Positions 1 to 64,000 of a stretch of 64,000 nt of DNA are shown here, in pieces. Position 1 is the first letter of the stretch, and each line of letters opens with the position of its first letter. The stretch lies in the NCBI GenBank assembly GCA_001770015.1, contig MEQB01000026.1:1-64000 (forward strand). Direction: 5' to 3'. This DNA comes from Bdellovibrionales bacterium RIFOXYC1_FULL_37_79 (GTDB lineage Bacteria; Bdellovibrionota; Bacteriovoracia; Bacteriovoracales; Bacteriovoracaceae). The notes beneath the pieces are model-generated. The model did not search any database. It was not told the DNA's origin and was given only the letters and a program-made list of their open reading frames with translations. The translations under genes were made by a program, and so were the position numbers.

Positions 1-1
1 T

Positions 2-90
2 GCCCGGGTGGTGAAACGGTAGACACAAGGGATTTAAAATCCCTCGGCCTTAAACGGGCCGTACGAGTTCAAGTCTCGTCCTGGGCACCA
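2..90 (+). tRNA. tRNA-Leu (UAA)
   Basis: The 89-nt segment folds as a class II tRNA. A seven-base-pair acceptor stem pairs positions 2-8 with 80-86 (one G-U pair). The anticodon arm AGGGA/TCCCT carries the loop TTTAAAA, giving anticodon UAA. A long variable arm follows, then a T arm with the GTTCAAGTC loop, and CCA is encoded at 88-90. The long variable arm together with UAA identifies leucine. The strand is opposite to the nqr operon that follows. Confidence 0.96.
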
Positions 91-149
91 ACTACCTGTT
101 TATTATCCGCTAGATTTTCATACTTTGTAAACTGCTGGTTTAATAAATC

Positions 150-344
150 TTAGTGTTCATGTTTCCCACAACAATTATGTTTTGCCGGCTTTTCATCTTG
201 ATGAGCACACTCACATTTATGTCCCATCATCTCACCGGCCTGTTTACAGGAAGGTTTATGCTGTCTCTTTTTAAAAATCATACTAAGCGATATGGCCAAA
301 ATAAAAAAAGCAAAAACAATGATAACCGGAATTATTATTTTCAT
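150..344 (-). CDS. nqrM: NqrM, Na+-NQR maturation protein (DUF539-like)
   Basis: This is a 64-aa protein with one N-terminal membrane helix (residues 2-24) followed by a short Cys/His-rich tail. The segment after the helix, MIFKKRQHKPSC then CKQAGEMMGHKCEC, resembles NqrM proteins, whose four cysteines are thought to deliver iron to the NqrD/NqrE membrane centre. I chose the start at 344, 11 nt after the nqrF stop and behind a GGGTGG ribosome-binding site; an upstream in-frame start would lie inside nqrF. It is the last gene of the nqr operon. NqrM usually follows apbE, but here it follows nqrF directly. The histidine-rich end (KHEH) is a local embellishment. Confidence 0.82.
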   Translation of the reverse strand: MKIIIPVIIVFAFFILAISLSMIFKKRQHKPSCKQAGEMMGHKCECAHQDEKPAKHNCCGKHEH

Positions 345-354
345 CACACCACCC

Positions 355-1572
355 TTATCCACCGAAATCATCAAACATGATATCTTCTGGTTCCACACCT
401 TGCTCTATCAACATATCCGTCACACTTTTATTCATCATGGGTGGACCACACAGATAATACTCACAATCTTCCGGGGCCTTATGTTTTATAATATATTCAT
501 CTCTCAGTACGTTATGAATAAAACCCTTATAACCGCTCCAATTATCTTCAGGCAGCGGCTCACTTAAGGCAGTATACCAGACAAAATTGGGATTTTGTTG
601 TGCCAGTTCATCAAACTCCTCAGTGTAAAACATTTCCCGTTTGCTTCTGGCCCCATACCAAAAACTCATTTTGCGCTTGGTTTTAATGCGTTTTAATTGA
701 TCATAAATATGAGATCTCATGGGGGCCATCCCAGCTCCTCCACCAATAAAAACCATTTCCTTATCAGTGTCTCTCGCAAAAAACTCGCCAAAGGGGCCAA
801 AAATAGTCACTTCGTCCCCGGGTTTTAAACCAAAGATATAGGAGGACATTATCCCGGGCGGAAAAGCAGTTTTTGGCGGTGGCGTGGCAATCCTTACATT
901 TAATATGATAATAGATTTTTCTTCGGGATAACTGGCCATGGAATAGGCCCTAACTACTTTTTCTTTGGCAACTGATTTATATTGCCAGAGATTCCACTTG
1001 TCCCAATCGTCTCGATATTCTTTTTCGATATCAAAGTCGGAGTATTTGACTTCGTGAGGGGGACACTCGATTTGGATATAGCCACCGGCACGGAAAGGTA
1101 CACTTTCCCCTGCAGGTATTTCAAGAATAAGCTCTTTGATAAAGGTCGCCACATTCTTGTTCGACCTGACTTTGCATTTCCACATTTTGACACCGAAAAC
1201 CTCCTCGGGTACGACTACTTCCATGTTTCCCTTCACCGGGACTTGGCATGACAGCCTATATTTTGCTTTGATTTCTCTTCGGGATAATTGTCCTTCTTCC
1301 GTCGGCAAAACCTCTCCACCGCCACTATTAATAACGACCTTGCACTGGCCACAACTGCCTCCCCCGCCACAAGCTGAAGCGACAAAAAGTTTTTCTTGGG
1401 CCAGGGCATTCATGAGTTTCCCCCCAACGGGTATTTCCAGATTCTTCTCATGATTAACATTGATTTTAATATATCCTTCTGAAACCAGTTTACTTTTTGC
1501 AAATAAAATCAGCAGTACTAAAAAAAGCACCACCAAGGTGAACATCAAGACGCCTACTATTATAATCATCAT
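355..1572 (-). CDS. nqrF: Na+-translocating NADH:quinone reductase subunit F
   Basis: NqrF is the NADH-oxidising entry point of the sodium pump. The 405-aa protein has one N-terminal membrane helix (about 1-25). A plant-type 2Fe-2S domain follows with CxxxxGGSCGQC and a fourth cysteine at SCQVPV. Next is an FAD-binding barrel with the RAYSMAS motif, and then an NAD-binding lobe with [12 protein letters not shown] and a terminal YYLCGPP. The length matches the family (about 405-410 aa). It lies 17 nt downstream of nqrE and ends 11 nt before nqrM in the same operon. No key residue appears to be missing. Confidence 0.97.
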
Positions 1573-1589
1573 CTGATCTACCCCTTCTC

Positions 1590-2201
1590 CTATAACTGAA
1601 TACCCGAAAAAGCTAAAAAGCCAATGGCCATTAACCCCACGGTGATAAAGGTAATCCCAAGTCCTCTAAGTCCTGCTGGAACATTACTATATTTTAATTT
1701 TTCTCTAATTCCTGCCATGGCAGTTATGGCCAATGCCCAACCAAATCCCGAACCCACTCCATACGTTACACTTTCCATAAAAGTGTAATCCCGTTCCACC
1801 ATAAAAAGAGTTCCTCCTAAAATAGCACAATTAACCGTAATCAACGGTAAAAAAATTCCAAGCGCATTATAGAGAGCGGGGACATATTTATCTAAAAACA
1901 TCTCCAGCACCTGCACCAGGGCCGCAATCACCCCAATATAACTAATTAGTCCCAAAAAAGTTAAATCCATGCCCGAAATACCCATCCACGCCAACGCATC
2001 CTCTTTAAGCAGATGATTTAAAATAATATTATTGGCAGGAACCGTAATGGCCTGGACCACCATGACGGCGATACCAAGTCCCAAAGCTGTTTTGACTTTT
2101 TTGGAAACTGCAATAAATGTACACATGCCCAGAAAAAAGCTAATGGCCAGATTTTCAATAAAAATAGATTTTGTAAGTATGCTTAAGTAATGTTCCAACA
2201 T
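1590..2201 (-). CDS. nqrE: Na+-NQR subunit E
   Basis: This 203-aa integral membrane protein has about six hydrophobic helices and belongs to the NqrDE/RnfAE family. It carries the typical [12 protein letters not shown] and TVNCAILGG segments; the conserved cysteines in these helices hold the membrane-embedded iron centre together with NqrD. The gene begins 2 nt after the nqrD stop and is followed by nqrF after 17 nt, so it is translated as part of nqrABCDEF. Size and motif content are normal. Confidence 0.96.
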
Positions 2202-2203
2202 TT

Positions 2204-2821
2204 TTATTTCTCCTCAACCTGGTCTTTTTTAAAAGTCCGAATCACCCAAATCATCAGACCAATTAGAAAAAAGGCGCTCGGAGCAAGCAGCATTAAGCCG
2301 TTTCCCTGATACCATCCTCCCTCATTGGTTAATTTAAAAATAGTAAAACCCAGAATTTTTCCATTACCAAATAATTCGCGAAAGATTGCCACGGTTATAA
2401 GAATAAAACTGTAACCGAGTCCATTTCCAATACCATCCATAAAACTGGCGACCGGCCCATTTTTCATGGCATAACCTTCGGTTCTACCCATGACAATACA
2501 ATTAGTGATAATAAGTCCCACATAAACAGACAGACTTTTGGATACATTATAAAAGTAAGCCTTAAGAATCTGATCAGTCACAATCACCATGGAGGCTATA
2601 ACCGTCATTTGCACAATAATTCGTATGGAAGAAGGAATATGATTCCTAATAATACTCACCGACAAACTGGAGAAGGCAGTGACTAGGGTAACTGCCACAC
2701 TCATCACCAGTGTGGTTTCCATTTTGGTGGTCACGGCCAAAGCCGAACAAATGCCAAGCACTTGAAGAGCAATCGGATTGTTGTTAAAAATCGGATCAAA
2801 TAATGTTTTTTTGATACTCAT
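2204..2821 (-). CDS. nqrD: Na+-NQR subunit D
   Basis: This 205-aa polytopic membrane subunit is homologous to NqrE and RnfE. Family landmarks visible in the translation include [18 protein letters not shown] near the N terminus and [15 protein letters not shown] in the middle; each has the conserved cysteine used for the iron centre shared with NqrE. The C-terminal tail is charged (KKDQVEEK). The start overlaps the nqrC stop by 4 nt (ATGA type), which indicates translational coupling. Confidence 0.96.
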
Positions 2822-3600
2822 TTTATATCCCCTCTGCTCTTTATATTTTGTAAAAACTTTAAAAAACCATCATGGCCTAACCAGTAATGGAGTAAGTTTT
2901 CCACTCCGTTACTAGTAAGAGTGGCCCCGGAAAGTCCATCAACTTGAAAATCCTTATGCGGATTATTCGTCACCTTGCCTTTTACAATATCAATCTTGGT
3001 ATGAAACTGATCATCATAGACGTTTTTACCTGGCCATATTTTTTGCCAATTGGGATTGTCCACTTCCCCTCCCAATCCGGGGGTTTCTCCATGTTCAAAA
3101 AATTGAAACCCTTTAACTGTCTTAAGATCTGGGGCCAAAGATAAAAAGCCAAACATGGTGGACCATAATCCCTTACCATAAACTGGTAAAACAATTTGGG
3201 TGGTCACTCCATTTTCTTTTACAAAATAGACACTGGAAAATTTTGACCTAAATTTAATATTGGCAACGTCGTTAGAGGTGGCAATCGCAATGTTTTCCTT
3301 GGGATCTTTTCTGGATTTTTTTAGATCATATTTTTGGGGATCAACGTCGCTGGTGAAATCACCTTTTTCGAGGTCAATCATCCTCATTTCAATTTTCTTA
3401 TAAGCTTCCACAATATCATCTTTCGTAGCAGTAGCATCAATCAGCCTGGTGGCCATGAGTAAATTTCTTTTCACATCCAAGGCTTTATTTTCTTCCTGTT
3501 GTTTATTCAACATAACCACCGAAACAGAAACTAAAATGGAGCATACCAAACAAAGCAGCAGGGATACCAAGAGGGTTTTTTGTATGCTGTTGTTTAACAT
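2818..3600 (-). CDS. nqrC: Na+-NQR subunit C (covalent FMN)
   Basis: NqrC carries a threonine-bound FMN on the periplasmic side and passes electrons through the pump. The 260-aa protein has one N-terminal membrane anchor (about 6-30) and the flavinylation motif [10 protein letters not shown] near the C terminus; the threonine after SGA is the expected FMN attachment site. I place the start at 3600, where AAGGAG lies 6 nt upstream, so the gene overlaps the end of nqrB by 7 nt; a start 39 nt further upstream is open but lacks that spacing. FMN transfer needs ApbE, which is not encoded in this window. Confidence 0.95.
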
Positions 3601-4787
3601 CTTTTTCTCCTTCGTTTGATATTTGCAGTCATAACGCAATAATCAATGAGCGGGGCAAACACATTGCCAAACAAGATAGCCAGCATCATTCCTTCAGGAT
3701 AAGCCGGATTGACTACCCTGATTAATATCACCATTACCCCGATTAAAAGCCCATAGAAATACTGGCCGATCAGGGTCTGCGCCCCGGTCACCGGATCTGT
3801 GGCCATAAACATGCAACCAAACATAAATCCACCATAGACTAGGTGATAGTGAGCGGGCATGCTAAACATATGGTTAGTGGTACTACCAATAAAGTTAAAC
3901 CATAAACTGGTACCCACTGCACCTAAAATACAACTTAAAATAATTCGGTGGGATCCAATTCTGGTTATAATCAAAAAAAGCCCTCCCACAATACATGCCA
4001 GCGCAGAAGTTTCCCCGATCGCACCTGGTATTTTGCCAACGAATGCATCCATAAAGGAGTACACACTGTTTCCACTGGCAGCAAACTGACTAAGGGCCGT
4101 AGCACCGGTATGTCCATCTACCGCTATCCAAACCAGATCCCCTGATATTTCAGCGGGGTAAGCAAAAAATAAAAAGGCCCGAGCCGCAAGTGCTGGATTT
4201 AGAAAATTCATTCCAGTTCCACCAAAAACTTCTTTGGCGATAACAACACCAAAGCTAATCCCCAGGGCCACCTGCCAAAGCGGAATGGTAGGTGGTAAAA
4301 TTAAAGCATACAAGGGTGCTGTTACAAAAAAACCTTCATTGACTTCTTCTTTCCTGATACTGGAAAAAAGCACTTCCCAAAATATGCCCACCACCATGGT
4401 AACCGCATAAATTGGTATAAAATAGGTCGCCCCATGCAGAAAACAAAATAATATATTTTGGGGATCAGCAGTGATATTAAAATAACTGAGCAGTGCACCT
4501 CTGATCCCAGGAATCGCATGCACACCGTTTGCGCTTAAAACCAGATTACTTTGATACCCTACATTGTATAATCCAAACAGGATACAAGGTAACAAAGAAA
4601 TCATCACAAACGTCATCATCCTCTTTAGATCAATCCCATCTCGGACATGCACACTGCCTCTGGTGGCCTTTCCAGGAGTCATAAAAAAAGTATCGGCTGC
4701 TTCCCATAAATAATATAGCTTATGAAGCTTTGCCCCTTTTTTAAAATAGACAGACCCTTTCTCCAGCAGTTTTTCTATCAACTTCAT
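3594..4787 (-). CDS. nqrB: Na+-NQR subunit B (covalent FMN, quinone site)
   Basis: This 397-aa polytopic membrane protein of the NqrB/RnfD family forms the quinone-reducing and Na+-conducting core. The amphipathic N-terminal segment, the GTGMNFLNPALAARAF segment and the flavinylation motif DGHTGATALS, whose threonine should bind FMN, are all visible. The C terminus is basic (KRRRKRC). It starts 3 nt after nqrA and overlaps nqrC by 7 nt. Length is slightly short of the roughly 410-aa norm but covers the family's features. Confidence 0.96.
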   Translation of the reverse strand: MKLIEKLLEKGSVYFKKGAKLHKLYYLWEAADTFFMTPGKATRGSVHVRDGIDLKRMMTFVMISLLPCILFGLYNVGYQSNLVLSANGVHAIPGIRGALLSYFNITADPQNILFCFLHGATYFIPIYAVTMVVGIFWEVLFSSIRKEEVNEGFFVTAPLYALILPPTIPLWQVALGISFGVVIAKEVFGGTGMNFLNPALAARAFLFFAYPAEISGDLVWIAVDGHTGATALSQFAASGNSVYSFMDAFVGKIPGAIGETSALACIVGGLFLIITRIGSHRIILSCILGAVGTSLWFNFIGSTTNHMFSMPAHYHLVYGGFMFGCMFMATDPVTGAQTLIGQYFYGLLIGVMVILIRVVNPAYPEGMMLAILFGNVFAPLIDYCVMTANIKRRRKRC

Positions 4788-4790
4788 AAA

Positions 4791-6125
4791 TTATCCTTCT
4801 TTTTCAATCAAATCGAGGAGCTCTCTTAGGTTTTTTCCAAAATCAGATTTACTGGGACACACATAGGTACACAAGGCCAGATCCTCCTCTGACAACTCCA
4901 GACAACCAAGGTTGATAGAATCCTCAATTTCTTTTGCCATAATACTTTTTAAAAGATTGGTGGCCAGAAAATCGCCCGGCAAAACTTTTTCGTAAGATCC
5001 CACCGGAACGATATTCCGGTGTTGGCCGTTGATACTCGTATTAAGCGCCAAATGCTTTTTCAATAACCACTTGGATAAAAAAACATTAGTAACCGAGAAT
5101 TTATGTAGGCCTGGCATGGCCCATCCAAACAATTCCCTTTTATTCCCCTCAGCTAGCAAGGTTATCTGATGATGAAATCTCCCCAAATAAGCTTTTTCTT
5201 TAAAATATCCTGTACCATTTAAAACGGAACCCGAAACGACCCTCGTTTCGGAGGGACTTTTTACTTCACCACTTAGCAGATCATCGATAGATGCTCCCAG
5301 TCTGGTTTTGATGATTCTGGGATTTAGAGCATGTGGACCTGACAATGCAACATATCGGGTAGTCCACAGTTTTCCTTCAGAAAATAATTTGGATATGGCA
5401 ATCACATCCTGATAATCAATATGCCACACCGTTTTATTTTCCGAAACTGGATCGAGATAATGAATATGCGTTCCGGGATTTCCTGCCGGATGAGGACCTG
5501 AAAACTCCTTAACCAAAACCTGCGGATCTTGGCCTTTAATAAAAGAATTTTTTTTCACACAAACATAGACCTTACCACCGGTCAGTTTGGTTAAAACACC
5601 AATTCCCTCATAAAAATTTTTTTCATATTTTTTAATAATAATTTCCGGATCAAAACTTAAGGGATTGGTATCCATGGCCTTGACAAAAATTGAAGCCGGT
5701 GAAGTCCCAATATAGGGAGTTTTATCATAGGGCCTGGTTCTCAAAGCAGTCCATAATCCCGAGTCAACCAGCCCTTTTCTAATTTCCTCAGCGGATTGAG
5801 AAAGGCCTGTTTTAAAAGCAACGCTTTTTTCTTCGCTTGCTAACTTAATTAAAAGGGATTCAAATTTTCTTTTTTCCCCCCGATTAATGTTGATAATTTC
5901 ACCAGCTCCGGGAGCAGTGATAAAAACACCCGGACGTTTTTTATCTTCAAAAAGTTTTTGTCCTACCTCCACCCGACTTCCCACTTCCACCAACATTTGG
6001 GGTCTCATCCCCTTATAATCATCGCCCATAACCGCTAAACGGGTTGATCTTTTCGATTCATCAATCAAGTTCACAGGATTTCCCGCCATGGGTAAATTCA
6101 ATCCATTTTTAATTGTAATCATCAC
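4791..6125 (-). CDS. nqrA: Na+-NQR subunit A
   Basis: NqrA is the peripheral cytoplasmic subunit that opens the nqr operon. The 444-aa sequence begins with the family signature IKNGLNLPMAGNP. It contains the biotinyl-lipoyl-like segment around EVGSRVEVGQKLFEDKK, the HPAGNPGTHIHYLDPV motif, and a C-terminal region with CTYVCPSKSDFG. Length matches the usual 445 aa. The next gene starts 3 nt downstream. Upstream, about 130 nt separate it from the symporter gene, including that gene's rho-independent terminator, so nqr probably has its own promoter between 6126 and 6192. Confidence 0.96.
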   Translation of the reverse strand: MMITIKNGLNLPMAGNPVNLIDESKRSTRLAVMGDDYKGMRPQMLVEVGSRVEVGQKLFEDKKRPGVFITAPGAGEIININRGEKRKFESLLIKLASEEKSVAFKTGLSQSAEEIRKGLVDSGLWTALRTRPYDKTPYIGTSPASIFVKAMDTNPLSFDPEIIIKKYEKNFYEGIGVLTKLTGGKVYVCVKKNSFIKGQDPQVLVKEFSGPHPAGNPGTHIHYLDPVSENKTVWHIDYQDVIAISKLFSEGKLWTTRYVALSGPHALNPRIIKTRLGASIDDLLSGEVKSPSETRVVSGSVLNGTGYFKEKAYLGRFHHQITLLAEGNKRELFGWAMPGLHKFSVTNVFLSKWLLKKHLALNTSINGQHRNIVPVGSYEKVLPGDFLATNLLKSIMAKEIEDSINLGCLELSEEDLALCTYVCPSKSDFGKNLRELLDLIEKEG

Positions 6126-6192
6126 AATATCCTACGCTAATTCATTGTTTTACTTAAGGTCCATTAAAAGTATCACAACCGTTTTAGGAATT

Positions 6193-6222
6193 CAAAAAAA
6201 ATGGCCTCGGATTCCCGAGGCC
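6193..6222 (-). terminator. Rho-independent terminator of symporter unit 1
   Basis: On the minus strand an 8-bp perfect GC-rich stem (GGCCTCGG/CCGAGGCC) with a GAAT loop is followed by A and a run of eight T. It lies about 37 nt past the symporter stop and separates it from nqrA. An almost identical copy ends the second symporter unit. Confidence 0.93.
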
Positions 6223-6258
6223 TAACCTTTTAAAAATTTGTTAAATGTTTATGATATA

Positions 6259-8181
6259 TTAAAATATCTTCTCAATCTTAAGCTTTTTTCCGTCAAGAAA
6301 CAAGCCATTTTCCCAAGTCTTCTTACTCATCATGATGATATCATCGGCTTTATGGTGAGCATTCGCCGCTTTGGTGTGAAGTGATCTAAGGCCTCCCAAC
6401 CACCAACGTTGGTCTTCCACATAGATCATATCATCGGCCTGGGCTTTTAAGGCATGCATCACCGTATTTGACACACTGATTACATCATCTTTCAATGAAT
6501 CGTTAAATTCCACTGCCATTTTTCCAACTTTTTTACCAAGAACCTCATTTAACCTGTCTGAGCCTTTATAAATTTTCTTGGCATCTTCCAAAGTACAGAT
6601 GGTAAGCCCTTTGGTTTTTTCATCACTTTCTCGAGCAGTGACCAACGTAACAATAATACCCACCAGCGCAGTAATAATCATCCCAAACAAGGCCCTCATA
6701 TAAATGTATTTTTTAGAAAGCAGTCCGGCCCCTAAAACAAAGTTTGCAATGGGATCAATCAAAAGGTCCGTCAAGGCAGGTGAAAACTCCGTCGCAAAGG
6801 TTAATACCGCCCCAAAAACCATTGAAACACAGGCCGCTTTCGTATTAAATCTACGCCAGAAAGCTCCCAGAAAAATGGTAGTGACCAGTGCGGGGATAAT
6901 TAACATGATTCCCTTGTAATGAATGGCCATGAGTGATCCTTTCATACCAATAAAACTAAAAGATAGAAATAATCCACCAAGGGCAATCAGCGCCGACATC
7001 CACCTAGCCGCAATTAAATAATGTCTTTCAGTGGCCCCTTTTTTAATTAAAGGTTTATAAATGTCATAAATACCAATCGCCGCACAAGCATTGATGAGTG
7101 TATCTACGGTACTCATTAAAGCAGCCGATAGTGCTGCCACTACAAAACCAAAAACCAAGGCATTTTGTTTCAAGCACTCCCATGCCACAATTAAAAACGT
7201 ATGGTAGTAATTTTCAATATGAATAGCATTTATCCCTTCAAGCATGCCTCCCATTGCGGCCTGTTTAATGACCAGTGATTTAGCAATCCAGCCCACGGCC
7301 CCCACGATGATAGCAGAAAAAGGTAAGGTAAACAGAACGTTAAAAATGCAGGCCTTTCTGCCTTCATTCACTGATTTTAAGGCCAGGTAGCGCATAATAA
7401 AACCCTGATTCATAAAGGTGAAAGCGATGGAACCAGCAAGCGCTTCTCCCCAGAATAATTCAGCGGTATTAAATTGATAATCGTTAAATAAATGAACAAA
7501 GGGAAGTCTATGGGTTACCGGAAGCCAGGCCCACCATTCGCCTATTCCACCTAAAGCGACTAGGCCTGCGATGATAGCGATTCCACCCGCAATATAGAGC
7601 ATAATTCCCTGGGCCAGATCCGTAAAAATAACGGCAGTCTGTCCTCCAAAAGTTACATACCCTCCCAGGACCAAGGTCACCAGTGGAATTGACCAGTACA
7701 TAGAAATACCAAGAAGTCCCTGTAAGGCCACTCCCATGGTAAAAAGATTATAACCAATATAAAAGAGCATATAGGCCAGGATAATAACTAAGGCAATGTA
7801 TCTGGCCGTATCATTAAACCTTCTGGCAAAATATTCCGGAATCGATTTGACTCTGGAAAAATAAATAATCGGCAGCCAGCCAAACATAAAAAAAGGAATA
7901 ATGAACCAGTCATTGGTGTAAGTCATCGCTGAACTTAGTCCGGTTTCCATCCCTTGCTGGGAATATTTTAAATAGGAGTATGATCCGATCCCGGTCGCAA
8001 TCATAGAGGCAGCGCCTAACCACCAAGCAAAACGCTGGCCTGAATAAAAGAAATCATTAACGTCTTTGGAAAACTTAGTAAAAAATCCACCAAACCAGGC
8101 TATTAATATAAAATAGACCACTAAAACTGCGGCAACCGTAATCAGAGCAGACGTAGATAAGTTTAATCCCTGAACTTCCAT
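6259..8181 (-). CDS. Sodium:solute symporter (SSS family), copy 1
   Basis: This 640-aa membrane protein belongs to the sodium:solute symporter family (PF00474-like). Visible landmarks are the VNDFFYSGQRFAWWLGAASM segment near residue 40, the GGYVTFGGQTAVIFTDLAQG segment and about 13-14 hydrophobic helices. A soluble C-terminal extension of about 100 residues (from SDEKTKGL to the end) is not part of the core transporter. It starts 8 nt after a small membrane protein and ends in a strong terminator. The substrate cannot be read from sequence. It is a close paralogue of the gene at 8659-10587, with near-identity through long stretches. The neighbouring Na+-NQR would supply its driving gradient (inference). 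Confidence 0.9.
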   Translation of the reverse strand: MEVQGLNLSTSALITVAAVLVVYFILIAWFGGFFTKFSKDVNDFFYSGQRFAWWLGAASMIATGIGSYSYLKYSQQGMETGLSSAMTYTNDWFIIPFFMFGWLPIIYFSRVKSIPEYFARRFNDTARYIALVIILAYMLFYIGYNLFTMGVALQGLLGISMYWSIPLVTLVLGGYVTFGGQTAVIFTDLAQGIMLYIAGGIAIIAGLVALGGIGEWWAWLPVTHRLPFVHLFNDYQFNTAELFWGEALAGSIAFTFMNQGFIMRYLALKSVNEGRKACIFNVLFTLPFSAIIVGAVGWIAKSLVIKQAAMGGMLEGINAIHIENYYHTFLIVAWECLKQNALVFGFVVAALSAALMSTVDTLINACAAIGIYDIYKPLIKKGATERHYLIAARWMSALIALGGLFLSFSFIGMKGSLMAIHYKGIMLIIPALVTTIFLGAFWRRFNTKAACVSMVFGAVLTFATEFSPALTDLLIDPIANFVLGAGLLSKKYIYMRALFGMIITALVGIIVTLVTARESDEKTKGLTICTLEDAKKIYKGSDRLNEVLGKKVGKMAVEFNDSLKDDVISVSNTVMHALKAQADDMIYVEDQRWWLGGLRSLHTKAANAHHKADDIIMMSKKTWENGLFLDGKKLKIEKIF

Positions 8182-8189
8182 TTTTCCCC

Positions 8190-8510
8190 CTATCCTTTTA
8201 CTGGAGTGTTAAGCGCTAAGTGGATCCATATCGCATGACCACCAGCAAAAATTAAAAAACCACCGATTAGCCATGCCAACCAAATGGTTTCACTACCTCT
8301 TCCCATTTTTAAGGCCTTGGTTTTAAAAATAAGAAGCATGCCAATCAAAAAAGTTAACAACCCAAAACCATATTGATAACAATAGCTTGCCCAAGGATCA
8401 CTGGCGTCAAAATAGTTTAAAATTAATCTTGGAAAAACGTAGGTGAATAACAAAACACAGATCATAAGTACCGGAACAAGGACTTTGTTTTTACAGTCAC
8501 ATTTTTCCAT
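8190..8510 (-). CDS. Small 3-TM membrane protein paired with symporter, copy 1
   Basis: This 106-aa protein has three predicted membrane helices (about 10-30, 42-62 and 74-98) and a short cytoplasmic-looking N terminus with a CDCKNK motif. The loop FDASDPWASY and the end HLALNTPVKG are conserved in the paralogue at 10596-10916. The gene stops 8 nt before the symporter, so the two are cotranscribed and perhaps form a complex, as other SSS transporters do with small subunits. It does not match the DUF4212 small-subunit pattern I know, so no family name is given. Confidence 0.8.
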   Translation of the reverse strand: MEKCDCKNKVLVPVLMICVLLFTYVFPRLILNYFDASDPWASYCYQYGFGLLTFLIGMLLIFKTKALKMGRGSETIWLAWLIGGFLIFAGGHAIWIHLALNTPVKG

Positions 8511-8591
8511 GCAGGCTCCTTGGTTTAATGGTTTCGGGTATCTTTAAGGAAACGGCCTTTATTGTCAAGCATAACCGGACATTGATGGTCT

Positions 8592-8622
8592 TAAAAAAAA
8601 ATGGCCCCGGATTCCCGAGGCC
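8592..8622 (-). terminator. Rho-independent terminator of symporter unit 2
   Basis: On the minus strand GGCCTCGG-GAAT-CCGGGGCC pairs over 8 bp with one T-G wobble and is followed by a T run (8593-8601). It matches the terminator at 6193-6222 except for one base, and the flanking CTAACCTTTTAAAAATTTG is also shared. The duplication therefore included the 3' untranslated region. Confidence 0.92.
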
Positions 8623-8658
8623 TAACCTTTTAAAAATTTGTTAAATATTTATAAGATA

Positions 8659-10587
8659 TTAAAAGATCTTCTCAATCTTCAGTTTTTTTCCATCAAGGAA
8701 TAAACCATTTTCCCATGTCTTTTTATTCATCATGATAATATCATCTGCTTTATTGTGAGCATTCGCCGCTTTGGTGTGAAGTGATCGAAGGCCTCCCAAC
8801 CACCAACGCTGGTCTTCCACATAGATCATATCTTCAGCTACGGCCTTCAATTTATCCATGGTCTTACTGGAAACACTGATTACATCATCTTTCAAAGAAT
8901 CATTAAATTCCACTGCCATTTTTCCAATTTTTTTACCCACGGTTTCATTTAACCTATCTGAACCTTTATAAATTTTCTTGGCATCTTCCAGCGTACAGAT
9001 GGTGAGTCCTTTGGTTTTTTCATCACTTTCTCTGGCCGTAATCAAAGTAACAACTATACCAACTAGTGCCGTTACAATCATGCCAAACAAGGCCCTCATA
9101 TAAATGTATTTTTTAGAAAGCAGTCCAGCGCCTAAAACAAAGTTTGCAATAGGATCAATCAAAAGATCAGTCATCGCCGGTGAAAACTCCGTCGCAAAAG
9201 TTAATACCGCGCCGACCACCATAGAGATACAGGCCGCTTTTGAATTAAATCTACGCCAGAAAGCCCCAAGAAAAATGGTGGTGACTAGCGCCGGAATAAT
9301 TAACATAATCCCCTTGTAGTGAATTGACATCAGGGATCCTTCCATTCCGATAAATGAAAAAGACAGAATCAAACCGACCACCGTAAAAATGACCGACACC
9401 CATCTGGCAGCAATCAAGTAATGTCTTTCGCTGGCATTTTTCTTAATCAGAGGTTTATAGATGTCGTAGATTCCAACTGCAGCACAGGCATTAATGAGAG
9501 TATCTACCGTACTCATCAAGGCTGCCGACAACGCTGCCACCACAAAACCAAATACCAAAGCGTTCTGATGGAGGCATTCCCACACCACAATAAGAAAGGT
9601 ATGGTAGTAGTTCACAATATGAATGGGATTTAATCCTTCCAAGGCCCCACCCATGGCCGCTTGTTTTACGATGAGCGATTTAGCAATCCAGCCCACAGCG
9701 CCTACGATAATTGCTGAAAAAGGTAAGGTGAAAAGAACATTAAAGATACAGGCCTTTCTTCCTTCGTTAACTGATTTTAAGGCCAGGTAGCGCATGATAA
9801 AACCTTGATTCATAAAAGTGAAAGCAATGGAACCGGCCAAGGCCTCTCCCCAAAACAATTCGGCAGTGTTAAATTTATAATCGTTAAAAAGATGCACAAA
9901 GGGAATCCGGTGAGTAACAGGTAACCACGCCCACCATTCACCCAGTCCACCCAAGGCCACAATTCCTACGATAATGGCAATAGCTCCGGCAATATAAAGC
10001 ATGATTCCTTGTGCGAGATCTGTAAAAATAACCGCTGTTTGTCCACCAAAAGTTACATACCCACCCACGATAAGGGTCGTAAGCGGAATACTCCAGTACA
10101 TGGAAATCCCAAGCAGTCCTTCCAATGCCACACCCATGGTAAATAAGTTATAACCGATATAAAAAAGCATGTAGGCTAAAATAATCACCAAAGCGATATA
10201 TCTGGCGGTATCATTAAATCTTCTGGCAAAGTATTCCGGAATCGACCTTACCCTGGAAAAATAAATAATCGGTAACCACCCAAACATAAAAAAGGGAATA
10301 ATAAACCAGTCGTTAGTATAGGTCATCGCCGAACTAAGTCCAGTTTCCACTCCCTGCTGGGAATATTTTAAATAGGAATAAGAACCGATACCGGTAGCAA
10401 CCATGGAGGCGGCACCCAGCCACCAAGCAAAGCGCTGGCCTGAATAAAAAAAATCGTTAACGTCTTTGGAAAACTTGGTAAAAAATCCCCCAAACCAGGC
10501 AATCAAAATAAAATAGGTGAGTAAAACCATTCCAATAATGATCAAAGCAGATGGCGCAATATTAAGACCTTGAACTTGAGCTTCCAT
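8659..10587 (-). CDS. Sodium:solute symporter (SSS family), copy 2
   Basis: This 642-aa SSS-family transporter is a close paralogue of the gene at 6259-8181. The two share the same helices, the same GGQTAVIFTDLAQG motif and the same C-terminal soluble tail ending LDGKKLKIEKIF. Differences cluster at the N terminus (MEAQVQGLNIAPSA), in a few helices and in the C-terminal region around NETVGKK. It follows a small 3-TM protein by 8 nt and ends in its own terminator. As the promoter-proximal unit it is probably transcribed separately from copy 1. Its substrate is unknown, and the two copies may differ in affinity or expression. Confidence 0.9.
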   Translation of the reverse strand: MEAQVQGLNIAPSALIIIGMVLLTYFILIAWFGGFFTKFSKDVNDFFYSGQRFAWWLGAASMVATGIGSYSYLKYSQQGVETGLSSAMTYTNDWFIIPFFMFGWLPIIYFSRVRSIPEYFARRFNDTARYIALVIILAYMLFYIGYNLFTMGVALEGLLGISMYWSIPLTTLIVGGYVTFGGQTAVIFTDLAQGIMLYIAGAIAIIVGIVALGGLGEWWAWLPVTHRIPFVHLFNDYKFNTAELFWGEALAGSIAFTFMNQGFIMRYLALKSVNEGRKACIFNVLFTLPFSAIIVGAVGWIAKSLIVKQAAMGGALEGLNPIHIVNYYHTFLIVVWECLHQNALVFGFVVAALSAALMSTVDTLINACAAVGIYDIYKPLIKKNASERHYLIAARWVSVIFTVVGLILSFSFIGMEGSLMSIHYKGIMLIIPALVTTIFLGAFWRRFNSKAACISMVVGAVLTFATEFSPAMTDLLIDPIANFVLGAGLLSKKYIYMRALFGMIVTALVGIVVTLITARESDEKTKGLTICTLEDAKKIYKGSDRLNETVGKKIGKMAVEFNDSLKDDVISVSSKTMDKLKAVAEDMIYVEDQRWWLGGLRSLHTKAANAHNKADDIIMMNKKTWENGLFLDGKKLKIEKIF

Positions 10588-10595
10588 TTTTCCCC

Positions 10596-10916
10596 CTATC
10601 CTTTAACCGGCGTATTGAGTGCTAAATAGATCCACACTGCATGTCCGATGGCAAATATAAAAAAACCAGCAATCAACCATCCAAACCAAAAGGTTTCGCT
10701 GCCTCTTCCAAGTTTAATTGCTTTAGTTTTAAAAATTAAAAGTAAACCAATTAAAAAAGTCACCAGGCCAAAACCATATTGGTAGAGGTAGCTGGCCCAA
10801 GGATCGCTGGCATCAAAATAGCTTAAAATAAATCTAGGGAAAAAATAAGTGAAGACTAAAACCACCACAACTAAAACGGGAATGAGAGCTTTGTTTTTAC
10901 ATTGACAGGGTTCCAT
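10596..10916 (-). CDS. Small 3-TM membrane protein paired with symporter, copy 2
   Basis: This 106-aa protein is a paralogue of the product of 8190-8510. It begins MEPCQCKNKAL, has three hydrophobic helices, contains the same FDASDPWASY loop and ends LALNTPVKG. I place the start at 10916 because AAAGGAG lies just upstream and the N terminus then aligns with the paralogue; an open extension to 10982 has no such support. It precedes the symporter by 8 nt. The N-terminal CxC is kept in both copies. Function is unknown beyond likely association with the transporter. Confidence 0.8.
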   Translation of the reverse strand: MEPCQCKNKALIPVLVVVVLVFTYFFPRFILSYFDASDPWASYLYQYGFGLVTFLIGLLLIFKTKAIKLGRGSETFWFGWLIAGFFIFAIGHAVWIYLALNTPVKG

Positions 10917-11058
10917 AAAAAAAACTCCTTTCGTAATTAATATTGGGGCGATAATCATTGAAATCTTGTGCGCCGTCAACAAATATTCTGGGATATTATT
11001 TGAACAAAATCCTCACTGAAAATCTCAGATTTTATGCGTAACTAAAACGTATTGGAAA

Positions 11059-11550
11059 TTATTTTAGCAAGCAACATTTTTTATATTTCTTGCCGCTACC
11101 GCAATGACATGGATCATTTCGTCCAACTTTTGGTTCTGAGCGGATCACTTGCTCTCTCACAATTTTTCCATCCATAAAAAACCATTTATCATCAATTTTT
11201 TGAAACTGGGCCACCTCATGATGGGTATTTTTTACGCCACCGGCTTCATAGTGAGCCTTAAATTCCACGGTTCCTTTTTTATCATTTTCAGTGCCAGCTT
11301 TAGTGGAAATGACCTCAAGTCCCAGCCATTTGGAATTTTTTGACCATTGGTCGGCTTCCTGTGCATTAAATTCATTAATTTCATCCGGATTAAAAGTCTT
11401 TCGTAGATAATCAATGGTGTTTTTTGCAAAAGATGTATATCGCGCACGCATGACCGCTTCCGCAGTAGGTGCCTCTTTTTTCCCGACAATATATGGTTCA
11501 CAACAAGAAGCATAGGATTTATCACTATTACAGGGACATTTTTCGGCCAT
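11059..11550 (-). CDS. YchJ-like SEC-C motif protein
   Basis: This 163-aa protein belongs to the YchJ/UPF0225 type. The N terminus [17 protein letters not shown] is an SEC-C-like cysteine cluster. The middle (about 30-135) is an NTF2-like domain with the typical [13 protein letters not shown]-like sequence, here [13 protein letters not shown]. The end is a canonical SEC-C zinc motif ([16 protein letters not shown]). It lies 9 nt before the stop-proximal end of the methyltransferase gene in the same direction, so the two may be cotranscribed. The exact role of the family is unknown; SEC-C modules bind zinc. Confidence 0.9.
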
Positions 11551-11559
11551 AAACTCACC

Positions 11560-12243
11560 TCAAAATCTAAAAATGAATTCAGTAAAGGGACTATTGGTTT
11601 CATCAAAATGTACCTTACTTTCCAGCAGTCGGCCAGATACAAAAGTAAAATGTTTTTTTAAAAGTTTATGATAACGGGTCTTGCTCCTGCGCAAGGCATA
11701 TTCATCAAAAAATTCGAGATCTTTAATTTGCTTGTCAAGCTCACGGTTGGTAGGCGCTGAAAAATATAAAAATTTCACTTTTTTTGCCATCATGGGAAGA
11801 ACTGCATTGATCTCATCATCCGAGAGGTATTGAAAAACTGAAGTACAAATTCCCAGATCAAAAACTTTTTGTGATTTGGCCCTTTTTTTTGCCCACGTCA
11901 ACAGATCAATGGATTCGATTTTTAAATTGATATTTTCCGTCACCCTTAATTTAATTTTGGAATTCACAATATCAAACATATAGATCGAAGGTTCGATCCC
12001 GTAGGCCCGCTTCGGTAGAAAGGTGGCAAGCATCTCGCGAAACAAAAGCCCCATCCCAAAACCAAAATCACAGATACTCTCCACTTCAAAAAAATCCAAT
12101 TCAAATAAATATTTTAAATAATTGGCATGTTCCCGGACGTTCCCCACCCCGTCAATACTGGCCGGATCTGCATAGTTTTTTTCCCAGTATATTGGATGAA
12201 AGCCCTTTGCTCCATTAACAATGTTGTGCTTATTTTTTTTCAT
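11560..12243 (-). CDS. SAM-dependent methyltransferase-like protein
   Basis: This 227-aa soluble protein has a class I methyltransferase look. Motif I is ICDFGFGMG (about residue 60), followed by an acidic strand end at YGIEPSIYMFD and a motif IV-like segment FDLGICTSVFQYL. These match SAM-binding Rossmann folds, but no substrate-specific signature is visible. It is transcribed divergently from the gene at 12420 and is followed by the YchJ-like gene. The intergenic region 12244-12419 is AT-rich and should hold both promoters. Confidence 0.7.
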   Translation of the reverse strand: MKKNKHNIVNGAKGFHPIYWEKNYADPASIDGVGNVREHANYLKYLFELDFFEVESICDFGFGMGLLFREMLATFLPKRAYGIEPSIYMFDIVNSKIKLRVTENINLKIESIDLLTWAKKRAKSQKVFDLGICTSVFQYLSDDEINAVLPMMAKKVKFLYFSAPTNRELDKQIKDLEFFDEYALRRSKTRYHKLLKKHFTFVSGRLLESKVHFDETNSPFTEFIFRF

Positions 12244-12419
12244 TTTTTACTTCTATATTAATATCGGGCCAAATCTATTACAAATCCATCTGCGTGACAA
12301 ATAAGGATAGCCCCGAATCTTATAAAAAACATGATTTTATTGACCTAACATTTGTTTTATAAATAAAACTTGATTTTTTAACTAATCATCCGATCAAGTT
12401 TAACAGGAATAAATATTTT

Positions 12420-13169
12420 ATGAGCATCAGCGAACGCCTCCATACCCGAAAAATCTTCAAAGGCATTTTTGAATACTTTGAGGGTGATCGCATGTACGCC
12501 CAAGAAACTTTTGATGTCTATAAGGATACCAGCCTTTACGACATGTTCTTTATTTCCGAAATGCTAGGAAGAACCAAAACCGGGGAAATGCTTAAAACCC
12601 AGGTATATTATGAAATCAATAAAAATTGGACCCCCACCAAAGTGGTCGTGGAAAAATTCCTAGGTTCCAAGTCGGCCAAAGAAAGCTATGTATTCAACAA
12701 TCAAAACAGTTCTATAACTTACGAGTTTAAATCAAAGCATCTGGTCAACACCCATACCATGAATACCGGCCCTAAATTTCATATCACCACACCCACGGCG
12801 GCCACCAGCATGCTTTTTATCCAGACCAAAAAATTCGACACTACTGCCAGTAACGAATGTGCGGTTATTGCCTGTGAAAACCAGTGGAGATTTAGAAGCG
12901 AACCGGTGGTAAAAAGTGTTTTTTTAGAAAGAATTTCGCTGACTGCGGAAGCCTTAAGTCTCAATAAAAGTGTGGTGCAGGCCACTCATTATAAAATTCA
13001 TAATGCCAGAAACACGGATTTTAATAAAAAAAAGAAAAAGGCAGATGATGTTGAACCGCTGCCTCCGGTGGATGTCTATTTAAGCCCCCATGCGTCCATA
13101 CCTTACTTGATTCAATCGCCAGAAATGAAAATTCAAATCAAAACTCTTAACAATCTTGAGCAAGAATAA
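12420..13169 (+). CDS. Hypothetical protein, 249 aa
   Basis: I do not recognise this protein. It has no signal peptide or membrane helix. It is predicted to be largely beta-strand, with alternating short strands such as EMLKTQVYYEIN and SSITYEFKSKHLV, and it has a lysine-rich loop FNKKKKKADD near residue 205. The overall pattern recalls a lipid- or polysaccharide-binding beta barrel, but no motif supports a function. It stands alone on the plus strand, divergent from the methyltransferase gene and convergent with the helicase gene 15 nt downstream. The start ATG at 12420 follows an AAC-AGGAATAAAT segment that can act as a ribosome-binding site. Confidence 0.65.
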   Translation: MSISERLHTRKIFKGIFEYFEGDRMYAQETFDVYKDTSLYDMFFISEMLGRTKTGEMLKTQVYYEINKNWTPTKVVVEKFLGSKSAKESYVFNNQNSSITYEFKSKHLVNTHTMNTGPKFHITTPTAATSMLFIQTKKFDTTASNECAVIACENQWRFRSEPVVKSVFLERISLTAEALSLNKSVVQATHYKIHNARNTDFNKKKKKADDVEPLPPVDVYLSPHASIPYLIQSPEMKIQIKTLNNLEQE

Positions 13170-13184
13170 TCTCATGCTTAAAAT

Positions 13185-16076
13185 TTAGTTTTCCGGTTTG
13201 ATAAAAGCTTTCACATTGGCACAGGCATCGGAAAGATTCGTGCGGTTGATAACATAGGGTTGCATCAGTTTGGTAAATTTGTCAAAGGTGGCCTTTTTCC
13301 AGGTTTTGATTCGGGCATCCACAATAATAACTCCGCCAAAATCCTGATCAGTGCGCAGCAACCTGCCCAGTTTTTGGTGTAGGGACCTTGATCGATGGGA
13401 CAAATAATAATCTGTAAATTCATTCCCTATGGATTTTTCAAAAAAATCCCTTCTTTTATCAATCACTAACTCTTGTCTTAAATCGGGAATTTTATCCACA
13501 AAAATAAATTGTAAGGTATCTCCCGGAATGTCTATCCCTTCACCAAAAGATTCCATGCCAAGCAAAATACCCATCTGGCTTTTTTTGAATTCTTCCACCA
13601 CAAAATTTCCCATATCCTGGATAAAAAGCGGAATTTCCCCTTCAAACTCGCTAAGCATGATTTCCCTGGCCGCTTCAAATCTGGTACGGGCCGAAAACAG
13701 CAGCAAGCTTCTGCCATTAATATCCCGGATCAGCTTAATGATAGGGGTAAGGACCACTTTAACAAAATCTTTTTGATAAAAGTTAGGTACATCATCACAC
13801 ACAAAAATTTTGGTTTTATTTTCATAATCATAGACTGCCGGAAGATAGAAACCGGTTTTAAATCGCTTTTCCGGTTTTAAATAGAGATAACCAGTGGCCC
13901 ATTCAATGCCCTTGCTCCCGCTATCCCCACTAGAATTTCCAAGGGTGGCCGAAGTCATCACCACACTGGCAGTGGGTGCCAGCAGTTGATCATGCACAAT
14001 TTTTCCAATATTGATCGGCACTACCAGGAATTCATAACCATACTCCTCGTGAAAGCGGATTGACTTGGAAAATTCTTCATTATCGCTTAGCAGTTGGGAA
14101 AAACTAACCACATGGTCTTCAAGCGGGCCTACAAATTTTTCAAAACGGGTAAAGGCCAGAACTTCTCTTTCATCGTCCAATTGATCAACAGACCATTTAT
14201 TAACATAAGGAATAAGAATTTTATAAATATCTTTAAAACTCATAAGCAGCGTTTCCATATGGTTTCTTATGCCGATGGACAGGCTGTCTTGATCTTTGGG
14301 TGAAATCATCAAAGCTTCGTTCCAATATAAATCTGTATAACGGGGCCTGATTTTGAAATATTTTTCAATTAATTCTTCCAAATCAGTTAAGTGGTCATTT
14401 AGCTGGGCAGCTTGCTCTTGAATCTTGGTCTTTAAATCGTTAATGAGTGCGGTCGATTCCCCCACCCGTTCTTCTTTCCTCGCCAGCAAATAAAAAAGCG
14501 CCCCGATTCCTTGCAAATTTTCCAAAGACATTTTAATTTGTAAAAGAGAGTCTTTGGTAATTTCGAGAGTATAGGCCTTGGTGGCTTCATTTTCAATTTT
14601 ATGGGCCTCATCCACAATAATATTCGCTGGACGAGTAAACGCTTTAGGCCAGGTGAACATCAGCGCATGGTTACCAATAATGATGGAGGCTTCCTTGGCC
14701 TCCTTAAGCCCTTGCATATAGGAGCATTCGGCGGCAAATGGACATTTCCAACCGCCACAAGAACGAAAATCAACCAGAATTTCTCGCTCTAGTTTAGAAG
14801 CTTTTTTAAAGGATCTTTTTAAAACGTAAGGAAAATTATCCCTGGTACAGATATCATCACTGAAAGCCACCGAGTTATGATAAAAAATAAGATCAAAATA
14901 CATTTTAAGATAATTTTCCTCAAAATCGTTGCTCATATTAAAGAGATCTTGTTCATTCAAGGTCTGTCTGAAAATCAGCTCACAATAATGATTGCCTGAC
15001 CCTACCAATTGTTTAATTCTTAGCTCATGTTTTAAAGGGCCCAAAATCCTTTTAATCAGAGGTACATCTTTTTTCATAATCTGATGTTGCAAGGTTTTGG
15101 TTCCAGTGGAAATTAAAATCTGATTATCTTCATGATTGAGTGAATAGAGCAAACTGGGTAATAAATAGCCAAAAGTCTTACCTGTACCAGTGGGGGCCTG
15201 CACCAAACAGTGAATTTTATTTTTAAAAGATTGCCCGACTTTATGGGCCAATTCCATCTGGGTTTGTCTGAATTGATAGGAAGGAATAATTTTGCGAATT
15301 TCCTCTTCATTTTGTAAGATCTCTTTAATGTTTTCGCCGCTAAACTCTTTTTTAAATGAAGTGATCCCAACTTGAGCTAGTTCATCTTGCTTGACCAAAT
15401 GGCCAATTTCATCCAATTTTTCCTGTAAATCAAAATCGATCTGCCCAGCAATTTCCTCCAGCTGTTCATGGGATAAACAAAAAAAGTGATAGTACCAATA
15501 ATCCTCTAGCTGATATGTTAAAAACAAATCAAAAATTCTTTGATGAAGCCCCTGATCTTGTTTCACCAGCGCCGTCGCAATCAATAAAACTTTTAAAAGA
15601 TCTAGCGAATCCTCATATCCCCTATGAACTTCCGTCTTGCGCAACTGCCACTGGGTAATAAAACTTTCTAGATTAAAAACGCTTCTTCCTGGCATAAGCA
15701 AGGCCAGATAAAAGATACTATCTTCGTAGGATTCCCTTTTATAATCTCCGGCAATTTTATCAAAATATTCTTTTAAAAAACCTTTTTCAAAGTCCGCATT
15801 ATGTGCCAGTAAAGCACAGCCCATCAAATCAAGTACCTCTTTGGAAACACTTTCCCAAGGTGGAGCATCACTGATCATTTTGGTAGTGATCCCAGTCAGT
15901 TTTTGAATAAAATGACTCAACTTATACTCATAGCGGACCAGTGATGAAAATTCCCGTACGAGTCTTGTTCCTTCAAACTCCAAAAAACCCACATCGATAA
16001 TAGAATCCTTGGAAGGATCAATCCCGGAAGTTTCAATATCTATTAAGGCCCACCGGCCGAGTTTCGAATCACTCAT
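13185..16076 (-). CDS. dinG: DnaQ-type exonuclease fused to DinG-type helicase
   Basis: This 963-aa protein has a DEDDh 3'-5' exonuclease domain at residues 1-170 (LIDIETSG for Exo I, LLAHNADFE for Exo II, HRGYEDSLD for Exo III). A superfamily 2 XPD/DinG helicase follows, with Walker A APTGTGKT near 293 and the DEAH box IIVDEAHK near 488. Four cysteines lie between the boxes (NHYCEL, DICTRD and SCGGWKCPFAAEC), compatible with an Fe-S cluster. Late motifs include GMESFGEGIDIPG and QKLGRLLR. The architecture resembles Gram-positive DinG, which usually lacks the Fe-S cysteines. Its start overlaps the yebC stop by 4 nt, implying coupling. Confidence 0.9.
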   Translation of the reverse strand: MSDSKLGRWALIDIETSGIDPSKDSIIDVGFLEFEGTRLVREFSSLVRYEYKLSHFIQKLTGITTKMISDAPPWESVSKEVLDLMGCALLAHNADFEKGFLKEYFDKIAGDYKRESYEDSIFYLALLMPGRSVFNLESFITQWQLRKTEVHRGYEDSLDLLKVLLIATALVKQDQGLHQRIFDLFLTYQLEDYWYYHFFCLSHEQLEEIAGQIDFDLQEKLDEIGHLVKQDELAQVGITSFKKEFSGENIKEILQNEEEIRKIIPSYQFRQTQMELAHKVGQSFKNKIHCLVQAPTGTGKTFGYLLPSLLYSLNHEDNQILISTGTKTLQHQIMKKDVPLIKRILGPLKHELRIKQLVGSGNHYCELIFRQTLNEQDLFNMSNDFEENYLKMYFDLIFYHNSVAFSDDICTRDNFPYVLKRSFKKASKLEREILVDFRSCGGWKCPFAAECSYMQGLKEAKEASIIIGNHALMFTWPKAFTRPANIIVDEAHKIENEATKAYTLEITKDSLLQIKMSLENLQGIGALFYLLARKEERVGESTALINDLKTKIQEQAAQLNDHLTDLEELIEKYFKIRPRYTDLYWNEALMISPKDQDSLSIGIRNHMETLLMSFKDIYKILIPYVNKWSVDQLDDEREVLAFTRFEKFVGPLEDHVVSFSQLLSDNEEFSKSIRFHEEYGYEFLVVPINIGKIVHDQLLAPTASVVMTSATLGNSSGDSGSKGIEWATGYLYLKPEKRFKTGFYLPAVYDYENKTKIFVCDDVPNFYQKDFVKVVLTPIIKLIRDINGRSLLLFSARTRFEAAREIMLSEFEGEIPLFIQDMGNFVVEEFKKSQMGILLGMESFGEGIDIPGDTLQFIFVDKIPDLRQELVIDKRRDFFEKSIGNEFTDYYLSHRSRSLHQKLGRLLRTDQDFGGVIIVDARIKTWKKATFDKFTKLMQPYVINRTNLSDACANVKAFIKPEN

Positions 16077-16819
16077 CCCATTTTATTTAAAAGTTCTTCA
16101 TCAAACTCGACGTTGTGATAAACTTTTTGAACATCATCATCATCTTCCAAAACCTCCAAAAGCTTCATAAACTTCATAAAGGCTTCTTCATCCAATTTTT
16201 TAGTTTCTGTGCAAATACGCTGCAAGCCAGATTCCTGGGGAGTAATATTAAGATCCTGTAATTTTTTTTGAACGCTGCCAAAATCATCCATCGCCGTAGT
16301 CACCGTAACAATACCATCTTCATTTTGAACATCCTCGGCACCCGCATCAATCATTTCCAAAGTAAATTGATCCTCTTCCATTTCAAGATTTTCAATAGTG
16401 AAAATACCTTTACGAAGAAATAAAAACTGCAGGCAACCATCCTTGCCCATATTTCCACCATATTTGTTAAAGTAACTGCGAATGTTACCAATCGTCCGCA
16501 CCCGGTTATCAGTGGCACAATCGATAAAAAAGGCCACACCGTTGGGGCCAAAGGCTTCATAAGCAATTTCTTGAAAGTCTTCTCCACCGACCCCGGCTGC
16601 TTTCTTGATGGCACGCTCGACCGTGTCTTTGGGCATATTTTGAGCACGGGCATTTTGAACTGCAGCACGTAGTCTCGGGTTGGCATCGGGATCAGGGCCA
16701 CCACCAGTTTTAACGGCAACACTTAGTTCTTTAATTAGTTTACTGAAGATCTTCCCTCTTCTCGCATCAGCTGCACCTTTTTTGTGCATAATATTTTTCC
16801 ACTTACTATGCCCTGACAT
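16073..16819 (-). CDS. yebC: YebC/PmpR family protein
   Basis: This 248-aa member of the YebC/TACO1 family begins SGHSKWKNIMHKKGAADARRGKIF and continues with the GGGPDPDANPRLR segment, both diagnostic. Family members act as transcriptional regulators or as ribosome-associated translation factors for proline-rich stretches, depending on the subtype. Length is typical. A AAGGAG-like site sits upstream of the ATG at 16819. It overlaps the downstream helicase gene by 4 nt. The family is often found next to ruvC, which is not the case here. Confidence 0.95.
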   Translation of the reverse strand: MSGHSKWKNIMHKKGAADARRGKIFSKLIKELSVAVKTGGGPDPDANPRLRAAVQNARAQNMPKDTVERAIKKAAGVGGEDFQEIAYEAFGPNGVAFFIDCATDNRVRTIGNIRSYFNKYGGNMGKDGCLQFLFLRKGIFTIENLEMEEDQFTLEMIDAGAEDVQNEDGIVTVTTAMDDFGSVQKKLQDLNITPQESGLQRICTETKKLDEEAFMKFMKLLEVLEDDDDVQKVYHNVEFDEELLNKMG

Positions 16820-16875
16820 TTAAAAACTCCTTAAAAATATTTGTTCAATTTTATATCCTAAAAAATCTGGGTTGA

Positions 16876-18228
16876 CTATTTAAACGGCTGGTAACGCTGT
16901 ACATAAGTCTTGATATTTTGATATTTTTTCACCGCTATTATGACCAGTCCCAGGACCAAAAAAAGTTGCCCAAAATAATTCATCAAATAATAAGCTCCGT
17001 AGCTGATCCCTCGAACGATCAGACGGGCCTGTTCATTTTGATAGATCATTTTGGCATATTTGGGCGAGTACATATAATATAATCCCACTATTTTTTTACC
17101 AAGGATATTGGTAAGTAAAAATTCATCCCGAAAATTTCTAAAATAATCGGTAACAAAATGTTCCTCACCAAAGCCGGCCGTCATGATAAAACAGGCCTGT
17201 TTTTCCAACAAGACTTCAATTTTTTCGGGTGATTCATATTCCGCATTGGAAAGATGGCTAACAAATTGATACTTATTCATCAAGGCCAAGGCCAAATTAT
17301 AATTATTAGGTCCCTCTTCTGTCCGATTCTCCAGTCCGGTAATATTCAAATACCCTTCTTTCACTATATCAACTTCCTGCTGGACAATAACATCTGGCAC
17401 ACCCATAGCGCCCTGATAAGTCTCATCAGCGTGCGGATTCTCATCGGGCCATTTTATAACCAGGGTTTTATAAGCTTCCTCCGATCCCATCTCTGTTACT
17501 GTATTACCACCTTCAAAAAGGGCCTTCAATCTTCCATCACCTTTTTTAAGATCGACTAAAGTGATCCGATTGGTCGGCAGTTTCGCACTAAAATAAAAAT
17601 TATAATAAGCGGCCTTTTCTCCATATTTACTGGGCAACACCGTGACCCCATCCGCTAAATTACCCAGATCATAATCCGGTGCCAAAAAAAAGAATACACT
17701 CACCGTGAACTTGCTCTCGGTCACAGGATTATTAATATTGGCCTTCTCTAATAAATAATCAACATTAAGATTAAAGGTATAAGAGGCGCTGGCATTGTTA
17801 GTTACAAACTTATCTGCATGGGGGCTCCCTACCACCACCCAAGTCGATTCATTGTTTCTTTTGACAGACGCAAATAAATAATAATTGGTAGAATCCGATT
17901 TATAAGCTTCCAAACTGACTTTAACATAAGTGTTGGCCGGATTGGCCAAATCGGGGATCAATAAATTTTTAGGAGCAGGAAACCTGACATAATCGACTTC
18001 CCCTACCCCCGTATGGGCCGCAATATAAACTTTTTGGGGACGGGTGGTGCTATTGGGTTTTTGCGAGGAAGTTCTTTCGGTGATCATCAAATTATCATTA
18101 TCAACCACCGACGTTCCAACCCGGATAGTTGGATCAATCTTATCCGTTCCGTTTGGCGTGACGATTTCGCCAAACGCTCGGGATAAAAACCATAGACAGG
18201 TAAAAAACACGATTACAGATTTTGACAT
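16876..18228 (-). CDS. Exported single-pass membrane protein, 450 aa
   Basis: I do not recognise this protein. An N-terminal signal peptide (about 1-20, ending SRAFGE) is followed by a long extracytoplasmic region. That region has beta-rich stretches at about 50-200 and an acidic middle (WPDENPHADETYQG). One C-terminal membrane helix (about 415-435) and a basic tail complete it. The topology suggests a periplasmic sensor or surface protein anchored at the C terminus. The ATG at 18228 has AAAGGAT upstream. It lies between yebC and a receiver protein on the same strand with gaps of about 57 and 92 nt, so operon membership is uncertain. Confidence 0.7.
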   Translation of the reverse strand: MSKSVIVFFTCLWFLSRAFGEIVTPNGTDKIDPTIRVGTSVVDNDNLMITERTSSQKPNSTTRPQKVYIAAHTGVGEVDYVRFPAPKNLLIPDLANPANTYVKVSLEAYKSDSTNYYLFASVKRNNESTWVVVGSPHADKFVTNNASASYTFNLNVDYLLEKANINNPVTESKFTVSVFFFLAPDYDLGNLADGVTVLPSKYGEKAAYYNFYFSAKLPTNRITLVDLKKGDGRLKALFEGGNTVTEMGSEEAYKTLVIKWPDENPHADETYQGAMGVPDVIVQQEVDIVKEGYLNITGLENRTEEGPNNYNLALALMNKYQFVSHLSNAEYESPEKIEVLLEKQACFIMTAGFGEEHFVTDYFRNFRDEFLLTNILGKKIVGLYYMYSPKYAKMIYQNEQARLIVRGISYGAYYLMNYFGQLFLVLGLVIIAVKKYQNIKTYVQRYQPFK

Positions 18229-18320
18229 ATTAAATCCTTTGGGCGAATTATCTCAATACCCAAGACGATCCGTCAATTATCAATTAATCTCAATTTCAAC
18301 ATGTTTTTTTGAATATCAAT

Positions 18321-18773
18321 TTAGTGCTTGGATCTGATCAGTTTCCAATAGGCGGACAGCTCCTTGGGGGGCAAGACATCCGAAATTTTCATGGAATAGT
18401 TGGCATTAAACCCACATTCAATTCCCCGCAAAGCAATTTCTTTCAAGGTTTTGATATCCGGTTTTTGCACAAAATCGAAGGCCCCGTAGCGGGAAACCTC
18501 AAACATCAAATTCTCAGTACCAAAACCAGTATAAAAAATAATCGGACACTGATACCCCTCCTCCCTGACTTGCCTTATCACATCCACCCCGTTTATCCCA
18601 GGCATGACCATGTCACAAATAGCACAGTGAATATTTTCGGTCCGAAAGATCTCCAACGCCTCAAGACCATCTTTGGCGGAAAAAATTTTTTCCACATAGT
18701 TGGTTAACTCCCTGACCACTAAGTAAATAATCGCCGGATCATCATCAATGATGAGCAAATTACCTTGTTTCAT
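18321..18773 (-). CDS. Stand-alone response regulator receiver protein
   Basis: This 150-aa protein is a CheY-like receiver (residues 5-120). The acidic pocket IIDDDP, the phosphoacceptor in CDMVMPG (about residue 54), a threonine at FYTGFG and the lysine in FVQKPD are all present, so it should be phosphorylated. The last 30 residues are not a recognisable output domain. The start overlaps the end of the Nudix/adenylyltransferase gene by 14 nt and is preceded by AAGGA. The partner kinase is not evident nearby; CheA is 8 kb away on the other strand. Confidence 0.88.
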   Translation of the reverse strand: MKQGNLLIIDDDPAIIYLVVRELTNYVEKIFSAKDGLEALEIFRTENIHCAICDMVMPGINGVDVIRQVREEGYQCPIIFYTGFGTENLMFEVSRYGAFDFVQKPDIKTLKEIALRGIECGFNANYSMKISDVLPPKELSAYWKLIRSKH

Positions 18774-19719
18774 GACCGTTCCTTATTTTGGTTGATGAGA
18801 CATGTCTGTATTCATGGTCTGCTAAAATAGTGATCTCCATTTTTTTATTCATTATCAGTAATTCATTTTTAATAAGACCCCTTTCATTATCGTTTAAATC
18901 ACGGGGAACCACAAACAGAAAATCCATCGCCGCCATTAAAGCAGGGGCGTTTTCCCATTTTTTTAAAGCCGCAAATTGATCATCTCCCACCAATAAGCCT
19001 TTTTTCCTGGCAGTTATTTTTAAAAACCAATTCGCCGTAGGATTGGAATTTTCTTTGCCATAAAACCCTGGATAAATAACGACCTCATTAGGTTTAAGTT
19101 GAGCTTGCAGATGCTTAAAGGCCTGGTAATAACAAAAATGCTCCTCAGTAATTACCTCTTTTTTCCATGGACTGGTATCAGGCACAATCACCAACAGTTT
19201 ATCCTGATGAGCTTTTAAAAAAAGCTTGATACAGGCGTTATGACCCTCATGCCAGGGATTGAAACTCCCTCCAAAAAAGACCACCTCCGTTGGAAACGGA
19301 GTATCGAGCAAGGGAAAAAGCCTGCCCAAGGCCTCACACAGGATGGCACCATGATCGAAAGCCAGCTTTTCAATTTTTACCAGATCAACCCAGACCGCCC
19401 TTTGGGCATCGTCTTTGGCCTTGATTGGTGGACAACTGTCCAAGATAAACAAAAACGGATAAGTGTGGGTTTCCCCTCGGGGATCACGCCCACTTTTTTG
19501 TCTGACCTCTAAAACAATCGCCTGTTCTTTTTTTAACAGCAGGTCAGTTTCCTCATAGAGTTCCCGTAAACATCCATCCAGCGGATCTTCGTGGTGTTCC
19601 AAAAAACCGCCTGGAAAGGCCCACTCTCCTTGAAAAGGAGGATTTTTTCTTTTAATCAGCAATACCTTATGCCTGGTTTGCGACTTGAAAAAAACAATTG
19701 CATCAGCAGTTTTATGCAT
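18760..19719 (-). CDS. Nudix hydrolase - nicotinate/nicotinamide mononucleotide adenylyltransferase fusion
   Basis: This 319-aa protein has two domains. Residues 1-130 are a Nudix hydrolase with the box G38-x5-E44-x7-R52-E53-LYEE; the usual glycine near the end of the box is aspartate. Residues 145-319 are a nucleotidyltransferase of the NadD/NadM type with [11 protein letters not shown] (HxGH at 157-160) and the C-terminal SSTKIRNG motif. The likely role is NAD synthesis joined to ADP-ribose or related hydrolysis. Known bifunctional NadM-Nudix enzymes have the transferase first; here the order is reversed. It overlaps pgi by 8 nt upstream and the receiver gene by 14 nt downstream. Confidence 0.85.
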
Positions 19720-21334
19720 GGTTATAGTGTCTAAATTTCTCGATCAATTTATTAGTGGATGAATCGTGCTGTAATCTGGTTTTTTCCGTGCTCTTTAGTT
19801 CTTGCAAAACTTTTTTAGCGAGCACCTTGCCCAGTTCCACCCCCCATTGGTCAAAGGAATTAATATCCCAAATAATTCCTTGAACAAAAATTTTATGTTC
19901 ATACATAGCAATTAAATTGCCAAGCGTTCGAGGACTGAGTTGCAAGGCCATAATCGTTGAGGAAGGACGGTTGCCACTAAAGGTTTTAAAGGGGATCAAG
20001 GGGGCCAAAACCCCTTCGTGCTCGAGCTCCTCTTTATTTTTACCGAAGGCCAAGGCCTGTGATTGGGCAATTAAATTTGCCATCAGCTTGGGGTGATGAT
20101 CACCCAGATTATTAAGAGGTTTAAAAAAACCAATAAAATCACAAGGAATAAGTTTGGTGCCTTGATGAATCAATTGATAAAAAGCGTGCTGGCCATTAGT
20201 ACCCGGCTCTCCCCAAATAATCGGGCCAGTTTGATAATCCACCTCGACACCATCTCTGGTCACCGACTTGCCGTTGGATTCCATATCCCCTTGTTGAAAG
20301 TAGGCCGGAAATCTATGCAGGTATTGATCGTAAGGCAAAATCGCATGGGTTTCGCATTGGAAAAAATTATTATACCAGATTCCAAGCAACCCCATGATAA
20401 CTGGAATATTTTTTTCAAAGGGCGCATTTTTAAAATGATTATCCATTTCATGAAAACCCTTTAGAAGCTCGATGAAGTTTTCTGAACCAATTTTAATCAT
20501 GACCGAAAGACCGATGGCGGAAGTTACCGAATAGCGCCCTCCGACCCAGTCCCAGAATTCAAACATATTGTTGACATCAATCCCAAACTCCTCCACTTTT
20601 TGCTGGTTGGTGGAGAGGGCCACAAAATGTTTGGCAATCGCTTTTTCATCCCGCAAAATACTCAGCAGCCATTTCCTGGCGGTAGTGGCATTGGTCATGG
20701 TTTCTTCGGTCGTAAAGGTTTTGCTGGCGATAATAAAGAGCGTTTCTTCTGGATTGATTTTCTTAAGAGTTTCCGCCATATGGGTACCATCTACATTGGA
20801 TACAAAATAATTTTCAATATCATTTCTACCATAATATTTTAAGGCCTCAGCTACCATAAGAGGCCCCAGATCAGATCCTCCAATCCCAATATTAACGATA
20901 TTTTTAAATTTTTTTCCGGTGTACCCCGCTAAACTTCCATTACGAACTTTATCTGAAAACTGAATCATCTGTTCGATGACCCTGTTCACATCATCCATAA
21001 TATTTTTCCCATCCACCATGATTTTGGTATTACTTCGATTTCGCAGAGCAATATGCAGTACTGGACGGTTCTCCGTATTATTAATTCTTTCCCCTCTAAA
21101 CATCTTGTTTATTTCCTCTGACAAATGACGTGCCTTGGCCAAAGAAATCAAATAATTAATAGTTTCTTGGGTCACCAGCTGCTTAGAAAAATCAAAATAA
21201 ATACTACTCGCCTCAATACTAAAATCATCAATGCGGTTTTTATTCTCATCAAAAAGATCTCTTAAACTGACATTTTTTATTTTCCTGTAATGATCCTCTA
21301 ACACTTTCCATTCTTTTAAATTTTTGATGGCCAT
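19712..21334 (-). CDS. pgi: Glucose-6-phosphate isomerase
   Basis: Pgi interconverts glucose-6-phosphate and fructose-6-phosphate in glycolysis and gluconeogenesis. The 540-aa sequence has the conserved [12 protein letters not shown] motif, the catalytic-region segments DMESNGKSV and [19 protein letters not shown], and a C-terminal [11 protein letters not shown]. Length is close to the roughly 549-aa bacterial norm. It is divergent from pckA across a 166-nt gap and overlaps the Nudix fusion gene downstream by 8 nt. The start at 21334 follows a CCTGGAG-like ribosome-binding site on the minus strand. Confidence 0.97.
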
Positions 21335-21500
21335 AGCAAACTCCAGGTAAACTGAATTAAAACCTATGCCTATAATATAACAATTAGTGGCAGTATCGGG
21401 CCATTTATTTTTATATATATGGGACGCTATTAATTATCTTGATCAAGCGAATAACTGCTCCTATTATGTTGAATATCTGACTTATTTATTCGGAGTATCT

Positions 21501-23210
21501 ATGAAACATCTACAAAAATCCCTTGATGATTTTCTCAATGTTTATCCCAACAAAAAATATAATTTAACTAAAAGTGCACTAATCGAAGAAAGTGTTTTAA
21601 ACAAGGAAGCTTTTATCACTAAAACGGGCAATCTGGCGACCTGGACCGCGCCTGATTCCACTGGTAGAAGTCCTGATGATACCGTCACTGTTCGAAGGCA
21701 ATCTGCTAACGATTGTATTGATTGGTCCAGTAAAAACAATATCGCAATAACTGAAGAAACTTTTGATATGATTTTTGATGATGCCCTGGAGTTTTTAAAA
21801 CAAAAAGAAAAACTCTACATTCAAGATAAGGCCATCGGAGCTGATCATCGTTTTGCACTCCCTCTTAAAATTATTACCGACCGGGCCTTGGGAGGGGTTT
21901 TTTCGGAAAATATGTTCCGGGAAATCCCGGCCAACATTAAGGAAAGCTGCTTTTTCAATAAAACTTTTACCCTGATTACCCTGCCTTCTGACAAACTATC
22001 ACCGGAAAAATACCAAAATCGATTAAGAAAGCTGCCTAGTGGACAAACCTCCAGCATGGTCATTGCGATGGATCTGGATCGCAAGATAGCAATCATTATC
22101 GGTTCGAGCTATCTGGGCACCATGAAAAAAACCATTTTCACGGTGATGAATTATTATCTTCCGTTAGAAGGGGTCTTGCCACTGCACTGTTCTGCCAATG
22201 AAGGGCAAAGCAAAGATACTGCCATCATGTTAGGCCTTTCAGGTACCGGTAAAACCACCCTTTCCGCCGATCCCAAAAGAAAACTATTGGGTGATGATGA
22301 ACATGGTTGGTGCGATCATGGTATTTTTAACTTTGAAAACGGGTGCTACGCCAAAATGCTTGATATGACGAAAGATGCTGAACCGGAAATCTGGGAGGCC
22401 ATCATGCATCCCGATGACTACCAAAACCATGGTGCCATTATTGAAAATGCCTTTATGTATCCAAGTGGCGAGTTTGACTTCTTTGATTCCAGATTAACCC
22501 AAAATTCCCGCGCCTCCTATCCTCTCACCTATTTAAAAAACATTAAAAATTCCTCCATGGGCGCTCCCCCTAAAACCATTATCTTTCTAACCGCTGATGC
22601 CTACGGGGTCATTCCTCCCATCGCCAAACTCAACCATGACCAGGCCATGTTATGGTTTTTAATGGGTTATACCAGTAAACTTGCCGGAACAGAAAGAGGC
22701 GTCAAGGAACCTCAGGCCACTTTCTCCCGTTTTTTTGGTGCTCCTTTTATGCCCAGCAATCCTGCTATTTATGCCAAAATGCTGGGAGATAAAATCGATA
22801 AATATAAAACCAACGTTTTTTTAATTAATACCGGCTGGGTCGGCGGCAAATTTGGAGTGGGTAAAAGGATTAAACTGGCCTACACCAGAAGCATGTTGGA
22901 GGCTGCCATCTGTGGTAAACTTGACCAGGTTGAATATTCTTTTGATGAAATTTTTCAGGTCAATATTCCCAAAACCTGCCCAGACGTACCCACTGAAATT
23001 TTAAACCCCAAAAACATGTGGGGGAATGAGACTCTCTTTCTCACCACTGCCCACGAACTGGCCAAACAGTTTCAAATCCATTTTGATAAATCTTTTGCCA
23101 ACCACCAGATTAGTGATCAGGTGGCCCAATGCTGTCCGGGTAAAAATTTTACAAAACCACTCACGAGTGTTGCTTCCCAACTAAAACCTGATTATACTCT
23201 AACTGATTAA
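21501..23210 (+). CDS. pckA: Phosphoenolpyruvate carboxykinase (ATP)
   Basis: PckA converts oxaloacetate and ATP to PEP, the first committed step of gluconeogenesis. The 569-aa protein has the kinase-1 P-loop GLSGTGKTTLS, the metal-binding GDDEHGW and the nucleotide-side segment ERGVKEPQATFSRFFGAPFMP. The open frame extends upstream to 21387, but the ATG at 21501 is preceded by CGGAG at good spacing and begins with typical family sequence, so I take 21501. The length is slightly above the common 530-540 aa. It ends before a bidirectional terminator shared with the enolase-like gene. Confidence 0.96.
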   Translation: MKHLQKSLDDFLNVYPNKKYNLTKSALIEESVLNKEAFITKTGNLATWTAPDSTGRSPDDTVTVRRQSANDCIDWSSKNNIAITEETFDMIFDDALEFLKQKEKLYIQDKAIGADHRFALPLKIITDRALGGVFSENMFREIPANIKESCFFNKTFTLITLPSDKLSPEKYQNRLRKLPSGQTSSMVIAMDLDRKIAIIIGSSYLGTMKKTIFTVMNYYLPLEGVLPLHCSANEGQSKDTAIMLGLSGTGKTTLSADPKRKLLGDDEHGWCDHGIFNFENGCYAKMLDMTKDAEPEIWEAIMHPDDYQNHGAIIENAFMYPSGEFDFFDSRLTQNSRASYPLTYLKNIKNSSMGAPPKTIIFLTADAYGVIPPIAKLNHDQAMLWFLMGYTSKLAGTERGVKEPQATFSRFFGAPFMPSNPAIYAKMLGDKIDKYKTNVFLINTGWVGGKFGVGKRIKLAYTRSMLEAAICGKLDQVEYSFDEIFQVNIPKTCPDVPTEILNPKNMWGNETLFLTTAHELAKQFQIHFDKSFANHQISDQVAQCCPGKNFTKPLTSVASQLKPDYTLTD

Positions 23211-23301
23211 TAACTTAAAAATCAGGGTTAACGGTATGAGTAGGTGGTTATTTGTAATTGTGGTATTTATTTTTGTATTAAAAGTAACCTTTGGTGGTTA
23301 A

Positions 23302-23330
23302 AAAAATGCCTCTAAAAAAAGAGGCATTTT
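23302..23330. terminator. Bidirectional rho-independent terminator between pckA and enolase-like gene
   Basis: AATGCCTC and GAGGCATT pair perfectly over 8 bp around a TAAAAAAA loop (23305-23328). An A run sits on the left and T-rich sequence on the right, so it can stop transcription from both convergent genes. Confidence 0.9.
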
Positions 23331-23357
23331 CTTATTCTTTATTCCCTATTTATCTTT

Positions 23358-24872
23358 TTATTCAAACAATGAAAGCTTAACTTCCTTTGGTAATCCCTCA
23401 AAACCGGCCACCAATGTCTTGATTTTTTTCTCTCTCATTTCTTCTTCTGCACGAATCAAAGGATTATAGTTTTGTAAATTTCTCTCCCCGTTAGGGGCTC
23501 CGGCCTTAAACCATAATTTATTGGTAACCGCTCCATACATAAGAGGCATATATGGCAAAAATTCACTGGAACCTTCAGTTGACCGATGGGAGAAAAAAGC
23601 CGTGAACCCGCCCTGCTTGATATTATCCAAAGCTTCCTGCAAAGATGAGATCCCTAATTTATCAAGTTCACCCATGACATATTTTAAATCTCCCCTGGCC
23701 TTTAAATATTCATTGACCTCGTCGAAGCTTCCAAGTCCCAAAACAATATCAGAAGCCAGTCTGGTTTCAGTGAAAGTACCCGCTTGATTGAGTTTTATAA
23801 GGATCGAGTTCCCACATCTTTGTGATCTATTTTTACCGGCCAAAAACGGAATAATAAAACGCATCTGGGTCACCGCTGCATCATCACAAACAATTTGCAC
23901 TCGATCACCATATTTTTCCGTCATCATTCTATGAGTTTCAAAATCCACTTCACTCCCCGGGTCCTCCATGGTTACAAAATTTTTAGAAGACGAAACCACC
24001 GACCAGTTAAATTCCACCATTTCTTCCCGAGTTTTAATGCCGCCTTTGGAAAAATGCAGATCATATTTTCCTTCACTGCGAAGTTCCGGTGTTTTTTGAA
24101 TTTCGCTAAAAGCATTATCTGTCCCGACCGCATAATCCTTATCTTGCAGTTCCAGTTGAGTAGCACATTCCCTAATTCTTTGCAGTCCTTCAAAATTATC
24201 CTCTACGGGAAAAACAAAACCGCGCTCCTTCGCCGTGCCGGTTGGTTTTCCATCTCTTACCAAATTCTTTTCAAATTGCTTGAAAAACTTCACCCCTGTT
24301 TTAAAAACATCTTTGATAGATTTATCTTTCATCGAAAAGAAAAACATTTCTTGGATATCTTGTTTGGTCCCGGGGACATGTTCCCCCCCGCATACCATAT
24401 TGAAGCCAATATTGGGAAAGTAAAATTTTTTCATCCCTTTACCGGCCATGACTTCCCACGCTTTATAACCAGAGGCTTTTAAGAGTGTTTGAAAAAAAAC
24501 CGTAGAGGCTGCTAAAGTGGCATTGCCCCCCCACTTTTTCTTATTAGGCCCGGCCTTTTTCACCAACTGCAAATCAAACTCATAACAGGCCTTTAAAATA
24601 TCTTTGGGCGTTTTGATCACCACTTTTTTTGGTAAAAGAGGGGCAATATTTTTGGCAATGGAAAGGATGGCCTTATCGTTTGGAATATAAATGGCCTCAT
24701 TTTCTCCATCGGAAGTCCCTTTGGCAATACCATTGCGCTCCTCTATAATAAAACTTTCTTTGCCTCTTTTCACCGAAGCACTCATCACTCCTTCCAAAGT
24801 AAAAGCCGCATACGAGGATAAAATCTCTCTGCCTTTTAAACTAAAATTGGAAACAATCGTCTCACGTGCCAT
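23358..24872 (-). CDS. Divergent enolase-family protein
   Basis: This 504-aa protein clearly belongs to the enolase fold but is far from typical enolase (about 430 aa). Equivalents of the metal ligands are present in VGTDNAFSE, in MEDPG and in VCDDAAVT. The catalytic lysines are represented in ILIKLNQAGT and in LWFKAGAPNGER. The substrate loop normally SHRSGETED reads SHRSTEGSSEF, and the GGxHAxN loop reads GGEHVPGT. Insertions account for the extra length. The start at 24872 has AAGGAG upstream; a frame extension to 24896 lacks one. It may be the organism's enolase or a paralogue with altered substrate. Proximity to pckA and pgi favours a glycolytic/gluconeogenic role. Confidence 0.85.
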   Translation of the reverse strand: MARETIVSNFSLKGREILSSYAAFTLEGVMSASVKRGKESFIIEERNGIAKGTSDGENEAIYIPNDKAILSIAKNIAPLLPKKVVIKTPKDILKACYEFDLQLVKKAGPNKKKWGGNATLAASTVFFQTLLKASGYKAWEVMAGKGMKKFYFPNIGFNMVCGGEHVPGTKQDIQEMFFFSMKDKSIKDVFKTGVKFFKQFEKNLVRDGKPTGTAKERGFVFPVEDNFEGLQRIRECATQLELQDKDYAVGTDNAFSEIQKTPELRSEGKYDLHFSKGGIKTREEMVEFNWSVVSSSKNFVTMEDPGSEVDFETHRMMTEKYGDRVQIVCDDAAVTQMRFIIPFLAGKNRSQRCGNSILIKLNQAGTFTETRLASDIVLGLGSFDEVNEYLKARGDLKYVMGELDKLGISSLQEALDNIKQGGFTAFFSHRSTEGSSEFLPYMPLMYGAVTNKLWFKAGAPNGERNLQNYNPLIRAEEEMREKKIKTLVAGFEGLPKEVKLSLFE

Positions 24873-25099
24873 CTTTAACTCCTTATGAATAATCAATTTA
24901 TAGTGAATTCTACATGTATTTTAATTAAGACGCTAGCAACATAAAAAAAACCATCCATAATAATAGCAGACCATTTGGATCAAATACTGGCGTTTTGCTT
25001 TTATTTGGGTATTATTTTTATTTTTTTATTTATTTATATTGCTTGCTCAGGTTAACATAGATGGGTAGTACCCTTTTGAAATAACGCTAAATGAGTTGA

Positions 25100-27082
25100 A
25101 TGATGATACAGTTAAGCCCAGCTGAACAAGAAACTATTTATGGCCTTGCGGAAAAAATTCTTGGCATCAGCCAAAAAGGTAAATTTAGAAAAAACATTTT
25201 GGTTAGAAATATTGAACTGCGAATTTCCCAAACCAAGAAAAAAAACCTTTCAGAATATTTGAATCTGGTCAATAGCGATAAAATGGAATACTGTCATTTT
25301 GTTTCTGCGCTTACCATCCATACGACCAACTGGTTTCGCGAACCACCTCATTTCGTTGAATTGGAAAAATACCTCAAAAGAAATATGTCCAAGTTGATAT
25401 CCAGGCCATTTGTCATCCTGTCCGCCGCTTGTTCCACCGGCGAGGAAAGTTTTTCGCTTGGACTTTTGATGGAAAAAATTAAAAGGGAACATCCCGAATT
25501 TGATTATCGGCTAATCGCCAACGATATTGATCCGGTCAGTGTCTCGCATGCCAAGCGCTCACTTTTTCCCAAAGCCGAAGTGTCCTCCATTCCCAAACAA
25601 TATCACCCCGATATCCTGATTGGAAAAAACCAATTCGAAGATTTTTTTACAGTTGCAAAAAATATCCGTGAACGCATCACCTTTACCAACGAAAATATTC
25701 TTCATCTCAATTTAGATCCGGCAGTTAAATTTGATATCATTTTCTGTAGAAACGTGCTCATTTATTTTGAATTCGAGAATATTCAAAAAATAGTCAACGT
25801 ATTTATAAGCCGACTTCAACCAAACGGCATTTTGTGTTTAGGCCATAGCGAGGCCCTCAATTCACCCGAAACTTTTGGACTCAAACTGACCTGGAATAGC
25901 AGCTATATTGTGGCCAAAAGTAATGATGATGCCAAAAATAAAGAAAGAAAACTCAATCCGCCCTCCACCTCCGAGGCGTTACATGAATCTTTAAAGGAGG
26001 ATGCCAATAAGTATGACACTTTGGCCAATGAAAACACTTCTTCCTCGTCCCTCCCGTCGAAGGAAACCAAACCCAAAACCATTTTAGTGGTGGATGATTC
26101 CATCACCGTCCGAAAAGTTTTGGAAAAACTCTACCAGCAACACGGTTTTAAAGTTCTCCTCGCCCAGGACGCCAAACAAGCAAACGTTTTATTGACCACA
26201 TATTTGAAAGATATTTCCTTGATCTCCCTTGATTTACATATGCCCGAAATTTCCGGCCAGGAATGGTTATCTCAAATACGCAGTCGGGGTATCACCATTC
26301 CGGTGATTGTCATCACCGATGCCCACTCTGACGAAGCCTTTGAAGTTTTGGGTGCCTTGGAACGGGGAGCACAGGATTATCTCAACAAATCCGAATTGCA
26401 TCAGGATGCCAACCTGGCGGTTGAAAAAGTCAAGGCCATCATTGAATCCCATGAAGAAGGCGACCCATTACGCCAGTCCCCTTCTCACAAAGTCACCGGT
26501 CGCCAAACTCTTTTTCGCCCGGATGTTATTTTAATTGGGGCCAGTACCGGAGGCCCTGAGGCCCTTACCAAGTTGCTGGAAAACTTTAATCATAATTCCC
26601 CCCCCATTTTAATCGTTCAGCATATTGCGCCCAGTTTTGCAGATGCCTTTTATAAAAGACTTTGCAAAGTTTCCACCCTGTCCCCTGAAAATATCGCCGA
26701 TGGTATTCCCCTAAAGCCTGGCCATCTTTATGCAGCCACCCAAGATTTTCATATCGGAGTGGCCAAAAACAAAAACAGCTACACCTTAATAACCGACAAG
26801 TGTGATCCCATAAATCGACATCGCCCAAGCGTTGATTACCTTTACAAAACCTGCACCGGTTTTGCTGACAGGGTTGCCGGGATCCTGCTGACAGGCATGG
26901 GTGCCGACGGAGCTGAAGGGCTTTCACAACTACGATGCAAAGGAGCGATTACCTTTGTGCAAAATGAAAATTCCTGCGTGGTTTTTGGAATGCCCAAAGA
27001 AGCGATCAAGCGTAATGCACATGGATTCGTGGGGGATCTTACTCAGATAAGAAACCAAATGAACCTTTTTATAAAATTGTAA
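25100..27082 (+). CDS. CheR - receiver - CheB fusion protein
   Basis: This 660-aa chemotaxis adaptation enzyme has three parts. Residues 1-275 are a CheR methyltransferase (LSAACSTGEESFSLG SAM loop, NDIDPVSVSHAKR, FCRNVLIYF). After a linker, residues 325-445 are a receiver (VVDDS, phosphoacceptor in LDLHMPE, lysine in YLNKSE). Residues 474-660 are a CheB methylesterase with the triad serine in GASTGG, histidine in VQHIAPS and aspartate in GMGADGA. It would both add and remove receptor methyl groups. It opens a plus-strand cluster with cheA 85 nt downstream and cheW. Two adjacent ATGs (25100 and 25103) are possible starts. Confidence 0.94.
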   Translation: MMIQLSPAEQETIYGLAEKILGISQKGKFRKNILVRNIELRISQTKKKNLSEYLNLVNSDKMEYCHFVSALTIHTTNWFREPPHFVELEKYLKRNMSKLISRPFVILSAACSTGEESFSLGLLMEKIKREHPEFDYRLIANDIDPVSVSHAKRSLFPKAEVSSIPKQYHPDILIGKNQFEDFFTVAKNIRERITFTNENILHLNLDPAVKFDIIFCRNVLIYFEFENIQKIVNVFISRLQPNGILCLGHSEALNSPETFGLKLTWNSSYIVAKSNDDAKNKERKLNPPSTSEALHESLKEDANKYDTLANENTSSSSLPSKETKPKTILVVDDSITVRKVLEKLYQQHGFKVLLAQDAKQANVLLTTYLKDISLISLDLHMPEISGQEWLSQIRSRGITIPVIVITDAHSDEAFEVLGALERGAQDYLNKSELHQDANLAVEKVKAIIESHEEGDPLRQSPSHKVTGRQTLFRPDVILIGASTGGPEALTKLLENFNHNSPPILIVQHIAPSFADAFYKRLCKVSTLSPENIADGIPLKPGHLYAATQDFHIGVAKNKNSYTLITDKCDPINRHRPSVDYLYKTCTGFADRVAGILLTGMGADGAEGLSQLRCKGAITFVQNENSCVVFGMPKEAIKRNAHGFVGDLTQIRNQMNLFIKL

Positions 27083-27167
27083 CTGCTATCTGTTGGTAAA
27101 ATAGATAAGTTTATTATATAATTTTTTTGTTCATTAGGTTGTTAATATTGTAACCAAGGTAATAGCG

Positions 27168-28982
27168 ATGATTGATCCTGAAATAGTGGCGATTTTTTTG
27201 GAAGAGGCCACCGACATATTACATAATTGGGAAAAAGAATGTCTGACACTTGAGAAAAATATAGACCACCCCGATTTTAATGGTCTGTTCCGCTGTGCCC
27301 ATAATATCAAAGGATCGGCTAAATCGGTAGGGCTGGAAAGCCTGGGACAGTTTGTCCACGAAGTCGAAGATGTTATTAATTTACTCCGTAATGGTGAAAT
27401 CAAACTTATCCCTAAAATCCTGGAGTTTTTATTAGACGCCCAGGCTTTACTTGCCAAATGGGTAGAGGAATTAAATAAAGACGTCAACTATGTGCCCAAT
27501 ACAAAATCCCATTCCATGAAAGCCGTGGCCATCAAGGATTTTGCCAAGAAAAAAACCGGTGAAGCTTCTCAAATCATTTCCAAAGATTTCGGAACCATTG
27601 CCGTAGAGGTAGGGATTGAACAGCACCAAGTGGAAAAGGCCATTAAACTACAGAATCGAAAAATCGGCGAGATCATGGTTGATGAAGGCATCATCAGTGA
27701 GAAAGAAAAAATCGAAATATTAGAAAAACAGAAAATCATGCAAAAGAAAGCAGGCGTGCAAAAAACTGATGAGAGTATCAGGATTTCTGCCAATAAAATT
27801 GACCGTCTCATCCAATTGATTGGAGAACTCTCGATTCAACAATCCATCATCACCCACGCCAAAAAAAACAAATCCCTTGATTCACCCGCCTGCGGCAATG
27901 CCATTTCGCTGGCCAGTAAGATCAATAGTGAAATCCAAACCAATGCGCTTTCCCTTCGTATGCTTCCCATTGAAGGATTGTTTCAACGACTAGAACGGAT
28001 CATCCGGGATCTGGCACGCTCTTTAAAAAAACAGGTCGAAATCGAAATCGAAGGAAGCAATGTTGAACTGGATAAAACCATCATTGAAAAAGTAACCGAT
28101 CCGCTTATTCATATCGTCAGAAATGCCATCGACCATGGCGTGGAATCCACCCAGGAAAGAGTCAAGCAACAAAAAAATCCCACGGCTTTAGTGAGAATCG
28201 CAGCTATCCAGGACGCCACCGGAGTCGTATTAATTATTGAAGACGATGGAAAAGGACTTGATCGAGAAAAAATCAAAAAAAAGGCCATCGAAGAAGGACT
28301 CATCAAAGCAGAAGCTCATCTTTCTGACAAGGAATTAAATCTGCTTATTTTAGAGCCTGGTTTTTCTACCGCCGATAAAATTACCGATCTTTCCGGCAGA
28401 GGGGTCGGCATGGATGTGGTTAAAAGAACGCTGGATTCAGTAGGAGGTTCCATTGATATTTTTACTGAAAAATTTAAAGGTACCACCTTCTCTATAAGCC
28501 TTCCCACCTCCCTGTCCATCATTGATGCATTAGTGGTTATGGTTAAAGGGCAACGATACATCATACCACTTTTGGAATTATCTGAAGTGCTCGATTTGAA
28601 TTCATATAATTTGGAAAGAACCTCTACGGGTGAAACCATGTTCAACTTAAGGGGCAAAGTGGTGCCGGTCCAAAAACTTGCCGACTATTTCCCCCACCCA
28701 GGCATCACCGGTGTTTTGGATGAACACGACGATCCAAACAGCAAAAATAATGATAATTTTGTCCGACCGGCACTGATTATCGAAATGAACCAAAGTAAAG
28801 TTGCTTTTGAAATCGATAAAATCGTCAGCCAGCAGCAAGTGGTGGTCAAACCCTTGAATGACAAACTCTCCACCTTGCCTGGTTATTGCGGAGGCAGCAT
28901 CATGGCCGATGGCGAAGCTGGCATGATCGTTACCCTCAGATATTTGGCCCAAAAATATTTTGAGAAATATTCAAACAATTAA
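27168..28982 (+). CDS. cheA: Chemotaxis histidine kinase CheA
   Basis: This 604-aa CheA has an N-terminal HPt domain with His45 in FRCAHNIKGSAKS. A linker segment (about 130-190, IGEIMVDEGIISEKEKIEIL) follows that resembles MshEN-type modules rather than a normal P2 domain. Next come the dimerisation helices, the ATPase (VRNAIDHGVE N box, EDDGKGLD G1, GRGVGMDVV G2) and a C-terminal CheW-like domain (about 460-600). It phosphorylates the receiver of the upstream CheR-REC-CheB fusion and presumably an unlinked CheY. CheW begins 15 nt downstream. The lack of an ordinary P2 is a family variation. Confidence 0.95.
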   Translation: MIDPEIVAIFLEEATDILHNWEKECLTLEKNIDHPDFNGLFRCAHNIKGSAKSVGLESLGQFVHEVEDVINLLRNGEIKLIPKILEFLLDAQALLAKWVEELNKDVNYVPNTKSHSMKAVAIKDFAKKKTGEASQIISKDFGTIAVEVGIEQHQVEKAIKLQNRKIGEIMVDEGIISEKEKIEILEKQKIMQKKAGVQKTDESIRISANKIDRLIQLIGELSIQQSIITHAKKNKSLDSPACGNAISLASKINSEIQTNALSLRMLPIEGLFQRLERIIRDLARSLKKQVEIEIEGSNVELDKTIIEKVTDPLIHIVRNAIDHGVESTQERVKQQKNPTALVRIAAIQDATGVVLIIEDDGKGLDREKIKKKAIEEGLIKAEAHLSDKELNLLILEPGFSTADKITDLSGRGVGMDVVKRTLDSVGGSIDIFTEKFKGTTFSISLPTSLSIIDALVVMVKGQRYIIPLLELSEVLDLNSYNLERTSTGETMFNLRGKVVPVQKLADYFPHPGITGVLDEHDDPNSKNNDNFVRPALIIEMNQSKVAFEIDKIVSQQQVVVKPLNDKLSTLPGYCGGSIMADGEAGMIVTLRYLAQKYFEKYSNN

Positions 28983-28997
28983 AAAAGGAATTTTGAC

Positions 28998-29519
28998 GTG
29001 AATACTACCAATAATGAAGTTACCCCTAAAACTCCCGATACCAAACCAAGTACCGCCAAGGACGAAAATGATAACAAGTACCTGCTTTTTTCCATCGGCA
29101 AGGAGATTTTTGGAGTGCCACTGATGGGTGTACGCGAAGTGACCGAGCCTCAAAAAGTAAAACCTATCGCCAATACCTCCAAGCATTTTTTGGGAGTTAT
29201 TAATATTCGTGGAGAAATTATCGGTGTTATTGATTTAAGAATCAGACTCAGCCACCCCGCCGAAAAAACCCCTTTCATGGCCATGATCATTTTTGAAACC
29301 GCCGTAGGCCCCATGGCTGCCCTGGTGGATAAGGTTGAATCAGTATCAATTATTGAAGAAAAAAATATTGACCGCAACCCCAATATCTCATCAGATTTCC
29401 CTCAAAAATATTTAATGGGAATTGGAAAACTCAATGATGATTTGATCACTTTGATCAATCTTAATGATGTACTCGGTGTGGAAACCTTAAACAGTTTCCG
29501 TACCACCAAAATGGGCTAA
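28998..29519 (+). CDS. cheW: Coupling protein CheW
   Basis: This 173-aa protein is a single CheW domain (about 28-165), with the conserved LLFSIGKEIFGVPLMGVREV start, the IRGEIIGVIDLR segment and the ALVDKVESV region. It links chemoreceptors to CheA. A polar N-terminal extension of about 25 residues (TTNNEVTPKTPDTK) is longer than usual. The GTG start at 28998 follows AAAAGGAAT, 15 nt after the cheA stop. The next gene, encoding the chemoreceptor-like hybrid, starts 26 nt downstream. Confidence 0.94.
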   Translation: MNTTNNEVTPKTPDTKPSTAKDENDNKYLLFSIGKEIFGVPLMGVREVTEPQKVKPIANTSKHFLGVINIRGEIIGVIDLRIRLSHPAEKTPFMAMIIFETAVGPMAALVDKVESVSIIEEKNIDRNPNISSDFPQKYLMGIGKLNDDLITLINLNDVLGVETLNSFRTTKMG

Positions 29520-29545
29520 GATTAACTCTTTACAAGGATGAATAT

Positions 29546-30184
29546 GTGAATATTGCAATCGTCGGTGGTGGAAAGGCTTCAGAAATAATGATCAACCATT
29601 TTTCAAAAGAAAAGGATCTGCACGTTGTGGGCATTTGTGATCTGTCTGAAACAGCTCCAGGAATCATGAAGGCCAAAAAACTGGGCATTCCCACCTACAA
29701 GGATATGAAAGAAATGGTGACCCGATCCAATGTTAACCTGGTGGTGGAATTAACCGGTAATGAAAAAGTCAGACAAATGTGTCTGGGACTGCTTAGAAAT
29801 GATCAGGACATCATGTCCGCCGGTGGTGGCCGCTTGATGTGCACGATTTTAGACGCCATCACCCACAATACCCTCCGGATTGCAGACGAATTACATAATC
29901 TGACCGAACAGATGGTCAATGCCATGGACATTGTAGATAAGACGGTCATTAACATCAAATCCATCCTGATCAAAATTCAAATGATTGCCATTAACGGCAA
30001 CATCGAGGCCTGTAAGGCAGGAAAAAATGGGGCAGCTTTTGCGGTGGTTGCCCAACACCTCGGCGAACTGGTAAATGAAGTTGATTCTGCCGTTGAACAA
30101 ATTGTTAATTCCTCCTCAGAAGGTCACAGTGTCTTAAATGCCCTCAAAACTACTGAAAAAAATCTTCGTGAGGAAGTACAATAA
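29546..30184 (+). CDS. Rossmann-domain / chemoreceptor signalling-hairpin hybrid
   Basis: This 212-aa soluble protein has an N-terminal NAD(P)-type Rossmann unit (residues 1-100: IAIVGGGKASE loop, GICD at the second strand end, VELTGN). It runs into a helical hairpin (about 105-208) whose tip, IQMIAINGNIEACKAGKNGAAFAVVAQ, matches the chemoreceptor (MCP) CheA/CheW-contact region. No membrane helix and no conventional ligand domain exist. Each hairpin arm is only about 45 residues, far shorter than in ordinary receptors. It sits directly after cheA-cheW and 12 nt before the protease gene, and is the only receptor-like gene in the cluster. It probably senses a dinucleotide or metabolite and feeds CheA. 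The GTG start follows AAGGATG. Confidence 0.82.
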   Translation: MNIAIVGGGKASEIMINHFSKEKDLHVVGICDLSETAPGIMKAKKLGIPTYKDMKEMVTRSNVNLVVELTGNEKVRQMCLGLLRNDQDIMSAGGGRLMCTILDAITHNTLRIADELHNLTEQMVNAMDIVDKTVINIKSILIKIQMIAINGNIEACKAGKNGAAFAVVAQHLGELVNEVDSAVEQIVNSSSEGHSVLNALKTTEKNLREEVQ

Positions 30185-30195
30185 AAAATTGTCCC

Positions 30196-31485
30196 GTGCA
30201 AAATACATATTTTTTCATGTTACTGGTCTTTTTGATAAGCACCGGTAGTTGGGCGAAAAGTGAACAGGCCTTGTTCAACCAGGTCAGTCCGGCCATTTTT
30301 CAAATTAAAACCTCCACTGACGAAGCCTCCTCCAAGGCGTCCTATGGCAGCGGATTTGCGATTGAGAAAACTGGCCTGTTGATCACCAACTATCACGTCA
30401 TCGCCACCTCTTTACAGGAAGAGGAGCAAAAATATAATATCTACGTTTTAGTCGATGAAAAACCCATCCCGGCCCAGATTGTGGCAGTGGATATCATCCA
30501 TGATCTGGCCTTGTTAAAAATCGACTATACGTTTAAAAGGACGCTCAAACTAACCAAAAAAATTCCCTTAACAGGAGAAACCATTTTTTCCCTAGGCCTT
30601 CCTAAAGATTTAAAACTGTCTTTAATCAAAGGCACCTTCAATGGAATTTTAAAACACACTCGCTATGAACGAATTCTCATGTCAAGTCCCATTAATGCGG
30701 GCATGAGTGGCGGACCTACCCTCAACACCAAATCCGAAGTCATTGGGGTCAACGTTTCGGTTTTAAGACAGTCTCAAAATATTTCTTTTTGTGTCCCCAT
30801 CAAACATGTTTACGATCTGATCGATGCCTATAAGAAAAACACCTTCAATAATCTTAAAGACAAGATTCACCTTTTTTTACAGGCCCAGTTAATTGAAATT
30901 CAACAAACTCTGATCGAAGACATGCAAAAAAACAAAGGAGAAAATTCCAAGCTGGATAATTGGACATTTGCCCCTCCCTCCACTTCTTTAAAGTGTTGGT
31001 CAAAAAATGAAAAAGAAAAAAACAAAACTTATGAATACAAACAACAAACCTGCCATCTACCGGCCGATGCCTATATAAGTGATACACTCTCCAGCGGTTC
31101 CTATAATCTCAATTTCATCTCAATCAACAATTTAAAGCGGACCAAAATCCAATTCTATAACGTGCTAGAATCCTCCTATAACGCAACCACCTACGATTTC
31201 CGGGATGAATTTTCATTTATCACCAACAAGGAAGTCATTTCAAGATATTCGTGTGATAACCAAATCATCGTCAACCAGAACAACATCCCTTTCAAAATTA
31301 ATTTTTGTATGAATACTTATATCAGGTACACCGGTTTGTATAATATCATCGTCAAAGGAGTCAGCCTCTTAAAAGGTAATGAGGCATTCTTTTTCGCATT
31401 TAGCATGCAAGGTTTCTCCCAGACCAATATTGAAAAATTCATTCGCCATCAACTGGATCATATTAATTTTGAGGGTAAGCGATGA
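30196..31485 (+). CDS. Exported trypsin-like serine protease
   Basis: This 429-aa protein has a signal peptide (about 1-20, ending SWAKS) and a trypsin-like domain at 25-215. Histidine is in LLITNYHVIAT, aspartate in DIIHDLALLKID and serine in NAGMSGGPT, the DegP/HtrA-like triad. No PDZ domain is evident. The C-terminal half (about 230-429) is Cys-containing and unrecognised. It probably acts in the periplasm or outside the cell. The GTG start lies 12 nt after the Rossmann/MCP gene, and the stop overlaps the FHA gene by 4 nt, so it is translationally tied to the signalling cluster. Confidence 0.88.
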   Translation: MQNTYFFMLLVFLISTGSWAKSEQALFNQVSPAIFQIKTSTDEASSKASYGSGFAIEKTGLLITNYHVIATSLQEEEQKYNIYVLVDEKPIPAQIVAVDIIHDLALLKIDYTFKRTLKLTKKIPLTGETIFSLGLPKDLKLSLIKGTFNGILKHTRYERILMSSPINAGMSGGPTLNTKSEVIGVNVSVLRQSQNISFCVPIKHVYDLIDAYKKNTFNNLKDKIHLFLQAQLIEIQQTLIEDMQKNKGENSKLDNWTFAPPSTSLKCWSKNEKEKNKTYEYKQQTCHLPADAYISDTLSSGSYNLNFISINNLKRTKIQFYNVLESSYNATTYDFRDEFSFITNKEVISRYSCDNQIIVNQNNIPFKINFCMNTYIRYTGLYNIIVKGVSLLKGNEAFFFAFSMQGFSQTNIEKFIRHQLDHINFEGKR

Positions 31486-32477
31486 TTACTCTAAAAATAA
31501 AGTCCGAACATTCCTTAGTCCCCACCATTGTACCCATCCATTCCTTTCCCTGCCGCCTTGGACGTTCCATAAAAAATAATATTGTCCTAGATGATCATAG
31601 CATCTCCAAAGAACATGCCATTATCACTTTTGATCACCATGGCACCTATATCATGGATCTTAGCAGTACCAACGGAATTTTTGACCTGAATAATAAAAAA
31701 CAAGAAAGAATTTATTTATCCCATGCCACCACCTTTAAAATGGGCGACCTTCGCTTTGAAGTGTTGCTCGATCCGGGCGAGGAATTTCTGGATAAAACGA
31801 GACTTATTCATCTGCCTTCCTACCACCTCTCCAAACCTCATTTCATTTTTAATAAGGCGTTTTTTATCTTCCTGGTTTTATTTTTTCTATTATCATTTAC
31901 TGCGAAATATACAACCGCTCCCATTGATAAAAAAACCTTTGGTCTGCTACTGCTTGAAATAGGCTTAGGTATCGGTGTGCTTTACGCCTTAGCCGGTCTC
32001 ATCTCACTGGTTTCCAAAGTCCATAGCAAAAAATACCGCTATAACACTTTTCTCTTCTTTTTTTTGAAATGGTCAGTTTATTTCAGTATTCTCAAACTCT
32101 ACCCTTTGTTTTCATTTTCACTAATTAGCAATGAATCCTTTTGGAAATATTTCAATCTCACCATAAATTTTGGTTTTATTTATCTCATCCTTTACCAATT
32201 TTTTATTCTTTTTTTGACCAGGATCAACAAACAGAAGGCACTGTTTTATGCCTGCTTGTTCACCTTAGGACTTTTCTCACCTTTTGCCATCAGAAAATAT
32301 TTCATCCAAAGTGATAATGACTTATTTGATCTGGACGGACTTTTGGCTTACCCCTTGCAAACCTTTACCGCTGACAATTTCCCTCCGCAGTCCCTTTATG
32401 ACCGTCTAAATCAGTCTATAAAGGATCTGGAAAAACTGAAACAAGAGCAGGTTGAAGAAATTAAAAAATCTCAATAA
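31482..32477 (+). CDS. FHA-domain membrane protein
   Basis: This 331-aa protein has an N-terminal forkhead-associated domain (about 15-95) with the phosphothreonine-binding pattern GRSIKNN, SISKEHA and STNGIF. About five hydrophobic segments follow between 115 and 275, and the cytoplasmic tail is charged and coiled-coil-like (DLEKLKQEQVEEIKKSQ). FHA domains read Ser/Thr phosphorylation, but no Ser/Thr kinase is encoded nearby. The start overlaps the protease stop by 4 nt, which suggests that the two products work at the same membrane site. The role is inferred only from architecture. Confidence 0.85.
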   Translation: MITLKIKSEHSLVPTIVPIHSFPCRLGRSIKNNIVLDDHSISKEHAIITFDHHGTYIMDLSSTNGIFDLNNKKQERIYLSHATTFKMGDLRFEVLLDPGEEFLDKTRLIHLPSYHLSKPHFIFNKAFFIFLVLFFLLSFTAKYTTAPIDKKTFGLLLLEIGLGIGVLYALAGLISLVSKVHSKKYRYNTFLFFFLKWSVYFSILKLYPLFSFSLISNESFWKYFNLTINFGFIYLILYQFFILFLTRINKQKALFYACLFTLGLFSPFAIRKYFIQSDNDLFDLDGLLAYPLQTFTADNFPPQSLYDRLNQSIKDLEKLKQEQVEEIKKSQ

Positions 32478-32586
32478 CCAACTGAAATTCAATAGTTATC
32501 AATTATTTTCCAAAGCAATACCAAAATAGTCTTTAATTTTTTTTAGATTTTGACGAGAAGATCTTGGAAGTTGATGTGGAAATAAT

Positions 32587-33441
32587 ATGAGTAATGCAAA
32601 AAATAACAATCGCCTTAAGCGCCTGCGGAGTCCCCTTAGTTTTCTAAGAGATGGCCATCACAAAAATGCTTCAGGGATTTATAATCTCGGTTATGACTAC
32701 AATCAGGAAATTCTAATCAATAAGAACATCAACATAGTATTCCAGCCTATTGTTGATTTGTCTTCCCACAATTTTCACGCTTTTGAAGCATTGTCAAGGC
32801 CTGCGATTGATGCCCCCTTGGCCAACAAATCACCTTTTGCCATTATCAGTGAAAAAAACCACCAAAAACTGGATCTTATTTGTTTGGACCATATATTCAA
32901 ATCCATTGAACAATTTTCACACTTTGATGAACTCAATCATCAAAGAACATTTTTTTTCGTCAACTGCTTACTATCCAACTCCAATTATCTAAAAAAAATG
33001 CAAATTTCCCAATCGCTCAAAGAAAAGACCACCATCGAATTTGATCTAAATCATACATTTTTTGATATCAATCAATTTCTAAAAAATATTCAGGATCTAA
33101 AAAAAGATCACTTTAAAATTGCCATGGATGACATTGGCGAAACCAAAATTGATTTACAAATTCTTAATTTGATAAAACCGGACTTCGTCAAAATGGATAT
33201 CTCCGTCGTACTGGGCATTTCTCAAAGCAATGATAAACTGAAACAGGCCAAATCAATTATTGAAAGGGCCAATCAACTGGGAGCAAAAATTATCGCAGAA
33301 GGTGTGGAAAACAAGGAAGACCTGGATGTTATCACCTCTTTGGGGGTTAAACTCATCCAAGGATTTCTTTTCTCCAAACCCATGCAATTTGTTCCTGAAA
33401 GAAGAAAAGAAATCGATAATATTATCAAAAAAGCAGCTTAA
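32587..33441 (+). CDS. EAL-domain protein (c-di-GMP phosphodiesterase-like)
   Basis: This 284-aa protein is a lone EAL domain (about 45-275). Motifs seen are FQPIVDL, the signature FEALSRP, an acidic strand FDLNHTF, MDDIGET in place of the usual DDFGTG, VKMDIS, IAEGVE and QGFLFSKP. The EAL glutamate and the KxD and EGVE residues persist. The DDFG loop is altered, so activity is possible but not assured; it may be a c-di-GMP binder. The ATG at 32587 is 110 nt after the FHA gene, so it may have its own promoter. Its stop adjoins the stop of the convergent ferritin-like gene. Confidence 0.88.
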   Translation: MSNAKNNNRLKRLRSPLSFLRDGHHKNASGIYNLGYDYNQEILINKNINIVFQPIVDLSSHNFHAFEALSRPAIDAPLANKSPFAIISEKNHQKLDLICLDHIFKSIEQFSHFDELNHQRTFFFVNCLLSNSNYLKKMQISQSLKEKTTIEFDLNHTFFDINQFLKNIQDLKKDHFKIAMDDIGETKIDLQILNLIKPDFVKMDISVVLGISQSNDKLKQAKSIIERANQLGAKIIAEGVENKEDLDVITSLGVKLIQGFLFSKPMQFVPERRKEIDNIIKKAA

Positions 33442-33939
33442 TTACATAGGCCAAAAGCTATTGTCATACCAGATTTTTTCCCGAATTTCCCGGTCAATAT
33501 CCACCAGATCATCCAGATGTCCCTGCTCAAACTCCGCCAGCCATTTATAAAGTTTTATCTCTTCTGGATCACTGGCCGTTTGGGATCTTTTCAGATACAG
33601 CTCAATAGAGTTTTTTTCCATATGCATGGCCGCAGAAATAGCTGCGGCTTCGTAGCTAGCTGATTCAATTTCATTTTTTAAATCTGCCGTAATTGCATCA
33701 ATCGGGCCATGGAATTTTTCGTATTGGTTAAAATCCTCTTTGGAAAATTTGTTTTTTTCACTAAATGATTTAAACTGCCTGGATAAAATTTCCTCATGCA
33801 CCAGTTCTTCATTGGCCATATGATTAAAGAAATTTTTTACGGCCTTCCCGGTGGTTTGCTGGGCCACTTGCTTATAAAATGCATATCCCTTGCGCTCAAA
33901 TAAAATGGCCTGTTTTAAGACATCCAAACAATTTTGCAT
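33442..33939 (-). CDS. Ferritin-like (rubrerythrin-type) diiron protein
   Basis: This 165-aa helical protein has a four-helix diiron pattern. A first glutamate lies in FERKGYAFY, EELVHEE lies on the second helix, glutamates follow in the NEIESASYEAA region, and EQGHLDD lies on the last helix. This matches rubrerythrin/ferritin-like domains without the rubredoxin tail. The likely role is peroxide detoxification or iron handling in the cytoplasm. It is transcribed from the minus strand, convergent with the EAL gene with no gap. The ATG at 33939 follows GGAGGAAA. Confidence 0.85.
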   Translation of the reverse strand: MQNCLDVLKQAILFERKGYAFYKQVAQQTTGKAVKNFFNHMANEELVHEEILSRQFKSFSEKNKFSKEDFNQYEKFHGPIDAITADLKNEIESASYEAAAISAAMHMEKNSIELYLKRSQTASDPEEIKLYKWLAEFEQGHLDDLVDIDREIREKIWYDNSFWPM

Positions 33940-34071
33940 ATTTCCTCCACTCCTCTATTTAAAATTTAATATTAGTGCTTCACCTTACAATACGATTACA
34001 CAAAATCCTATCCTTAATTCCATCAACGCATATGGTAATCCTCATCCTGCCACAACCCTCAATATGGCACA

Positions 34072-35850
34072 TCAATGTGTTCTAACAGATGATGGGATGG
34101 GGCGAATCTGGCATTTACCATTTACATCAATTAATACATCTACATTTTCAAGGAGTAGTTTTGATTGATTGGCTTTCAAATAAGCAGTTAGATCAAAATA
34201 CTTACCCGAATGATTAACCACTTTTATCTGCCCTTTTAAAGTCAAATGACTAAAGTTCACTTTACCTTCCACTTCAAGTTTTTCAAGCTCCATGATGGAC
34301 ACACAGGAAAAATCGCTCAAGGTATTATAAACATCCTTGTAATGGTCATCTTGCAAATCCACCATAGGAATCTGATCTTCCTTTTGACTAATCAACTTAA
34401 ATGTTTCTTTATCCAGATAAAAGCGATCTGAATAAAACTGCATCATAAAATCAAAACTATTTTTAATCGGAGAAAAAAACCGGTCACGATACTCCGTCTC
34501 CACATTTAAAAAATGGACCAGGGGTTTTTGATATTTTTTTCTATGTAACTTGTCCAAATTCAATATGACCGAACCGAGGGCACCTTCAATCTGAAAATAT
34601 TTCCTCTCTATCCCGTCAGGATCAAGTTGTTTTTTTCCATTTACAATAAGATCAGGTGTGATTTCCTTGAAAAAATCTTTAAGGCCAATTTCAAAAACGA
34701 AATTTTCAATAATAGGGATAAGTACATTGTAATTAATCAGCACCATATTCGTGTTAAAAAAAGCCTCTTTATCGTTTTCCCGCAGTCCTAACTCATAAAA
34801 TAATTCCAGCTGATTACTTTGCTCTGCCTGGGCCTTCTCAATAATGGTGGCATAGTATTTATCATCTTCCTTAAGCAGTGAAATCTGTCCCCCTTTTAAA
34901 TCAATTTTAGTTTTGGTAGTGGTCACCATGGCAATCGGTATATTTTCATTGGACATCCAGGCCACCATGGCTGCATCCGGTGAACTGCCCAGATCTTCCC
35001 CATTTCCAATAGACGAAATGAGAATTTTATTGGTGATATCCGGACGGTGCTTGGGAACGATAGCCGCTTTCAAGGCTTCCACCCCAAATAATCCATGCCC
35101 GGCAGGGGCCATGCGATTAAAACTAAAACCACCATCCTCATCAATGGTGGGAATCATATGCTGAAAGATCTTCTCCACCACCCCCAGCCCTTCAGTATTA
35201 TGAATGATATCAAGATAGCTTCGTCCGCCATAAAGGGCAGATTTTTTTTGCCATATTTCATCCAAGGACCTCTCGGTCTCCTTGCTGACAATATCTTGTA
35301 AAATCACACCCGCAAACACTTTACTTTCGGCCAGATGAATTGCCTGTAACAATTGGAGTTCCACAATGCTAACCATCACGTCCGGTTTGATTTCCACAAA
35401 AAGATCAGTTCCCTTGGCACCAATCACCACCTGGCCAAATTCTTTTTTAAACAAATGGGATAAATATCGTCTTCTTTCAATAGAGGAACCTGTGCCTGCC
35501 TGCATTTTTTTTATCCAAAGCACCACTTCTTCACATTTTTTTCCTTCATACTTGGCCTGGATATCCCGGTAGGAAGTATGGGGAAGATATTTGAGCATGC
35601 TTTCATCCAAAATGGCCGTAGGCCAGGCAATCGAGGCGTTGGTCATCATCGTTTCAGACAATTCATCCTGATAGATCAAAACCTGTTTTTTTTCTTGGAT
35701 GGCATTTTTATATTTAAAGGCCAAGGCCAAAAAATACTCTGCATTCAAATCATCATATCCCAAATTATTTTTTACATCCTGAAATAATCTAATCTTCTCT
35801 TGTTCATTGTCTTCTAAGAAATATTTATCAATCAAATCATCCAGTTTCAT
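34072..35850 (-). CDS. UDP-sugar pyrophosphorylase-like protein (UDPGP family)
   Basis: This 592-aa protein resembles UTP--sugar-1-phosphate uridylyltransferases of the eukaryotic-type UDPGP family. It has a nucleotide-binding loop-like MQAGTGSSI segment (about 112), AKGTDLFVEI, MAPAGHGLFGVEAL (sugar-nucleotide loop) and IGNGEDLGSSPDAAMVAWM, which parallels the family's NxDNLG motif. The C-terminal third contains a left-handed-helix-like end. The length is slightly above the bacterial and plant enzymes (about 470-600). It may supply UDP-glucose or UDP-GlcNAc, consistent with the UXS-like gene nearby. Sequence divergence leaves the sugar unknown. Confidence 0.72.
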   Translation of the reverse strand: MKLDDLIDKYFLEDNEQEKIRLFQDVKNNLGYDDLNAEYFLALAFKYKNAIQEKKQVLIYQDELSETMMTNASIAWPTAILDESMLKYLPHTSYRDIQAKYEGKKCEEVVLWIKKMQAGTGSSIERRRYLSHLFKKEFGQVVIGAKGTDLFVEIKPDVMVSIVELQLLQAIHLAESKVFAGVILQDIVSKETERSLDEIWQKKSALYGGRSYLDIIHNTEGLGVVEKIFQHMIPTIDEDGGFSFNRMAPAGHGLFGVEALKAAIVPKHRPDITNKILISSIGNGEDLGSSPDAAMVAWMSNENIPIAMVTTTKTKIDLKGGQISLLKEDDKYYATIIEKAQAEQSNQLELFYELGLRENDKEAFFNTNMVLINYNVLIPIIENFVFEIGLKDFFKEITPDLIVNGKKQLDPDGIERKYFQIEGALGSVILNLDKLHRKKYQKPLVHFLNVETEYRDRFFSPIKNSFDFMMQFYSDRFYLDKETFKLISQKEDQIPMVDLQDDHYKDVYNTLSDFSCVSIMELEKLEVEGKVNFSHLTLKGQIKVVNHSGKYFDLTAYLKANQSKLLLENVDVLIDVNGKCQIRPIPSSVRTH

Positions 35851-35904
35851 TGAAACATCCTTCTGAACATGATAGTGGTATTACAGTGATATTTAAGATC
35901 ATAT

Positions 35905-36552
35905 ATGAAAAATGCGTTTATTAAAACCCTAAAAAACACACTTTCCACTGCAAAGCTACCCGGTCTTTTAGCTCATGACTCCATGAGACCGAAACTGATC
36001 TCAGGTAGCGGACAAAATTTGGCCAGAGATTTCAATAAATTCCACCAGGCATCAGTACTCATTGTTCTCTATCCCGAGCATAACACTTTGTTTTTTCCGC
36101 TCATTGAAAGAACAGCCGATGGTGGTATTCACTCCGGTCAAATCGCCTTGCCGGGCGGTAAAATTAATCCTGGCGAAAATAGCATCGAGTGTGCCCTAAG
36201 AGAGACCACTGAAGAGCTTGGCATTGATTGCTCCCATCTAGACATCCTAGGCCCTCTAAGCGCAACCCCCATTACCCCCAGCCAATTCATGGTCTCACCC
36301 ATGGTTGGTTATCTGGATGCCAAACCGCATTTTAATCCCTGCCCGCAGGAAGTAAAAAATTTTTTTAATGTTTCTCTCGATGAATTGACCGATCCAAAAA
36401 ATATCAAAACCCTTTCTCGCATGCCCCATAGGGAGGCACTTTACGATATACCTTACTTTGATTTTCAGGGCAAAATGGTCTGGGGCGCCACCGCCATGAT
36501 TTTGTATGAATTTTTATCAATTATTAAATCGATTATCAGACCAGATGCTTAA
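35905..36552 (+). CDS. Nudix hydrolase, CoA pyrophosphatase-like (NudL type)
   Basis: This 215-aa protein has the Nudix box GGKINPGENSIECALRETTEELG, complete in its G-x5-E-x7-REUxEExG pattern. It is preceded by the HSGQIALPGG segment typical of coenzyme A diphosphatases. An ERT(A) segment upstream (LIERTADGG) also fits that group. It would hydrolyse CoA to phosphopantetheine and ADP. The gene is plus-strand, with its 3' end overlapping the convergent UXS-like gene by 17 nt. Confidence 0.85.
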   Translation: MKNAFIKTLKNTLSTAKLPGLLAHDSMRPKLISGSGQNLARDFNKFHQASVLIVLYPEHNTLFFPLIERTADGGIHSGQIALPGGKINPGENSIECALRETTEELGIDCSHLDILGPLSATPITPSQFMVSPMVGYLDAKPHFNPCPQEVKNFFNVSLDELTDPKNIKTLSRMPHREALYDIPYFDFQGKMVWGATAMILYEFLSIIKSIIRPDA

Positions 36553-37483
36553 AGTACTCCGCCGTTCTTTTCATCCCCTCGCTAAAACTGATTTGGGGTT
36601 CATAAGACGCCAGACTTTTTAATTTCCTAATATCAGGTTTTCTTTTTTTAGGATCATCCTTGGGCAGATTATTATTGCAGACCACTTTGGATTTACTATG
36701 CAAAACTTCAATAATTTTAAGGGCACACTCATAAATGGAATATTCATCTGGATTACCAATATTGACCGGAGTATGACAACTGGAATTCATCACAATATCC
36801 AGGGCACAAACCAGATCATCAACATAACAAAAAGATCTCGTCTGGCTGCCATCGCCGTACACAATAAGATCCTCACCCCGCAACGCCTGGTTGATAAAAT
36901 TGGGAATAACTCTTCCATCGTTAGGTCGCATCCGCGGCCCATAGGTATTAAAAATTCTCACAATCCGGGTATTAACATTTTTATGCATATGATAATTCAT
37001 CGTCAACGCTTCTGCATAACGTTTGGATTCATCGTAGCACGAGCGCGGTCCAATGGTGTTTACGTTGCCAAAATATTCTTCTGGTTGGGGATGAATTTCT
37101 GGATCACCATAAACCTCGGAAGTAGAAGCCTCTAAAAATTTAGCATTCTTTTCCATGGCCAGATCAAGCAAATGCATAGTACCTTCCGAATTCACCCTAA
37201 GAATCTCCATCGGAAGCACCTGAAAATCCACCGGAGATGCCGGCGATGCCAGGGAAAAAATCTCATCGATTTTTTGATTTTTAAAATCTGGCAGTGACTC
37301 GTAGATATTACATTCATAAAACTTGAAATTTTTATACTGATTGAGTATGGCAACATTGGACCGGCTGCCGGTAATAAAATTATCAAGACCAAGAACAATA
37401 TGCCCCTGTTTGAGATAAAATTCAGATAATGTCGATGGAATAAACCCCGCAGCGCCAGCAACTAAAATAACCTTTTTATCCAT
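36536..37483 (-). CDS. UDP-glucuronate decarboxylase-like NAD-dependent epimerase
   Basis: This 315-aa extended short-chain dehydrogenase resembles UXS (UDP-xylose synthase). It has the NAD loop GAAGFIPST (the usual GFIGS is GFIPS), the STSEVYGDP serine, the catalytic YDESKRYAE (YxxxK), the FNTYGPRMRPNDGRV segment and QTRSFCYVDD. UXS makes UDP-xylose from UDP-glucuronate for surface polysaccharide. A dehydrogenase supplying UDP-glucuronate is not in the window. Its 3' end overlaps the convergent Nudix gene by 17 nt. The start lies 24 nt after the trmFO stop on the same strand, so cotranscription with trmFO is possible. Confidence 0.88.
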   Translation of the reverse strand: MDKKVILVAGAAGFIPSTLSEFYLKQGHIVLGLDNFITGSRSNVAILNQYKNFKFYECNIYESLPDFKNQKIDEIFSLASPASPVDFQVLPMEILRVNSEGTMHLLDLAMEKNAKFLEASTSEVYGDPEIHPQPEEYFGNVNTIGPRSCYDESKRYAEALTMNYHMHKNVNTRIVRIFNTYGPRMRPNDGRVIPNFINQALRGEDLIVYGDGSQTRSFCYVDDLVCALDIVMNSSCHTPVNIGNPDEYSIYECALKIIEVLHSKSKVVCNNNLPKDDPKKRKPDIRKLKSLASYEPQISFSEGMKRTAEYFKHLV

Positions 37484-37507
37484 ATCCCTACCCCATCACT
37501 TTTTCAA

Positions 37508-38872
37508 TTACCGATCAATCATATACTTGTTTAAAAACTCTGAAAAGGTTTCCTTGGCCCTTTTTGCCATCATTTCTTTTTTTAAGTTTTTATATTTTGA
37601 CCGATGAATTCTTTTTTGATTCCCCACTTCAATCCTGGGCAAAAGTCCAAAATTGATATTGGTCGGACGAGGAACCTCTTGGGTCATAATATGATTAATA
37701 AGCGCCCCGATCCCGCATTCAAGCGGCCAATGACCTACTTCGAGTTGGTGCAGGTTTCTTAGAATCTGAAAGGCCACATATAATCCCATGGCAGCACTCT
37801 CGGTATAGCCCTCTACTCCCATAATTTGGCCGGCAAAATAAATGTGGGGATTTTTTTTGATGGAGAGATCAAAATTGAGTAATTTTTTAGCATTGATAAA
37901 GGTATTGCGATGAACTGAACCCAGATGAATAAATTCCGCCTTTTCCATGCCAGGGATCATCCTAAAAATTCTTTTTTGCTCTGGATAAGTAAGCCTAGTT
38001 TGAAATCCCACCAAATTATAGGCATCACCCAACAGGTTCTCGCGCCGAAGCTGGACAGCGGCGTATGGAATTTGGCCATCTTCCATTGGAAGCCCCACCG
38101 GCTTCATACATGAAAAGCGAGGAGTATCCTCACCTCTTTCCGCCATCAAATCAATAGGCAGACAGCTTTCAAAAAAAATGTATTCCTCAAAGTTTCTGGC
38201 CAAAACTTTTTGCGCATTTTTTAATTCGATGACAAAACTTTTATATTCAGCCTCATTCATAGGCGCGTTTAGATAGTCGGCCTGATTACCCTCGACTTGA
38301 TCCTTATAACGATCCTTAAAATAAAGCTTGTCATAATTTAAACTGTCAGCATCCACTACCGGGGCAATCGCATCATAAAAATACAAATCCTCGCTAGAAA
38401 TAGTATTTTTGATCCAATCAGTTAACGCTGGGGTGGTCAGTGGACCGGTGGCAATAATGATTCGCTGACAGTCGTGTTTTTGCATCAAGAAATTGGGATC
38501 CAAGACCTCATCATAAATCAATTCAATATTTTTATGTGATGTAATTTGTTCGGTAATCGCCTTTGAAAAACGCTCTCGATCAACCGATAGCGAATCTCCG
38601 GCGGGTACCTTGGTCATATTGGCCACCTTTAAAATCAGCGATCCAAGTTTTTCCATCTCAAATTTCAGCAGGCCATGGCCGGTTGATTCATTGATCGATT
38701 TCAGTGAGTTCGTGCACACCAACTCGGCCAGGGTGGAAAGTTTTTGTGCCGGATTGGGATTATGTTTTTTAGATTCATATAAAACCACCGCCACCCCATT
38801 GTCTGCCAGCTTGAATGCCGCTTCACATCCAGCAAGACCACCACCAATTATGAGAACTTTTTCTTTTAACAT
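37508..38872 (-). CDS. trmFO: tRNA uridine-54 5-methyltransferase TrmFO
   Basis: TrmFO is an FAD- and folate-dependent enzyme that methylates U54 in the T loop. The 454-aa sequence has the FAD dinucleotide loop IIGGGLAGCEAAFKLAD, ELVCTNSLKS, the FESCLPID region with the family cysteine, RFSCMKPVGL, and YFAGQIMGVEGYTESAAMG. Length is normal (about 440-450). The open frame continues upstream to 39019, but AAGGAAACAAT precedes the ATG at 38872 and the homology begins there. Upstream, the NadE-like gene is divergent. Confidence 0.96.
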   Translation of the reverse strand: MLKEKVLIIGGGLAGCEAAFKLADNGVAVVLYESKKHNPNPAQKLSTLAELVCTNSLKSINESTGHGLLKFEMEKLGSLILKVANMTKVPAGDSLSVDRERFSKAITEQITSHKNIELIYDEVLDPNFLMQKHDCQRIIIATGPLTTPALTDWIKNTISSEDLYFYDAIAPVVDADSLNYDKLYFKDRYKDQVEGNQADYLNAPMNEAEYKSFVIELKNAQKVLARNFEEYIFFESCLPIDLMAERGEDTPRFSCMKPVGLPMEDGQIPYAAVQLRRENLLGDAYNLVGFQTRLTYPEQKRIFRMIPGMEKAEFIHLGSVHRNTFINAKKLLNFDLSIKKNPHIYFAGQIMGVEGYTESAAMGLYVAFQILRNLHQLEVGHWPLECGIGALINHIMTQEVPRPTNINFGLLPRIEVGNQKRIHRSKYKNLKKEMMAKRAKETFSEFLNKYMIDR

Positions 38873-38974
38873 ATTGTTTCCTTGAACCAACTGGCCTACA
38901 CTATATTTAATGCATAAAGGTTTTATAGGTGGCACAACTCTTTGTCTAGCACAACACCTATTAAAAAGGTAATC

Positions 38975-39700
38975 ATGACGGACGACCATAAGCTTATGTT
39001 GGAAAATATGCTGGTTCAAAAAACCGCCATCATCAGCTCGTTTTATAAAAAGAACAATGCTCAGTCAATCATTCTGAGTTTTGGTGATCAACTCCACGAT
39101 CTGGCTTTGTTTCTTTTATGCCCAGCGCTTTCCAAACATAATCTCCCGATTCAGCTTATCTTTATGCCGGACAGCCACACTGACACAATGGTCTATGAGA
39201 CCCTTACCAAATTTAGTGAATTCTATAAAATAAATTTAAAAATAATTCCAATCAAGTTTCTCCAAGGTCTTTATAAAAATCTTTTTTCTGAATCTTTAAA
39301 TTTGACGGTGCTTGAAAACAACCACGCAAGAAAAGGCCATACTTCCAGCGAAACATTAAATTCTATCCGCCAAACCATCATCTCCACGCTGGTCAAAGAA
39401 AAAAATTATCTTTTTCTGGATGCTACCTCTAAAACCCATTTTTTACTGGGGCATTCCCCGCTTCATTTATCCGTTAAGCATACCCTTTGTCCTTTTGGAC
39501 ACGTTAATCTTTCCAACCTTTATGACTGGATAAAGACCGCTTTTCCTTCCTCACTACATAAGGATATCGAAAAGCTCAGTAATATATTATCAGTGCTACC
39601 AGGCACAATTGACATGGATGACCAGCAATTAATTGACAAAATCAATGAGTTAAATAAATATGCAACATTAAATAAAATAGATTATTTCCCAATAATCTAA
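38975..39700 (+). CDS. Degenerate NAD-synthetase-like (HUP-fold) protein
   Basis: This 241-aa protein resembles the glutamine-independent NAD synthetase domain in outline. A hydrophobic strand IILSFGDQLHD stands where the PP-loop SGGxDS should be. A second strand LIFMPDSHTD follows, then an ARKGHTSSETL segment and LDATSKTHFLLGH, comparable to the GTxNKSExxxGY motif, and a PFGHVNLS segment like the GDLxPI part. The ATP loop residues are not conserved, so catalysis is doubtful. The start at 38975 follows AAAAGG. It sits between trmFO (divergent) and a basic coiled-coil gene. A family assignment by eye only; a regulatory or structural role is possible. Confidence 0.5.
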   Translation: MTDDHKLMLENMLVQKTAIISSFYKKNNAQSIILSFGDQLHDLALFLLCPALSKHNLPIQLIFMPDSHTDTMVYETLTKFSEFYKINLKIIPIKFLQGLYKNLFSESLNLTVLENNHARKGHTSSETLNSIRQTIISTLVKEKNYLFLDATSKTHFLLGHSPLHLSVKHTLCPFGHVNLSNLYDWIKTAFPSSLHKDIEKLSNILSVLPGTIDMDDQQLIDKINELNKYATLNKIDYFPII

Positions 39701-39716
39701 TAAGAAAGGGGATTTT

Positions 39717-40100
39717 ATGGCCAAGAAAAAACAAATTCACATTAAATTCGACGTTCCAAAAATTTTTGAATCATACATCGATGAAAAAAAGATTAAAATG
39801 GTAAAAGATAATCTTAAAAAAAAGATTGCCATTGCTGAACGAGAAATCAAAAAATTTCTTGACGGTGATGTCCAGGTGCTTAAAAAAAGAGTTCTGGAGG
39901 AGCGCAAGAAAATCGAACAAAAACTTGATACTCTGGCCCAAACCGAAATCAAAAAAATAAAAGAATATATTTGTGCCCAAAAAAATGAACTCGCCAAATT
40001 TCAATCTCTGGTGGAAAAAAAAATCAGAGAAAAAATTGCCAAGCACTCTAAAAAACCAGTGATTAAGGCCACTCGCAAAAAAGTTGCTCGCAAAAAGTAA
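39717..40100 (+). CDS. Basic coiled-coil protein with histone-like tail
   Basis: This 127-aa protein has a long lysine/glutamate-rich helix (about 20-105) with heptad-like spacing and an arginine/lysine tail (KATRKKVARKK) like the C-terminal tails of bacterial histone H1-like proteins. It has no membrane segment. It might bind DNA or nucleate assemblies on the chromosome, but no established family is recognised. The start ATG has AAAGGGGA upstream and lies 16 nt after the NadE-like gene, so they are probably cotranscribed. No clear terminator follows. Confidence 0.7.
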   Translation: MAKKKQIHIKFDVPKIFESYIDEKKIKMVKDNLKKKIAIAEREIKKFLDGDVQVLKKRVLEERKKIEQKLDTLAQTEIKKIKEYICAQKNELAKFQSLVEKKIREKIAKHSKKPVIKATRKKVARKK

Positions 40101-40121
40101 ATCTATTTCTGACTTAACGCC

Positions 40122-40142
40122 TCCCCAAATGTCAGGCCGTAC
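40122..40142. repeat. 21-bp direct repeat, copy 1
   Basis: The sequence TCCCCAAATGTCAGGCCGTAC occurs here, 8 nt beyond the stop of the minus-strand gene at 40151-40747. An identical copy at 40815-40835 sits directly after the stop of the next minus-strand gene. Neither looks like a terminator. Confidence 0.85.
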
Positions 40143-40150
40143 GTTATAAG

Positions 40151-40747
40151 TTAGTCTATCGTGAGGGATACAACTACATCACCTCTAAAAATTTTCTTAT
40201 GGCCCAAGACTTGGGCCATTTTTTCAATCATGCTGATTTTTTCTAAATGACCAGAACTGATTATCGAAATATCTTGAGGAGAGTCGTGATAAAAAAACAG
40301 CCTTTGTTTCGCTATCACTTGTTCCTCGTCCTTTAACACTAGATAAATTCTACTCTTGACAGGATTGATTGGTAGATCAATAGTGGTTATATCTCCTGCA
40401 AAGAATCTTTCAGAAAATTTACCACTTTCAACTTGGCGTTTTGAAAATACAGTAGCAACTTTAGAACATTGCATTGCATCTTCGATATCATCGGTACATT
40501 GGTCAACAACAAGAGATAAATTTCTTTTTCTGACTTCGGATTGTTGTACGATGGTTCCTGGTGGATAATCGTTTTTATCCACGATATAAAATGTTGTATT
40601 AATGGCCTCAGAATCAGGATAAACAGCGATCTCGTTTACTTGAATGCTAATAGATTGTATTTCAACCTCACTACCCATTACTGACTGTATTAGAAACAAT
40701 AAACAGACAGCCGACATTGTTAATAAGTTTTTCACCCAGGCCTCCAT
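40151..40747 (-). CDS. Exported hypothetical protein, 198 aa
   Basis: I do not recognise this protein. A signal peptide is clear (basic start, hydrophobic core MSAVCLLFLIQSVMG, cleavage near residue 25). The mature part is beta-rich with a YPDSEAINT segment, a pair of cysteines (QCTDDIEDAMQC) that could form a disulphide, and a LVLKDEEQVIAKQRLFFYH stretch reminiscent of small periplasmic immunoglobulin-like folds. It is transcribed with the downstream direction free of other genes for 50 nt and has a lipoprotein gene upstream 88 nt away. Function is unknown. Confidence 0.7.
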   Translation of the reverse strand: MEAWVKNLLTMSAVCLLFLIQSVMGSEVEIQSISIQVNEIAVYPDSEAINTTFYIVDKNDYPPGTIVQQSEVRKRNLSLVVDQCTDDIEDAMQCSKVATVFSKRQVESGKFSERFFAGDITTIDLPINPVKSRIYLVLKDEEQVIAKQRLFFYHDSPQDISIISSGHLEKISMIEKMAQVLGHKKIFRGDVVVSLTID

Positions 40748-40814
40748 TTTCTAGTATTTAAATCTGATACTAAAAGTTCAAAGTATTTTCACAAAATCTT
40801 GCATCTATCAATAG

Positions 40815-40835
40815 TCCCCAAATGTCAGGCCGTAC
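40815..40835. repeat. 21-bp direct repeat, copy 2
   Basis: This is an exact copy of the 21-mer at 40122-40142, immediately following the stop codon of the lipoprotein gene at 40836-41372. Together they make two 3'-untranslated regions with identical cores. Confidence 0.85.
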
Positions 40836-41372
40836 CTAGTAGATGAAGTAGGACTGTCCAGGAAAATAGGTGTAAAACATTTGTCTTCTTCGGTGAGCAC
40901 CCATTTCAAACCTAATCTGGTCATCAAGGAGTCTTCTTCTTAATTCATACTGATATTCTTCATAGGTATTGCCACGAATTTTGATATAAAACCAAGCATT
41001 AGGATTACCGTTGTTATATCGCACTTTATACTGGGACATGTAGGGTGCGGAGTTGTACTGATAGAAATGATTTGAATCATAGGCCATATTCAGCTCATTA
41101 CATTTTTGCTCATAGAACACCCGTTGTCTCTCATTAGGAGCACAAAAATTATTCGCTTGATTATCCATCAACCCCTGACAATAATTTCTTTTGGCCTCTT
41201 CTGCCGTACTGCCGGTAAAAGATTGAGCTGCTACACAACCTCCGTTTCCGTCACTTAATGAATAGCTGAGCGCATTCGCTTGTGCCGCTGCACCATCAGC
41301 TTTATTATCTTTTCCGCAACTTAAAACGGTACCAAGCACCAAACAAATAATAATCAACTTACATAATTTCAT
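40836..41372 (-). CDS. Predicted lipoprotein, 178 aa
   Basis: The N terminus has a lipoprotein signal (hydrophobic LIIICLVLGTVLS, then lipobox LSCG with Cys19). The mature protein has four more cysteines (GGCVAAQ, NYCQGL, NFCAPNE, QKCNELN) in an N-terminal block and an aromatic, tyrosine-rich C-terminal half (QYNSAPYMSQYKVRYNN and FYTYFPGQSYFIY). No enzyme motif is visible. It is probably an outer-membrane lipoprotein of unknown role. It precedes the exported protein gene at 40151 on the same strand. The 276-nt region upstream (41373-41648) is AT-rich and contains a terminator at 41583-41610. Confidence 0.72.
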   Translation of the reverse strand: MKLCKLIIICLVLGTVLSCGKDNKADGAAAQANALSYSLSDGNGGCVAAQSFTGSTAEEAKRNYCQGLMDNQANNFCAPNERQRVFYEQKCNELNMAYDSNHFYQYNSAPYMSQYKVRYNNGNPNAWFYIKIRGNTYEEYQYELRRRLLDDQIRFEMGAHRRRQMFYTYFPGQSYFIY

Positions 41373-41582
41373 ATAAACCCCTCATTTTGAGTTAATTTAA
41401 TAAACGGAGATTATCACAAAAAAAGAGAGATTTTAACGCAGCGTGTAATTTTTTCAACAAATATTTATTATTTACTCAAATCAGACAAGACTCTCAAACT
41501 CCGACAAGTGTTTTAGTCACAGACCTTATCATTCGCTTGATAAAACAAATACTTATCAACCATATCAGTAAGTTTTTGATAT

Positions 41583-41610
41583 AAAAAAAACCACTCTTTG
41601 GAGTGGTTTT
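41583..41610 (-). terminator. Rho-independent terminator of small secreted Cys protein gene
   Basis: AAAACCACTC and GAGTGGTTTT pair over 10 bp around TTTG, followed on the minus strand by T-rich sequence (41583-41590). It lies 39 nt beyond the stop of the gene at 41649. Confidence 0.9.
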
Positions 41611-41648
41611 GCATTATTTGTCTAAATTTCAGAATTCATTCGATCGGC

Positions 41649-41960
41649 TTAAAAATCTTCACAAGATATATGGTCAGTGGGATTTTGGGTATTATAAGCT
41701 TGGATCAATGATTCAAACTCGCCGCCATCATCAGCACAAATTTGCGCCCCTTCAAGTAAGTCACCGTCACCACTATTAATGCACTCATCAATAGCATCTT
41801 TAGTGATTGCGACTCCGTCCTCTGACAACCACTCTGTGCACATTATCACCTTACAATTATCAACCGCTTCATCATACAAAGCGCTACAAATATTTTCATC
41901 ATAATCAGTCGCAAAAGTGACCGTTGATAATAGGAACAATATAACTAATAACACTTTCAT
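41649..41960 (-). CDS. Small secreted cysteine-rich protein, 103 aa
   Basis: This protein has a signal peptide (MKVLLVILFLLSTVTFA) and an acidic mature region with six cysteines (ICSALY, DNCKV, IMCTEW, DECINS, QICADD, SCEDF), which could form three disulphides. I use the start at 41960 because AAGGAAAAAAG precedes it and it gives an excellent signal peptide; an open extension to 42062 would place 34 residues before the signal. No homologous family is recognised. It ends in a terminator 39 nt downstream. It lies at the left edge of the accessory island. Confidence 0.72.
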   Translation of the reverse strand: MKVLLVILFLLSTVTFATDYDENICSALYDEAVDNCKVIMCTEWLSEDGVAITKDAIDECINSGDGDLLEGAQICADDGGEFESLIQAYNTQNPTDHISCEDF

Positions 41961-42095
41961 ACTTTTTTCCTTGGTTTGATCTTGTTTAATAATGGTGGTT
42001 TCTCGTATCATGCCTTTATATTGGAAACAATTGTTCAAAGAAGCAAGTGGTAAAAAATACATATGTTAAGTGCAAGGTTAGCGAGCTAAGAACCA

Positions 42096-42198
42096 TTTAC
42101 CTAGTTCAAAAATATTTTAAATTCTCTTCAATAGTTTTTATCACAAGAAACTTTGAACCTTTTGATCTTGATTTTACTACTGCGTAAATTCCTTAGTT
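42096..42198 (+). repeat. Dispersed repeat A, copy 1
   Basis: A stretch of about 100 bp beginning TTTACCTAGTTCAAAAA and ending near GTAAATTC recurs with variation at 43914-44020 and, in its right half, at 57743-57825. This copy lies right after the stop of the decayed nucleotidyltransferase gene. See the finding on repeat A. Confidence 0.75.
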
Positions 42199-42647
42199 TA
42201 CATTAAATTGTTGTGCTTTTTTAAATATCTCTTGAAGACCAAATTTCAATAAAAATTGGTCCAGTTTAACGTAATCGATTTCATCTTGAGAAATATTCAA
42301 CATATTTTTAATGTCACTTAAATGTTTAACGGAACCTCCCTCCCTATAATATTCAAGTTTTTTAATAATCACATACTCAACAGGTGCCACATTCATGGTG
42401 GTATTTAAAAATTCAATAGGGCGGGCATTCGCTATTGCCCATCCAAGAAATTCTTGGCGTCCAACAAGATAAACATCTGCTTTAAATCCAGTTTCATGAT
42501 GAATTAAGTTAAAATGGCCTCTTTCACTTCGTTTCATCTCCAAGGTAAGTGTTTCAACCGGTGGACAATAAAATTCTTCCGTACATAACTAATGTTGTAC
42601 TTATTCAATCGATCAACAAAAATTGAAAATAGATTATGTAGTTGCAT
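42193..42647 (-). pseudogene. Decayed nucleotidyltransferase (TA-like partner) with core deletion
   Basis: Two frames read as one nucleotidyltransferase of the kind paired with a short helical protein. The 5' part (from the ATG at 42647) gives MQLHNLFSIFVDRLNKYNISYV, the usual N-terminal helix and first strand. The 3' part, in another frame, gives EEFYCPPVETLTLEMKRSERGHFNLIHHETGFK and continues to the end, matching the family's C-terminal half (FNLIHHETGFKADV, KLEYYREGGSVKHLSDI). What should lie between, the GSxA...DxD active-site region, is absent. The 351-nt open frame from 42543 is only the 3' piece. The small upstream gene overlaps its start by 14 nt. Confidence 0.8.
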
Positions 42648-42825
42648 AGAGGAATAACTCCTTAAGCCGCCTTTCTATTTCTTTATCTGATTCATATTTA
42701 TATTTTTTGCGCAAAGATGCTCGCTTTAACTCTCTAGCAGAATAAATCAAATCTAAAGCAATAAGAAGCCTTTTAGATGGAGCTATATTGGCAAGAATTT
42801 TATATTGAATTTTTTTATCTTTCAT
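42634..42825 (-). CDS. Small helical protein, likely partner of nucleotidyltransferase
   Basis: This 63-aa basic protein has predicted helices; the C-terminal part (LKRASLRKKYKYESDKEIERRLKELF) matches the pattern of small proteins that precede nucleotidyltransferase genes in TA-like cassettes (arginine-rich LR, acidic, then EIxRRL). The open frame is intact. Its 3' end overlaps the start of the decayed nucleotidyltransferase by 14 nt, the normal arrangement for such pairs. It would be the antitoxin-like or partner component and may now be an orphan. Assignment to this family is by pattern memory, not by search. Confidence 0.6.
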   Translation of the reverse strand: MKDKKIQYKILANIAPSKRLLIALDLIYSARELKRASLRKKYKYESDKEIERRLKELFLYATT

Positions 42826-42839
42826 TAAATTGATATTAA

Positions 42840-43210
42840 CTTAATGAGACGATTTTGGGCACAAAGATTAGTAAGAAAATGGGATTTGAAGCAAAAAAAC
42901 TAATCAATAACCCCAAATACAAACCAACTTCAAGTGAATATATGAGCTATCAACATTTAATACTTCAGCTCCAGAGGATATGATTAAAGGTGAAGGCTTA
43001 AAAAATTACTACGACAAAAGTACTCTTCACGCGTGCTTTTGTTTATTTAAAAAAACGCTTACACCCGAACCAAAAGAGTATCTTCTTATTTAAACATTCA
43101 AAAAATCTTACCAACATTTTTCTGACAGATTCTTGATAAAAAGACGACCTGTTTACCCATAAAAAGTAAAATTTTCAAAAATATAAATTATTATATTTTA
43201 TATTTTTTAT
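42840..43210. other. Gene-free stretch with possible gene remnant
   Basis: No intact gene is seen in about 370 bases. Around 42980-43090 a short plus-strand frame reads MIKGEGLKNYYDKSTLHACF and stops soon after, which could be a leftover of a coding sequence, but it matches nothing I know. The last 80 bases are very AT-rich and likely carry the promoter of the gene at 43309. Confidence 0.4.
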
Positions 43211-43308
43211 TTGTGATAAAAAATGGCGATAAAAAATTTAACAATGTTTTACAGCTAAAAATGAAACCCACAACAATTTTAGGACAATATCAAACCAAGG
43301 AGAAACTT

Positions 43309-43791
43309 ATGAGATCAATTTTATTTTTTTGCTTTGCAGCTTTATCTCTATCGGCCTTTGCATCTTCTGAACCTGAATACAATCAAAAAAAACTGAATAC
43401 TTTATTGGATCATAAAATTGGTACTATTTGGACCTGCTCAAAAAATCATAACCCCGATGCTGTAATAATGTTTAATGTTTCTCATGATGTGGGTGGAATG
43501 ATTGGAGGAACAACTCCTCTGGCAATCCAAGATCAACAAATTTGTGATGCTTTAAAAGTGACGTGCCCCTTTATTGCCAATGCGTATGAATATGGCCGAT
43601 CTTTTTTTCCGAACAGTAAATTTGTTTATTGGGCAACTAATGGTAAATATGAAGATACTCTCGCCTTTTTCTCAGAGGAAGCAGGGATGAAGTTGGTTTT
43701 AGTGTCTAATGGCTCACAAGCTTCTATTGAATGGGATAACAATTATTTTTTCAATGAAGGAGAATGTATTGAGAGCGATCAAAATATTTGA
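43309..43791 (+). CDS. Secreted hypothetical protein, 160 aa
   Basis: This protein has a signal peptide (MRSILFFCFAALSLSAFA, cleavage near residue 18) and a mature domain with five cysteines (WTCSKN, QICDAL, VTCPFI, GECIES and one in the signal region). I place the start at 43309 because AAGGAG lies 8 nt upstream; a longer open frame from 43213 would bury the signal peptide. A glycine-rich segment (DVGGMIGGTTPL) is noticeable. No family is recognised. It is isolated on the plus strand between the two decayed toxin cassettes. Confidence 0.7.
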   Translation: MRSILFFCFAALSLSAFASSEPEYNQKKLNTLLDHKIGTIWTCSKNHNPDAVIMFNVSHDVGGMIGGTTPLAIQDQQICDALKVTCPFIANAYEYGRSFFPNSKFVYWATNGKYEDTLAFFSEEAGMKLVLVSNGSQASIEWDNNYFFNEGECIESDQNI

Positions 43792-43913
43792 TGAGTGATT
43801 TTCAAACTTCCGAAAGGCAAAATTTTAAAAGTTGACTACCACAAAAAAATTGCTAAGTATTTCGTTACTTATGAAGTCAGTAACATATATCATTCAATTT
43901 ATAGCAATTAAAA

Positions 43914-44020
43914 TATTTACCTAGTTCAAAAACATTTTAATTTCTCTTCAATATTTTTTATCATACTAGGTCTGAAACTTGGGTCTTTTGATTTATATTT
44001 TACTACTAAGTAAATTCATT
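43914..44020 (+). repeat. Dispersed repeat A, copy 2
   Basis: This copy shares TTACCTAGTTCAAAAA and CTCTTCAATA near its left end with 42096-42198. It shares AGGTCTGAAACTTGGGTCTTTTGATTTATATTTTAC (in pieces) with 57743-57825, where this segment forms the start of a lipoprotein gene. Here the corresponding frame stops after about 16 codons. Confidence 0.75.
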
Positions 44021-44041
44021 ACAGGTTAATTTACTTAACAC

Positions 44042-44061
44042 AGTACTCACAATTGAGTACT
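44042..44061. promoter_or_regulatory. Palindromic operator candidate ahead of toxin remnant
   Basis: AGTACTCA-CAAT-TGAGTACT is a perfect 8-bp inverted repeat ending 2 nt before the ATG of the truncated toxin frame. Its position and size fit an autoregulatory operator for the XRE-type antitoxin encoded at 44289. Binding is inferred. Confidence 0.65.
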
Positions 44062-44063
44062 AT

Positions 44064-44292
44064 ATGGCAATGGATATTACGGTTGTAAAAATCAGTAAAA
44101 AAGCTCAAAAAGATATTATGAAGATTCCAGAAAATCTCCAAGAAAAACTTTATTTCTGGGTTCGGGCTATTTCCGAATTTGGTCTTTTAAAAACACGTCA
44201 ATCGAAAGGGTTTCATGATGAACCACTAAATAGAAAATAGTGACGGACAAATTGAATTTGTAGAAATTATTGAGGTGAATAAACATATATGA
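44064..44292 (+). pseudogene. RelE/HigB-like toxin with internal deletion
   Basis: The frame from the ATG at 44064 reads 58 codons (KISKKAQKDIMKIPENLQEKLYFWV, then SKGFHDEPLNRK) and stops at 44240. In another frame, SDGQIEFVEIIEVNKHI follows at once and ends with a TGA that overlaps the antitoxin ATG (ATGA). The two parts match the beginning and end of a RelE/HigB-type toxin of about 90-95 aa. The middle, which in this family contains the GQRSIRL-type strand and basic active-site residues, is missing. The toxin should therefore be inactive. Confidence 0.8.
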
Positions 44293-44600
44293 GTACTAAA
44301 AAAAATGCAAAAAGTTTTCTTGAATCTCTTATCAAGGGGCCACCAACATTTGGAAAGATGCTTTATTCTTTGAGAACTGCTGATGCAGTTTCACAGACGG
44401 AATTGGCAAATAAAGCCAAAGTTTCTAAAGGTCTTATTTGTGACATTGAAAAAGACAGACGTGATGCAACGATAGAATTGGCGACAACACTTGCAAAAAT
44501 TCTAGATTATCCTCCTGAAAGTTTTATCTCAATTCTACTTGAAGAACAAATTCGTCGAGCTAATTTAAATTTTAAAGTAACACTTGAAAAAGCAGCTTGA
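44289..44600 (+). CDS. XRE-family antitoxin (HigA-like)
   Basis: This 103-aa protein has a Cro/CI-type helix-turn-helix at about 22-78 (FGKMLYSLRTADAVSQTELANKAKVSKGLICDIEKDRR), typical of antitoxins of toxin-first RelE/HigB pairs. Its ATG overlaps the stop of the toxin remnant (ATGA), so translation was coupled. The C-terminal helix (LLEEQIRRANLNFKVTLEK) would hold the toxin-binding or dimer surface. The frame is intact although the toxin is broken. It probably represses the palindrome at 44042-44061. Confidence 0.85.
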   Translation: MSTKKNAKSFLESLIKGPPTFGKMLYSLRTADAVSQTELANKAKVSKGLICDIEKDRRDATIELATTLAKILDYPPESFISILLEEQIRRANLNFKVTLEKAA

Positions 44601-44637
44601 TTCGAATTAGCAGTTGGAAACTTCATTAAAATTTAGT

Positions 44638-44985
44638 TTATATCGTTTGTTTGTAATAGTACGTTACTCCACTAATTATTGCCTCACCTCCTCCAATAGC
44701 AATAGTTACACTGTCATCTAAAAATGAGCCATTTATGGGGTCAATTCCAAAAACCATTGTATCACCTCCCCCGGCCATAGAGTTTAGAAAATAAATTGCA
44801 ATCGTTTTTTTATTTTTTGATAAAGTTATTTTAAACTCAGACGTACTGGTATTATTTATTTCAATACACAATGTAAATGGATTTAAGTCCCATGTCTGAC
44901 CGTCCTCAGATAGCTCGAAGCATGGGTTTGCAAAAGATATTTGCGGTACTAACAAAAAAAATAAGATAAACAAAAAACTTTTCAT
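44638..44985 (-). CDS. Secreted hypothetical protein, 115 aa
   Basis: This protein has a signal peptide (MKSFLFILFFLLVPQISFA, cleavage near residue 19) and a small beta-rich mature domain with two cysteines (NPCFEL, TLCIEI) and a glycine-rich GGGDTMVFGID turn. I chose 44985 because GGAGG precedes it; the TTG-initiated extension of four residues would use the same site. No family is recognised. It is convergent with the antitoxin gene and 105 nt from the AraC-type gene downstream of its own promoter region. Confidence 0.68.
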   Translation of the reverse strand: MKSFLFILFFLLVPQISFANPCFELSEDGQTWDLNPFTLCIEINNTSTSEFKITLSKNKKTIAIYFLNSMAGGGDTMVFGIDPINGSFLDDSVTIAIGGGEAIISGVTYYYKQTI

Positions 44986-45089
44986 AACTTCCTCCAATTA
45001 ATTACAACAAATACGTTATTTACGCAGACGTTCTCTTCGTTGGCCTTATACTTAAATTTGCAGAAGGTTGTATTGTAAAAACGCGACAG

Positions 45090-45932
45090 CTACAGATATC
45101 GTCTAAACTTAGACGGTGAGGTGGCAACTAACTTTTGAAATTCGTTAACCATATGAGCTTGATCAAAAAAACCACTGGCCAATGCCACTTCAACAAACTC
45201 AGTAAAATTATCTTGGCCAATCTTTCTGATAGCATCATTAAAACGTGCAATTCTCAAAACATTTTTAGGAGAAAGTCCAACTTCTTTTTTAAAGATCCTC
45301 TGTAGTGTCCGAGTAGACATGTCACACTGATGGGCCAGCTCCTCGGGTACCTGAAAACACCCTTCCAGTATCCCTTCTGTTGCAAATTTTATTTTCTTAT
45401 AGTTTTGCTCTTTCGAATTTAACAATAGCTTTAGCAAGTAATCTTCAAAGCTATTAAGCCATTTACTTAGGTTTTCTTCTTTCCATTTTTCATTTGGAGG
45501 TAATGGCAAATGCTCAAGAAACTCATCTGCATATAGGCCTGATTCAGGCCAATCTTTATTTATAGCTTTTTTTAAAATGGGATAAAATGCACCTGGTTGA
45601 AAATCTAATCCTATTGTTGAGCCAGAACCAGTAAGACTAAAAATATCAGCTTTCTCACGTGTGCCAATAAAGAGGGGTCTATTGGTAACATTTCCTGTTT
45701 GCAGGCATACAAATTTGCAACAAGGATTGGGTATGATAATACACGGCAGGCCATTTGGATTTTCGATATTCCAGCTCATAAACCACATAGACTCAATGTA
45801 ATTACTTAGCTCTTTATTAGGAGTAGCATAAGCAATCGAAATTTGCCTATTACTTGAATCGATGCCTGGAAATATAATCCCTTCCCATCGAGGTCGTTGC
45901 TGGCTGACTCTTTGAAATCTATTAAAATTCAT
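45090..45932 (-). CDS. AraC-family transcriptional regulator
   Basis: This 280-aa protein has a C-terminal AraC/XylS double helix-turn-helix (about 195-280: VPEELAHQCDMSTRTLQRIFKKEVGLSPKN, then SGFFDQAHMVNEFQKLVATSPSKFRRYL). The N-terminal part (about 20-160) has SPYIESMWFM-like and LTGSGSTIGLDFQPGAFYPI segments, as in the DUF6597-containing regulators. The target is unknown; its immediate neighbours are a secreted protein and IS fragments. It is divergent from nothing nearby, and 45933-46101 upstream has no gene. Confidence 0.88.
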   Translation of the reverse strand: MNFNRFQRVSQQRPRWEGIIFPGIDSSNRQISIAYATPNKELSNYIESMWFMSWNIENPNGLPCIIIPNPCCKFVCLQTGNVTNRPLFIGTREKADIFSLTGSGSTIGLDFQPGAFYPILKKAINKDWPESGLYADEFLEHLPLPPNEKWKEENLSKWLNSFEDYLLKLLLNSKEQNYKKIKFATEGILEGCFQVPEELAHQCDMSTRTLQRIFKKEVGLSPKNVLRIARFNDAIRKIGQDNFTEFVEVALASGFFDQAHMVNEFQKLVATSPSKFRRYL

Positions 45933-46101
45933 TATAATGTATTTACCATTTGTAACTCATATGGGCCACCAGAAATAGTTAAAGCAAAATGTGAAATAAT
46001 ATGCTTTCTAATAGTGAATTAGCTCTATGTTGGATAGAGCCAATTTTAATTTCGAAATTTCCATTGCAATTTTGTAAACAGAGATGCTCTACATATCTTC
46101 C

Positions 46102-46233
46102 GTTATTTTTTACGAGTTAACTCTGACGAAAACTTTGATAATGGTAAAAGGCCCCAATCCAACTTATTTACAGTTTCCTGTTTAAATTTTTGAATAAGTT
46201 TTGGCGCAAGATAATTTCCCGATACCAATAAAA
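46102..46233 (-). repeat. Dispersed repeat B, copy 1 (C-terminal coding remnant)
   Basis: About 132 bp closely match 54457-54588. On the minus strand both copies translate to a common protein end (LLVSGNYLAPKLIQKF, then LDWGL, then LSKFSSELT and a lysine pair before the stop). Here it is not attached to an intact gene; the transposase fragment frame runs into it in a different reading frame. Confidence 0.75.
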
Positions 46234-46239
46234 TAGGGT

Positions 46240-46680
46240 GTGACCCTCAAATAATGGACTATGCCGCCATCATTGAATCCATACTGATTTACCTTACTCC
46301 AAAATTGTCCCCATCTATCTTTTGTTTGCCTTAAAGATCTTGTTAATAAAATTATTTTTGCCCCTTCTTGCTTCCACCTCATGCCAGATTTGCACATTCG
46401 TTCTTTTACGAGTACTTTGCATGCCGCTTCTGTTGCTCCAGAACCAATTGGAACAACTGAATCTACAAATTTATAATATTGCATTCTATTTTGTTCATTA
46501 TTATTGTGAAAATAACTGATGGTTTTATTCAATATTTTAATATCATCTTTCTTCGTTATCTCTTTTTTGCTATCCGTTACTAAACTCAAAAACCTTGATC
46601 CACCTCCCACATTATGCTTTAACTTGTGGCACTGATCCTCTAGCCACGCTTTTCGTTCTTGGCCATAATTTGTCCGATGC
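46240..46680 (-). mobile_element. Transposase fragment, ISKra4-like
   Basis: The minus-strand frame reads ERKAWLEDQCHKLKH, GSRFLSLV, then VVPIGSGATEAACKVLVKERMCKSGMRW and WGQFWSKVNQYGF, the C-terminal half of ISKra4-type transposases. The N-terminal half and one end are missing, and the tail runs out of frame into repeat B. It is an inactive remnant. Confidence 0.8.
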
Positions 46681-46803
46681 TACCGACGCCGTTGATTTAT
46701 TTAAATCAGATTCAGTCATACCTAAATCATTAACAATCACTTCACTTATGACACCCAAAGATGCTAAAAATAACATAGCTGACAAAATTAACTTATTAAT
46801 CAT
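46681..46803 (-). pseudogene. 5' fragment of a secreted protein gene truncated by IS remnant
   Basis: From the ATG at 46803 a signal peptide is read (MINKLILSAMLFLASLGVISE) followed by VIVNDLGMTESDLNKSTASV. Beyond about 46680 the DNA is transposase sequence in another frame. The original gene was apparently cut by insertion or deletion. The identity of the original gene is unknown. Confidence 0.5.
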
Positions 46804-46859
46804 ACAAACCCCACCACTGTGGTTTATCGAAACAACTTTCATTATCCTTGAGTAAATTC

Positions 46860-46928
46860 AGTGATTCGGAGAGGTGGGCATTATTTCCTTCTTAACTGTG
46901 CAAATAATGCCCACCTCTCCGAATCACT
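46860..46928. repeat. 27-bp perfect inverted repeat (hairpin)
   Basis: AGTGATTCGGAGAGGTGGGC... at 46860-46886 is the exact reverse complement of 46902-46928, with a 15-nt loop CCTTCTTAACTGTGC. No T run follows on either side, so it is not a standard terminator. It lies between the truncated secreted gene and the large gene at 47033. Confidence 0.9.
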
Positions 46929-47032
46929 AAATTAAAACAATTTTTTACCTTTAAGCAAAAGTCATAAAAATCCGATATTTAATAAGTGAAAATTGAATTT
47001 TTTTACAAATGGATATCGAGGTTTTAGGGTAA

Positions 47033-49930
47033 ATGTTTAAGAACAAATTAAAAATATTTCAAAGTATTTTTCTTTTAATTTGTTTAACAAGTATATTTCA
47101 TATTTATTCAGCAAATTCAATTTCGGATAAGCGTTCTTATTTTGATCAAAAACGTGAATTCCCAAATTATTTTTTACCTGAACAATATCGAACTATGGCC
47201 TTGGATAAAATCCCCCCAGAAGTGATAACACAGCAAAAAGAATTGGTGGAGAAGGCACTTCATTCAATTTTTAAAAGAATAACTTTGGCAACAGTTGCAG
47301 AAGATGGAAGTATAAAATTTGAAAGATATTTTGAAAATTTAGAAAAATTATTAAAAAAAATTGATCCTACTGTTCGAATCCATTCGGCTGGTGGAAATGT
47401 CCGAGCAGGTATGAGTTATTTGTATGATAACATCCAAACTAAGATTGTGAATAATCCGCAACTTTCATCTAGTGATGTATTGAAAGAAATTGCTTCCGAC
47501 GTAAATGATATTAATGGTTTTGATGTGAGAGGTGTTGGAAGTGACATGGATGTTTTTTTATCAGGTGATCAGACTAAATTGAAAGAGCTAAGTTATGCAG
47601 CAAAAAAATATACCCATGCTTTAGAAAAAACATTGAATCTTGCACAACTTGACGAAAAAGGACTTAAAAGATCATTGATTGTTCGTGGTGATTTTAAAGA
47701 ACTTGGAACGCAAACTGAGCTTAGTAGTTTGCAAGGTGGTAGCAGTATTGATTTGCTCTCGCTTGATATGACTTCCGGAGCATTGAAATCCCCACCACGC
47801 TATCCACAAGTTGTTTCGGATTTAATCAAGGGGGAATTTGAATTTTTATTACCCATAGATCGTGTTGCAATGAAAGACCCTACGGAGACAGTTATACGAG
47901 GGACAAGAACAATGATGGAATTACCATTTTTATCAATCAAAAATGAAGAAGATCTTAAAAGAGAATTGAAGTTAATTCCACTAGAAAATTTTTCAGAGCG
48001 TGCTTCTGGACAATTTGATAAAATGGTCCGAAATGCTAGATGGGGAGGGGCCCATAATAGATTTCATAGAGGAGCACCTGGTTCAATCGAGTCGATTACG
48101 CTAGAAATATCTGAAAAAGTTTCAAAAGATAAAAAAAACATAATGATTCCAAAATTTGTTGATCACGCACCTATTGAAAACCGTCCATCGGTTTTATCTT
48201 TTCCTAAAGAATATCTTATTGATCCAGATACATTTTTAAAAGAATTTACGGATAATGGTGTTCTTTATCATGGTACACCAAAAGTTGAGAATGGATTGGC
48301 CATCTTGCATGGAGGAATGTTTGAAAGTTCAAAAGTTCAAGGTCAAGCATGGCATGGAAGTGGTGCTTATGCTTCACCACAACTTAAAGTGGTAAATGAA
48401 TATACAAAAGAGGTGGGGATTGTACTCCCTGTTGAGCTTCGCAAAGATTACCCCATTCGAATAGTAGATCTTGATAAATTAATTCAGAATTCAGTTTTAT
48501 ATGAAAAGCTAAATAACGAGGCGAAACTGGAGAAGGTTACGCTTAATGAGTTACTTCATAAAAAATACGATATTGATTTAATTAAATGTCTAAACCGTGA
48601 AAATGAAGTATATGTTATGATTCAAAATACAGCTGTGTTTCATAAAGGTTCACCTAAAACTTTGATTATAGGGATTGCTAATCAGATAGTGAATGATTCA
48701 TTACCAGTATTGCAACGAGCTGCTTTGTTTCATTCATATTCAAATTTATACATAAGTTTAGGCGTAAATAAATCTGATATGCCTGATCCTGTGACATTAA
48801 AAGCAATTCTTGAGCCACAAATTAAAAATGCTATTGAAGAGAAAATTAGAATCGGTACTATTAGGATTAGTGAGAAAGCAACAGTTTTTGATATGGTTGA
48901 AGAATTATCAGCTTTCATTTCTCCTAAAGAACTGTCTAAATTTATGATTGAAAAAAGTATTGAGCATGGAAATAAGAGTCGCACATTTTATAATATTGTT
49001 TCTAATTGTATAAGTCATCTTACGGAAGATGAGGATATTGTTGAAATATATCAATTATTACTTGAAAGAGTTAAAAAATATAAAGATTTGGAATTACTCG
49101 AGACATTATTAAAACGATATCAGTGGAATCCACACCTGAAAGATATAGTGCCATTGTATGAACCATTCTTAGAAATACTTGCAGACCGAGAGTTTCGTGT
49201 TTCAAAGCTCGAATTTCATTCGGAATATCATTATACTTATTTTATGGATTGGGTCAAAACGAAACTTCCATCAGACGATATGATTAGCTTATTTAAAAAA
49301 CTTATTGAAAAAGGTATCGAGCAAAAAAAATATAATATGGTTGATGAAGTTGTGCGTTCAGTTAATAAAATGTCTGATAAAAATACAAAAATGGTATTAT
49401 ACGCTTGGTTGATTGAAAAATCTAAAGAACAAAAAAATACGCGCCTGATTTCAAATTTAGTAAGATATAACTTGCGAGATGCTGACGTGAGAGACATGTC
49501 TAATTTATTTAAAACAGTAGTAGAACTCAAAGATCCAGATATACTTGAAAGTTTAGTCGAAAGTTCTTTTATTAAAACTCCCCATGAAGATCAGTTTGCA
49601 TTTCATATATTACTTATGGAAAAAGCCGAGGAACTTAAAGATGTTCGCGTATTTGAAAAATTGTATCCAGGATATAATGGGTTTCCTGATAATTATAACC
49701 AAGAAACAAAGAATAAAATTTTTCCAATCCTTCAATATATGAGGGATAATCAAAAAGATATTAACTGGAATGAAAAAGATGTAGATTGGAAGGTGGTTCG
49801 GCAAATGATTGACAAAGCAAAACAGCCTCCACTTCGGATTATTAAGTTTGTTGAGGAATTGACACCCTCGTCACTTAAAAAAAATGAGTCTTTATTTGGG
49901 AAATGTTTATCTAGAATGCTTGGTAGATAA
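47033..49930 (+). CDS. Large exported protein with nucleotidyltransferase-like and ADP-ribosyltransferase-like segments
   Basis: This 965-aa protein starts with a signal peptide or anchor (about 1-27). Residues 115-180 contain SAGGNVRAG followed by GVGSDMDVF, resembling the GGxVR...DxD head of poly(A)-polymerase-type nucleotidyltransferases. Residues 405-475 contain VLYHGTP, GGMFESS and WHGSGAYASP then NEY, resembling the H-Y-bearing core of PARP/HYD1-type ADP-ribosyltransferases. The last 350 residues are alpha-helical, repeat-like (runs of KLIEKG, LLLERVKKYKDLELLETLL). It has no close neighbours in an operon. The function is unproven; an exported effector or toxin acting on another cell is a reasonable guess. 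Codon use is very AT-rich. Confidence 0.7.
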   Translation: MFKNKLKIFQSIFLLICLTSIFHIYSANSISDKRSYFDQKREFPNYFLPEQYRTMALDKIPPEVITQQKELVEKALHSIFKRITLATVAEDGSIKFERYFENLEKLLKKIDPTVRIHSAGGNVRAGMSYLYDNIQTKIVNNPQLSSSDVLKEIASDVNDINGFDVRGVGSDMDVFLSGDQTKLKELSYAAKKYTHALEKTLNLAQLDEKGLKRSLIVRGDFKELGTQTELSSLQGGSSIDLLSLDMTSGALKSPPRYPQVVSDLIKGEFEFLLPIDRVAMKDPTETVIRGTRTMMELPFLSIKNEEDLKRELKLIPLENFSERASGQFDKMVRNARWGGAHNRFHRGAPGSIESITLEISEKVSKDKKNIMIPKFVDHAPIENRPSVLSFPKEYLIDPDTFLKEFTDNGVLYHGTPKVENGLAILHGGMFESSKVQGQAWHGSGAYASPQLKVVNEYTKEVGIVLPVELRKDYPIRIVDLDKLIQNSVLYEKLNNEAKLEKVTLNELLHKKYDIDLIKCLNRENEVYVMIQNTAVFHKGSPKTLIIGIANQIVNDSLPVLQRAALFHSYSNLYISLGVNKSDMPDPVTLKAILEPQIKNAIEEKIRIGTIRISEKATVFDMVEELSAFISPKELSKFMIEKSIEHGNKSRTFYNIVSNCISHLTEDEDIVEIYQLLLERVKKYKDLELLETLLKRYQWNPHLKDIVPLYEPFLEILADREFRVSKLEFHSEYHYTYFMDWVKTKLPSDDMISLFKKLIEKGIEQKKYNMVDEVVRSVNKMSDKNTKMVLYAWLIEKSKEQKNTRLISNLVRYNLRDADVRDMSNLFKTVVELKDPDILESLVESSFIKTPHEDQFAFHILLMEKAEELKDVRVFEKLYPGYNGFPDNYNQETKNKIFPILQYMRDNQKDINWNEKDVDWKVVRQMIDKAKQPPLRIIKFVEELTPSSLKKNESLFGKCLSRMLGR

Positions 49931-50564
49931 AACTGACTTTAAATTTTGATATTAAAATTCCTTTAGAATTTCCACTCCGAATGTTCCGGACGTGCAGTCA
50001 GTACTCTGATTTTTAAGTTTTTCAAGATTTTTCTTGACCCACAGTCACCCATTTCATTTGCGAGATTCTCCTACGCAAAATGCTATCAATTGAAATTAAA
50101 TTATTTGCCCGCCAAAGAATTGATGGATAAACTTGATGTAACGCTATAATCTGTTTACTCCAAAAGTTTGAATCAATTTATCCGAATTGAATTTTTACTT
50201 TTCCGGGGAGTGTATTTCTGGCAGTTTGGTAATCGAACAGAAGATCAAAGCAATGACAAAAGCTTATGCCAAAACTCATTACAGATGACAAGTCATATAT
50301 GCAAAAAATATTTTTTTAATTGTAAGTTTTTTTTGAAAAATATTTTAGATCATAAAAACCGTGTCCAAAAAATCTCGATTTATCTTTTTGATCAAGTTTG
50401 TTAAAATTTAAATTTGGTGATTTGTAAAACCAATTTAATAAGTTTCTAAATGCTTTCTGTGAACGCCTTTGAATGTACTGGATGCTGGTTTTGGCGATTC
50501 TTACATTTTTCTTTTGTTGTTTTATGTGATAAATAATTTCAAACTTAAACACCAAGGAAATGAT
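49931..50564. other. Gene-free AT-rich stretch, possible remnants
   Basis: No supportable gene lies in about 630 bases. Short frames near 50230-50290 (VIEQKIKAMTKAYAKTHYR) could be a leftover of a larger protein, but nothing is recognised. A CCGAATGTTCCGGACGT segment near 49977 is the only GC-rich island. The last 60 bases hold the leader and the AAGGAA site of the HNH gene. Confidence 0.5.
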
Positions 50565-51476
50565 ATGAGTATTCAAAACTATAGCGATCAAGAACTGCTT
50601 TTAAAAACCAAAAATCTCATTAGGGAAGAACAAAAACTGCTATCAGTTATTCTTTCCCATTTGGAAGTAATTGAAAGAAGAAGACTCTACTGTGACCTGG
50701 GATATTCATCCTTGTTTGATTATTGTTTGAAAGAATTACGATACAGCGAGCAACAGGCATGGAGAAGAATCAATTCCATGCGGGTTATCAAAAAATTACC
50801 TGAGTTAAAACATAATGTAGATGATGGCACTCTTTCCTTATCCAATGTCAATCTGGCGAGCAGTCTGTTTAAAGATGCCAAGATCAATTCCAGAGAAAAG
50901 CAGCTGGAGATTTTTGAGGAAATTAAAAACACCACCAAGCAGGAATGTGAGGAAAAAATCTTTGAACTGAAAAGAGATTATGGAGTGCTATAACCTCTGC
51001 CGAAAACTGTCATCAAAAAAACTTCCAATGATTCATCCAGAGTACATGTCAATCTCTCAAGCGAAACTTTACTCAAACTTGAAAAGATAAAAAACTTAAC
51101 CAAGGAAACTGATCTAGATAAAATCATCTCTTTGATGGCAGACAACTTTATCAATCAAAAAATTGAAGTCAAACGAAAAACTAAAAATGTTCCGGTAAAA
51201 AATAGTCGCTATATCCCGAGAAAAGTGAAAGAGACGGTTTATAAGCGGGCCAATGGACAATGTGAAAATTGTGAGTCAACCCATAATCTTGAGTATGAGC
51301 ATAAAATTCCTTTCGCCATGGGAGGAACTAATGATATTTTGAATATCGATTTGCTGTGCTCCTTATGTAATCAACGAAAAGCAATCAAAGACTATGGACT
51401 TAAAAAAATGGATCAGTATTTAAATCTCAAACACCTGTCCGGGAAAGAAAGCTTTATACCAATGAGATGGCCATAG
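50565..51476 (+). pseudogene. HNH endonuclease gene with in-frame stop
   Basis: The frame from the ATG at 50565 (AAGGAAATGAT upstream) reads 142 codons to a TAA at 50991-50993 and then continues in the same frame to 51476. The first part has the helical region ERRRLYCDLGYSSLFDYCLKEL, and the second part the HNH zinc core (RANGQCENCESTHNLEYEHKIPFAMGGTND, then LCSLCNQRKA). A single base change (for example CAA to TAA) explains the break. Intact relatives are common in predatory deltaproteobacteria (from memory). A second start at 51132 could yield a separate HNH domain. Confidence 0.85.
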
Positions 51477-51777
51477 ATATGTATTCGAGGCCATGACTTG
51501 GCAACAGCAGGGTAGGAAATTTGGGCCATCGTCTGATGCTGGACGAACCGTATTTTTTTAATGTGATTTAAGTCTGTTATGGCAGCGTTATAGTCGAAAT
51601 TTTGTAAAGAAAAGTGATGGATGCCACCAAGGAACGAACCAATTTTTGTTCCAATGCACAAACACTCATTCATTATTGTTAAACTAATGAAAAAATGTTT
51701 CAGATGGGAAAAAATTACCTAAAATAATTCAATGATTTTAGATAAATTATGCATAGTATTTATCCGATACGTCTGTT
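51477..51777. other. Intergenic, no gene seen
   Basis: About 300 bases with no supportable reading frame. The last part (ATAGTATTTATCCGATACG) is AT-rich and may carry the promoter of the two-gene unit at 51778. Confidence 0.4.
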
Positions 51778-52185
51778 ATGAAAGTATCGTTTTGTATAAT
51801 ATTGTTTATATGTTTTTGTATGAAGACTATGAGCTGTGATGTAGTCACTCCGTTTAAGCATCATATGAAAAATTACAACCTTGTATTACCTCTAACTCCC
51901 ATCATTGATGAAGTGGATCTTAATAATGACAATCAAAAGGATTATATTGTCACCACACGTGATCAATGTGGAACGAGAGGATGTGAGTATTCTATTTATA
52001 TAAAAGGCAGGGATTGTTATGAATTTTCAGGACAATTCCAAGGAAATTACAGCATTTTAGATAAAATAAAAGGTCCAACAAAAATAATTCAAGTCAGATA
52101 TCGTGACACTCATTTATCCATCCACAAAAACTACCAGTTGATTTTTGATAATGGTAAAAAGCTGTATCGGGAGCCTTCCCGATGA
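51778..52185 (+). CDS. Secreted hypothetical protein, 135 aa
   Basis: This protein has a signal peptide (MKVSFCIILFICFCMKTMSCD; a lipobox is not convincing) and a mature domain with cysteines at DQCGTRGCEYS and RDCYEF. The EVDLNNDNQKDYIVTTRDQCG segment is FG-GAP/VCBS-like (DxNxDxxxD), suggesting calcium or a beta-propeller-type repeat. The stop overlaps the next gene by 4 nt (ATGA), so both are cotranslated and probably functionally linked. No family is firmly assigned. Confidence 0.7.
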   Translation: MKVSFCIILFICFCMKTMSCDVVTPFKHHMKNYNLVLPLTPIIDEVDLNNDNQKDYIVTTRDQCGTRGCEYSIYIKGRDCYEFSGQFQGNYSILDKIKGPTKIIQVRYRDTHLSIHKNYQLIFDNGKKLYREPSR

Positions 52186-54251
52186 AATATCTTGTTTTAC
52201 CAGTATTACTTATATGTTTTATTTATTCCACAACACTGTTTTGCTATCCTCTTTTTTTTAAATGTGGTGATAATGAAGAATTGCTGGATGTTGAAATTTC
52301 TGAGCAGTTGCAGCATGTATTAGAAATGTTTACTAGAGCAACGGAGGACGACAAAAATGCTTTATTGAAAGAAGTTTGCAAGGGGAATATCGAGTGTTTA
52401 AAACAGCTTAATCAAATCGTTATGCTTGTTGATGCAAATAAAAATATTGTCAAAACTATTTTTGATAAGTCAGTTAGAGATATGAATGAAGGAATTAGTA
52501 AGATAGATCAAGCTCTTTTTGAACTTAATAAAAAGATTCCTTATTTCAATTCTCTCCTTGCTTGCTCAAAGACTAAAACAAAATTGAACACGGATCATTT
52601 CTTAAACGAGGAAGGACAGATTAAAATATTTTATCCTAATTATAGCAATTATATGTATATTTTGGGATGCAACAGAATTAATCAGAAAAATTGTACTCTT
52701 GGGAAAAAAAATGATTTTGAAAAGGTTATAAAAAATTCAATTTTTCTTGGGATTGATCCTTATGCAGTCTTAGCACTTGCTTTGATGGAGGGACCACCTC
52801 AATTAATTGATGCGCTATATTTGGACCCAATAGGTGAAATTGACATATTAGGTTGTAGCGGAAAGGCATTATCTAGATTTGATCATACAGCAAATTTTGA
52901 CTCCTTCAATACAAAATATCTTATTAAACCAACTATTAATGAGAAAAAAGAATTAGATGAAACGTTAAAAAAATTTATTGAAATGAAAACGAGTAAAACT
53001 TACGAAAAGAGTGAAAACTTTTTGTGTAGAGATAGTGAATCATCTATTACATATGGTAACTCCCGCTTGAGATTCTTTAAAAATAGACCAAGTGAAGGTA
53101 ATCAATGTTGTTTAAAGTTGTCTTTTGAAGTTACCCAAGAAGATGATCAAAAAGAAATAACACATGCGCTTCCTTACTTGCATGTGAAGAAAATTCTAAA
53201 AATGGGCTTTAGGAAAAAAAAAGATCCGGCCTTTACTTTGCAAGTCTTTAATGGTTTTACTGACTTGATGGGAGGAGCAGAGGGCGTTCCTAATTTTCGT
53301 TCAGGAGTGAATTTTTTTAATGATCCTGCTTATGGATATCAGACTATGGATTATATTCTAAACTCACTGATGAGTAATCCCCTCATCAAAAGAATCGTTG
53401 AAAAATACAATAAGCAATATGGGGATAAATATCCAAGCATAGTTTGCAAAAATCTGAAAAGTGGTTTTTATACCATAGATTCAAATTATTATTTTGAAAA
53501 ACATAAAAATTCAAAACGGTTCGAGACGATTTTTAAAAAAAACAAACAAGGTGATAATTTTAATAAGCTAAGTCTACGTGAACAATTAGTTTTTCGTAGG
53601 GAACTAGAAGACAAATCAGTATATCCTCATCTTACTGCGATGAATGATTACGTTGATCAAGAATTTATAGATGCAGTTTCAAAAAAAATTAAGAAATTCA
53701 ACCCTCATCTGAAAATTGGGCGAGAACTGTTTGAAAGCGAAGAATTTATCTCTCTACAGGGGTATTTTAATTTTTGTATAAATGGTTCAAAACCAGCCAC
53801 TCTAGAAGAGCATAAATTGATTGAAAAGAGTTATCTAATAGAAAAAAAATATTTTGATGCAACAAGATTGGGAACAAAAGAAGGCATTGATCAATTGGAA
53901 CCCTTACTTCTAGCAACAAGAAAAGAATTAAGAGGGATGGGATTTCTTGCCCCCAACCATTTTTTGAAAGAAATCCTATATCCAGAGAAAGTGATGAAAA
54001 AATTTAACTTATCCAAAATTATTGATATTGATGATTTAAAAAGATTATATCGTTACTATATAACAAACCAGGAATCCTATTCTATAAACATAGACAAAAA
54101 TCTCGCTATGAAAGAATATTTTAAAAAAGTCTATCCGCAAAGGGATACGGTTGGGAAAACTTCAAGCTATCCATTTACTCCATTTACTGACAAGCAAATC
54201 CAAAGCTTGAAAAGGAGTCTGTCGGATTCAGTATCAGCTTCAAAAAAATAA
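52182..54251 (+). CDS. Large exported protein, possible lysozyme-fold domain, 689 aa
   Basis: This protein has a signal peptide (about 1-20). The segment IKNSIFLGIDPYAVLALALMEGPP (about 186-209) resembles the SLT/lysozyme start (GvDPxLxxAIxxxES), with a glutamate in the catalytic position. FNGFTDLMGGAEGVPNFRSGV and a DPAYGYQT segment farther on recall the second half of such domains. Long flanking regions are lysine-rich and unrecognised. The start overlaps the upstream secreted gene by 4 nt. If correct it could cut peptidoglycan of its own or another cell; the evidence is by eye only. No lytic transglycosylase family is formally recognised. Confidence 0.55.
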   Translation: MKYLVLPVLLICFIYSTTLFCYPLFFKCGDNEELLDVEISEQLQHVLEMFTRATEDDKNALLKEVCKGNIECLKQLNQIVMLVDANKNIVKTIFDKSVRDMNEGISKIDQALFELNKKIPYFNSLLACSKTKTKLNTDHFLNEEGQIKIFYPNYSNYMYILGCNRINQKNCTLGKKNDFEKVIKNSIFLGIDPYAVLALALMEGPPQLIDALYLDPIGEIDILGCSGKALSRFDHTANFDSFNTKYLIKPTINEKKELDETLKKFIEMKTSKTYEKSENFLCRDSESSITYGNSRLRFFKNRPSEGNQCCLKLSFEVTQEDDQKEITHALPYLHVKKILKMGFRKKKDPAFTLQVFNGFTDLMGGAEGVPNFRSGVNFFNDPAYGYQTMDYILNSLMSNPLIKRIVEKYNKQYGDKYPSIVCKNLKSGFYTIDSNYYFEKHKNSKRFETIFKKNKQGDNFNKLSLREQLVFRRELEDKSVYPHLTAMNDYVDQEFIDAVSKKIKKFNPHLKIGRELFESEEFISLQGYFNFCINGSKPATLEEHKLIEKSYLIEKKYFDATRLGTKEGIDQLEPLLLATRKELRGMGFLAPNHFLKEILYPEKVMKKFNLSKIIDIDDLKRLYRYYITNQESYSINIDKNLAMKEYFKKVYPQRDTVGKTSSYPFTPFTDKQIQSLKRSLSDSVSASKK

Positions 54252-54272
54252 ACCTATTCCAAACTCAGTACT

Positions 54273-54456
54273 ACCGATAAATTAAGCAGCCACTCTAAAT
54301 TCAGTAAAAAATCCTTGTGCATGTTAAATCTTTTCATATTTTATCAATTGTAAACTGGCCATAGGTGATTCCATGGTATTAAGCCCAATAGGAGTTTTAC
54401 CAGAAATACCTTGATGAGGTCGTATCTCATTGTAGTGGCCGAGATAAAAAGCAAAG
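54273..54456 (-). mobile_element. IS remnant, integrase-core C terminus, copy 1
   Basis: On the minus strand this reads FAFYLGHYNEIRPHQGISGKTP and on to KYEKI-stop-HAQGFFTEF, the end of an IS3/IS481-type integrase-core transposase. A TAA replaces the CAA found in copy 2 (57013-57312). Similarity at the DNA level to copy 2 runs from ACTACCGATAAATTAAGCAGC to about 54440. It abuts repeat B. Confidence 0.8.
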
Positions 54457-54588
54457 GTTATTTTTTGCTAGTTAACTCTGATGAGAACTTTGATAATGAA
54501 GGAAGTCCCCAATCCAACTTATTCAAAGTTTCCTCCTGAAATTTTTGAATAAGTTTTGGCGCAAGATAATTTCCAGACACTAACAAAA
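54457..54588 (-). repeat. Dispersed repeat B, copy 2
   Basis: This segment matches 46102-46233 over its whole length with scattered changes. On the minus strand it encodes the end of a protein (LLVSGNYLAPKLIQKF, then LDWGLPSLSKFSSELTSKK-stop). An open frame of 70 codons at 54623-54835 (start RRNRPNLNTGN) lies upstream in the same orientation and may be the broken front part. The original gene is not identified. Confidence 0.7.
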
Positions 54589-54864
54589 TAATCGCCGTTA
54601 TATTTGTTTCCCCTGTTTCCGCTTAAATATTTATTGAACTGTAGCTTTTGACCACAGACCACCATGTTTTGCAAAAATCCCTGAATCGTTTAGTGATCTG
54701 GCAATTTTTCGATAAGATGATCCCATCGACCTTAGATTTAATATTTTCAAAATAACCTTTTGTTCCCTTGGTGGGGTAATCGAATGCCACCGACAATACG
54801 TTCCCCGTATTGAGGTTGGGGCGATTTCTTCGCAAGCTTAATTGTTTTTACTCGTTTAAAAAAA

Positions 54865-56034
54865 TCAGCAAAGCACTTCTTTTATACCATCTTGCCAAGG
54901 AAGAATTTCTACTTTATCTATTTTTTGCCTGATGGGATCGCGACTTAGGCAGAAACCTTGAGCATTTTTAAAATCTTTTACAAAGTTTTTCAGTGTATTT
55001 AATTCACCAGTATCGATTCTATTGGTAGATTTTATTTCAATCAGCGCCAGAGGCATCCCTGGTCGTTCTACTATGAGATCAACTTCTGCACCATCTTTGG
55101 TTTTTAGATATGCAAAAGCATAATCCTTTCTCATATAATCATGTAGTGCCATTATCTGGGTAATAATAAAATGTTCAAATGATTTTCCATAATCATAAGT
55201 TCCTTCCACAACCTCCAGAGAAATAGTTCTAGAGAGTGCCCTTTTTACTCCCAGGTCAAAAAAATAAAATTTGGGTGCACTTACTATTCGCTTGCGAATT
55301 GAAGTGTGATAAGATTCAAGCAATGTACCAATTAGTGTATCTTCCAATATTTCAAAATAACTTTTTACTGAATGGGATGTGCTATTTATTTGTTTGGCAA
55401 TTTTAGTGTAGTTGATAATTTCAGAATTCATTTGCGCCGCCACTTCCAGAAATTTCCGAAAAGGATCAAGCTCCTTCACAATATGTTCGGCCCAAATCTC
55501 CTCCTTAAGATAGGTCCGTGCATAAGATTTTAGAAATTCGGTGCGCGTAAGAGCGGCATCATTACCAGTGATATTTGTTATTTTAGGAAGCATGCCGAAG
55601 CGTAGTGCAAATTCCAAATTGAAATTCTCACCCAATTCTAGGTAAGTAAATGGATATAACTTATTTATCAGTGCCCGCCCTGCCAAAAGATTTGAGGCAC
55701 CTTTTTTTAATTTTCTGGCACTTGATCCAGTGAGAGCAAATTTTACCTTGGAACTTTTATTTTCAATAATTCGATGTACGACATCCAAGATTTTTGGAAT
55801 TTTTTGTATTTCATCAATAATCACCCATTCCAAATCAGGATTGCTTTTGACAGTTCTTTCTAAGAGATCTGGATCAGCTGAAAAACGCTCCTCTTCTTCA
55901 GCTCCCAGCAGGTCAATTATTTGGTGATTTGTGGTTTTAAAAAGCTCTTTTAAAAGAGTAGTTTTCCCTGTTCCTCTTGGCCCAAATAAAAATAAACTTT
56001 CTGATATCAAAGGTTTAAGCTGTCTATGTATCAT
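54865..56034 (-). CDS. ATPase of the AAA_14/DUF4143 type
   Basis: This 389-aa protein has a Walker A loop FGPRGTGKTTLL (about 17-28), a Walker B-like VIIDEIQK (about 71-78), a sensor FALTGSSARK and a C-terminal DUF4143-like region ending in a PD-(D/E)xK-like strand pair (GAEVDLIVERPG, LIEIKST). Such ATPases are frequent accessory genes of unknown role. It is alone on the minus strand, flanked by repeat B/IS remnant on its downstream side. Its start at 56034 is 183 nt from the divergent kinase-like gene. Confidence 0.88.
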   Translation of the reverse strand: MIHRQLKPLISESLFLFGPRGTGKTTLLKELFKTTNHQIIDLLGAEEEERFSADPDLLERTVKSNPDLEWVIIDEIQKIPKILDVVHRIIENKSSKVKFALTGSSARKLKKGASNLLAGRALINKLYPFTYLELGENFNLEFALRFGMLPKITNITGNDAALTRTEFLKSYARTYLKEEIWAEHIVKELDPFRKFLEVAAQMNSEIINYTKIAKQINSTSHSVKSYFEILEDTLIGTLLESYHTSIRKRIVSAPKFYFFDLGVKRALSRTISLEVVEGTYDYGKSFEHFIITQIMALHDYMRKDYAFAYLKTKDGAEVDLIVERPGMPLALIEIKSTNRIDTGELNTLKNFVKDFKNAQGFCLSRDPIRQKIDKVEILPWQDGIKEVLC

Positions 56035-56217
56035 ACTTCATAAGTGTACGCCATATTTGAAGTGATGTCAATTCAATTTTTTAACTGGCCATAAGGGAGT
56101 GGAGTGCGGTCGTTTTTATCGGAGTCTACCTCGGTAACCGATATTTTGAATCAATTCGGGATAAAACGTAAATAATAACCTACTTGAATTAATTCTTGAA
56201 ATTCCGACAAATATCCT

Positions 56218-56997
56218 GTGAAGATATATCACAAGATCATATTTATAATTGCACTATTGGCCAGCATTTTAGCTAATAGTAGCACACACGCTTCCTCTTC
56301 TAATGAAATTAGAAGATGTTTAGAGACAGCACTTATTTCCTTTGAAAAAAATAAACAAATTGTTAAGGATGCTGTTACTTCAGGACCTCTTGAAGAGCTA
56401 GAGGAATTAAAAATATATAACTCAAAAGATATAAATATTTCTCCAGTTAATGTGCATGGTGGCGAAAGTTTTTCGGGGGCTAATAATATGGGTATATTTG
56501 AGGCGGAGCTAAATGGTCAAAGAGTCCTTATAAAAAAACTCGATTCCCAAATGAATGATAATCAGTTTTCTTGGCATTTAGAACAAGGATATTTTGAAGA
56601 AATTGAACAATATATACAGCTATCAAGATTAGGACTGACACCCAAATTTAGAGGATTAGTTAAATTTGGTGATAATAGATATGGTATTATCTCAGATCTG
56701 ATTTCCCCCTCTTTTTTGCTCCGAGATACCTATTCCGTGGAATCAGAGGTGTCTCGCCACATTGAACTTGTCATGACTTCTGTTGACAATAAAATTAAGG
56801 AGCTTTGGAAGTTAAGATTGAAAGAGATTGTTAATGTGTTAAATGAGAATAATTATACCGTAAGTGATTTTCAAGTTTTGTTAACACCTGAGGGAAAAGT
56901 TTATGTTATTGATATCGAAGGATTTTCTAATTCTAAGAAAAATGTTACCAAAAAAAATTATAAAGCGCTTGAAATCCTTTTGAATTTAATTCAATAA
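56218..56997 (+). CDS. Exported protein kinase-like protein, 259 aa
   Basis: This protein has an N-terminal signal (about 1-26, IIFIIALLASILANSSTHA). It then shows a kinase-like outline: GGESFSGANNMGIFEAELNGQRVLIKKL (loop and lysine), GLTPKFRGLVKFGDNRYGIISDLI (hinge side) and VSDFQVLLTPEGKVYVIDIEGFS, comparable to the HGDxxxxNILL..DFG region of small-molecule or protein kinases. The usual catalytic Asp/Asn are altered (SDFQVLL), so activity is doubtful. The GTG at 56218 has a weak ribosome-binding site. It stands between two copies of an IS remnant. Confidence 0.6.
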   Translation: MKIYHKIIFIIALLASILANSSTHASSSNEIRRCLETALISFEKNKQIVKDAVTSGPLEELEELKIYNSKDINISPVNVHGGESFSGANNMGIFEAELNGQRVLIKKLDSQMNDNQFSWHLEQGYFEEIEQYIQLSRLGLTPKFRGLVKFGDNRYGIISDLISPSFLLRDTYSVESEVSRHIELVMTSVDNKIKELWKLRLKEIVNVLNENNYTVSDFQVLLTPEGKVYVIDIEGFSNSKKNVTKKNYKALEILLNLIQ

Positions 56998-57012
56998 AGG
57001 GGTTAATGTACT

Positions 57013-57312
57013 GTACTACCGATAAATTAAGCAGCAACTTAAAATTCAGTAAAAAGTCCATGTGCATGTTGAATCTTTTTATATTTTACCGATTGTAAAT
57101 TGGTTACAGGTAATTCCATGGTTTTAAACTGAATAGGAGTTTTACCGGAAATACCTTGATGAGACCGTATCTCATTGCAATGGCCTCTATATTTATTGCA
57201 AAAGTATCTAATGGATGATTCATCTTGCAGATGTAATTGAAAAATTAGTTCTTCTTGAAGAGTTTTCCAGTACCTCTCCATAACATTCTTTTGCCATGGA
57301 CATTCAGATGAT
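57013..57312 (-). mobile_element. IS remnant, integrase-core C terminus, copy 2
   Basis: The minus-strand frame reads SSECPWQKNVMERYWKTLQEELIF, then YRGHCNEIRSHQGISGKTPIQF and ends KYKKIQHAHGLFTEF, the C-terminal part of an IS3/IS481-type transposase. The outer end ACTACCGATAAATTAAGCAGC is shared with copy 1 at 54273. The front part of the element is missing. It is inactive. Confidence 0.85.
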
Positions 57313-57616
57313 ATCCTCAAAAGGGGACAGATACGAAAACGTGGAAAATAAACCAATTGATATTTTCGCACTGGATTTTAAAATCACTGAAAAGAAGAAA
57401 TATCTTGAACATTTTATTGAACCGTTTTATTTTTGGCCTATTAAATTTGGAAATAACCCCATCAAACTCGATATAATCATTCTGTATGACCGTACTAAAT
57501 TGCAAAAGGTAGTTCATAGATATGAGGGAAGAAAAGATATCAAAAGAGATGGCTTTGTTTTTAAAAAACCGAACAATAAAGTGGGTGCTTTAATGGGCAT
57601 CATTAAAATTATCTAA
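57313..57616 (+). pseudogene. 3' fragment of an unknown gene next to IS remnant
   Basis: An open frame runs from inside the IS end (57296) to the stop at 57616. The part after the IS (from ENVENKPIDIFALDFKI to VGALMGIIKII) looks like ordinary protein and has no homologue that I know. Because its first codons are IS sequence, it is probably the 3' end of a gene that lost its start. It could also be a chance frame. Confidence 0.4.
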
Positions 57617-57638
57617 TATCTTATTAGTTTTTTCTTCT

Positions 57639-57676
57639 CAAAATGTCTGGTGTCCCGCAGGCCTATCGCCCACTGG
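57639..57676 (+). repeat. Short dispersed repeat C, copy 1
   Basis: AAAATGTCTGGTGTCCCGCA then GGCCTATCGCCCAC matches 59184-59220 (AAAATGTCTGATGTCCCGAA then GGCCGATCGTCCAC) with a few substitutions. Both flank the lipoprotein gene at 57784-58905. Confidence 0.6.
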
Positions 57677-57742
57677 CCGGTACCAGTTCTCTATTGCAAT
57701 TTGCAGTTTTCTATAGCAAAAATCAAATAAATAATTTATAAC

Positions 57743-57825
57743 CAAATTTCCTTCACTATTTTTTATCATAAGAGGTCTGAAACTTGGGTCTTTTGATTTA
57801 TATTTTACCGCCTAAGAAATTCTTC
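57743..57825 (+). repeat. Dispersed repeat A, copy 3
   Basis: CTTCACTATTTTTTATCATA, then AGGTCTGAAACTTGGGTC and TTTTGATTTATATTTTAC match the right part of copy 2 (43914-44020) almost exactly. In this copy the segment overlaps the ribosome-binding site and first codons of the lipoprotein gene. Confidence 0.8.
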
Positions 57826-58905
57826 ATTTTTCTTCGCATTATAGGCGTTTCAATAATTTTGCTTCTGAGTGGATGCTCGACGTCCACGTTTACGCCATCA
57901 GAATCAAATAGGCCATTATTGTCTCAGCGCAACCGTAATATCTTAAATTTGGCCGTGGACCTTCAACATACTATCGCTCAAAATGTTTGGCCTGGATTCG
58001 AGGGTTTCCAGACAGCAGTTGTCTTCCTTTCGCCAGAAGGCCAATTCCTGTTCAATTCACAAGGTAATCCTCCCCTGGAGTACAAGGCTATTGGACGACA
58101 AGGCATTAAATGGAGCAATAAAGACTATAAAACTGACACATGGATAGCACCTGATGGAAAGCCATTTTCAAAGGAGGAGTTTGACCAAGGCTACCTTGCG
58201 AATGCATTTTCCGTTGAGCAATCAGAAGGGCATTTTCCATATTCCGTATTTTTCCTCGATTCGATTGAGCGATTTCACCAAAAAGGGATGAAATGGTCTC
58301 CTGATGATTGGCTTTCAATTTTTTGGCATGAAGTCTTTCATAATTTTCAAGATTCGCTCTACGCACCTGAGCTCGTTGTATCCGAAATTACAAATTTTGC
58401 GAATATAAAACCATATGTAGAATCAGAAAAGTTTCTTGAATTAGTCAGACATGAGCAGCGCATACTTATGACTGCTCTCAAAAAACAAAAATTAAAAGAT
58501 AAGCGTAAAACCATATGCATGGACTTTCTTAATGCTCGAAAAAAGCGATACAAGTCCATGAACCAACTTGCTGTGACCTCAGAAAAATTCTATGAAATTT
58601 CAGAAGGAACGGCGAGATATGTTGAAGAGTTAATGTCTTTAGAAGCAGGACGGATCTTTTCGGCAGAGAGGGTTAGATCCAGTTTTAAAATTATAGGCTT
58701 TGAACATTTTGAGAAATACGCAAAGAAAAATTTAGCGAGCTATTATGAGAAGCTCGACACGATGTCGACTTCGATGAAATATTTTTATAATACTGGATTT
58801 GGACTGGCGCTATTACTCGACCAGATCAATCCCCTCTGGAAAAAAACAGCTTTTCAAACTAAAGGCTTCTTATTCACAACTGTTGAGCAATGGTGTAGAC
58901 GCTAA
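57784..58905 (+). CDS. Lipoprotein with HExxH zinc-peptidase-like motif
   Basis: This 373-aa protein has a lipoprotein signal (LRIIGVSIILLLSGC, lipobox LSGC at Cys31). It carries WHEVFHNFQ, an HExxH motif at residues 182-186, and EISEGTARYVEEL near 274, whose glutamate fits the third zinc ligand of gluzincin peptidases. It is probably an envelope-anchored metallopeptidase. The TTG at 57784 follows AAGAGG with normal spacing; no ATG is available before the lipobox. The first residues derive from repeat A. It is alone in its transcription unit. Confidence 0.75.
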   Translation: MGLLIYILPPKKFFIFLRIIGVSIILLLSGCSTSTFTPSESNRPLLSQRNRNILNLAVDLQHTIAQNVWPGFEGFQTAVVFLSPEGQFLFNSQGNPPLEYKAIGRQGIKWSNKDYKTDTWIAPDGKPFSKEEFDQGYLANAFSVEQSEGHFPYSVFFLDSIERFHQKGMKWSPDDWLSIFWHEVFHNFQDSLYAPELVVSEITNFANIKPYVESEKFLELVRHEQRILMTALKKQKLKDKRKTICMDFLNARKKRYKSMNQLAVTSEKFYEISEGTARYVEELMSLEAGRIFSAERVRSSFKIIGFEHFEKYAKKNLASYYEKLDTMSTSMKYFYNTGFGLALLLDQINPLWKKTAFQTKGFLFTTVEQWCRR

Positions 58906-59268
58906 CAAGAAAAAAGCTTTGGAGAAAAAAAGAATCATCTTAGTAACAATTTTTTCTTCAATATAAAAAAACGCATCCCAGCTTTTACCTCTTGCCGGAC
59001 ATTATGCCTGAGGGTTTATTAAGTTTCGCATAAAATACTATGGTAATCGGTACCAATTCCGATCTGTTGCGGCCTCGAATAAGACATTTCGGTCCGAAAA
59101 CCTTAGCTTTCAGTCTGGACTTCATTTAAACCTTGAACCAGTTCGTACTTAACTTACACTTAATGCGATAGTATTAAGAATTCTAAAATGTCTGATGTCC
59201 CGAAGGCCGATCGTCCACCGTAAAATCCTTTTATAGGCTCCCGGGCCACGATCGTCTATCCTTCGGCA
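58906..59268. other. Intergenic, no gene seen
   Basis: About 360 bases follow the lipoprotein gene. Only the short repeat C copy (59184-59220) is recognisable. No terminator with a good stem is seen, and no reading frame is supported. Confidence 0.5.
59184..59220 (+). repeat. Short dispersed repeat C, copy 2
   Basis: Second copy of the motif at 57639-57676, differing at about six positions, on the other side of the lipoprotein gene. Confidence 0.6.
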
Positions 59269-59455
59269 CTATGCTACTTTTGACAGATCAATATCATCAA
59301 GAACTTCTTTAACTTTAAGTAGTGTTTTGAGTGTTGGATTATTTCCGCCTGATTCTAATCGTTGATATGGTAAAAGTCCGATACCTATTTTTCCTGCCAA
59401 CTATTGTTGAGTACAGCTGACAGCTAAATTTTCCTAAATCCAGTACCTCACTCAT
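59269..59455 (-). pseudogene. Frameshifted XRE-type helix-turn-helix gene
   Basis: On the minus strand an ATG at 59455 begins MSEVLDLGKF, and in another frame the text continues LAGKIGIG, LPYQRLESGGNNPTLKTLLKVKEVLDDI then DLSKVA-stop at 59269. This is the XRE HTH pattern of an antitoxin or phage-like regulator, broken by at least one frameshift around 59395-59430. No partner toxin remains beside it. Confidence 0.7.
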
Positions 59456-59471
59456 CACAACCTTCCATTAC

Positions 59472-60554
59472 TTAAATTCTCGACGAAACTTCTTCCTTGT
59501 AGGGTTTCCAGCTTCCAAACCAGCTATTGACGCTGGAATTATGAATAATCCCGGTTTTGTGGTGAAGATCCACCACGATATAGGTTAATTTGGCAACATC
59601 TTCATGCTTGGCCACATCCACCGAAGGGATGATGTTCCAGGAGCCACTATTAAAATATTGTTTTCCCTCGGGGAATCTGCGCCACTCGGATAAATGCACA
59701 TGGCCTAGGATCACGATGGAATATTGATTGGATTTTCTTAAAATTTTTTTGGCCACTTTATCAAAACGTGGATAATGAGTAAAATGCCGAAACATTTTAA
59801 AAGTTGCAAAAAGACCTCGGTTTAACTTGGAATACTCCGAGGAACTGGCCTTAAGAAAATGAACCGCACTCAGATAAACAATTCTCCAGAAAAAATGAAA
59901 ATCATGGAAAATGCACCACTTGATATAAGCGCTCAGTGGTCTGATCTTGTCAAAATAAGGCCGCTCCTTTTTAAGTTTGGGTAAAACCAAAGTACAAAAA
60001 AGGGATGCCCAAGGCAGATTGATCACTTTCTTGTCTCCTGGGCCAATCAGAAAATAATCTTTTTCATCCACGGTATTCACCACATCAAAACGGTGTCCGT
60101 GCTCAATATAAACGCCATGAATATTTTGAAAAAAGGCAAAGCTTAGGTTCCCCTCCACGATCTGATTGAATTTTTTCTGGGCACCTTCAAACGCCATCGC
60201 TGCATCATGATTCCCGATAATATAGGTAATCATCTTATTGGGTTTTTTTAAAAAATCCTTGATCGCCTCAAAAAAAATGGGGTGTCCTTTATGGATTAAT
60301 TGCAAGGCATTGATCGTTAATTGTTCATCCACCACATGGGTAAAAATACCATCAATATCTATTTGTAACAGATTTAAAATATCACCATTTAACACCAGAT
60401 GGATTTCCTTTAAATAGTTTTTCCCCGTGGAATAATAGGTTAAAAATTCAGCAAATTTTTCATCTTCAAAGAAATCCTCTAAAATATTTTTCAAACCGTT
60501 ACTGAAATAGCGGCCTCTTCCCAAATGAAAATCACTAACCACCAAAATCAACAT
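59472..60554 (-). CDS. Calcineurin-like metallophosphoesterase
   Basis: This 360-aa protein has all the family blocks: VSDFHLG (DxH), LNGDIL (GDxx), IIGNHDAA (GNHD), IEHGHRFD and LGHVHLSEW (GHxH). It lacks a signal peptide. It probably acts on a phosphoester such as a phospholipid precursor or nucleotide. Its start overlaps the stop of the GGDEF gene by 7 nt, so they are translationally coupled. The substrate cannot be read from the sequence. Confidence 0.92.
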   Translation of the reverse strand: MLILVVSDFHLGRGRYFSNGLKNILEDFFEDEKFAEFLTYYSTGKNYLKEIHLVLNGDILNLLQIDIDGIFTHVVDEQLTINALQLIHKGHPIFFEAIKDFLKKPNKMITYIIGNHDAAMAFEGAQKKFNQIVEGNLSFAFFQNIHGVYIEHGHRFDVVNTVDEKDYFLIGPGDKKVINLPWASLFCTLVLPKLKKERPYFDKIRPLSAYIKWCIFHDFHFFWRIVYLSAVHFLKASSSEYSKLNRGLFATFKMFRHFTHYPRFDKVAKKILRKSNQYSIVILGHVHLSEWRRFPEGKQYFNSGSWNIIPSVDVAKHEDVAKLTYIVVDLHHKTGIIHNSSVNSWFGSWKPYKEEVSSRI

Positions 60555-61549
60555 TTCTCACCCACCAAACAAACCTTGCCCCGACCTTGTTTCTTGGCGG
60601 CATACATCATCCTATCGGCCAGACAGATAATTTCCTTGCTACTGGAGGAGTCCTCTGGAAATCTGGAAATCCCGATGGAGATGGATAGCGGATAATCATT
60701 CTCCACATCCAATTTGAATTTTTTATTTTTCACACCATGTAAAATCCGGGTGGCGATATCCTTGACATCCACATACTTGGTATTGGTTAAAATAACTACA
60801 AATTCATCACCACCATACCGGTAAAGCAGATCATGCTCACGGACCAAGGAGGCTATCCGTTTGGCCACATCAGAAAGCAATTTGGTACCAACCAGATGAC
60901 CAAAATTATCATTGACGTCCTTGAAATGGTCAATATCAATAAACAAAAGGCTAAAGGCTTCCCCAATCCGTTTATTTTTTTCAATAAGATAATTAAGATC
61001 CCCCAGCAATTTCCGATGATTGTAAAAACCGGTGATATCATCAATAAAGGCCAGCGCGCTTTGGCCTTTAATTTTTTTTATTTCGCCCACACAACTGAAT
61101 GAATTTTTTAAATACTTGTGGAGGAACTCGAATATTTTATTTTCGGCCTGGATCTTTTCGTGGTTAACAATATATCCCCATACCATTTGTCCATCTTGCA
61201 TTCCGTAATAAAACAGACAAAAATAGAGTCCTCCATGTTTGATCCGGTGTATTTTATTCAACCCGTTTTTTTTCTTTAAAACTTTTTTAATCATGGCATA
61301 GAGCACGTCAAAACTGACCGCATAACTCATCATATCCTTGTTCCAGACACTTCTAATTTTTTTTCTCTGAGGATGCCCATGCTGGCTAATTTCATGGGTA
61401 AACACCCCATGAGACAATAACTGAAAACAATCCAGCAAAAAATCATCCAATTGCTCGAATAAAATCTGTTCGTCCTCCCATGGATGAGCATGACTGACCA
61501 TTTTCGTCAGCGAAATAAGTTGATCCATGTATGCAATATTTCTCACCAC
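60548..61549 (-). CDS. GGDEF diguanylate cyclase
   Basis: This 333-aa protein has a C-terminal GGDEF domain (about 168-330). The active site RYGGDEFVVIL is intact, and the inhibitory I-site RxxD is present as REHD five residues before it. The N-terminal 165 residues form a partly helical, GAF-like input region of unknown ligand. It would make c-di-GMP. The start (GTG at 61549, with AGGTAA upstream) is preferred; an ATG at 61528 is the alternative. It lies 7 nt after the acidic coiled-coil gene and overlaps the metallophosphoesterase gene. Confidence 0.9.
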   Translation of the reverse strand: MVRNIAYMDQLISLTKMVSHAHPWEDEQILFEQLDDFLLDCFQLLSHGVFTHEISQHGHPQRKKIRSVWNKDMMSYAVSFDVLYAMIKKVLKKKNGLNKIHRIKHGGLYFCLFYYGMQDGQMVWGYIVNHEKIQAENKIFEFLHKYLKNSFSCVGEIKKIKGQSALAFIDDITGFYNHRKLLGDLNYLIEKNKRIGEAFSLLFIDIDHFKDVNDNFGHLVGTKLLSDVAKRIASLVREHDLLYRYGGDEFVVILTNTKYVDVKDIATRILHGVKNKKFKLDVENDYPLSISIGISRFPEDSSSSKEIICLADRMMYAAKKQGRGKVCLVGEKC

Positions 61550-61556
61550 AAATTAC

Positions 61557-63347
61557 CTATAAATTATCAAGTCCTTTAAACAGATCATCATCCGGACCAA
61601 TATCTTCTTCCAACAAGCGAATGGAGCCTCTCAAGGTTTTCATGATGGATCTTAGTCTCTCTTCTAATTTTTTCTTATCCTCGCGGGTTTTTTGTTCCTT
61701 AAGGATGGTATTTTCCATATTAAATTCCAAAGCATCTATTTTTCTTTTAAGATCTAAAATTTTATTTTCTCGGTTTTGCACTTGATTGGCGGTATCCATC
61801 TGAACCAGTTCAAGTTGATTTTCCAATTCCTTTTCCTTTCTTCTTAATTTTTCCAAATCAAGCCTGACTCGTTCACCCACGAGTCCAAGCTCTTCCTGAT
61901 TTTTCTTTAATTTCTCCTCCATGATCTTTTTTCGATCTTCCGAATAATTCAAATTATATCTTAATTCTCGGATATCATCTTCGTGTCGTTTTTTGATAAT
62001 GCTCAGTTCAATCTGTAACTCATCCAGCTCGGCCTTTAATCCAATATTCTCTTTTTGAATTCTTTGATTTTTGGTCTTCAAATCCTCAATTTCATCCAAC
62101 AGACTTTGCCGATCCTCTCTTAATATCCTGATAGTCGTTTGATGCTTCAGCATTTTGGTTTCATCGTAGGTTAGAGACGGTTCATTTTCCGCATCATCGG
62201 TTTTCTCATTTGACTGGCCTTGAGGTTTTAACAGCTTGGTGGTTTCATTCGAAACTGAAAGTTCACTGAAACTTTCATCTAGCATGGTATCCTCGTCTAT
62301 TTCATCATCAAACTCTTCATGGGCCTGCTCTGATTGGGAAACCACCTGCGTGACGCTCATGTCATCAAAATCATCTTCTGATTTTTTCAAGGTTGATTTA
62401 GGAAATGCCGGCAATCTTTTTTCCTCTTGCACCATATTCATGTGATCAACTTTAGTCATCTCTTCCTGGTCATTGGAATCATCATTTTCATCATCCAGGC
62501 CAAAGTCCTTGAGATCATCCATCACCATACCCTTATTCGACTCATCATCTTTCATCCTCTGGGACGGATTTTGTTCATCATCGGTTTCAAACCCCTCCGG
62601 CATGGCATTGAAGCTTGGCCCCTTTTGCTCGATAATATCCGATTCTATACTAAAACCACCTTGCGTCAGATCTTCATTTTCATTATGCATTTTTTCCAGA
62701 ATATTTTTTTTATTTAAATCGACCATGGTGGGAGACAATTCATCATCTTCGATATTTTCAAATACTTCGTCCAACGAGGTATCATCACTTTCAACTTCTT
62801 CTACAAATTCATTTTCAACCGCCTGGGAATTTTTCAAAGCATCAAACAAGGAACCCTTCTCCTTCCCATTTTCCTCTTCTTCCCCCTGATTTTCATTGAA
62901 ATCAATATTGAAATCCAGATCCTCTTCAACATTTTCATTTTTCTCTTCTTGATCATCCATAGAAAAATCCCCAGTCTCTGATTTAAAACTCTGGGAATTA
63001 CCAAACTGTAACTCCTCCAAGGCATTTTCATCACTCCAATCCTCGTTATCCAAATCAAGCGGAGGTAATGAAATTTCTTTGCCGGGCAGGGTTTGATCAA
63101 CATCCTGATTGGAATTTCCAGGTAAATTAACAACGATTTCTTTATGTTCTGCTTTAACGTTTCCCTGGCGTTTTTTTTCTCCCAAGGTGACACTGGTTTG
63201 CTTGGTATCCTCATCCGTCATGGACTTATCAAATATTTGTTGAATTTTGCGATTACCAGTGGAGTCCAGCGTTTTAGCAATGTCCTGATGAAATTGATGC
63301 TTTTCAATAGTCATGCGTAATTTATCATCATTGTTTTTCCGTGACAC
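61557..63347 (-). CDS. Acidic coiled-coil protein, 596 aa
   Basis: I do not recognise a family. The first 370 residues are acidic and low complexity (long D/E/N runs such as NIDFNENQGEEEENGKE) and probably disordered. Residues about 385-580 form an extended coiled coil (heptads through LREDRQSLLDEIEDLKTKNQ and EKLRRKEKELENQLELVQ). No membrane segment is present. The downstream gene is a GGDEF cyclase, 7 nt away. The product could be a scaffold, for example for polarity or cytoskeleton. The antisense frames are shadows of the repetitive coding bias. Confidence 0.75.
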   Translation of the reverse strand: MSRKNNDDKLRMTIEKHQFHQDIAKTLDSTGNRKIQQIFDKSMTDEDTKQTSVTLGEKKRQGNVKAEHKEIVVNLPGNSNQDVDQTLPGKEISLPPLDLDNEDWSDENALEELQFGNSQSFKSETGDFSMDDQEEKNENVEEDLDFNIDFNENQGEEEENGKEKGSLFDALKNSQAVENEFVEEVESDDTSLDEVFENIEDDELSPTMVDLNKKNILEKMHNENEDLTQGGFSIESDIIEQKGPSFNAMPEGFETDDEQNPSQRMKDDESNKGMVMDDLKDFGLDDENDDSNDQEEMTKVDHMNMVQEEKRLPAFPKSTLKKSEDDFDDMSVTQVVSQSEQAHEEFDDEIDEDTMLDESFSELSVSNETTKLLKPQGQSNEKTDDAENEPSLTYDETKMLKHQTTIRILREDRQSLLDEIEDLKTKNQRIQKENIGLKAELDELQIELSIIKKRHEDDIRELRYNLNYSEDRKKIMEEKLKKNQEELGLVGERVRLDLEKLRRKEKELENQLELVQMDTANQVQNRENKILDLKRKIDALEFNMENTILKEQKTREDKKKLEERLRSIMKTLRGSIRLLEEDIGPDDDLFKGLDNL

Positions 63348-63578
63348 AAGTTACCTACCTTTTATTAACTCATATAAAGATGAAATTCCTTTTATTTGAA
63401 TTGGGCATCACTTTAAATAATATCACCAGACAAAAAAACTTCAATTAAGGGCAAATCATGACTAAGAATTTTTTTTTTATTATTGATAATTCACATCATA
63501 TCATACTAGAATTATATGGATTGGGTTTATAATGGATTTATGAGGCTTCCCCGAGTAAACTGGTAGGGATTAACCAAC
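63348..63578. promoter_or_regulatory. Divergent promoter region
   Basis: About 230 bases between the divergent coiled-coil and L,D-transpeptidase genes. The sequence is very AT-rich around 63440-63520 (long T run, TATCATACTAGAATTATATGG), which suits promoters, but no precise element can be named. Confidence 0.4.
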
Positions 63579-64000
63579 ATGTTTAAAAAAACGGATTGTA
63601 CCAATTTTGCAATTACCTTACTGATACTTATGTTCGGGTGTTATGACGCTCAAGCCGAGGACTATTTGCCATCGGTCATCCTCAACCTAAACACCTATCT
63701 ATCCCACCACATCCTAATCGCCGAAAAATCCACGCATAAATTATATTTGTACGAAAATACCGATTCCAACCCTAAACTGGTTAAAACTTATCAAATGGCC
63801 ACCGGGAAAAAAAGTGGTGATAAGGTGTTTCAAGGTGATCATCGAACTCCTGAAGGGGTTTATGTTTTTACCCAGTTCATTCCAAGGGATGAACTGCTGA
63901 AAAGACACGGCAAAGAAGGTGAAATTTACGGAATAGGCGCCTTTGTGATGAATTACCCCAACCCCATGGATGCGAGCGAACAAAAAACCGGAGGCGGCAT
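63579..64000 (+). CDS. L,D-transpeptidase (YkuD-like), 5' part
   Basis: The gene runs off the window. The first 140 residues have a signal peptide (about 1-27, ILMFGCYDAQA). The YkuD start pattern follows: LIAEKSTHKLYLYEN, YQMATGKKSGDK, and DHRTPEGVYVF (the substrate-binding HxTPxG pattern). The catalytic SHGC-like region lies beyond 64000. Such enzymes cross-link peptidoglycan or attach lipoproteins; in predators they can modify the prey wall (established for Bdellovibrio, applied here by inference). The start ATG at 63579 follows AGGGATTAACC. Confidence 0.88.
   Translation, partial: MFKKTDCTNFAITLLILMFGCYDAQAEDYLPSVILNLNTYLSHHILIAEKSTHKLYLYENTDSNPKLVKTYQMATGKKSGDKVFQGDHRTPEGVYVFTQFIPRDELLKRHGKEGEIYGIGAFVMNYPNPMDASEQKTGGG

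Follow-up and report, generated by a model that had tools for sequence, protein, structure and literature searches.

We analysed a 64,000-nucleotide stretch (the window) of contig MEQB01000026.1 from Bdellovibrionales bacterium RIFOXYC1_FULL_37_79, in which a chemotaxis-type operon carries a gene for a 212-aa protein with an N-terminal Rossmann domain and, directly after it, a short MCP hairpin. The genes of this region and the parts of the 212-aa protein are as follows:

25100-27082, + strand: cheR-receiver-cheB fusion, 660 aa (Pfam CheR, Response_reg, CheB_methylest)
27168-28982, + strand: cheA, 604 aa (Pfam Hpt, dimerisation, ATPase and CheW-like domains)
28998-29519, + strand: cheW, 173 aa (Pfam CheW, E 2.3e-27), stopping 26 bp before the Rossmann-MCP gene
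29546-30184, + strand: Rossmann-MCP hairpin gene, 212 aa, GTG start at 29546 and stop codon at 30182-30184
29546-29857, + strand: Rossmann domain, residues 1-104 (Pfam, alignments, PDB profile match, purifying selection)
29858-29989, + strand: descending hairpin arm, residues 105-148 (period 3.5; MCPsignal from residue 112)
29990-30055, + strand: MCP tip, residues 149-170 (Pfam, PDB matches, comparison with 61 tips)
30056-30181, + strand: ascending hairpin arm, residues 171-212 (period 3.45 over residues 165-208)
30196-31485, + strand: Trypsin-2/HtrA-like protease (Pfam Trypsin_2, E 2e-21), beginning 11 bp after the Rossmann-MCP gene

The first-pass annotation had placed the gene inside a che operon; the coordinates and frame that it gave hold, and cheRB, cheA and cheW do precede it. 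A ribosome-binding-like AAGGA at 29534-29538 lies upstream of the GTG start, which is also kept in the sister MAG RIFOXYA1_FULL_36_14, where the gene order is identical and the Rossmann part is 95% identical up to the contig end. An FHA gene and then an EAL gene can be found downstream of the protease gene. From cheA to the FHA gene, the + strand showed no terminator-like site, and the protease gene is probably on the same transcript as the Rossmann-MCP gene. Residues 150-188 of CheA include a weak stretch resembling the c-di-GMP motif of MshEN (NCBIfam, 26.6 bits, cut-off 38); together with the EAL gene at 32587-33441, this raises the possibility of a c-di-GMP link.

The Rossmann unit that had been proposed for residues 1-100 was recovered by two Pfam families, GFO_IDH_MocA (residues 1-89, 32.2 bits) and NAD_binding_3 (residues 22-92, 27.6 bits). 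Both exceed the cut-off of 24, which by that criterion places the domain with the NAD-binding Rossmann folds of Gfo/Idh/MocA-type or aspartate/acetaldehyde dehydrogenase enzymes. In alignments of five to six relatives, the G7-x-G9 of the Rossmann loop is present, and T70-G71 and D32, the latter where the second strand ends, are invariant; in the GxGxxG loop, S12 takes the third glycine position, which most relatives fill with glycine. A profile built from five such domains matches the cofactor domain of an acylating acetaldehyde dehydrogenase in the PDB (4lrs, E 2.9e-8). The dehydrogenase-type match stops near residue 103, beyond which the MCP hairpin takes the place of a C-terminal catalytic domain. 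Judged by these residues, the GxG loop and the invariant aspartate after strand 2 fit NAD-type binding. They therefore speak against a rival reading, to which we would give roughly one chance in five, in which the protein is a real receptor whose Rossmann ligand is not a dinucleotide but a CoA ester, a metabolite of the amino-acid or nucleotide kind, or a protein partner, for example a dehydrogenase. The nearest solved relatives favour that reading in part, as the Rossmann site of acylating acetaldehyde dehydrogenases accepts both NAD and CoA, and CoA_binding is a weak Pfam match in the same protein. It is also favoured by the surroundings of two relatives from another class of the phylum, one of which adjoins a molybdopterin oxidoreductase operon and the other a TRAP dicarboxylate transporter; with neighbours that differ in this way, the signals may differ between members of the family.

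Comparison of the Rossmann part with its 95%-identical sister gave 49 synonymous and five nonsynonymous differences over 104 codons. This part is under strong purifying selection, with dN/dS of about 0.010 against 0.024 for CheW by the same measure, synonymous changes being near saturation. The comparison covers the Rossmann part only, as the sister contig ends before the hairpin half.

The C-terminal half had been described as an MCP-type hairpin over residues 105-208, and the annotation had taken the absence of a significant MCPsignal match as the result that would count against it. That result did not arise: MCPsignal (PF00015) matches residues 112-188 with E 9.2e-8 and 32.5 bits against a curated cut-off of 34.6, spanning profile positions 10-93 of 172, and the five other family members all pass the cut-off, two of them narrowly. 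Solved MCP tips are also matched (4jpb, E 9.7e-7; 3ur1, E 1.3e-6; 3g67, E 1.1e-5), and hydrophobic residues recur with a period of 3.50 over residues 104-148 (permutation p 0.006) and 3.45 over residues 165-208 (permutation p 0.0002), a repeat that the same test does not find in the Rossmann part. The Pfam matches, the PDB tip matches and the heptad periodicity rule out chance similarity. The tip retains the core residues N150, E154, A155, A158, G159, G162, F165, V167, V168 and A169, and differs at about 10 positions from the consensus of 61 canonical tips from the phylum, among them the otherwise near-invariant positions 147, 156, 163, 164 and 171. Docking could be weak, since the MCPsignal score lies 2 bits under the cut-off and near-invariant tip residues are altered.

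The arms are, as had been claimed, far shorter than those of ordinary receptors: about 45 residues before the tip motif (from 105) and 57 after it, or roughly 6-8 heptads, which falls below the 12 or more of the established receptor classes (24H and longer) and is too short for methylation (adaptation) helices. The methylation consensus was found in none of the six members, as against 34 of the 53 ordinary MCPs fetched; such sites are not universal among MCPs, and receptors accepted as such without them exist. The 212-aa protein is devoid of membrane helices, as the first-pass annotation had held, and likewise of a HAMP domain and a methylation motif. AlphaFold2, run without an alignment, returned a low-confidence model (mean pLDDT 48) with alternating strands and helices followed by helices at 95-158 and 162-188 flanking a tip turn, an order that is consistent with a hairpin without proving it. 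CheR, receiver and CheB are joined in one protein (25100-27082), yet methylation sites are absent from the receptor that the operon itself encodes; the CheR and CheB of the operon must serve some other receptor.

Relatives were searched for across 369 genomes of the phylum. The same genome carries a paralogue of 226 aa with no che neighbours (L044:5185-5865), and the full Rossmann-MCP architecture recurs in three genomes of another class (G349, G350 and G355). Beyond the phylum, the clostridium Acetoanaerobium noterae has a relative of 260 aa in which both domains score above cut-off. The paralogue, the relatives in the other class and the one in Clostridia rule out a fusion unique to one gene. 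The A. noterae replicon, L136 (NZ_CP154629.1), is 2.63 Mb long and filed as a plasmid; it is chromosome-sized, carries housekeeping genes such as a tyrosyl-tRNA-synthetase-like ORF, and is probably mislabelled. No match to the family was found in phages and no relative in viral contigs. A tree of the Rossmann domains gave no supported branch and is compatible with a single fusion event as well as with several.

Other parts of kinase pathways carry the Rossmann module too. Thirteen genomes contain a match to the Rossmann profile at E 1e-6, three of which (G026, G201 and G289) have ordinary enzymes only. In G354 (L102:8440-9258), a CheW domain is joined to the same module in a protein whose gene stands directly ahead of cheA within a che cluster. 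In four genomes it is fused to histidine kinases (G023, G056, G062 with two, and G128; loci L046, L047, L048, L103 and L104), where it is the sole N-terminal input; similar N-terminal segments on some deltaproteobacterial sensor kinases had been mentioned in the first-pass annotation, and these fusions bear that remark out. Three of the five kinases adjoin a single-domain response regulator. Because the module occurs both on CheW beside cheA and on histidine kinases, an input module that controls kinases is its best reading, and its domain contexts suggest a portable, cytosolic input unit that serves both CheA and histidine-kinase signalling. These occurrences, in which the module replaces sensors on histidine kinases and is joined to CheW, fit an input role better than that of a bulk dimeriser and so weigh against a different reading, in which the protein would be a passive or inhibitory plug or scaffold on the receptor sites of CheA-CheW, with the Rossmann domain only dimerising or stabilising it and no ligand-dependent signalling. 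The constraint on the Rossmann part, at least as strong as that on CheW when near-saturated synonymous change is borne in mind, tells in the same direction. We regard such a plug as unlikely, though its case includes the several altered tip residues, the serine at the third glycine position, the sensorless nature of Tm14, whose tip is the closest solved one, and a 153-aa hairpin-only MCP-tip protein in G359 (L141:1423-1884), which has no sensor and is encoded a few bases before a CheA gene.

Within the operon, the gene stands where related operons encode a receptor. MCPs of about 680-724 aa lie directly 3' of related cheA-cheW pairs; they were seen as ORFs in G099, G101, G103 and G089, and judged from match positions in G076, G088, G090 and G104. 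Since at least seven relatives have a full-length MCP after cheA-cheW, the Rossmann hairpin occupies, by gene order, a receptor slot. A test of whether the hairpin derives from the same-slot MCPs gave p 0.05 in a biased sample. The synteny with cheA-cheW, whose constancy the first-pass annotation had proposed to survey, is not constant: the Rossmann-MCP gene is missing from the G023 operon, the closest outside the sister pair (CheA 57% identical), and the paralogue and most Rossmann-MCP relatives lie away from che genes. The absence in G023 and the divergent tip could also be expected of a gene that has degenerated or has only lately been fused and plays no part in signalling, such as what is left of a lost MCP; we consider this very improbable given the purifying selection on the Rossmann part, the intact heptad pattern, and the paralogue and relatives, likewise intact and with arms of similar length, in two phyla.

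The reading that we favour, by a little over even odds and from sequence comparisons, is that of a soluble, non-adapting minimal receptor that relays the state of a dinucleotide-like ligand to the neighbouring CheA-CheW pair. Two copies of the protein would pair via their hairpin arms, of about six heptads each, into a four-helix bundle, the tip of which would contact CheW and, in the adjacent CheA, the CheW-like domain (P5). The Rossmann domain would sit directly on the arm ends, in the place of the HAMP and sensor domains of ordinary receptors, and would take up a ligand from the cytosol, either NAD(H)-like or derived from CoA. Ligand occupancy would alter the packing of the arms and hence, in one direction or the other, CheA activity. 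As it has no methylation sites, the receptor would not adapt, and would serve instead as a gauge of steady metabolic or redox conditions. The first-pass annotation had proposed a cytosolic sensor that controls CheA; its Rossmann/MCP-tip protein in a cheA-cheW operon stands, with kinase input as the best reading, while the ligand and the control are our inference.

The putative docking to CheA and CheW is suggested by the operon position and by the similarity of the hairpin to the tip of Tm14 from Thermotoga maritima (PDB 3g67, 3ur1, 4jpb), a sensorless chemoreceptor analogue that is likewise soluble and without a membrane helix. The hairpin-only protein encoded before a CheA gene in G359 also counts in favour of the model. 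The Tm14 tip fragment, the best PDB match to the hairpin, has about 85-90 aa and was crystallised with CheA P4-P5 and CheW, so that the kinase pair can be bound by a hairpin as short as this; PMC6746300 lists 4JPB as a ternary complex in which a fragment of Tm14 is joined by CheA P4-P5 and CheW. Tm14 differs in its longer arms (213-aa chain) and in having no Rossmann domain. The length of the 212-aa protein matches no ordinary receptor class, and it would probably form a small complex of its own with the CheA-CheW pair. One heptad more or less suffices to keep a receptor of E. coli out of the main array, according to PMC7534058, and a receptor this short should accordingly form a separate complex, presumably in the cytosol.

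Cytosolic receptors and sensorless tips are already known kinds. In cytosolic MCPs of the PAS type the arms are full-length, with at least 12 heptads against about six here. Such proteins, including the 24H V. cholerae receptors VC1406 and VCA0864 (PMC7534058), likewise sense internal state without a membrane part, but differ from the 212-aa protein in their longer arms and in carrying PAS in place of the Rossmann domain. The Rossmann-histidine kinases of the same order have a homologous Rossmann domain as their only input, as here, with HisKA and HATPase as output instead of an MCP tip. The G354 fusion shares the module and a place in a che operon directly before cheA, and its output is the adaptor CheW rather than a receptor tip. 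The NAD/CoA domain of acylating acetaldehyde dehydrogenases (4lrs, 4jn6, 1nvm) and the Gfo/Idh/MocA enzymes show profile similarity across the Rossmann domain, and differ in possessing the catalytic domain that is absent here. The open-access literature, to which our search was confined, yielded no description of Rossmann or NAD-binding chemoreceptors, of a Rossmann domain on a minimal MCP tip, or of its CheW fusion. The pairing had been called unusual, which holds only in part, given its recurrence in two phyla and the paralogue in the same genome.

Chemotaxis-type pathways are thought to be tuned to energy and redox state mainly via PAS/FAD sensors and respiratory effects. Our findings suggest, tentatively and at somewhat less than even odds, that the Rossmann module could bring intracellular redox (dinucleotide) status into CheA-type signalling through fusions to a receptor tip, to CheW or to a histidine kinase, the tip form being non-adapting and shorter than every named length class. 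If true, a bare fold of the dinucleotide-binding type on a minimal tip would offer a direct and biochemically simple test case, as the whole signalling unit comprises 212 residues, is soluble and non-adapting, and has its partner genes adjacent. Such a minimal receptor could reveal how little receptor suffices to control CheA. For the bacterium itself, the 212-aa protein may put a chemotaxis-type switch under the influence of the cell's own metabolic state, with the products of the adjoining kinase genes as its probable targets.
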